A stretch of 26,290 nucleotides of DNA from a virus, in IMG/VR virus record IMGVR_UViG_3300022074_000325, positions 1 to 26,290 of that record; one strand, 5' to 3'. How positions within the stretch are numbered: the stretch's first letter is position 1; every line of letters starts with the position of its first letter. Positions 1 to 26,290 of this stretch are shown here, piece after piece. Under the pieces are notes generated by a model. The model was not told where the DNA came from, made no database searches, and was given only the letters and a program-made list of their open reading frames with translations. A program made the translations under genes and the position numbers.

Positions 1-17
1 CAGTACTTATGACAGTA

Positions 18-27
18 GGGGGGGGGG
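18..27. other. G10 homopolymer tract
   Basis: Ten consecutive G residues sit in an otherwise AT-rich, gene-free stretch just before the first repeat. No other G run in the window approaches this length. It could be a real feature near a genome end or regulatory boundary, or a sequencing or assembly artefact. The sequence alone cannot decide. Confidence 0.6.
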
Positions 28-42
28 TGTATGGAAATAAAA

Positions 43-57
43 CTCACAAGTTGGGAG
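43..57 (+). repeat. Boundary palindrome copy 1 (CTCACAAGTTGGGAG)
   Basis: Imperfect two-fold symmetric element of the form CTCnCAAnTTGnGAG. No start codon follows at ribosome-binding distance. The copy lies 13 bases upstream of a promoter -35 box, so here it cannot act as a ribosome binding site. Confidence 0.8.
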
Positions 58-70
58 AAAAATATCTCAT

Positions 71-98
71 TTGACAAATAAAATAATTATGCTATTAT
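71..98 (+). promoter_or_regulatory. sigma70-like promoter P1
   Basis: -35 TTGACA at 71-76, a 16-base spacer, and -10 TATTAT at 93-98 with an extended TGC just before it. Transcription would start near 105 and read the 88-residue gene at 130. The same arrangement recurs at 404-431. Confidence 0.8.
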
Positions 99-129
99 AT
101 ATACATACTTAATTGAAGGAGATAATTAA

Positions 130-396
130 ATGTCAGGAGCAACAGCAGAGCAGTTTAAAAATTGGAGAGAACACGCAAAAATTTGTTCAGTCCAAAGTTT
201 GAAACATATAATTAAAGATTGCAAAAATGCAGAGGAAGCTATGCGTGGGTGGAATGCAGTCAAGGAAAACTATTATCGTGACCAATATTTCACCTATGTA
301 GACGAATTGAGGTCTAGGTATTTGAAAGGTGTAACTTCACGATTTCCTGATGGTGAAGTTAGGATAGAAAAAACTCACAACTTGGGAGAAAAATAA
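130..396 (+). CDS. Small hypothetical early protein (88 aa)
   Basis: I do not recognise this protein. It is a soluble, charged polypeptide rich in Lys, Glu, Arg and aromatic residues, with no membrane segment or Cys cluster, probably helical. The start is well supported: a GGAG ribosome binding site lies 9 bases upstream and promoter P1 is directly in front, so it should be expressed early by host RNA polymerase. Its last residues (KTHNLGEK) are encoded entirely by the boundary palindrome copy at 374-388. The C-terminal tail may therefore be an accident of where the element lies, rather than a conserved part of the protein. First gene of the small-gene region; function unknown, possibly host takeover by position. 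Confidence 0.75.
   Translation: MSGATAEQFKNWREHAKICSVQSLKHIIKDCKNAEEAMRGWNAVKENYYRDQYFTYVDELRSRYLKGVTSRFPDGEVRIEKTHNLGEK
374..388 (+). repeat. Boundary palindrome copy 2 (CTCACAACTTGGGAG)
   Basis: This copy encodes the tail of the 88-residue protein, with the stop codon just after it, and lies 15 bases upstream of the -35 box of promoter P2. No start codon is within ribosome-binding distance. Confidence 0.85.
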
Positions 397-403
397 ATCC
401 CAT

Positions 404-431
404 TTGACAAATAAAATACTTATGTTATAGT
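404..431 (+). promoter_or_regulatory. sigma70-like promoter P2
   Basis: -35 TTGACA at 404-409, a 16-base spacer, and -10 TATAGT at 426-431 preceded by TGT (extended -10). It reads the 93-residue gene at 463 and probably the overlapping genes after it. Confidence 0.8.
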
Positions 432-462
432 GTATACATACTTAATTGAAGGAGATAATTAA

Positions 463-744
463 ATGGCAAAGAGAATTAGACTAGCTTGGGAGAACAGTAA
501 TCCTGTTCCCTCAAGTAGCAAAAGTGGATACAGAACTTCTTGGAACTTTATGCCCTCAGAAGAGAATAGAAAGACTGTCGAGATGTTTCCTATTATGCGT
601 ACAGGTGCATTGAATATGTATGGTATGCAGGACTACTTCCGTAATCAGAGGAACGAGGAACGCAAGGCTCTTGTTGCAAAATGGGAACGTATTAAATTAA
701 TGAGAAAAAACTCACAACTTGGGAGAAAAAACAATGAAAGCTGA
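463..744 (+). CDS. Small hypothetical early protein (93 aa)
   Basis: Not recognised. The protein is basic and polar, rich in Arg, Asn, Ser and Met, with no membrane segment. It starts at an ATG behind a leader nearly identical to that of the preceding gene (GAAGGAG, 9-base spacing) and is read from promoter P2. Its C-terminal residues RKNSQLGRKN come from the boundary palindrome at 711-725, read in a different frame from the one used by the preceding gene. The end overlaps the start of the next gene by 11 bases, which suggests coupled translation. Function unknown. Confidence 0.75.
   Translation: MAKRIRLAWENSNPVPSSSKSGYRTSWNFMPSEENRKTVEMFPIMRTGALNMYGMQDYFRNQRNEERKALVAKWERIKLMRKNSQLGRKNNES
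711..725 (+). repeat. Boundary palindrome copy 3 (CTCACAACTTGGGAG)
   Basis: The GGGAG half serves as the ribosome binding site for the ATG at 734 (8-base spacing). The whole element also codes for the tail of the preceding protein. Confidence 0.85.
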
Positions 745-985
745 AGATGTTTTTCAACGTAATGTACAACAAATACTATTAGAGTTTGAAGATGGCAGAC
801 GTATTAGTATTATACAAGATAAGAAAAGTGTGGACTATGGACACAACTGCGAAGTGTGGATAGAAGGTCAGGAAGACCCTGTTCGTTTTCTAACTGCTGA
901 ACAACTGATTACATATTTACTTGTAAATAAACTAACTGTAAGTTCAGAAAGAACTTGGGAGAGAGATAATGAGAATGCAGAATAA
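734..985 (+). CDS. Small hypothetical protein (83 aa)
   Basis: Not recognised. It is an acidic protein with a pattern suggesting a small beta-rich fold (ILLEFEDGRRISII, CEVWIEG, VRFLTAEQLITYLL). The ATG at 734 is preferred over an upstream TTG at 719, because that TTG lies inside the palindrome whose GGGAG half is a well-spaced ribosome binding site for 734. It overlaps the preceding gene by 11 bases and the following membrane-protein gene by 17 bases, so it sits in a translationally coupled run. Function unknown. Confidence 0.7.
   Translation: MKAEDVFQRNVQQILLEFEDGRRISIIQDKKSVDYGHNCEVWIEGQEDPVRFLTAEQLITYLLVNKLTVSSERTWERDNENAE
952..961 (+). repeat. Half-site of the boundary palindrome (AACTTGGGAG)
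   Basis: Only the right half of the element is kept; the left arm (TTCAGAAAG) is degenerate. GGGAG lies 7 bases before the ATG at 969, so ribosome binding is retained while symmetry is lost. Confidence 0.6.
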
Positions 986-1148
986 AATTGCCCACATACT
1001 AGGCATCTTTACTTGGATAGCTTTATGCTTTGAGCCGTACCTATTGGGCATGGTGTATCCTAAATGGTTTGTAATAATATTTATTGGATTTGCATTTTTT
1101 CAAATTATAACGTATAAAAAACTCACAACTTGGGAGAAAAACTTATGA
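969..1148 (+). CDS. Small two-helix membrane protein (59 aa)
   Basis: A short open frame with strong hydrophobic character. Residues about 7-30 (IAHILGIFTWIALCFEPYLLG) and about 34-49 (FVIIFIGFAFFQIIT) can form two membrane helices with a short loop, placing it in the inner membrane. It starts 7 bases after a GGGAG box and overlaps the gene before it by 17 bases. Its stop overlaps the next start as ATGA. The tail KKLTTWEKNL is again encoded by the boundary palindrome, in a third reading frame. Role unknown; membrane modification, superinfection exclusion or a lysis accessory are possible guesses without direct evidence. Confidence 0.65.
   Translation: MRMQNKIAHILGIFTWIALCFEPYLLGMVYPKWFVIIFIGFAFFQIITYKKLTTWEKNL
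1122..1136 (+). repeat. Boundary palindrome copy 4 (CTCACAACTTGGGAG)
   Basis: GGGAG lies 8 bases before the ATG at 1145 and acts as its ribosome binding site. The element also encodes the C-terminus of the 59-residue membrane protein. Confidence 0.85.
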
Positions 1149-1357
1149 GTATTAATGACGTAACAATAGACATCACAAAGTGTGAACTTAATGATGAGCC
1201 AACTGTGTATAGGGCAGAAGATATGCACATACACGGAGAACACGATTGTTGGGATTACTCTACATACTACGAGTTCTATGACAACTACGAGGGCAAGAGA
1301 CATAGATTTCACGGCTACGAGTGTGGCTTATGTGGCAATCACTTACAAAGTGGTTAA
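1145..1357 (+). CDS. Small acidic hypothetical protein (70 aa)
   Basis: Not recognised. It is acidic, rich in Asp, Glu, Tyr and His, with a C-terminal HGYECGLCGNHL segment (residues about 56-67). The two Cys and two His there could bind a metal ion, although this is not a full zinc-finger pattern. The ATG at 1145 is chosen over an in-frame TTG at 1130 because the GGGAG box precedes it by 8 bases and it forms an ATGA overlap with the previous gene. It is followed directly by promoter P3. Function unknown. Confidence 0.7.
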   Translation: MSINDVTIDITKCELNDEPTVYRAEDMHIHGEHDCWDYSTYYEFYDNYEGKRHRFHGYECGLCGNHLQSG

Positions 1358-1371
1358 AAAGAATTTGTCAT

Positions 1372-1400
1372 TTGACAAATAAAACACTCTATGGTAGGGT
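1372..1400 (+). promoter_or_regulatory. sigma70-like promoter P3
   Basis: -35 TTGACA at 1372-1377, a 17-base spacer, and -10 TAGGGT at 1395-1400 with a preceding TGG (extended -10). The bases around the -35 (CATTTGACAAATAAAA) match P1 and P2. It drives the 82-residue gene at 1442. Confidence 0.7.
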
Positions 1401-1441
1401 GTTTACATAATAAAAATCAACTTAACAAAAGGAGACTTACT

Positions 1442-1690
1442 ATGATTTTTGATTATTTTAATTATGCTCTCAAGAGCAGAAACTACAACAAAAAGAATGC
1501 AAAGCCTGTATTCTTCAACGTTCGTAAGAACAAGTCATTACCTACACAGGTAAGACAGACTGCAATGTTTACTGTTCTTGATAGTGGCTTTACAAGTGCC
1601 TACTTTCCAATTACAAACAAGCAGGGCTACTGCCCATTCGTAATGGAGAAAGGTCAGGGCTACGTCAAGCATAAAGAGATGGTAGCTTAA
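1442..1690 (+). CDS. Small basic hypothetical protein (82 aa)
   Basis: Not recognised. A basic, aromatic-rich protein (many Lys, Asn, Phe, Tyr) without membrane segments. An upstream in-frame ATG at 1391 overlaps the -10 region of promoter P3 and would lie before the transcript start. The start at 1442, behind AAAGGAG with 8-9 base spacing, is therefore the likely one. Position immediately after a strong-looking promoter suggests high early expression. Function unknown; a nucleic-acid-binding or host-interaction role fits the charge but is not shown. Confidence 0.7.
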   Translation: MIFDYFNYALKSRNYNKKNAKPVFFNVRKNKSLPTQVRQTAMFTVLDSGFTSAYFPITNKQGYCPFVMEKGQGYVKHKEMVA

Positions 1691-1694
1691 ATTA

Positions 1695-1709
1695 CCCCCA
1701 ACTTGGGAG
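1695..1709 (+). repeat. Boundary palindrome copy 5 (CCCCCAACTTGGGAG)
   Basis: Variant with a C-rich left arm, giving the core palindrome CCCAA-C-TTGGG. The nearest downstream ATG (1722) is 12 bases away, too far for good ribosome binding. Confidence 0.75.
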
Positions 1710-1726
1710 AAAAAACAACTTATGGG

Positions 1727-1744
1727 CAACACAATCAAGTGTTG
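1727..1744 (+). promoter_or_regulatory. Hairpin CAACAC-AATCAA-GTGTTG in a leader
   Basis: Perfect 6-base inverted repeat with a 6-base loop between the palindrome at 1695 and the start of the next gene at 1772. GG before the left arm can pair with CC after the right arm past one bulged T. No T-run follows, so a terminator is unlikely. A leader hairpin affecting mRNA stability or translation is possible. Confidence 0.5.
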
Positions 1745-1771
1745 TCCACCACCACTTAGATGGAGAAGCCA

Positions 1772-2362
1772 ATGGCTATTACTACTAAAAATATTATCGC
1801 AATCTACAAACTAGCTAAACCAAGCGAGATTAAACACGGAATGACTTGGTATCTCAATGCACTTACTGACTGCAAGGAACTTGCAAACAAACTAGAATTA
1901 CCCATACATATTGTTGTTGGAGTAGTGGCGGCACTATCGCCAAACAATAAATGGGAACGCAATACACTCAATGCACTTGAGTTATGTCAGGCATTTATTG
2001 ATGGTCAAGATATGGATAGTGTCAAGGTCAGTACATACAATGCTATGAAGAGAAAGGCTTGGTCTATACTGCAGGATATGCCTACATATGAGGAGACTAT
2101 TATAATACTCAATGGCAAAAAGATTGTATCATTCTTCCGTAATATTATGGGAGATGAGACAGATATTACAATTGATGGTCATGCTAGAAACATTTACTAT
2201 AACGATAGGCAGGGCTTGACAACACCTAATACAAGCATTAGAAAGCTAGAGTATTTTGACATACAGAAGGCATACAAGAGGGCTAGTAAGAAGCTAGGCT
2301 TGAAGGCTTACGAATTACAAGCTATTACTTGGGTAGCTTGGAAAAGAATACACAACATATAA
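1772..2362 (+). CDS. Conserved phage protein, possible HhH-GPD-like (196 aa)
   Basis: A conserved-looking protein with motifs VVAALSPNNKWERN (residues about 51-64), GKKIVSFFRNIMGD (about 115-128) and TIDGHARNIY (about 133-142). I recall similar proteins, usually hypothetical, in phages of several bacterial groups. The last two motifs resemble the order seen in HhH-GPD DNA glycosylases, where a hairpin helix is followed by a catalytic D-x-H (here D135 and H137), but the glycine hairpin is not clear. A base-excision or DNA-binding role is therefore a hypothesis only. The ATG at 1772 has a GGAGAA box 6 bases upstream; the in-frame ATG at 1760 has none. Confidence 0.75.
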   Translation: MAITTKNIIAIYKLAKPSEIKHGMTWYLNALTDCKELANKLELPIHIVVGVVAALSPNNKWERNTLNALELCQAFIDGQDMDSVKVSTYNAMKRKAWSILQDMPTYEETIIILNGKKIVSFFRNIMGDETDITIDGHARNIYYNDRQGLTTPNTSIRKLEYFDIQKAYKRASKKLGLKAYELQAITWVAWKRIHNI

Positions 2363-2364
2363 AA

Positions 2365-2379
2365 CCAACAACTTGGGAG
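2365..2379 (+). repeat. Boundary palindrome copy 6 (CCAACAACTTGGGAG)
   Basis: The right half is intact and GGGAG lies 7 bases before the ATG at 2387. The left arm is diverged (CCAACAA), so dyad symmetry is weaker. Confidence 0.7.
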
Positions 2380-2386
2380 AAAAACA

Positions 2387-2596
2387 ATGAGAATTACTAG
2401 ACAATCACCTTTTACAGGCGAGTGGAATGAAATGGAACTTAACGTAACTGAAGAAGAACTTCACGCATGGAGATGGGGTACTCTTATACAAGATGCTATG
2501 CCTCACCTAACTGATGATGAACGTGAGTTCGTTAAGACAGGTGCAACCCCACAAGATTGGGAACTATTAGTTTTAAGTGATAGAGGAGATAGATAA
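2387..2596 (+). CDS. Conserved small phage protein (69 aa)
   Basis: The pattern RxSPFTGExNxMxLxVTEEELxxWRWGxLIQDAMPHLTDDEREFVKTG is one I recall from many phages infecting unrelated bacteria. The proteins are annotated as hypothetical. The protein is acidic, about 70 residues, and likely a compact helical domain. It is read from a GGGAG box supplied by the boundary palindrome, and its stop codon abuts the ATG of the next gene, so the two are probably co-translated. Function unknown; wide occurrence suggests a general role in infection rather than a host-specific one. Confidence 0.8.
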   Translation: MRITRQSPFTGEWNEMELNVTEEELHAWRWGTLIQDAMPHLTDDEREFVKTGATPQDWELLVLSDRGDR

Positions 2597-2836
2597 ATGT
2601 CTATAAATGAATTGTTAAACTTACCTGATGTGTCAGACCAACAGGAACTACAAGGTGCTGAACTTGACAAGTTTAAAGAAAAATGTAATAAAGTTGAGAG
2701 AATATTTAGCAGGGGTGGCATATATGTCTGTCCTGTATGTGATGGCAAAAGTCAGATGTGTGATGATGACTACCAATCACTTGAGTGTGAATTTCAACAA
2801 CGTAAAATGTTAGGAGATAGATACTATGCGAATTGA
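2597..2836 (+). CDS. Small protein with Cys pairs (79 aa)
   Basis: Not recognised by family. The N-terminal half is helical and charged. The centre contains YVCPVCDGKSQMC, a CxxC pair with further Cys residues downstream (C in SLEC), suggesting a zinc-binding knuckle. A GGAG box lies 8 bases before the ATG, inside the end of the previous gene, and the stop codons and starts are adjacent. It overlaps the following basic-protein gene by 11 bases. Function unknown; zinc knuckles in small phage proteins often bind nucleic acid or host proteins, but nothing here shows which. Confidence 0.7.
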   Translation: MSINELLNLPDVSDQQELQGAELDKFKEKCNKVERIFSRGGIYVCPVCDGKSQMCDDDYQSLECEFQQRKMLGDRYYAN

Positions 2837-2960
2837 TATGACAAACTTTCAGAAGATTTCTGTAAAGAAAAATGTATCCAACAAAAAGCAACACAAGCAG
2901 AGTTGGAAGTATGAGCGAAGACAACAAAGACGTAACAAAAACTCACAAGTTGGGAGATAA
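2826..2960 (+). CDS. Very small, highly basic protein (44 aa)
   Basis: A short open frame between two better-supported genes. About 14 of its 44 residues are Lys or Arg (for example SVKKNVSNKKQHKQSWKYERRQQRRNK), giving a strongly basic, probably unstructured or nucleic-acid-binding peptide. It overlaps the gene before it by 11 bases and ends two bases before the SleB-like hydrolase gene. A GGAG box lies about 10 bases upstream. The tail KNSQVGR is encoded by the boundary palindrome at 2942-2956. It could be an RNA- or DNA-binding peptide; it could also be a chance open frame, but the packing argues for a real gene. Confidence 0.55.
   Translation: MRIDMTNFQKISVKKNVSNKKQHKQSWKYERRQQRRNKNSQVGR
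2942..2956 (+). repeat. Boundary palindrome copy 7 (CTCACAAGTTGGGAG)
   Basis: Same central-base variant (G) as copy 1. GGGAG lies 6 bases before the ATG of the SleB-like hydrolase gene and encodes the end of the 44-residue basic protein. Confidence 0.85.
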
Positions 2961-2962
2961 AA

Positions 2963-3394
2963 ATGATAGCTGAAACTTTAATGTGCCTAGCACTTAACGT
3001 ATATCACGAGGCTAAGAACCAATCTTTGATAGGTCAGATAGCTGTAGCACAGGTAACTATGAACAGGGTACGTGATGAACGATATCCCAACACAGTATGT
3101 GAAGTAGTTAAACAAGGACCTACCTACAGTTGGAAACCTGACTATCCTGTTAAGAACAGGTGTCAGTTTAGTTGGTACTGTGATGGCAAGAGTGATAAGC
3201 CTAAGGAAGGACATGCATGGGATACGGCACTTACAGTTGCACACGGAGTGTACTATGGCAACCTTGATGACTTTGTTGAAGGTGCGACACACTACCATGC
3301 ACACTATGTGCTACCATCTTGGGCTAGTACCAAGACATACATAGCAAGAATAGATGACCACATATTTTACAGATGGGATATAAATTATGATTGA
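2963..3394 (+). CDS. SleB-like cell wall hydrolase (143 aa)
   Basis: Matches the Hydrolase_2 (SleB/CwlJ) family of peptidoglycan hydrolases. It has an N-terminal NVYHEAKNQSLIGQIAVAQV segment carrying the family's catalytic Glu (E16), then NRV, a CQFSWYCDG segment (residues 67-75) and a C-terminal ATHYHAHYVLPSWA segment. It is about the length of a single catalytic domain, without a cell-wall-binding domain. A lytic transglycosylase-type attack on the murein is expected, so it is the best endolysin candidate in the window. No convincing signal peptide is visible, although the N-terminus is mildly hydrophobic. Unusually, it lies among small early genes rather than in the late arm. A GGGAG box 6 bases upstream fixes the start. 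Confidence 0.88.
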   Translation: MIAETLMCLALNVYHEAKNQSLIGQIAVAQVTMNRVRDERYPNTVCEVVKQGPTYSWKPDYPVKNRCQFSWYCDGKSDKPKEGHAWDTALTVAHGVYYGNLDDFVEGATHYHAHYVLPSWASTKTYIARIDDHIFYRWDINYD

Positions 3395-3548
3395 TACAGT
3401 AATAAACCTACAAGATTTTAAAGATGGTGTTGCAGATGGGCTACTAAAAGGTAATAGAAAAGATGGTAGATTGTCTGATGCCTACAAACAAGGCTATGAC
3501 TTTGGTCTTTACTTATATAACGAACAATTAGAGGAAGAAGATGAATAA
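3387..3548 (+). CDS. Small protein with RMF-like glycine pattern (53 aa)
   Basis: A compact open frame overlapping the hydrolase gene by 8 bases and the next gene by 8 bases. The sequence FKDGVADGLLKGN followed by DAYKQGYDFGLYL has the spaced Gly/Tyr pattern (G..dG...G, then Y..GY..G) seen in small Rmf/CrpP-type proteins. It lacks the CPY/NPY segment of ribosome modulation factor, so the assignment is weak. The C-terminus is strongly acidic (EEEDE). It may simply be a small phage protein of unknown role. Confidence 0.55.
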   Translation: MIDTVINLQDFKDGVADGLLKGNRKDGRLSDAYKQGYDFGLYLYNEQLEEEDE

Positions 3549-3852
3549 ATTTATATATGATTGTTGGAATGTTGTTATGAATTATGAACGCAATCCACTA
3601 AGTAACATACAAGACCTACACGTTAGGCATATGGTTATGCAACTACTTGCTTGGATGTGGTGCATAGCATTCTCTATGTGGGTAGGTAGCATGTGGGTGT
3701 TTGGCTTTACTGCTGTAATACATCTTATACTTATATTTGCTATCGTAATGACTGTAGCTATATTTGAAATATCAAAACGTAAATCAACTTACTTTGACCA
3801 TTGGTATAAAGAACGTGGTCTAGGTAGAGGAAATGGGGGAGAACATGAATAG
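3541..3852 (+). CDS. Two-helix membrane protein (103 aa)
   Basis: Residues about 31-55 (VMQLLAWMWCIAFSMWVGSMW) and about 54-77 (FGFTAVIHLILIFAIVMTVAI) form two adjacent hydrophobic helices. They are flanked by a polar N-terminal arm of about 30 residues and a basic C-terminal tail (KRKSTYFDHWYKERGLGRG). By the positive-inside rule the C-terminus probably faces the cytoplasm. It starts within the end of the preceding small gene and lies shortly after the SleB-like hydrolase. A holin-type role in lysis is therefore possible, but the two-helix, Trp/Met-rich sequence is not one I recognise as a known holin. Confidence 0.7.
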   Translation: MNKFIYDCWNVVMNYERNPLSNIQDLHVRHMVMQLLAWMWCIAFSMWVGSMWVFGFTAVIHLILIFAIVMTVAIFEISKRKSTYFDHWYKERGLGRGNGGEHE

Positions 3853-3857
3853 AAAAT

Positions 3858-3872
3858 GTCACAACTTGGGAG
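3858..3872 (+). repeat. Boundary palindrome copy 8 (GTCACAACTTGGGAG)
   Basis: The first base of the left arm is changed (CTC to GTC). GGGAG lies 7 bases before the ATG at 3880 and sets the start of the methyltransferase. Confidence 0.8.
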
Positions 3873-3879
3873 AAATAAT

Positions 3880-4998
3880 ATGAATGTATTAAGTTTATTT
3901 GATGGTATGTCCTGTGGGCAGATAGCCCTCAACAGAGCAGGTGTAAAGTATGATACCTACTTTGCATCTGAGATAGATAATTATGCTATCAAGGTTGCAC
4001 AGGCTAACTACCCTGAAACAGTACAGATAGGTGACGTTACAAATATTGACTATACTAAGCTACCTATAGGTGGCATTGACCTACTGATGGGTGGTTCGCC
4101 TTGTCAAGGCTTTAGTGTAGCAGGTAAACAACTAAACTTTGATGACCCACGTAGCAAACTATTCTTTGAGTTTGTTAGGTTAAAAGATGAGTTAAAACCT
4201 AAGTACTTTCTTATGGAGAATGTCTCTATGAAACAAGATGCACAAGATATTATATCCAAGTATCTAGGGGTCAAGCCTATAATTATAAACTCTAACTTGT
4301 TCTCTGCACAGAATAGAAAGAGATTGTATTGGACTAACATACCATTTGATATACCTACACAAGACAAAGGCTTGGTGTTGAAGGACATACTAGAGACAGA
4401 CCACAATGAGCCACCTGTACCTATCAATCCTCGTAATGCTAGGCATCACAGAAACCCCTATCAGAAAGCCTTATGTACTACGGCTACAATGTACAAGGGA
4501 GCAGGTAACAATGGTATGACGTTAGTAGACAGCACACTAGAGGTAGGACATGCAGAGCAGTATGCCCACTATAGACACGAACAAGCCAAGAGAGTGTACC
4601 ATATGAATGGGAAGTCTCCCACACTTTTGACTATGCAGGGTGGGAACAGAGAGCCTAAAGTAGCTACCTATTCTACCAAAGGTGGTCGCATTGTTAATCG
4701 TAGGCTTGATAAGAATGGAGTACGCAAGGACTATCAAATGGATTTACCTTTAGAGCCACAAGTAGAAGTACGAGCAGATGACAAGTCTAACTGTCTTACG
4801 ACTGTACAAAAAGATAATGTTGTGGTAGAAGGTATGACATGGAGAAAACTAACCCCTCTCGAATGTGAGAGATTACAAACTGTGCCTGACAACTACACCA
4901 ACCATGTATCCAAGACACAGAGATACAAGATGATTGGCAATGGCTGGACTGTAGATGTTATAGCACACATACTGAAAGGAGTAGACAATGAAGATTAA
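3880..4998 (+). CDS. dcm: DNA cytosine-C5 methyltransferase
   Basis: Transfers a methyl group from S-adenosylmethionine to C5 of cytosine in DNA. The expected motifs appear in order: FDGMSCGQIAL (motif I, residues 7-17), GGSPCQGFS (motif IV, catalytic C75), ENV (motif VI, 113-115), QNRKR (motif VIII, 144-148), a variable target-recognition region of about 170 residues, ERLQTVPDNYT (motif IX) and GNGWTV (motif X). At 372 residues it has the usual length of a complete single-chain enzyme. The ATG at 3880 follows the GGGAG box; an ATG at 3856 lies before that box. No restriction endonuclease partner is adjacent, so it is probably an orphan that protects phage DNA from host restriction. Confidence 0.95.
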   Translation: MNVLSLFDGMSCGQIALNRAGVKYDTYFASEIDNYAIKVAQANYPETVQIGDVTNIDYTKLPIGGIDLLMGGSPCQGFSVAGKQLNFDDPRSKLFFEFVRLKDELKPKYFLMENVSMKQDAQDIISKYLGVKPIIINSNLFSAQNRKRLYWTNIPFDIPTQDKGLVLKDILETDHNEPPVPINPRNARHHRNPYQKALCTTATMYKGAGNNGMTLVDSTLEVGHAEQYAHYRHEQAKRVYHMNGKSPTLLTMQGGNREPKVATYSTKGGRIVNRRLDKNGVRKDYQMDLPLEPQVEVRADDKSNCLTTVQKDNVVVEGMTWRKLTPLECERLQTVPDNYTNHVSKTQRYKMIGNGWTVDVIAHILKGVDNED

Positions 4999-5485
4999 AA
5001 AGTTAATAAAATTACTAGAGATACTTGAGGCTTCCCATAATTTACTACCACAAGATATGTATTCACTTGGTACATATACAAAAGAGAATGGTGAAACTGT
5101 GATGATTAATGATATGGACTTTATACATGTGATTAGGGCATTTCAAAAGATGCAGGATACACTTTCAGAAGAGGTAAGAAGAGATACTCAAGAGGGTAGA
5201 GTAGCTGACTTACTAGAAGAGAATGATTTTCTGAGAGAAGAACTTAATCAAATAAAAACATCACCTATCTTTATGTTTTCTGAAATACCAAATGACAATC
5301 ACGGAGATGTATTAGTAAAGTCTATGAAAACTTATCTTAACAATAAACGATACAAGATGCGTGTTAGGGGGCAATACCTTGACCATGACAAAATGGAGAA
5401 TGGTGAAACATGGAAAACATTTGAACGTGAAGTACCACTTGACAGGGCAAAGTGTATGCGTGTATACATAGATGAAAAGAAATGA
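4988..5485 (+). CDS. Hypothetical protein with coiled coil (165 aa)
   Basis: Not recognised. Residues about 50-95 (AFQKMQDTLSEEVRRDTQEG then ADLLEENDFLREELNQI) look like a charged coiled coil. The C-terminal part (KMRVRGQYLDHDKMENGETW...MRVYIDEKK) looks like a small mixed alpha/beta domain. It starts 11 bases before the end of the methyltransferase gene, so it may be translated with it, and it ends in an ATGA overlap with the ArfA-like gene. No catalytic motif is visible. A structural or adaptor role is possible. Confidence 0.7.
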   Translation: MKIKKLIKLLEILEASHNLLPQDMYSLGTYTKENGETVMINDMDFIHVIRAFQKMQDTLSEEVRRDTQEGRVADLLEENDFLREELNQIKTSPIFMFSEIPNDNHGDVLVKSMKTYLNNKRYKMRVRGQYLDHDKMENGETWKTFEREVPLDRAKCMRVYIDEKK

Positions 5486-5619
5486 TAAACAGACTTATCA
5501 ACCCAATAGCTAGGGCAATAGCTATGTCACGAAGAAAATATGCAACCTATGCAGTCAAGCCTAAAAAGGGCAAAGGCTCATACAACAGAAAGAAGGAGAA
5601 GAAAGATGACAAAAACTAA
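5482..5619 (+). CDS. arfA: ArfA-like ribosome-rescue protein (45 aa)
   Basis: A short basic protein whose C-terminal half contains KPKKGKGSYNRKKEKK (residues 26-41). From memory this closely matches the signature KNKKGKGSYMRKGKH of bacterial ArfA, the factor that enters the empty A site of ribosomes stalled on broken mRNA and recruits RF2 to release the peptide. The N-terminal INPIARAIAM also resembles the ArfA segment before that signature. At 45 residues it lacks the hydrophobic C-terminal tail of cellular ArfA, so it resembles the mature, active form. It is coupled to the preceding gene by ATGA and overlaps the next by 14 bases. A generic basic ribosome- or RNA-binding peptide is the alternative. 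Confidence 0.65.
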   Translation: MINRLINPIARAIAMSRRKYATYAVKPKKGKGSYNRKKEKKDDKN

Positions 5620-5908
5620 AAATACTTTTAAGGTAGATATAAATAATGAGGACATTATTATAGCAGGTGGTACAAGAAGAGTGTTTCTTAAATACCACAA
5701 TGACTTACAAACTATGGTTAGAGATATAGAGGAAACAAAAGATGTTACTCTATCTCAAGTTAGAGTTCTAGAAGAGCTTATACACGAGCTACATAGTTCT
5801 TTACAGTTTGCACCACAGAAGACTGAAGATGATACACCTAATCATTGGGGTGACTATGTACTAAGTTCTGACGATAGGGCTTGGCATCCAATGTGGAAAG
5901 TAAATTAA
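5606..5908 (+). CDS. Hypothetical protein (100 aa)
   Basis: Not recognised. It opens with a short beta-rich stretch (FKVDINNEDIIIAGGTRRVFL), has a helical middle (LQTMVRDIEETKDVTLSQVRVLEELIHELHSSL) and ends with a Trp-rich tail (HWGDYV...RAWHPMWKV). The ATG at 5606 has a GGAG box 7 bases upstream, inside the ArfA-like gene. An upstream in-frame ATG at 5540 lacks such a box and would overlap most of the ArfA-like gene. It is the last of the small-gene cluster before promoter P4. Function unknown. Confidence 0.7.
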   Translation: MTKTKNTFKVDINNEDIIIAGGTRRVFLKYHNDLQTMVRDIEETKDVTLSQVRVLEELIHELHSSLQFAPQKTEDDTPNHWGDYVLSSDDRAWHPMWKVN

Positions 5909-5909
5909 T

Positions 5910-5937
5910 TTGACAAATATAATATATGTGATATAAC
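5910..5937 (+). promoter_or_regulatory. sigma70-like promoter P4
   Basis: -35 TTGACA at 5910-5915, a 16-base spacer, and -10 TATAAC at 5932-5937 preceded by TGA (extended -10). The 12-mer TGTGATATAACA (5927-5938) is identical to that in promoter P5. It heads the DUF932-integrase-replication run. Confidence 0.8.
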
Positions 5938-5958
5938 ACAGTATCACTTAACAAAAAT

Positions 5959-5973
5959 CTCCCAACATGGGAG
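5959..5973 (+). repeat. Boundary palindrome copy 9 (CTCCCAACATGGGAG)
   Basis: The arms CTCCCA and TGGGAG are perfectly complementary around ACA, so this is the most symmetric copy. It lies in the leader about 15-30 bases after the likely start of P4 transcripts. The gene has a separate strong AAAGGAGG box at 5982-5989, so this copy is not the ribosome binding site. An operator or RNA hairpin is the likely role. Confidence 0.75.
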
Positions 5974-5994
5974 TAATTTAGAAAGGAGGCTTTT

Positions 5995-6855
5995 ATGCCA
6001 TTCGATATTATACCAACAGAAATACACGCAGTTCCTGATAACTTAGATTTTCAGGTATACTTTGAGCCATCAAAAGTTAATGACAAAAAATATGTTATTA
6101 ATAATAAAACAGGTGAATACTTAAATGTAGTAGGTCATGGTTTTAGATGTGCCTCACACAAAGAGTTCTTTGAAGGTGTGCAAAACACTATGGTTGAGAA
6201 CATTCCTGATTCTATGTCAGGCTCTACTGTAAAGTGGGGTAGTGCTAGAAACAATGCATGGGCTATGATGGACATGACATTGCCTAATGTAACTAGCACA
6301 ATAGAAACAGACAAGCATGAGACCAAGATAGGGCAGAGAGTTATTGCCTTACATGGTGTTGATGGGTCTTGTTCTAATCAAGTATTCTTTGGGGCTATTG
6401 ACTTCTTCTGTACAAACGGAATGATTACAGGAGAGTATGATAAGGTTAGACGTAAGAACACATCTAATTTTTGCATGGATAGGTTTATACAAGAACTTAA
6501 TCAAAGTAGTGTAGACTTCTATGAGCAGACAAAAAAGCTACAGACTTGGGCAAATATAGAGCTACCAATGCACTCTATGAAGTCTTGGAAAGAGTACTTG
6601 TCATCTATTATGAAGTCCGATAGGAAGGCAGAGAAGATGATACCACTTGCACAAAAAGAAATTCGTAAACGTGGCAGAAATGTGTTTGCCTTGTACAGTG
6701 CATTTACTAACTATGCATCTTATGCAGATGAGAGAAATGGTTTTAATTTACGTAACACAGGTAAAGATACTGTTAGTCAGTCTATGTGGGCTAGAGAACA
6801 AGAGGTATCTAAGTGGATATCAACACCTGAGTTTACTAAATTGGTGGCGGCATAA
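5995..6855 (+). CDS. DUF932 family protein (286 aa)
   Basis: Resembles the DUF932 family (phage/plasmid-like proteins found on many plasmids and phages). Characteristic features are a central ...VFFGAIDFFCTNGMITGEYDKVRRKNTSN segment (residues about 129-157) and a length close to 300. The molecular function of this family is not established to my knowledge; its presence on plasmids and phages hints at a role in replication or host interaction. The gene has the strongest ribosome binding site in the window (AAAGGAGG, 5 bases before ATG) and its own promoter. It overlaps the integrase gene as TAATG, so the two are probably co-expressed. Confidence 0.8.
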   Translation: MPFDIIPTEIHAVPDNLDFQVYFEPSKVNDKKYVINNKTGEYLNVVGHGFRCASHKEFFEGVQNTMVENIPDSMSGSTVKWGSARNNAWAMMDMTLPNVTSTIETDKHETKIGQRVIALHGVDGSCSNQVFFGAIDFFCTNGMITGEYDKVRRKNTSNFCMDRFIQELNQSSVDFYEQTKKLQTWANIELPMHSMKSWKEYLSSIMKSDRKAEKMIPLAQKEIRKRGRNVFALYSAFTNYASYADERNGFNLRNTGKDTVSQSMWAREQEVSKWISTPEFTKLVAA

Positions 6856-7799
6856 TGCTCGTTACCGAGTTAGTAGATGATTACTATTTATCGTTTGAAT
6901 ACAATAACTTACGAGAAGAGACTAAGACAAAATATAAATACTTTATTAAAATTATGTTAGAGACTTCTGTAAGTGATGGTAAGAGGCTAGGCAGTTACAA
7001 GCTGTCTAGTCTCACAACTAAAATTGCCAAGTTAGCATACAACGACTGGTGCAACAGAGGTGTGTCATTCGCTAATCACATAATGTCAACATCTAGAATA
7101 GTAATTAATCATGGTATTAATATGGAACATTGTGTTCAAAATGTGTTTACAAAAGTAAAGAAAAGAAACACACCTAATAGAAAAGTAGTTTGGTATAGAA
7201 GAGATGTGTTTAAATTTTTAGATGTAGCTTACTCAAACTATAAAACAAGAAGTGTTGGTTTGATTGCTCACATGGCATATGAATGGTGTCAAAGAGTTGG
7301 TGATATGCGTTTACTGCAATGGTCAAACATAGATTTTAAGAATGACCAAATGCATATTGAACAATCTAAACGTAGAGCAGAAGTTTTTTTACCCATACCT
7401 GATGGCTTAGGTGAGATGTTAGTACAACAGAAAGAAGATTTTGGGTTTCAAGAGTATGTAGCACCCCAACCAAAGCTCTATAAAGGCTCTTACGTACCCT
7501 ATTGTATGTATAAACTACCTAGACTAGCTAGAAAAGTTATGAATGATGCAGGGCTTTCTAATGAGCTACGATTATCTGACTTACGTAGAACAGGAACAGT
7601 TGAAATGGTAGATGCAGGTGTATCTATGGGTAATATTATGTCAGTTACTGGACATGCTAACCCACAAAGTGTTAAGCCATATATGAAAAATACATTTAAA
7701 AGTGCTAATTTAGCATATCAAACACGTAGGGGGTTGACGGATACTTCAGAGCATGATATAAGCATATCAAATGCCGACAAGGAAGGATATAGTATATAA
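6855..7799 (+). CDS. int: Tyrosine recombinase (phage integrase) with box II His to Ser
   Basis: Site-specific DNA strand exchange enzyme. After an N-terminal core-binding region (about 1-110), the catalytic domain shows CQRVGDMRLL (R147), QSKRR (K172), LSDLRRTGT (R244), TGHANP (H267) and VKPYMK (Y276, the nucleophile). The usual HxxR motif reads SDLR, so the first His is replaced by Ser (S241). Length 314 is typical. It would integrate the phage or resolve genome multimers. No repressor, excisionase or attP/tRNA match is visible nearby, so lysogeny is not shown. The gene begins in a TAATG overlap with DUF932. Confidence 0.88.
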   Translation: MLVTELVDDYYLSFEYNNLREETKTKYKYFIKIMLETSVSDGKRLGSYKLSSLTTKIAKLAYNDWCNRGVSFANHIMSTSRIVINHGINMEHCVQNVFTKVKKRNTPNRKVVWYRRDVFKFLDVAYSNYKTRSVGLIAHMAYEWCQRVGDMRLLQWSNIDFKNDQMHIEQSKRRAEVFLPIPDGLGEMLVQQKEDFGFQEYVAPQPKLYKGSYVPYCMYKLPRLARKVMNDAGLSNELRLSDLRRTGTVEMVDAGVSMGNIMSVTGHANPQSVKPYMKNTFKSANLAYQTRRGLTDTSEHDISISNADKEGYSI

Positions 7800-7800
7800 T

Positions 7801-8589
7801 ATGTATAATATATATGAATATGTTAAACAGTTAAATGTAGAGAGTGGAGACACACGTAGAATGAATTGTCCTATGTGTAATTCGTACAAAACATTTTCTG
7901 TTACAAACAACATGGGTTCTTTGTTATGGAACTGCTACAAAGCCTCTTGTGTTATTAGAGGTAGCACTCGTGTTCGCTTATCTGTAGATGAGATACGTGA
8001 CATACAGAATAAAAAAAGCTCCCAAGTTGTGAGTAATTTTGAGTTGCCTGAGTATGTAGTTCCACATCATACTAGAAATGAAATAAATGATTGGTGTAAC
8101 AAATGGAGTTTAGACCAATCTAAATTAGATTTGTATTATGATGTAAAAGAACACAGGGTTGTCTTTCCTATCAAGAGGGATGGCAGAGTTGTCGATGCTA
8201 CAGGTAGGTCTATCTTTAACAAGATACCAAAATGGAAACGTTATGGTAATTCGGACTTGCCTTATTCATTTGGTTGTGGTAGTATCGCAATTGTAGTCGA
8301 GGATTGCATCAGTGCAGGAGTTGTGGGTAGTGATGTATATGTTGGGGTAGCTGTGTTGGGTACATCGTTAATGGACTCACACAAAAAATTCCTGTCGCAG
8401 TTCTCGACTACTATCATAGCCTTAGACCCTGATGCATTACCTAAGACTATTTCTTTTGCTAAAGAGTTACGTTCACATGTAAAAGATGTTAAGATACTAA
8501 AACTAAAGGATGACTTAAAATATAGAAATGAATTAGATATACAAAATTTGTATGAACTAACCCCAAAGGAGACACAGTTATGGAATTAG
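7801..8589 (+). CDS. DNA primase, zinc finger plus Toprim (262 aa)
   Basis: Corresponds to the primase half of T7 gp4; it makes RNA primers at the fork. An N-terminal zinc finger uses C23, C26, C45 and C50. The Toprim fold shows E167 in IVVEDCISAGV and D209/D211 in ALDPDAL. It ends without the helicase, which is the next gene; the two overlap by 10 bases. The ATG at 7801 is preferred because AAGGAAGGAT lies upstream and it aligns with short primase N-termini; an in-frame ATG at 7771 lies inside the integrase end. The linker between zinc finger and Toprim (residues 73-77) is encoded by an inverted copy of the boundary palindrome. Confidence 0.9.
   Translation: MYNIYEYVKQLNVESGDTRRMNCPMCNSYKTFSVTNNMGSLLWNCYKASCVIRGSTRVRLSVDEIRDIQNKKSSQVVSNFELPEYVVPHHTRNEINDWCNKWSLDQSKLDLYYDVKEHRVVFPIKRDGRVVDATGRSIFNKIPKWKRYGNSDLPYSFGCGSIAIVVEDCISAGVVGSDVYVGVAVLGTSLMDSHKKFLSQFSTTIIALDPDALPKTISFAKELRSHVKDVKILKLKDDLKYRNELDIQNLYELTPKETQLWN
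8019..8033 (-). repeat. Boundary palindrome copy 10, inverted, inside primase
   Basis: Reads CTCCCAAGTTGTGAG on the plus strand, the exact reverse complement of the commonest form. It lies inside a coding region in the linker between primase domains, far from any start codon, so it cannot be a ribosome binding site there. Confidence 0.75.
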
Positions 8590-9803
8590 GATTGATAAGA
8601 AGTTTGATGGATAAGGAGTTCTACGATGACCATCGTGGGGCTAAATGTCCTGACAGATTATTTAGTAAAGATACTCGTAAAATAAAAAAGTCTATTGACA
8701 CAGCTATGAGTAGATATGAGAGAACAGTTACACCTGATGAGATTGAGGCATTGTTTATGTCTAGCAATCCATCAATGACAACAGCACAGAAACAAGCCTA
8801 CAGTTCCTTGTTTAGGCAGATAAAGAATGAACAACCTCTTGGGGGTGATGTAGCACAGGAAGTGTTGTCAAAGCTGTTCCAACAGATTGTAGGAGAAGAT
8901 ATTGCAAACATAGGGTTTGACTATGTGAATGGCTCACACTCAAGCCTTGAACCTATCCGTAATATACTAGAGATGTACGGAGATGATTTTACACCTAATT
9001 TAAATGTGGAGTGGGATGATATGGATATAGAAACATTACTAGCTAAAAATGATTTAGAAGCACGTTGGTCTTTCAATGTACCTGCACTAACAAGACAGGT
9101 AGAAGGAATTAACTCAGGACATTTAATTGAGATAGGAGCTAGACCTAATACAGGCAAGACTTCCTTTCATGCAAGTTTGTTGGCAGGTCCTAATGGTTTG
9201 GCACAGCAGGGGGCAAGTTGTATTATACTATGTAACGAAGAGGGAAGCCATAGAGTTGGTGCTAGATATCTGACGGCAGCAACAGGCATGACTATGAAAG
9301 AAGTTAGAGATAATCCAATTAAAGCAAGGGATTTGTATGAGCCTGTAAAACAAAACATAAAGATTAAAGATGCTACAGGTAGAGATATGTCATGGGTTGA
9401 AAGTGTTTGTAAATCGTACAGACCTGATATTGTAATACTTGATATGGGTGACAAGTTTGCACGTACAGGGGGCTTTGCTAGAACAGACGAAGCACTCAAG
9501 GCTAATGCAGTACATGCTCGTATGATTGCAAAGGAACACAAGTGTGCTATGTTTTATATGTCACAGCTATCTGCAGATGCAGAGGGTAAGGTATTATTAA
9601 ATCAAAGTATGATGGAAGGCAGTAGAACAGGCAAGGCTGCAGAAGCTGACTTGATGATTTTAATTGCTAAAAACCCACCAAAACAAGATGAAACAGAAGA
9701 GGATTTACAAAGGCATTTAAATGTGGTAAAGAATAAACTTACAGGATGGCACGGTGTCGTTCACTGTAATTTGAATTATCAAGTAGGAAGATATGAAGTA
9801 TGA
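8580..9803 (+). CDS. Replicative DNA helicase, DnaB/gp4 type (407 aa)
   Basis: RecA-fold hexameric helicase that unwinds DNA at the fork. Walker A is GARPNTGKTS (residues 186-195), LCNEEGS (217-223) fits the catalytic Glu region, Walker B is PDIVILDMGD (282-291), and FYMSQLSADAEGK fits the sensor/DNA-binding motif. The N-terminal 150 residues are helical and probably contact the primase. In T7 primase and helicase form one chain; here they are two, overlapping by 10 bases and so probably made in step. It ends in a 4-base overlap with the DNA polymerase gene. Length is normal for a stand-alone DnaB-like domain with an N-terminal collar. Confidence 0.92.
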   Translation: MELGLIRSLMDKEFYDDHRGAKCPDRLFSKDTRKIKKSIDTAMSRYERTVTPDEIEALFMSSNPSMTTAQKQAYSSLFRQIKNEQPLGGDVAQEVLSKLFQQIVGEDIANIGFDYVNGSHSSLEPIRNILEMYGDDFTPNLNVEWDDMDIETLLAKNDLEARWSFNVPALTRQVEGINSGHLIEIGARPNTGKTSFHASLLAGPNGLAQQGASCIILCNEEGSHRVGARYLTAATGMTMKEVRDNPIKARDLYEPVKQNIKIKDATGRDMSWVESVCKSYRPDIVILDMGDKFARTGGFARTDEALKANAVHARMIAKEHKCAMFYMSQLSADAEGKVLLNQSMMEGSRTGKAAEADLMILIAKNPPKQDETEEDLQRHLNVVKNKLTGWHGVVHCNLNYQVGRYEV

Positions 9804-11821
9804 AATTAATTTTAGATGTAGAAAATACAGTTACAAAGAAAGATGGTAAGATGCACCTTGACCCATTTGAACCATCAAACAAATTGGTCATGGTAGGTTA
9901 TCTAAAAGAAGATGGCGATTATAAATTATATAGTATGGATACAGGCGAAACAAATGATATACAGGAAACACTAGACAAAACAACATGTCTTATAGGACAT
10001 AACATAGCCTATGATTTGATGTGGCTTTGGGAGTGTGGGTTTAAATATGATAAAGATGTATTTGATACTATGCTGGGCGAGTATATATTACAGAGAGGTA
10101 TTAAAGAACCTTTGCATCTCAAGGATTGTGCATTGAGATATAATTTAGATACTAAAAAAGAGGATACTCTAAAGGATTACTTTGCAAAAGGTTATGCTAC
10201 AGATGAAATACCTAGAGATGAGTTATCAGAATATTTAAAGGCAGACCTATTTGCTACAAGAGATTTATATCAATCTATAACAAGTAGGTTAAACAAAGAT
10301 AAAAATAAAGTTCTTACAAGTACAGTAAACTTAACAAATCAAGTTTGTGTTATACTTGCAAAGATATATCGAAATGGTTTTTCTGTTAACTTAGATAAAC
10401 TAGATGAAGTAAAAAAACAGTTTGAGCAAGAAAGGTTAGATGTAGAAACTAGGTTAAATAAACAGGTGCGATATCTAATGGGAGACACACCTATTAATTT
10501 AAATAGCCCTGAGCAAATGTCTTGGGTAATATATAGTAGAAAACCTAATGATAAATCTATGTGGGCAAATAATTTTATACCTTATATGCCTGATGCACAA
10601 TATAAAAATATAGTAAAAGAATATTCTTCAATTATACAAAAAACAAAAGCTGTAAAGTGCAACGTATGTAAGGGCGAAGGTTATGTAAGAAAGGTAAAAA
10701 AGGATGGCAGTTTATATTCTAGGACAAGTAGATGTGTTAATTGCAGTACTCATGGTTACTTATTTAATGATACAGGAGTTGTAGCAGGGTTAAAATTTAC
10801 AGCACCAAATTCTAAATGGGTCAGTGCAAATGGTTTTACAATTAACAAAACATATCTAGACACATTACGTAGTGTTGCTAGAAAGAATGATATGCAGGAT
10901 GCTGTACAGTTTTTAACCGACCTACAAAGACTGTCAGCACTAGATACATATCTATCGTCATTTGTTGATGGTATAAATACCTATACTAAAGCAGATGGTA
11001 AGTTGCATGTTCGACTACTACAACATAGAACATCAACAGGTAGGTTTAGTGGAGCAGACCCAAACATGCAGAACATGCCTAGAGGTGGTACGTTTCCTGT
11101 AAAAAGGGTATTTGTTTCACGATGGGAAGGTGGCAAGATACTTGAAGCAGATTTTGCACAATTAGAGTTTAGGACTGCGGCATATTTGTCACAGGATAAA
11201 ACAGCAATGAAGGAGATTAATGATGGTTTTGACGTACATAGTTACACTGCGAAGGTTATTTCGGATAGTGGTCAAAAGACTACTAGGCAGGAAGCGAAAG
11301 CCCACACGTTTGCCCCACTCTACGGAGCTACGGGGTTTGGGAGGACAACTGCTGAAGCAACGTATTATAAACAGTTCACAGAAAAGTACAAAGGAATCGC
11401 ACTATGGCATTCCAGATTGGCTGAGGAGGCTTTAGAAACAGGTATGATTACTACACCTTCAGGTAGGCAATTTTCTTTTCCTGATGTGCAGAGAAAAAGA
11501 AAGGGTGGTGTAAGTTATTTTACACAGATTAAAAACTACCCTGTGCAGTCTTTTGCAACTGCCGATGTAGTACCTTTAATTTTAGTACATATTTATAAGG
11601 CACTTGACAAGTATATGTCATGTGTGGTAAATACTGTACATGATTCTATAGTTATTGATATTCACCCTAAAGAGGTGGATATTGTGTTAGGTATAATTCG
11701 TGAAACTAATGACAAAATGAGTTCTTTAATAAATAAAACATTTAATATTGATTTTAATTTACCATTATTATTAGAGGCAAAAATTGGAGATAATTGGCTT
11801 GACACGAAAGATGTAATGTGA
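9800..11821 (+). CDS. Family A DNA polymerase with DnaJ-like zinc insert
   Basis: Replicative polymerase with proofreading. Exonuclease motifs are LDVENT (D6, E8), GHNIAYD (66-72) and YLKAD (145-149). A zinc insert of about 50 residues (C287, C290, C312, C315; CNVCKGEGY then CVNC) resembles part of the DnaJ central domain. It lies in the thumb region, after NLNSPEQM. Polymerase motifs follow: motif A LEADFAQLEFR (D451), motif B RQEAKAHTFAPLYG (R496, K500, F504, Y508) and motif C VHDSI (H614, D615). Motif C has Ser where Glu is usual (HDE). The position equivalent to E. coli F762 is Phe. This architecture is, from memory, the hallmark of HMO-2011-type marine phages. The start overlaps the helicase stop (ATGA). 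Confidence 0.95.
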   Translation: MKLILDVENTVTKKDGKMHLDPFEPSNKLVMVGYLKEDGDYKLYSMDTGETNDIQETLDKTTCLIGHNIAYDLMWLWECGFKYDKDVFDTMLGEYILQRGIKEPLHLKDCALRYNLDTKKEDTLKDYFAKGYATDEIPRDELSEYLKADLFATRDLYQSITSRLNKDKNKVLTSTVNLTNQVCVILAKIYRNGFSVNLDKLDEVKKQFEQERLDVETRLNKQVRYLMGDTPINLNSPEQMSWVIYSRKPNDKSMWANNFIPYMPDAQYKNIVKEYSSIIQKTKAVKCNVCKGEGYVRKVKKDGSLYSRTSRCVNCSTHGYLFNDTGVVAGLKFTAPNSKWVSANGFTINKTYLDTLRSVARKNDMQDAVQFLTDLQRLSALDTYLSSFVDGINTYTKADGKLHVRLLQHRTSTGRFSGADPNMQNMPRGGTFPVKRVFVSRWEGGKILEADFAQLEFRTAAYLSQDKTAMKEINDGFDVHSYTAKVISDSGQKTTRQEAKAHTFAPLYGATGFGRTTAEATYYKQFTEKYKGIALWHSRLAEEALETGMITTPSGRQFSFPDVQRKRKGGVSYFTQIKNYPVQSFATADVVPLILVHIYKALDKYMSCVVNTVHDSIVIDIHPKEVDIVLGIIRETNDKMSSLINKTFNIDFNLPLLLEAKIGDNWLDTKDVM

Positions 11822-11827
11822 TATAAC
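11799..11827 (+). promoter_or_regulatory. sigma70-like promoter P5
   Basis: -35 TTGACA at 11799-11804 inside the end of the polymerase gene, a 17-base spacer, and -10 TATAAC at 11822-11827 with TGA before it. It shares the 12-mer TGTGATATAACA with P4. It would boost the abundant ssDNA-binding candidate at 11856. Confidence 0.75.
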
Positions 11828-11855
11828 AGTCTTACTTTGAAAGGAGAAAATATAT

Positions 11856-12791
11856 ATGAATAATGAATTAGTAACTATAAATACAGATAATTATGCAGCT
11901 ATGGCAAAGGCTATGGGTCTGTCTGCAAACACAGGAGAAACTAAAAAGAGTAATACTTTAAATAGATTTAGAGTATGGCATCAACCTACAATGGGTAAAG
12001 ATATTAACTCTAAAGGTAAAGAAATTACTACTGAAGTTATAGAAGGTGGTATGTATAGACTTGAAATAGTTGGTGAAAATTCTACGTATTACTTTGCAAA
12101 AAAGGTAAAATTTAGACCCTTTGCACAAAGGTATATGTATAAAAGATATGTACAAAATACTAATGCTAAAGATGGCGAGAAGAAGGGTGAGTATCAAAAA
12201 ACTATTATGTCTGATAACTTAAACATAGACTTAAAGGATACAGCAGGTACTTTTAATTGTGGTAAACCTGCAGGATATGTAAAAGACTTTCAAGCACTTC
12301 CAATTGAGATGCAGGAACTAATTAGGTCTATCAAAAGAAATAGATGTGTATTTGGTGTAGTAGAAATGATAGCACCTATCCAAGAGTCTGATGGAAAAGA
12401 GATAAAAGAAGACACGTTAAAAGTTCCTGTGTTATGGGAAATAGATAACAGGGATGCTTATAAATCTGTTGGAGAAATCTTTACTAAGTTTAGTAAGATG
12501 GAAAGACTACCTCTACAGCATATAATTAATTTAGATGGAACAGAAGGGTTTTCTACAAATACAGGAACTAAATTTTACTTACCTAATGTTCAGTTAGATT
12601 TAACGACTAAACTAGATGTAGTTGAGGAAGACCATAAAATATTTGGTGACTTTATGGACTGGATTAAAGTTCACAATGATAAAGTTGTATCAAAATGGGA
12701 TGAATTGGTTGCTAGAAAACAGGGCGATGTATCTGCAAATGATATGAAACTTGTTGATAACTTTGTTGATGTTGATTTAAATGAAAAGTAA
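11856..12791 (+). CDS. Probable ssDNA-binding protein (311 aa)
   Basis: I do not recognise a named family. It lies between DNA polymerase and a recombination nuclease and has its own promoter (P5) and a strong AAAGGAG box. The N-terminal half has a beta-rich pattern with many aromatic and basic residues (FRVWHQPTMGKDI, MYRLEIVGENSTYYFAKKVKFRPF, YMYKRYV). The C-terminus is acidic (KLVDNFVDVDLNEK), as in many phage single-strand binding proteins, whose acidic tails contact replication partners. These points together suggest an OB-fold ssDNA-binding protein coating the displaced strand. This is inference from context and composition; there is no zinc site or catalytic motif. Confidence 0.55.
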   Translation: MNNELVTINTDNYAAMAKAMGLSANTGETKKSNTLNRFRVWHQPTMGKDINSKGKEITTEVIEGGMYRLEIVGENSTYYFAKKVKFRPFAQRYMYKRYVQNTNAKDGEKKGEYQKTIMSDNLNIDLKDTAGTFNCGKPAGYVKDFQALPIEMQELIRSIKRNRCVFGVVEMIAPIQESDGKEIKEDTLKVPVLWEIDNRDAYKSVGEIFTKFSKMERLPLQHIINLDGTEGFSTNTGTKFYLPNVQLDLTTKLDVVEEDHKIFGDFMDWIKVHNDKVVSKWDELVARKQGDVSANDMKLVDNFVDVDLNEK

Positions 12792-13530
12792 TAATCCCTT
12801 TGAGGTTCACAATATTAGATACTTATCACCTAGCAATATAAATACCTACATAAGTGACATGCCTATGTGGGTATCTAGGTATTTGTTTGGTATTAAATCA
12901 GGTAGTGGAGCAGGAGCAGTTAGAGGTACTGTTCAGGAAGCTGTACTAGCTGATAAATACAAGACAGGTAAGTTTGACTTTGATGCATTAGAAATGAAGT
13001 TTATGACTATGTGTACAGAATCTAATATTGACTTAGGCGATGTCAAGGTAGAAAAAGAAAGAAATCTACTACCTAACTTTGGTAAAGTTATTGATGAAAA
13101 TTTTAAGTATAAAAACTTAGAAGATTATCAAGAAAGAGTTGAGGTTCAATTTGAGGACATGCCTATACCTGTTATGGGATACATTGACTTTAGATTTAAA
13201 AATAAAATAGTTGACCTAAAAACATCAACACGAATGCCATCAAGACCTACAGAAGCACAAAAGAGACAGATGGCATTTTACTCTATGGCTTATCCAAGTA
13301 ATAGTGTAGACTTATTTTTTGCTACACCAAAGGATTATAAAAAGTTTACACTTAGAGATTTGTCTGTATATAAAAAACAACTTAAAAAAGTAGCTTTTAG
13401 TATACAGAAATTTTTGTCTATTAGTAATGATAGACATGAGTTAGCTTCTTTAGTATACCCAAACTTTGATTCATGGACTTGGAGTGATAAACAAAAAAAA
13501 GAAGCTAAAAAAGTATGGGCAGATGCTTAA
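12781..13530 (+). CDS. PD-(D/E)XK nuclease, RecB/Cas4-like (249 aa)
   Basis: Probable exonuclease for recombination or host DNA degradation. Motifs are LSPSNINTY (15-23), AVRGTVQEAV (46-55; the usual RGT..H has Gln at the His position), GYIDFRF (133-139, D136), IVDLKTS (143-149, D145 and K147) and QMAFYSMA (163-170). These match the RecB-type nuclease fold, where D, D/E and K bind the metal. The Gln in place of His may alter the metal site. It overlaps the preceding gene by 11 bases with no clear ribosome binding site, so translation is probably coupled. Length 249 is usual for stand-alone phage members. Confidence 0.88.
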   Translation: MKSNNPFEVHNIRYLSPSNINTYISDMPMWVSRYLFGIKSGSGAGAVRGTVQEAVLADKYKTGKFDFDALEMKFMTMCTESNIDLGDVKVEKERNLLPNFGKVIDENFKYKNLEDYQERVEVQFEDMPIPVMGYIDFRFKNKIVDLKTSTRMPSRPTEAQKRQMAFYSMAYPSNSVDLFFATPKDYKKFTLRDLSVYKKQLKKVAFSIQKFLSISNDRHELASLVYPNFDSWTWSDKQKKEAKKVWADA

Positions 13531-13551
13531 AATAAGAAAGGAGAACCTTAT

Positions 13552-13764
13552 ATGAAAAATGTAGAAGAGATGGCTGAATTAATTAAAGAGAAGGAGCAGG
13601 AGCTTCTTGCAATGAAAAAAGAATATAGAGAACGTAGAACAGAAGGTTTACGTAGTGCTATAGAACAACGCAAGGAAGCAGAAAAGTTAGTTCGTGATGA
13701 GATGAAAGCACTAGGATATGGGCATACTTATTCATCAGACTATCCGTTTAAGTTTTACTTTTAA
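13552..13764 (+). CDS. Small coiled-coil protein (70 aa)
   Basis: Residues about 3-55 are almost entirely charged helix with heptad-like spacing (VEEMAELIKEKEQELLAMKK then RSAIEQRKEAEKLVRDEMKA), followed by GYGHTYSSDYPFKFYF. It has its own AAAGGAG box 9 bases before the ATG. The stop overlaps the start of endonuclease I by one base (TAATG), so it could be made together with that nuclease. Not recognised by family; a dimeric coiled-coil adaptor or DNA-binding accessory is possible. Confidence 0.7.
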   Translation: MKNVEEMAELIKEKEQELLAMKKEYRERRTEGLRSAIEQRKEAEKLVRDEMKALGYGHTYSSDYPFKFYF

Positions 13765-14222
13765 TGGCAGCCTACAGTGCAACCCAAGTAGCACGTAGAA
13801 ATGGGTATAGGAGTGGTTTGGAAGATACTGTAGCCACTTATCTTACTGAACGTAGTATAAAATTCTTATATGAAAAAGTTAAGATAGAATGGGAAGACCT
13901 TGCATATCGCACCTATACCCCAGACTTTGTATTACACAATGGTGTTATAATAGAAACTAAAGGTATATTCACTGTTGCAGATAGAAGAAAACATTTGTGT
14001 ATAAAAAAACAACATCCTAATTTAGATATTAGATTTGTGTTTACAAGTAGCAAAAGAAAGTTAAGAAAAGGTGCAAAGTCATCTTATGGAGAATGGTGTA
14101 TCAAATATGATTTTAGATATTACGATAGAATTATTCCTGAAGATTGGCTAAAAGAAAAAGGAAAAAATAACCATCCTAAGTTTATAAAGTTTTTAGGTAA
14201 CAAAATGAGGAGAACAATATGA
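13764..14222 (+). CDS. T7-type endonuclease I (Holliday junction resolvase)
   Basis: Cuts branched DNA, resolving recombination intermediates and helping break down host DNA before packaging. The T7 active site is preserved almost residue for residue: E20 in SGLEDTVA, D54 in YTPDFVL, E64 and K66 in IIETKG, followed by DRRKHLCIKKQHP. These correspond to E20, D55, E65 and K67 of T7 endonuclease I. At 152 residues the length matches T7 gp3 (about 149). It starts in a one-base overlap with the coiled-coil gene and ends in an ATGA overlap with the next. Works as a dimer in known relatives. Confidence 0.94.
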   Translation: MAAYSATQVARRNGYRSGLEDTVATYLTERSIKFLYEKVKIEWEDLAYRTYTPDFVLHNGVIIETKGIFTVADRRKHLCIKKQHPNLDIRFVFTSSKRKLRKGAKSSYGEWCIKYDFRYYDRIIPEDWLKEKGKNNHPKFIKFLGNKMRRTI

Positions 14223-14560
14223 CAAAATTTGATAATAAAGGAAACCAATTTTTTATAGAACTCATACCTGATGTTGATGATGAAGGTGCTTGGCTAGGCA
14301 GGTATCATCTAGCAATTAATGTAAGGCGAACAACTTTGGATGATGATAGCTTTTACGCATTAGAGAATGTGTGTCAGATGGCTTGTGCAGCATTAAGTTT
14401 AATGGAAGAAGATATTGGATTACGTGAAAGAGTATTTAATTTTCTTAAAACACCTGATGAACAAAATACAGGCAACAAGCAAAACATAAAGGTAGCTGTT
14501 GACAATACTGATAAAAATGTTATAAATGTTAACTTTAACAATGAGGAAAAAAATAAATGA
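14219..14560 (+). CDS. Hypothetical protein (113 aa)
   Basis: Not recognised. The N-terminal 75 residues form a plausible folded domain (FFIELIPDVDDEGAWLGRYH, ALENVCQMACAALSLMEED). The C-terminal 40 residues are Asn/Lys/Asp-rich and probably disordered (TGNKQNIKVAVDNTDKNVIN). Both ends overlap neighbours by 4 bases (ATGA), so it belongs to the same translational unit as endonuclease I and DUF3310. Its disordered tail is encoded by the stretch carrying promoter P6, which may explain the unusual composition there. Confidence 0.72.
   Translation: MTKFDNKGNQFFIELIPDVDDEGAWLGRYHLAINVRRTTLDDDSFYALENVCQMACAALSLMEEDIGLRERVFNFLKTPDEQNTGNKQNIKVAVDNTDKNVINVNFNNEEKNK
14499..14526 (+). promoter_or_regulatory. 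Internal sigma70-like promoter P6
   Basis: -35 TTGACA at 14499-14504, a 16-base spacer, and -10 TATAAA at 14521-14526 preceded by TGT (extended -10). It lies within the end of the 113-residue gene, 31 bases before the DUF3310 start, and would give separate expression of DUF3310 and ribonucleotide reductase. Confidence 0.6.
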
Positions 14561-14883
14561 GTGCATCAATAAAAGAAATGATAGAGTTTGAAGATGTTTT
14601 ACCATCTACAAAAGATAAAACTATGGTAAACAGAGAGCTTGTTGAAGATATGGTTAATCATCCACCACACTACAATCAAAGTGGTATAGAATGTCTTGAT
14701 GCAATTAAGGCTGCTACGGATGAAGGTTTTCAATATTATCTACAAGGAAATATTATAAAATATATTTGGAGATATAGATATAAGAATGGTATAGAAGATG
14801 TTGACAAAGCTATATTCTATAGTAAAAGATTAAGAGAGGTTTTAGAAAATGAATGTAAAAGTAATGATGACACTAAAAGTTGA
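14557..14883 (+). CDS. DUF3310 family protein (108 aa)
   Basis: Carries the DUF3310 (SaV-like) pattern: VNHPPHYNQSGIECLDAI (residues 33-50), YLQGNIIKYIWRYRYKNG (60-77) and EDVDKAIFYSKRL (79-91). These small helical proteins are common in phages, often near nucleotide metabolism and replication genes. Their activity is not firmly known, though some are loosely annotated as nucleotide kinases. Here it precedes ribonucleotide reductase, which fits a role in nucleotide metabolism. It starts in an ATGA overlap with the previous gene, just downstream of promoter P6. Confidence 0.88.
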   Translation: MSASIKEMIEFEDVLPSTKDKTMVNRELVEDMVNHPPHYNQSGIECLDAIKAATDEGFQYYLQGNIIKYIWRYRYKNGIEDVDKAIFYSKRLREVLENECKSNDDTKS

Positions 14884-15025
14884 TGAAGAAGTTTATATAG
14901 GACCCTCTGATGATAGAGTAGATGAAGAGTTAAAAGATTATTTAACAGACTTAGTACATGAAATAGATGGCTTTACCATAAAGCATATAAGAATAATAGT
15001 AGGAGATAGAAAAAATGAACAATAA
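14849..15025 (+). CDS. Small acidic protein before the reductase (58 aa)
   Basis: A short frame filling the space between DUF3310 and ribonucleotide reductase. It overlaps the first by 35 bases and the second by 11. The sequence MNVKVMMTLKVDEEVYIGPS, then EELKDYLTDLVHEIDGFTIKHIRIIVG, has the strand-helix-strand pattern of small phage proteins I recall with a similar IDEEEYPVPSDG motif. GAGAGG lies 9 bases before the ATG. Function unknown. It is probably real given the conserved-looking pattern and perfect packing. Confidence 0.7.
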   Translation: MNVKVMMTLKVDEEVYIGPSDDRVDEELKDYLTDLVHEIDGFTIKHIRIIVGDRKNEQ

Positions 15026-16985
15026 TTATTTACCAACAGACTATCAAAACTTCATAGCATTATCACGATATGCTAGATGGATAGATGACGAAAATAGAAG
15101 AGAAACGTGGGCAGAAACTGTCGATAGATATGTACAGCATATGGTAACACACGCATCTAAAAAACATAATCTTGATTTATCTCTAGAATTACAAAATCAA
15201 ATGACTGAACAAATACTTAACTTAGGTGTAATGCCTAGTATGAGAGCATTGATGACTGCAGGTAAGGCATTAGATAGATGTCATGTAGCAGGTTACAATT
15301 GTTCATACTTACCTGTTGACAGCCCTCGTGCTTTTGACGAGTGTATGTACATACTTATGTGTGGTACAGGTGTAGGATTTTCTGTAGAAAGAGAGAACGT
15401 AGATAAACTTCCTATAGTTAATGAACACTTTGAAGACAGCACAACTGTTATTAAAGTAGGTGACTCTCGCTCAGGTTGGGCAAAGGCATTGCGTGAATTA
15501 ATAGCTATGTTATATGTTGGACAAGTTCCTAAATTTGATGTATCAGATGTAAGACCTGCAGGTGCTAGACTTAAAACATTTGGTGGTAGAGCATCAGGTC
15601 CTGAACCACTTGTAGACTTATATAAATTCTGTATAAACATTTTTAGAAATGCATCAGGTAGAAGACTATACCCTATTGAGTGTCACGATATAATGTGTAA
15701 GGTAGGTGAAGTTGTAGTTGTAGGTGGAGTAAGACGTTCTGCTCTTATCAGTTTATCTAACTTAGGTGATGACCAAATGAGACATGCTAAGTCAGGTCAG
15801 TGGTGGGAGAATGAAGGACAACGAGCCTTAGCAAATAATAGTGTTGCATACAAAGGTAAAGTTAGTATGGAGACATACATGCGTGAGTGGTTGTCTCTTG
15901 TAGAAAGTAAATCAGGTGAGCGTGGTATTTTTAATCGTAAGTCTGCTATAAAACAAGCAGCTAAAAATGGTAGAAGAGATACTGACCATGCATTTGGTTG
16001 TAATCCATGTAGTGAAATTATATTAAGACCATATCAATTTTGTAACTTATCAGAGGTTGTAGTTAGAGAAAATGACACTATGAAAACCTTAAAAGAAAAA
16101 GTACGTATTGCAACTATACTAGGCACACTACAGTCAACCTTGACAGACTTTAAATATTTGCGTAAGATATGGAAAGATAATACAGAGGAAGAAAGACTAT
16201 TGGGTGTATCACTAACAGGTATAATGGATAACAAAGAGTTTAACACAGATGCCTTTTGGGTTTATGAAGATGGCACAAATCTGTGGGATGAATATACTAC
16301 AGGTGATAAGTTAAAAGAGCTAAAGGAGATTGCAATTGAAACAAATAAAGAGTTTGCTAAGTCTTTGGGTATACCTCAGTCAACTGCCATTACTTGTGTT
16401 AAACCAAGTGGTACTGTTTCTCAACTTGTGGATAGTGCAAGTGGTATACATGCTAGACATAGCCAGTATTATATTCGTACTGTACGTGGCGATAACAAAG
16501 ACCCATTGACACAGTTTATGATTTATAGTAATATTCCAAATGAGCCTGATGTTATGAAACCTGATAGCACTACAGTATTTAGCTTTCCAATGAAAGCACC
16601 TGATAATGCTATTACAAGAAATGATGTTGATGCAGAAGACCAATTAAAGATATGGTTAGCTTATCAAAGACATTGGTGTGAACATAAACCTTCTGTTACA
16701 ATAACTGTAAAAGAAGATGAGTGGATGAAAGTTGGAGCATGGGTATATGAAAACTTTGATGATATATCAGGAATTAGCTTTCTGCCACACAGTGACCACA
16801 CTTATGCACAAGCACCTTATCAAGAAATTAGTAAGGATAAGTATGAAGAGCTAATAAAAGAGATGCCAGAGGTCATAGATTGGTCTAGATTGATGGATTT
16901 TGAAAAAGAAGACACTACATCAGGCTCAAAAGAGTTAGCATGTTCTGCAGGAGTGTGTGAGGTTGTAGACATTGTAGCTTCATAA
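15015..16985 (+). CDS. Class II (B12-dependent) ribonucleoside-triphosphate reductase
   Basis: Converts ribonucleotides to deoxyribonucleotides for phage DNA synthesis, using adenosylcobalamin to form the thiyl radical. The active site matches the monomeric Lactobacillus leichmannii type: C96 in YNCSYL, C332-S-E334 in NPCSEI (thiyl Cys and catalytic Glu), and C343 in FCNLSE exactly 11 residues after C332. A C-terminal re-reducing pair C643/C648 (C-x4-C) lies in ELACSAGVCE. At 656 residues it is somewhat shorter than the bacterial enzyme but complete. It overlaps the preceding 58-residue gene by 11 bases; GGAG lies about 9 bases upstream. It implies a host able to make or import B12. Confidence 0.95.
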   Translation: MNNNYLPTDYQNFIALSRYARWIDDENRRETWAETVDRYVQHMVTHASKKHNLDLSLELQNQMTEQILNLGVMPSMRALMTAGKALDRCHVAGYNCSYLPVDSPRAFDECMYILMCGTGVGFSVERENVDKLPIVNEHFEDSTTVIKVGDSRSGWAKALRELIAMLYVGQVPKFDVSDVRPAGARLKTFGGRASGPEPLVDLYKFCINIFRNASGRRLYPIECHDIMCKVGEVVVVGGVRRSALISLSNLGDDQMRHAKSGQWWENEGQRALANNSVAYKGKVSMETYMREWLSLVESKSGERGIFNRKSAIKQAAKNGRRDTDHAFGCNPCSEIILRPYQFCNLSEVVVRENDTMKTLKEKVRIATILGTLQSTLTDFKYLRKIWKDNTEEERLLGVSLTGIMDNKEFNTDAFWVYEDGTNLWDEYTTGDKLKELKEIAIETNKEFAKSLGIPQSTAITCVKPSGTVSQLVDSASGIHARHSQYYIRTVRGDNKDPLTQFMIYSNIPNEPDVMKPDSTTVFSFPMKAPDNAITRNDVDAEDQLKIWLAYQRHWCEHKPSVTITVKEDEWMKVGAWVYENFDDISGISFLPHSDHTYAQAPYQEISKDKYEELIKEMPEVIDWSRLMDFEKEDTTSGSKELACSAGVCEVVDIVAS

Positions 16986-16997
16986 TTCAGGTATATT

Positions 16998-17028
16998 ACC
17001 CTTCGGAGGGTGTGTTTTACCCCTCTGA
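16998..17028 (+). terminator. Two mutually exclusive hairpins after the reductase
   Basis: Hairpin 1 is ACCCT-TCGG-AGGGT (16998-17011), followed by GTGTTTT, like a weak intrinsic terminator. Hairpin 2 pairs TCGGAGGG (17003-17010) with CCCTCTGA (17021-17028) around a 10-base loop (one G-U pair) and cannot form together with hairpin 1. The rest of the 95-base gap to 17081 is AT-rich, with a ribosome binding site. A terminator or attenuator that lowers readthrough into the next gene is plausible. Confidence 0.55.
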
Positions 17029-17080
17029 CGGGCTTTATATAAAGAAAAATTTTTAACAACAACAAAAAAAGGAGCATATT

Positions 17081-17485
17081 ATGCAAAATTTAGAACCAAG
17101 CGTAGAAGATAGAAAGAAATTTGACATTGACTTAGAATATGGTAAAGTAAGAGAAAAAAAGATAGCAGATATGCTACAAAACAAAAAGATAGAGGTGAAA
17201 AGTGAAAGAGACATGTGGAAGAAGACAGGCAATATTGCAATTGAGTTTGAGTCTTATGGAAAACCAAGTGGCATCAACGGCACGGAATCAGACTATTGGT
17301 TTCATAACTTATGTATTGGTGACGATACGTTCTGCACTCTTGTCTTTGATACGAAAAACCTTAAAAGAATAATCTCTAATTTAGATTATAAAAAAGTAGT
17401 TAGTGGTGGAGACCACAAGGCATCTAAGATGTACTTGTTGAATATACAGAAGTTGTTTTCATCCGATGTGATTAAAGCGTTTTAA
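17081..17485 (+). CDS. PD-(D/E)XK-type endonuclease (134 aa)
   Basis: A small nuclease-like protein. Motifs are EYGKVREKKIADML (19-32, E25), KIEVKSERD (36-44, E38-V-K40), then TGNIAIEFESYGKPSGI (49-65) and SDYWFH (70-75). The ExK after a helix with a conserved Glu, plus the GN.xIE and SGI segments, fits a group of phage PD-(D/E)XK endonucleases or Holliday-resolvase-like proteins that I recall from phage genomes. The exact substrate is unknown. It has a strong AAAAGGAG box 8 bases before ATG and follows the possible attenuator hairpins. Confidence 0.72.
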   Translation: MQNLEPSVEDRKKFDIDLEYGKVREKKIADMLQNKKIEVKSERDMWKKTGNIAIEFESYGKPSGINGTESDYWFHNLCIGDDTFCTLVFDTKNLKRIISNLDYKKVVSGGDHKASKMYLLNIQKLFSSDVIKAF

Positions 17486-17497
17486 AGGAGAATATAT

Positions 17498-17767
17498 ATG
17501 AGAGAAATGTTAATTGGAGCAGCTAGAACTTATTACATGGGTATGATTAATAAGCATATGGCAAATATGGAAGTGTTACTAACTAACCCTACAGGGATAG
17601 GAGAGCATCAAGATATTCAAGCTGCTATAGAAGAAGAGCTTGGAAAGATATCAGATTATCACGATAAGCTAGAAATGTTACAAAAGTTTTTTGTAAAACA
17701 ACAACAATCACCTGAACAAAAAAAGGAGAATGAGAATGATGCAAACAAATCGCAGAAGAAATCTTAG
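17498..17767 (+). CDS. Hypothetical helical protein (89 aa)
   Basis: Not recognised. It is predicted largely helical: AARTYYMGMINKHMANMEVLL (9-29), then a GIGEHQDIQAAIEEELGKIS segment and a Lys/Asn/Gln-rich tail (QQQSPEQKKENENDANKSQKKS) that is probably disordered. I recall similar short proteins with a GIGEH motif in marine phages. It has an AAAGGAG box 7-8 bases before ATG. Its disordered tail overlaps the start of the next gene by 32 bases in another frame. Function unknown. Confidence 0.75.
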   Translation: MREMLIGAARTYYMGMINKHMANMEVLLTNPTGIGEHQDIQAAIEEELGKISDYHDKLEMLQKFFVKQQQSPEQKKENENDANKSQKKS

Positions 17768-17990
17768 TAAATATGATGCACCTTTAAGTATACAATTTAA
17801 TAGAGGATTAAATGCTTTTAAGGGTAAACAATTTATAAAGACTGTAAGAGGTCATAAGATTATAGCTACGGAAAACCCTTACCCCTCAAACACTATGCAA
17901 CACAGAGAGTGGCAACGTGGCTATAATTTTGGATATGCTATAAAGTTAGGTAAGGATATAAAATGGAATCATTTTTACAAGAAGAGGTAA
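17736..17990 (+). CDS. RMF/CrpP-like small basic protein (84 aa)
   Basis: Basic protein with FNRGLNAFKGKQF (residues 21-33), ENPYPSN (46-52) and REWQRGYNFGYA (57-68). The order G..A..GK, then NPY, then W..GY..A, matches the general pattern of ribosome modulation factor (in E. coli, RGYQAG, CPY, GWREA) and of related phage and plasmid proteins. RMF joins 70S ribosomes into inactive dimers; here it might adjust host translation, but that is inference. The ATG at 17736 has GGAG 7 bases upstream; the ATG at 17730 is only 1 base from it. It overlaps the preceding gene by 32 bases and MazG by 28 bases. Confidence 0.7.
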   Translation: MMQTNRRRNLSKYDAPLSIQFNRGLNAFKGKQFIKTVRGHKIIATENPYPSNTMQHREWQRGYNFGYAIKLGKDIKWNHFYKKR

Positions 17991-18343
17991 ATAAGTTTAT
18001 GAAAGAAAAAAACAAAAGTAATATCAGTGCTTCTGATTACCAAAAACAAGCAAAAGAAACTGCTATATTTCCACCTGCTACAGCCCTAGAGTATTTAACT
18101 TTAGGGTTGGTAGGTGAAGCAGGAGAGATAGCTAACAAAGTTAAGAAGATAATTCGTGATAAATTACCACCTGAAAATTGGAAGCATGACTTGCCTAGTG
18201 AGATAGGTGATGTGTTGTGGTATTGTGCTGTGTTGGCTGATTACTTAGATTATGATTTAGGTAAGATTATGGAAAACAATTTAGAAAAGTTACACTCAAG
18301 AAAAAAACGTGGTGTACTAGGGGGAAGTGGAGATAACCGTTAA
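17963..18343 (+). CDS. mazG: MazG-like nucleotide pyrophosphohydrolase (126 aa)
   Basis: Probable enzyme that hydrolyses (d)NTPs or related nucleotides to monophosphates plus pyrophosphate. The metal-binding residues follow the MazG pattern: E52 and E55 in GLVGEAGEIANK, E80 and D83 in EIGDVLWY, followed by a LEKLHSRKKRG tail typical of phage members. Single-domain length (about 100-130) is usual for phages. Proposed roles are recycling nucleotides or altering ppGpp signalling, but evidence for the latter is mixed. It starts inside the preceding gene and is the last gene on the plus strand before the convergent late arm. Confidence 0.9.
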   Translation: MESFLQEEVNKFMKEKNKSNISASDYQKQAKETAIFPPATALEYLTLGLVGEAGEIANKVKKIIRDKLPPENWKHDLPSEIGDVLWYCAVLADYLDYDLGKIMENNLEKLHSRKKRGVLGGSGDNR

Positions 18344-18349
18344 GATTTA

Positions 18350-21300
18350 TCAGTTTTTCTTAGCTGGAAAAAAGTCTCTATCGCCAAACATATTAATGTA
18401 TAATCGTATACCTTCAATATAATCTCCGTTTGTATCAACATCAACAAGTGTTTCATAGAGACTATTTCCATTTTCTTTTCTGTATCTTTCCTCTACTATT
18501 CTTCTTTTATTAGTAGGTAAACCTATAAAAAGAGCTTTTAGTTTTCTCTGTCTTTCAGATGATGTATCCTTTATACTAGGTTCTAAAACTTTTGTTCTTG
18601 CTAAAGTTCTATAGTCTGTTATTTTTTTATTTAAAAAGTATTTTTTTTGTCTATCCGTTTTTAATGATTGATAATCTTTACTCATTATGTATGGAAGAAT
18701 GTAGGTGTCCATGTTAAGACCCATTTCACCTTTAGCTAGATTAGTAAAAGCAGGGTCTCCCTTTATTTTTCTAGGTGCTATTTGCCTATAATCAAATCTA
18801 AGTCTTTCAAGTTCATTTTCAACAAGAGTCTTTTTTTCTTGTTCATTAAAACCTACAATCATTTTAAGAAATGGATTTACATTATATAAGGGTTTATCTC
18901 TTGATGGTCTATAAACAGGAACATCTCCTTGTTCAGGGTCATACTTATCAGGAAAAGACCTCATTGCTCTATTTAACATATATTCCATAAAATCTACAGA
19001 AGTAGTATCCTGTACTACTCTATATTCAAGTCCACCTACTGTTCCTGCTATATCTTTTACCATACCAAAAGGAACTAATGCACTATTAAAAAAATCACCT
19101 GCAAATCTAGCTGATACTTCTTGCCAAGTCATATCACTAGGACCACCTGCTTCTCTTGAATTTACAAGACCATCAACTAAACTATCTACAACATATAAAC
19201 CTGAACCACCTTTTGCTGAACCACCTAAAAATGCATTTATTGCATCTCTTGCTTTTCCGTCAACACCAACAGCTACTTTATCATTATTATGTATTTGTGG
19301 TAGCTTTACACCAAATAGTTCACCCTGTTCTTTAGGTCCTGTGTGTCTATATAACCAATCTGCAAACCAAGCAGCACCCATAAAAGGTCCTAAAGCTGCC
19401 GTTAAATCATATGTTGCACCACCAACTTTAAATTCATAAGGACCTGTATTTTCATCACCAAAATGATTTCTTATTCCATAGAAAGCAGCTAACACACCAA
19501 GACCACTCATTTGTTTTCCAAATGCTTCGCTGTCAAGTTTAAGTCTAAATTCGTTTCCTAAACCTACGTTGACACCACGTATACCTTTTTCTCCACCTCT
19601 TTTATTAAGTATACCACCCATATTAATTAAACCTAATATTGGTGCATGTTCATATTGAAATATTAATTGGTTTACAAGATATCTAGGAAAAGGAACAAGA
19701 GCAGATGCAGGTATAAATCCTGTAGCTGCCGTTATAAAACCATCGGCTAACTTGTTAAAAGCTCCTGCCTTACCTTGAAACTTACCCTCTTGATATGTAA
19801 ATTCTAATGCTTTTGTCATTGCATCTCTAATTGCTTCTTTACCACCATCCATGTCAAATATTACATTAAATATTCCTACAGAGTCTTCTGCTCCTTCAGA
19901 TAAATAATAGTCTTCAAACATTTTTCTAAGACCACCTTGATTAGTATTTGTTCTAATCCACTTATCAATTTCTCTAGAAAATATAGCTCTTTTAAAATAA
20001 TTATCACTCATAGAGTTTAAAGTATTTGCTTTTCTAGCTAGAGCAACTATACCACCCTCTACTGCAAGGTTTTCACCTACATCACCCATTTCTCTAAATA
20101 ATGTTTTTGCGAGGTCTGATTGACCAAATTTTTCATCTCTAAATAAAAGTGAAAGAGCCTCTGTTTCCCAAGAGTTTGTTCCAAACCACATGTCTTTCAT
20201 GTAAGCAGACTGACCACCTGTTCTCATTTTTTCCATACCTGCAACAACTGACCTTTTAGCCTCTTTAATTAAAGCCTTATTTACTGTAGTAGCACCACCT
20301 ACAAATTGACCACCTGCTTTTACTATGTCTGCTAATCCTTCACCTACATTGTCAAGTGCATATACATAGTTTCTCATATATCCATTTGTTGTATTACGTG
20401 CTGTTGTAGCAGTTTGAATTGTCATTAGTCCAATACGAGCTTTGTTTATAGCACTAGGACCCCAATTTGTATACACTCTTCTTAATTTAGAACCTAGACC
20501 TTTCTCTGATTCTTCCAATGCTTTTTGTGCAGGTGTTTTTACATCTGCTAAGTTAACAAGTTTTTGGTCTATCTCTGCTAACTCTTTTAACAATTTTGTT
20601 TTTTCTGCTTTTTTTAATGCACCTAATCTACCTAATTTTCTACCTGCTTCGCTATATTCTGCTACGATTAAAGATGTTAATTGCGTTACAGTTAGTCCGT
20701 GGTCATCTAATATTTTTAGTATACCAACATCTGTTACATCACCTTCTGTTAATCCTCTTGCTAATCTTGATGTTATACGTTCTTTTTGTACAACTTTTTT
20801 TCCTGTAGAATCTACTGTTTCTTTTACAATAGGTTTTACATTTTTTAATATTAATGTTGCAGCAGAAGCAATATTTTCGTGAAACTTATCCTCAATAGTA
20901 GGAACAAATTTAGCAGATTTAAAGTTTACATCTGATGCTAAACCACCACCGGGTGTTTTTAATTTCTTACCCTCTGCTAATTTTTCGGGAACTGTCTCTA
21001 TTAAAGGTAATAATTTATCTTTTACTAATAAATATGTATCTTTTGTTGCTGCATCTGTAGCAACTTTAGATGTTATATTTTTATGAGCTTTTTCTATTTT
21101 ATGTGTTTCTTTAGCTATAGCACTTAATCGAATTTGTTCTGCTATATTAGATGTTATAGTTTTTTGTGTTCCTGTTATTGCACCAAAAGTACCTGATGTT
21201 ACAGCACCAAATGTAGTGGCTAATGCTATATCAGCTAAACTTGCATCATCTGCTATACCTAACTGTTCTCTTGTCTCACCTTGTTGTCGCACAGTATATC

Positions 21301-21853
21301 CTGCAACTGCTCCATCTATGAGAGCAGAAGCTCCTGCAGTTTTCCAACCACCTTTTTTAAAACCATCTACAGATGCCTCTAATCCTGCACGTATTTTACC
21401 TTTAGCTTTTCTTTTTAATACTTGTCTAATGCCTAATTTAATGCCTTGTTGTGCCGCCAAAGAACCTGCTTTTGCTGCACCAAAACTAAATATACCTGCA
21501 TAAGTAGAGGGAGCTTTAAGAACACCTTCTACATAATCACCTGCTGCTGTCCAACCAAAGTCACTATCCATATTATCATAAGCATTCATTAAACTACCAA
21601 AACGCTCTTGACTTTCATCATCTGCTGTTTGAGCATAGAATAAATCTCTAGTAGCTGTTACTTCGTTAACATTTTGTTTACGAAAATGTTCCATAAACCC
21701 ATCATAAATCTGTTCATTAACATCTTCATCACTGTATGAAAATTCATAGCCTCCCCTATCTTCTAAAAAAAGAGCAGCATCTTCTAGAAACTGCTCATCA
21801 CTTATAAGATTTTCTTTGTTTAAATCCTGTTTATCTAAATATTTATATGTCAT
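18350..21853 (-). CDS. Large internal virion/ejection protein (1167 aa)
   Basis: Largest gene in the window and the last of the late operon. The N-terminal 100 residues are acidic (DEQFLEDAALFLEDRGGYEF). Several Ala/Gly-rich hydrophobic stretches (STYAGIFSFGAAKAGSLAAQ, residues about 116-135; ADIALATTFGAVTSGTFGAI, about 207-226) and a central stretch (ITAATGFIPASALVPFPRYL) could insert into membranes. Long charged helices and a basic C-terminus follow. No lysozyme or protease motif is evident. Size and position at the end of a podovirus structural operon resemble T7 gp16, which is ejected to form the DNA channel. That comparison is by position, not sequence. It overlaps the preceding 512-residue gene by 4 bases. 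Confidence 0.7.
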   Translation of the reverse strand: MTYKYLDKQDLNKENLISDEQFLEDAALFLEDRGGYEFSYSDEDVNEQIYDGFMEHFRKQNVNEVTATRDLFYAQTADDESQERFGSLMNAYDNMDSDFGWTAAGDYVEGVLKAPSTYAGIFSFGAAKAGSLAAQQGIKLGIRQVLKRKAKGKIRAGLEASVDGFKKGGWKTAGASALIDGAVAGYTVRQQGETREQLGIADDASLADIALATTFGAVTSGTFGAITGTQKTITSNIAEQIRLSAIAKETHKIEKAHKNITSKVATDAATKDTYLLVKDKLLPLIETVPEKLAEGKKLKTPGGGLASDVNFKSAKFVPTIEDKFHENIASAATLILKNVKPIVKETVDSTGKKVVQKERITSRLARGLTEGDVTDVGILKILDDHGLTVTQLTSLIVAEYSEAGRKLGRLGALKKAEKTKLLKELAEIDQKLVNLADVKTPAQKALEESEKGLGSKLRRVYTNWGPSAINKARIGLMTIQTATTARNTTNGYMRNYVYALDNVGEGLADIVKAGGQFVGGATTVNKALIKEAKRSVVAGMEKMRTGGQSAYMKDMWFGTNSWETEALSLLFRDEKFGQSDLAKTLFREMGDVGENLAVEGGIVALARKANTLNSMSDNYFKRAIFSREIDKWIRTNTNQGGLRKMFEDYYLSEGAEDSVGIFNVIFDMDGGKEAIRDAMTKALEFTYQEGKFQGKAGAFNKLADGFITAATGFIPASALVPFPRYLVNQLIFQYEHAPILGLINMGGILNKRGGEKGIRGVNVGLGNEFRLKLDSEAFGKQMSGLGVLAAFYGIRNHFGDENTGPYEFKVGGATYDLTAALGPFMGAAWFADWLYRHTGPKEQGELFGVKLPQIHNNDKVAVGVDGKARDAINAFLGGSAKGGSGLYVVDSLVDGLVNSREAGGPSDMTWQEVSARFAGDFFNSALVPFGMVKDIAGTVGGLEYRVVQDTTSVDFMEYMLNRAMRSFPDKYDPEQGDVPVYRPSRDKPLYNVNPFLKMIVGFNEQEKKTLVENELERLRFDYRQIAPRKIKGDPAFTNLAKGEMGLNMDTYILPYIMSKDYQSLKTDRQKKYFLNKKITDYRTLARTKVLEPSIKDTSSERQRKLKALFIGLPTNKRRIVEERYRKENGNSLYETLVDVDTNGDYIEGIRLYINMFGDRDFFPAKKN

Positions 21854-23388
21854 TTCGTAATTAAACCGTAAGCCTTATCATTCCAATCTTGATTTGTTAA
21901 ATTTTTAAATTTTTGTTTTAGCGTAGCTTCATCAGTCTGTTGTAAATTATTTTTTAAAAATACTTTAATTTGTCTTGCTTGTGTAGCACTTCCACTGTTT
22001 AAAAATTTAGTTACAAGTGTCGAAATATCAACACTATTTTGTGTGTTATTTTGTACAGAGGTATTGCCTGTATTAGTTACAGTGTTTTTAGGAGTAACAT
22101 TATTATTAGGCTTTTGTTGAAACTCGTTTTTGTCATAATCTATATTTCCATTTACCACAAAATATGCAGAACCGTCTCCATTTCTATCTAGTTTCTTATC
22201 ATTTTTAATCATTTCTTTTGTTATAATCTGAACATCAAGAAGATTATTTGCTGCATATGACAAAAATTGCATAGCATCTAAGGCATCGCCATAAGGTATT
22301 TGTTGTCTACTAAAATCATCCATTACATTAGTTTTTTGATTTTCATCTATGTAACCAACCATAGGTGCATTTAGGCTTCCTCTATTTTCAGCTAACTTAG
22401 ACATCTTTAAAAAACCTGTTAACTTATTTGCATAATTAGATGAAAGTTTTGCGTTGTTTAATTTAGTATCATCTGCATTCCACTCACCATTTAATAAACT
22501 TTGGTCTACACCTAAACCACTCATAAGGTAATGTTTTAATAGATTATTTACAGACCTTTCATTTGCACTGCCACTTTTTATTTCTTTATCTGCTGTATTT
22601 CTTATAATTATTTCTAGCTCTAGTTCTCTTTCTGATAAGTCTCTATATTCATCACTTTTTGGGTCAAGATTTTCTAGTCTACCTTTAATTAATCCTAAAT
22701 CTTTTTCATAAGATTGACCTAGTAACAACTGAAATCTATCTACATTAATGTTAGGTGCTGCAGGTGCAGGTAATTCTCCATAGTCTGTTTGTAAACTATC
22801 TTCACTATATCCTGATAACGCTAATTCTGTTTGAACATATTTTTTTGCTTGTTCAGTTGCATTGTTTTTGCCCCTCATAAATATGTTTAATATGTTCATG
22901 CCTGTTCCTTCTAAGGCTGTTCCCATATCACTATCTTTCATACCAAAGTCCATAGGTATTGTTATGCTATTTGCAAGTTGTTGTTGTGTTGGAACTTTTC
23001 TTTTTCCATTAGGTGCTATTTCAGGTAATGTATATAACTGTTCTATTTTCATACCACTTGTAACTAACTTTGAGGCAATTTCAGGAACAACAGTCTTTGC
23101 ATAACCATATCCATTTTTAGCAATTATACTATGTAATACTTCTATACCTCTAGTGCTTCCATTTTGATTTAACTGTGCTTCTAAAAGTTTAATTTCATCC
23201 TGATTTTCTCTAAATTCTTTATTGAATCTTTTAGTTTCTTCTTCAGCTTTATTTACCCTACTTCTGGCTATTCTTTGTATCCTATCGTCATAGTCATCCA
23301 TAGCACCTTGAATACCCTTAGATGCACTTGTAGCAATACCACCTGCAAGACCCTCTAAAAAAGGTTTATTAAATATACTTCTAATCAT
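21850..23388 (-). CDS. Virion protein, probable internal core protein (512 aa)
   Basis: A late protein with an N-terminal Gly/Ala segment (FLEGLAGGIATSASKGIQGA), then a charged coiled coil (about 35-75, RIQRIARSRVNKAEEETKRF). After that come a helical body and an Asn/Thr-rich linker (PNNNVTPKNTVTNTGNTSVQ) leading to a small C-terminal domain (STLVTKFLNSGSATQARQI...LTNQDW). A GGAG box lies just upstream (AGGAGAGCTATATG on the minus strand). Its place between a conserved virion protein and the 1167-residue protein suggests an internal core or ejection protein like T7 gp15. I do not recognise the sequence itself. The start overlaps the preceding gene by 4 bases. Confidence 0.65.
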   Translation of the reverse strand: MIRSIFNKPFLEGLAGGIATSASKGIQGAMDDYDDRIQRIARSRVNKAEEETKRFNKEFRENQDEIKLLEAQLNQNGSTRGIEVLHSIIAKNGYGYAKTVVPEIASKLVTSGMKIEQLYTLPEIAPNGKRKVPTQQQLANSITIPMDFGMKDSDMGTALEGTGMNILNIFMRGKNNATEQAKKYVQTELALSGYSEDSLQTDYGELPAPAAPNINVDRFQLLLGQSYEKDLGLIKGRLENLDPKSDEYRDLSERELELEIIIRNTADKEIKSGSANERSVNNLLKHYLMSGLGVDQSLLNGEWNADDTKLNNAKLSSNYANKLTGFLKMSKLAENRGSLNAPMVGYIDENQKTNVMDDFSRQQIPYGDALDAMQFLSYAANNLLDVQIITKEMIKNDKKLDRNGDGSAYFVVNGNIDYDKNEFQQKPNNNVTPKNTVTNTGNTSVQNNTQNSVDISTLVTKFLNSGSATQARQIKVFLKNNLQQTDEATLKQKFKNLTNQDWNDKAYGLITK

Positions 23389-23894
23389 ATAGCTCTCCTA
23401 GACATTAATCCTTTTGGCTCTTCTTCTTCAACAGGTTCTTCTACATCAGGTTCTTTAATAGTGTCCATAGAATCTACATTAACATCTTTTTCTTTTAGCA
23501 TTTTTTCTACACTTCTTTTTGCTAAAGTATCACGGTCTTTACTTGGACTATCTTCTAATCCTGTTGTATATTTAATACCTGCAGTATCACCTATTAGTTG
23601 CATATTTTCTACTAGTACAGGTAAACTTAACAATCCTGTATCTACTGTATGCTTACCTTCCATAACACCTGCTAGTTGTATTGTATTAGCAATTGTTGTT
23701 AAAGGTATACCCATATCTATGATATCAACAAGCTGTTCTGAAAATTCATCTGACATCATTTTAGATGTATAATGTTCTACAACCTCATCAACGGTTGTAA
23801 ATTGAGGTGGATTCTGCCAAGGTCTTGCTCTAAGTTCGTGGGTTAAACCCATTCCTGCAATAGGAGCATCAAAATTAGGTGTCTTTATTTCCAT
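23385..23894 (-). CDS. Conserved marine-phage virion protein (169 aa)
   Basis: Opens with DAPIAGMGLTHELRARPWQN (residues 10-29), then PPQFTTVDEVVEHY, a helical section (IIDMGIPLTTIANTIQLAGV), EGKHTVDTGLLSLPVLVE and an acidic tail (EPDVEEPVEEEEPKGL). I recall proteins with this RPWQ-PPQ opening among structural genes of marine phages, though their place in the virion is not clear to me. The long acidic tail could act as a chaperone-like or assembly arm. It overlaps the preceding 75-residue gene by 20 bases and the next by 4 bases, so all are translated from one late transcript. Confidence 0.7.
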   Translation of the reverse strand: MEIKTPNFDAPIAGMGLTHELRARPWQNPPQFTTVDEVVEHYTSKMMSDEFSEQLVDIIDMGIPLTTIANTIQLAGVMEGKHTVDTGLLSLPVLVENMQLIGDTAGIKYTTGLEDSPSKDRDTLAKRSVEKMLKEKDVNVDSMDTIKEPDVEEPVEEEEPKGLMSRRAI

Positions 23895-24102
23895 TATTTT
23901 TTAATTCCATTCTTATATTTCTTATGCTATTAAAGTATTTAGCGACTCTATAAGCAGGTTCATTTGAAAATGTATTTTTATTTTTGTTAATTGAATTTGT
24001 CATAGGTGCTAGTAAACCATTACCTTTTTTAACAGGTTTAGGTTCATTTAATTTTACATTTTGCATATTTCTGTATGCTAGTTTTGTGTAATTTGTAATC
24101 AT
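23875..24102 (-). CDS. Hypothetical basic protein (75 aa)
   Basis: Not recognised. It is strongly basic and Asn/Lys-rich, with a first part YTKLAYRNMQNVKLNEPKPV, a flexible Asn-rich middle (NSINKNKNTFSNE) and a helical end (AYRVAKYFNSIRNIRMELK). It sits between two virion genes with overlaps of 4 bases (upstream) and 20 bases (downstream), which supports a real gene in the structural operon. A small virion or assembly protein is likely by position. There is no transmembrane segment or Cys residue. Confidence 0.7.
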   Translation of the reverse strand: MITNYTKLAYRNMQNVKLNEPKPVKKGNGLLAPMTNSINKNKNTFSNEPAYRVAKYFNSIRNIRMELKNNGNKDT

Positions 24103-26018
24103 GTTGGTATATTACCTGTTCCAAATCTTAGATAGGCACTTCCTAATGTTCCTATTAGATTTCCAATTGCAGTACCTGCTGCTGAAGAAGATGATGCAGA
24201 AGATATAGCAGCTTGTGTCTCAGCATCTAGCTGTGCTTCGGCAAGTTTAGTTATTCTATCTAATTCATTTTCAGCAGAAGTCCATGCCCACTCCATACTA
24301 TCAGCGTAATATTGCCATAAGTTATCGTATGAAGTTTTAGATATATCTAACAATGCATTTGCATTTAATTCATTTGCTCTATTAACAGCTACAGTATCTG
24401 CTGTCGCTATCTGTCTTCTCCACTGTGCATTATTCTGTGCTATTACTAATTGATTTTGTGCATTAAATTGGTCACGTTGATTGTTTAATTCAGCATTAAA
24501 TCTTTCTACTGTATTAACCTGACCTGCATTAAACTGACCTTGAGCATTAGCTTGGGTAGCATTATACTGTGCTACTTGTGTAGCTAAGTTAGCAAAAAAT
24601 TGGTCTGTCTGATTTTGTGATGTTGCGTTAAACTGTTTTGATGCATTTTCTGCAGCTTGGTCTGTAAACAAAGATTGTATTCGTTGTTGTGCTTTAAAAA
24701 CTTCTGTCTGTTGTTGGTTAGTTAAATTAGCCATATCCATCTGTAAAAAGTTTTGAGCATTTTGTACAGAAGCCTGTTGCCTATTATTTAAATTAGATAA
24801 ATCCATATTCGCTAAAGCAGATGCTTCTGCTATTACAAGAGCTTGTCTATTAGATAAGTTATTTAAATTCATTGTATTAGCAAGTTTAGAATTTTCTAGT
24901 GCTACTTGTTGTTCTGCATTAAAGTTTACATTTGCTATATCAGATATTTTTGATGCGTTCTGTACTCTAGCTTGAAAGGCTTGGTCAAATTCCTGACCTA
25001 TAAATGTAGCTCGTTGCTGTGCTGCCAACATTGACCGTTGTTGTCTGTTTGACAGGTTCTGCATTTCAAATGTTTTAACTGTATTTGCATCTGCTTGTGC
25101 AATAGGTAAAGCTGACTCAATTGCTGCCTGTACAAGTGCCTGTCCTGCTATACTAGAAGCACCTATACCTCTTTGTTGCATAACAGATTGTACACCTCTG
25201 ATAGCACCTGCTGCCCAAGATGGTGGATTAGTCGCATCAAAGTTAGCAGTTAACTGTGATAGCTGACCCTGCACTGTGGCTTGGTCTGTGGGTGTTGCTG
25301 TCGCAGCCTGTACCTGTTCAGTATACTTTGATGCTTTTTCTGCGTTTGCTACACCATCTATTAGCTCACCTGTTTGTATCTGCCTCTGTACAGGATTAGT
25401 CATTAAGATAGCATTACCTTGTGCTGAAGATAAATTCTTTACACTTGATGCTGTTTGTTGTGCTGCAAGAACGGATGCTCTTGGGTCATTGGGGTCTGTT
25501 TGAGATGCCTGTAATGTATCAAGTGATGTATTAACTTGCTCTGCAGTTTGTTGTGCATCCATTACATTTGCTTGTGTAGTAGTAGGTTGTTGTGCCATTG
25601 TTGTTGTAGCCATTGCTGTTGGCACGGCTACTGTACCTGTCATCTGTCCTGCACGAGGGTCTACTAATTGTTCTTGTGATACTTGTGTTCCTACAGGCAC
25701 TGTTGTAGTTCCTGTTGGTAAAGCAGGAGCAAGAGCCTTCTGTGCTGACACATCACCTATGCTTGAACCTGCAGGTATATTCTGTTGTGGTATATACTGT
25801 TGTGTTAGAGGTCTTGGTTGTGGTTGTCCACCTGTTTGCATTCTAACAACACCACCTCTAGCCATTTCTTTTGCAGCTTCTTCATATACAACCATCTCCC
25901 TTTTCTTATCAGGGTTTTGCTCTAGGTATGCATCAAAGTCTTGTATAGGTCCTTGATAACCCATACTACTTGCAATCTTTTGCATTGCTTGAGGTTTAAA
26001 CCCCTTAAACATAGCCAT
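24099..26018 (-). CDS. Gln/Asn/Ala-rich hendecad-repeat virion protein (639 aa)
   Basis: Domain order: a short N-terminal domain (GFKPQAMQKIASSMGYQGPI), the motif MARGGVVRMQTGG (52-64) that I recall in other marine-phage virion proteins, then a Pro/Thr/Gln-rich linker (about 65-170). A helical section follows, with an 11/22-residue repeat region (about 321-540). There N(L/F)xN recurs at 321, 365, 387, 409 and 431, and QFNA-like units recur every 11 residues from 462 to 528. The C-terminal part has a Trp-rich helix (LWQYYADSMEWAW) and a Gly/Ser/Ala tail. An 11-residue period suggests a right-handed coiled coil in an elongated fibre or inner tube. Function is unproven. It lies in the late operon, 3 bases after the holin-like gene. 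Confidence 0.75.
   Translation of the reverse strand: MAMFKGFKPQAMQKIASSMGYQGPIQDFDAYLEQNPDKKREMVVYEEAAKEMARGGVVRMQTGGQPQPRPLTQQYIPQQNIPAGSSIGDVSAQKALAPALPTGTTTVPVGTQVSQEQLVDPRAGQMTGTVAVPTAMATTTMAQQPTTTQANVMDAQQTAEQVNTSLDTLQASQTDPNDPRASVLAAQQTASSVKNLSSAQGNAILMTNPVQRQIQTGELIDGVANAEKASKYTEQVQAATATPTDQATVQGQLSQLTANFDATNPPSWAAGAIRGVQSVMQQRGIGASSIAGQALVQAAIESALPIAQADANTVKTFEMQNLSNRQQRSMLAAQQRATFIGQEFDQAFQARVQNASKISDIANVNFNAEQQVALENSKLANTMNLNNLSNRQALVIAEASALANMDLSNLNNRQQASVQNAQNFLQMDMANLTNQQQTEVFKAQQRIQSLFTDQAAENASKQFNATSQNQTDQFFANLATQVAQYNATQANAQGQFNAGQVNTVERFNAELNNQRDQFNAQNQLVIAQNNAQWRRQIATADTVAVNRANELNANALLDISKTSYDNLWQYYADSMEWAWTSAENELDRITKLAEAQLDAETQAAISSASSSSAAGTAIGNLIGTLGSAYLRFGTGNIPT
24405..25058 (-). 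repeat. Coding repeats: 22- and 11-residue periods
   Basis: Codes for residues 321-538 of the 639-residue protein. A 22-residue unit (N at 321, 365, 387, 409 and 431) passes into an 11-residue unit with aromatic residues at 463, 474, 485, 496, 507 and 518. DNA copies have diverged and only the protein period is clear. Confidence 0.7.
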
Positions 26019-26021
26019 TAT

Positions 26022-26252
26022 TTATTTTCCTATTAATATCTTATCTAATTTATCTTCTAGTCTTTGCATAGCATCCATAATGTTATGCATATCTTCTTTA
26101 ACATCATCACGTTTGGCATACTCCTCTCGTGTTTTATTGAGGAGTATATCCAAGCGTTTTACTTCATTAAACATACCACGAAACACCCATATAGCAGGTG
26201 CTATGACGAGCGTTAGTAGTCCATTCCAAAATAGTATTGGGTTTACTTCCAT
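26022..26252 (-). CDS. One-helix membrane protein with coiled coil (76 aa)
   Basis: A single N-terminal membrane helix (about residues 6-25, ILFWNGLLTLVIAPAIWVFR) is followed by a charged coiled coil (NEVKRLDILLNKTREEY and MHNIMDAMQRLEDKLDKILI). This layout resembles holin accessory proteins of the XhlA type and some phage holins, so a lysis role is plausible, but a virion membrane-contact role is equally possible. It starts in a TAATG overlap with the gene upstream. The next gene starts 3 bases after its end, using an AGGAAAA box within this gene. Confidence 0.7.
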   Translation of the reverse strand: MEVNPILFWNGLLTLVIAPAIWVFRGMFNEVKRLDILLNKTREEYAKRDDVKEDMHNIMDAMQRLEDKLDKILIGK

Positions 26253-26290
26253 TAGTTGTCTTGTGTTTCTCTAAATGCTTTATAATTAGC
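26252..26290 (-). CDS. Partial upstream late gene, C-terminal end only
   Basis: The last 12 residues (ANYKAFRETQDN) and stop of a minus-strand gene continue to the window edge. The stop shares one base with the next start (TAATG), the same coupling seen elsewhere in this genome, which supports a real gene. Its identity cannot be determined from this fragment. Confidence 0.5.
   Translation of the reverse strand, partial: ANYKAFRETQDN

Follow-up and report, generated by a model that had tools for sequence, protein, structure and literature searches.

The C-terminal half of a 639-residue protein encoded by a marine podovirus is best read as a long right-handed hendecad coiled coil, which would be a multi-chain supercoil and whose length changes among relatives in whole steps of 11 residues with a single exception. 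This protein, here called the rod protein, is probably the first ejection (pilot) protein of an HMO-2011-type podovirus, and its amide-rich coiled coil would help to form a trans-envelope conduit. The gene lies in a virus record of 26,290 bases (the window, by which we mean the whole stretch of DNA analysed), and its features are listed in Table 1 with those of its neighbours.

Table 1. The rod gene, the segments of its product and the genes that follow it (window coordinates).
Feature	Residues	Coordinates	Strand	Basis
Whole rod gene, 639 aa		24099..26018	-	ORF list; homologue of HMO-2011 gp25 (YP_008320287.1, hypothetical protein)
Three-helix N-terminal domain (MGYxG...F..YL..NP...M..Y...A..MA.GGVV..QxGG)	1-65	25824..26018	-	AlphaFold2 (AF2) helices 9-18, 25-34, 36-53, pLDDT about 80
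Low-complexity linker	66-266	25221..25823	-	Length and composition hypervariable among relatives
Head motif WAAG...QRGIGASSIAGQA...ALPIAQADA (N anchor)	267-310	25089..25220	-	Conserved; invariant residues
22-residue units beginning N(L/F)x(N)	321-452	24663..25058	-	Lag-22 z=6.1; seam 1-5-9-12-16-20
Seven 11-residue units QFNA/QFFA/QYNA/QFNA/RFNA/QFNA/QNNA	462-538	24405..24635	-	Sequence; hydrophobicity peak 98.0 degrees
C-terminal helical segment NLW..Y.D.MEWAW	539-610	24189..24404	-	Conserved; AF2 helix 561-632
Uncharged Gly/Ala-rich hydrophobic zipper SSSSAAGTAIGNLIGTLGSAY	611-631	24126..24188	-	Sequence
Small ORF, 75 aa, between rod gene and 169-aa gene		23875..24102	-	In relatives this slot holds small ORFs or is a gap
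169-aa partner		23385..23894	-	Conserved companion, size close to T7 gp14-like proteins
512-aa protein, gp15-like slot, fast evolving		21850..23388	-	Synteny and size
1167-aa protein, internal-virion-protein-D / gp16-like		18350..21853	-	tblastn to LUZ100 gp47

The proteins of the window match those of HMO-2011-type marine podoviruses, and its opposite operon carries a family-A DNA polymerase and a B12-type ribonucleotide reductase, as in HMO-2011. The polymerase (9800-11821, plus strand) contains a zinc motif of the DnaJ type, CXXCXGXG (PF00684, E=3e-4), which the annotation of HMO-2011 also gives. The rod protein is 67% identical to HMO-2011 gp25 over 99% of the query (tblastn) and belongs to the gp25 family, whose members of lower identity are found in Roseobacter CRP phages, Pelagibacter HTVC103P/104P/115P/033P, Pseudoalteromonas Slicky01, Aeromonas MQM1 and 1233, Vibrio CHOED, Rhizobium RHph and Sinorhizobium phiM6 phages. 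Marine viral contigs hold hundreds more homologues, and this phage type is very common in the ocean. Where annotation was examined, all homologues are hypothetical proteins apart from one named huntingtin; the rod protein matches nothing in PHROGs, Pfam or NCBIfam, and we found no description of the periodicity or length steps of gp25 homologues in the papers on these phages that we examined. One pair of contigs of 55,371 and 62,825 bases (L178-L181) recurs in two unrelated MAGs, Flavobacteriales TMED123 and Neomarinimicrobiota MED589; these contigs are probably misbinned phage, and the MAG therefore gives no indication of the host.

The periodic region occupies positions 24405-25058 of the window, the complement of residues 321-538. 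The original prediction described seven consecutive 11-residue units in this region, and the starts of all seven are exact (QFNA at residue 462, QFFA at 473, QYNA at 484, QFNA at 495, RFNA at 506, QFNA at 517 and QNNA at 528). It also described N(L/F)xN units spaced by multiples of 22 residues, which are present at residues 321, 387, 409 and 431, but at residue 365 the sequence is NFNA, which keeps the phase and lacks the second Asn. Residue 343, which is in the 22-residue phase, lacks the motif altogether, and a further NLNN, at residue 384, is out of phase. Autocorrelation, assessed against 2000 shuffles, gave signals at lag 22 in residues 311-450 (z=6.1), at lags 33 (z=5.9) and 11 (z=5.6) in residues 431-545, and at lag 22 across residues 311-560 (z=7.2). 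The same test found no comparable periodic signal in residues 1-310. Tandem Repeats Finder detected neither 33- nor 66-bp tandem arrays in the rod DNA. In the absence of 33-bp arrays we rejected DNA-level tandem duplication and take the rhythm to be an old repeat kept at the protein level only.

The rod spans about residues 312-545. Its 22-residue and 11-residue parts are shifted relative to each other by 9 (or -2) residues, which indicates one rod with a single register slip near residues 450-460. Because of this offset, Fourier analysis of the whole rod masks the 98-degree signal; the two segments were analysed separately, with hydrophobicity averaged over the 53 closest sequences. On the Fauchere-Pliska scale residues 456-545 show a peak at 98.0 degrees per residue, equal to 3/11 of a turn (p about 0.007), and this peak is not significant on the Kyte-Doolittle scale. 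Hydrophobic residues fall at positions 1, 5 and 9 of each unit in the 11-residue part, giving the 4-4-3 spacing of hendecads. A seam at positions 1, 5, 9, 12, 16 and 20 is visible in the 22-residue part, although a 131-degree harmonic dominates there. The harmonics at 131 and 163 degrees prompted us to consider a beta-solenoid with an 11-residue coil, which we provisionally rejected on the basis of the predicted helical model.

That model, computed with AlphaFold2 for a single chain from an 83-sequence alignment, has long helices at residues 290-362, 369-407, 412-429, 434-498, 501-557 and 561-632, with no strands in the rod. The predicted rod is helical and shows no sign of a globular fold (pLDDT about 40-80), with values of about 40-55 in the 22-residue part and up to 75-80 elsewhere that are too weak for detail. 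Foldseek found no match to the model in the PDB at E<0.001, and the viral library returned phage models only, homologues first. A profile search of solved structures with the rod protein gave no match; a single-sequence search of solved structures returned nischarin (E=0.097), a weak match that we judged to be due to chance.

All 91 matches to a profile of the N-terminal domain in the fetched loci sit on rod proteins. In the linker, AF2 pLDDT is mostly below 50 over residues 125-224. Some relatives (L068, L073, L055, L079 and L090) carry an extra low-complexity extension of about 300-520 residues ahead of the conserved part, and no fibre or other known domains were found in the N-terminal extensions of relatives. 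The head motif is written WAAG...RGIGASSIAGQA...ALPIA in the family alignment (residues 267-310), and P266, A269, G284 and A307 are invariant in 83 sequences. W533, the C anchor in the last 11-mer, and W568, within residues 539-610, are also invariant. Residues 611-639 contain no acidic residue.

We measured rod length as the distance from A307 to W533, with both anchors mapped by profiles of the head and C-terminal region. A first set of homologues gave lengths of 149, 160, 171, 182, 215, 226 and 314 residues, all in one class modulo 11, and a single 315. All 12 measurable loci of a previously unused collection fall in the same class, with new values of 248, 424 and 534, as does the spring phage ctYwJ313 (336, measured by hand). 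Overall, 10 of the 11 distinct lengths, which run from 149 to 534 residues, and 141 of the 142 distinct sequences are congruent modulo 11, whereas the linker of the same proteins takes 47 lengths spread over all eleven classes. Within clades of the first set length hardly varies: it is 226 in 82 of 82 members of the window clade, down to roughly 57% identity, 160 in all 41 members of the CRP-738 clade and 314 in 19 of 20 members of the HTVC clade. Since a single event could account for each new length, the weight of the evidence is that of about ten length changes and not of 142 sequences. Odd multiples of 11 occur as well as even ones; thus the evolutionary unit is 11 residues rather than 22, and helical hairpins are unlikely because the removal of one 11-mer would invert them.

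An 11-residue period is kept in every family of relatives tested, namely phages of SAR116, Roseobacter, Pelagibacter, Vibrio, Aeromonas and Rhizobiales. Together with the 98-degree peak, the 4-4-3 seam and the helical model, the whole-11 length changes uphold the original proposal that the repeats are hendecads. Neither of the two outcomes named in advance as refuting it, a globular prediction or loss of the period in relatives, was observed. Length changes would stay in the 11-residue register because an off-register shift would break helix-helix packing along the rod. The rods span 13.5 to 48.5 hendecads, or 22 to 80 nm if each were one straight helix, and the 226-residue rod of the window would measure about 34 nm as one straight helix.

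Lengths that are near-fixed within clades and stepped between them could also be produced by a tape-measure-like ruler, in which rod length sets tail or fibre length. However, HMO-2011-type phages are short-tailed (PMC9038755), and in MQM1, the one relative measured, the tail is 9.2 nm (PMC10410586) against about 27 nm for a 182-residue rod as one helix. We regard a ruler as very improbable.

Apolipoproteins, perilipins and synuclein contain 11- and 22-residue repeats that form amphipathic 11/3 helices lying on membranes. The 11- and 22-residue units of the rod, with their weak hydrophobic face, and the hydrophobic Gly/Ala zipper at the C terminus would similarly suit a helix resting on or coating a membrane and serving to open the outer membrane during ejection. 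Few charges flank this face, however (the 234 residues of the rod hold 16 Lys and Arg and 17 Asp and Glu), and a membrane-lying helix should tolerate lengths that are not multiples of 11, yet register is kept over 149-534 residues. Such a role is unlikely.

The setting of the gene favours ejection. The rod gene is followed by one or more small ORFs, a gene for about 170 residues, one for about 400-810 and then the largest (about 820 residues or more), an order kept in Puniceispirillum, Roseobacter, Pelagibacter, Vibrio, Aeromonas, Rhizobium and Sinorhizobium phages. The 169-residue partner was found in 25 phage records, compared with 27 for the rod gene, in the same phage groups, and in 159 loci it follows the rod gene in the same orientation, with two exceptions that have more than 1.5 kb of room. 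In podophage ejection clusters, gp14-like proteins have 181-240 residues, gp15-like proteins 431-982 and gp16-like proteins 609-1337, according to a review that does not mention hendecads or coiled coils (PMC8954989). Judged by gene order and size, the 169-, 512- and 1167-residue proteins fit these three slots roughly, and the rod protein would be an extra first member. The largest of them is similar to the N-terminal portion of LUZ100 gp47, which is annotated as 'putative internal virion D' (tblastn, E=4e-9), and its own AF2 model has no structural match in Foldseek. Sequence similarity between the 169-residue partner and T7 gp14-like proteins was not detected, and the 512-residue protein had no match among phage records at E<0.01. 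That the three classical slots are already filled by size counts against the rod protein as an ejection protein. We counted toward ejection that many other HMO-2011 genes are annotated as tail fibres. Synteny makes it likely that the rod protein is present in the virion; we found no virion mass spectrometry or proteomics for these phages in the papers examined. Upstream of the rod gene, positions 26022-26252 (minus strand) encode a 76-residue protein that has a hydrophobic helix at its N terminus and a tail resembling a coiled coil; it matches phrog_462 'lipoprotein' (4e-6) and is possibly a spanin or lysis gene product.

A position at the head of the cassette might also be expected of an internal core or scaffold-like protein that organizes the portal-proximal core or the packaged DNA and stays in the head, given that a gp13-like gene precedes the gp14-like gene in the T7-like phage LUZ100. 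The LUZ100 gp13-like protein is only 167 residues long by its gene coordinates, however, and no sequence link was seen between it and the rod protein. We consider a core protein to be improbable.

The main rival is an external trimeric fibre or tail-tip stalk, with the rod as its shaft, folded with the help of an S74 chaperone where one is present. Peptidase_S74 is an intramolecular chaperone best known from trimeric tail fibres. In the CRP-738 clade this domain (PF13884, E=1.7e-10 in CRP-738 gp24) forms the C terminus, following the segment that corresponds to the zipper, and long tail fibre proteins are common among S74 matches. In HMO-2011 the genes directly upstream include some annotated as tail fibres, and a single narrow hydrophobic seam suits an oligomer of low order. 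However, S74 is absent from the rod protein of the window, which this domain therefore does not place among S74 fibres, and from most relatives, in which the protein ends in the hydrophobic zipper and lacks a receptor-binding domain. Conservation is found in the C-terminal region, whereas the tips of fibres are usually variable, and the rod gene is linked to the genes for the 169-residue and IVP-D-like proteins.

Moreover, S74 occurs on first-slot ejection proteins of other podophages. A search with the CRP-738 C terminus showed that it closes the first ejection-cassette protein of the P22-like phages 199E37-1, AH02, PAE2, H6/1 and 1.275.O, and also the 'DNA ejection protein' of Salmonella phage 7-11, whose annotation notes similarity to phiEco32 (loci L190-L197). 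In the kuravirus SU10, gp20-24 are five ejection proteins, identified as such because virions contain them and particles that have released the genome do not (PMC9509320). Among the relatives of the rod protein that were scanned, only the S74-bearing one, from the CRP-738 clade, matches phrog_4287 'DNA ejection protein' over S74 and the preceding 40 residues. The presence of S74 on ejection proteins means that S74 alone does not imply an external fibre. The rod may be a trimeric stalk, whether within the head or external to it, and neither the single seam nor S74 decides the matter; an external fibre is on balance doubtful.

Other S74-ending marine phage proteins (L160-L173; for example L161:2152-3531, L165:2662-4047 and L170:6927-8312) were matched only near S74, and several of them have an autocorrelation peak at 18 residues, which is five helical turns. 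The S74-bearing gp17 of Pseudoalteromonas phage H6/1 (L191:3143-4219) has a weaker 11/22/33 periodicity (z 2.6-4.7).

Among the three roles originally proposed for the rod, an inner DNA channel or ejection conduit therefore fits best, on the strength of the cassette and an analogy to phiX174 H, a fibre is the main competitor and a tape measure fits poorly. We infer ejection, oligomerization and contact with DNA for the rod protein. In the mechanism that we favour, the N-terminal domain and disordered linker would probably tether the protein in the head, and at infection it would exit via the portal, together with its 169-, 512- and 1167-residue partners, to help build a conduit across the cell envelope. 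The rod, with its thin hydrophobic seam, would be followed by the helical tail and the hydrophobic Gly/Ala zipper, and its Asn/Gln/Ala-rich helices may line or brace the route of the DNA in the manner of the phiX174 H tube.

This proposal can be set beside several known systems. Like the T7 gp14/gp15/gp16-type ejection proteins, the rod protein is encoded in a late-operon cassette that ends in a very large protein; T7 gp14 has about 200 residues, whereas the cassette here has an extra, long first protein. The first-slot S74 proteins (P22-like Vibrio 199E37-1, AH02, PAE2 and H6/1, Salmonella 7-11 and phrog_4287) are likewise encoded early in their cassettes and share with the rod protein a Gly/Ala-rich hydrophobic stretch near the C terminus, an RGxGxS(S/G)-type motif, noticed by eye, that hhalign also aligned and, in the CRP-738 clade only, S74 itself. 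They are shorter, at about 270-410 residues, and with S74 removed the hhalign profile comparison to them is not significant (E=0.7 and 0.25), so we do not claim homology. Outside S74, no sequence or profile match of the rod protein to a known ejection protein was significant.

The closest functional analogue of the proposed role is phiX174 H, which passes DNA through the envelope and was the only directly relevant work that we found in the literature on hendecads in podophage ejection proteins. H forms a decameric helical tube with hendecads, in which 18 of 23 lumen residues are Asn, Gln or Arg (PMC7354561). Like the predicted rod, it is a Gln/Asn-rich, hendecad-containing helical coiled coil with a kinked transition between periodicities. 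The surface of the rod outside the seam is rich in Asn, Gln and Ala, and Asn, Gln and Arg make up 38% of the rod compared with 30% of the H coiled coil, although a lumen in the rod is hypothetical. No sequence homology between the two was detected. H belongs to a microvirus with single-stranded DNA, and its decamer has a 121-residue tube of three hendecads, a transition and then heptads, whereas the rods described here, known from sequence and a single-chain model, have 149-534 residues with elevens throughout.

The 11-residue rule offers a sequence-based means of finding such proteins in dark phage genomes, and rods of 13.5 to 48.5 hendecads that keep their register in related phages constitute a clean natural experiment, in which the amide-rich hendecad coiled coil can be tested as a general solution for passing DNA that is used by unrelated single-stranded and double-stranded DNA phages. 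A bolder and more tentative proposal is that one very long hendecad assembly, formed by the first ejection protein, guides the DNA of HMO-2011-related podophages during delivery, the DNA passing either inside it or alongside it. Its length would be specific to each clade and evolve only by whole elevens, and amide rings would line the DNA path. Such an assembly would be a counterpart, in a double-stranded DNA phage, of the phiX174 H tube.
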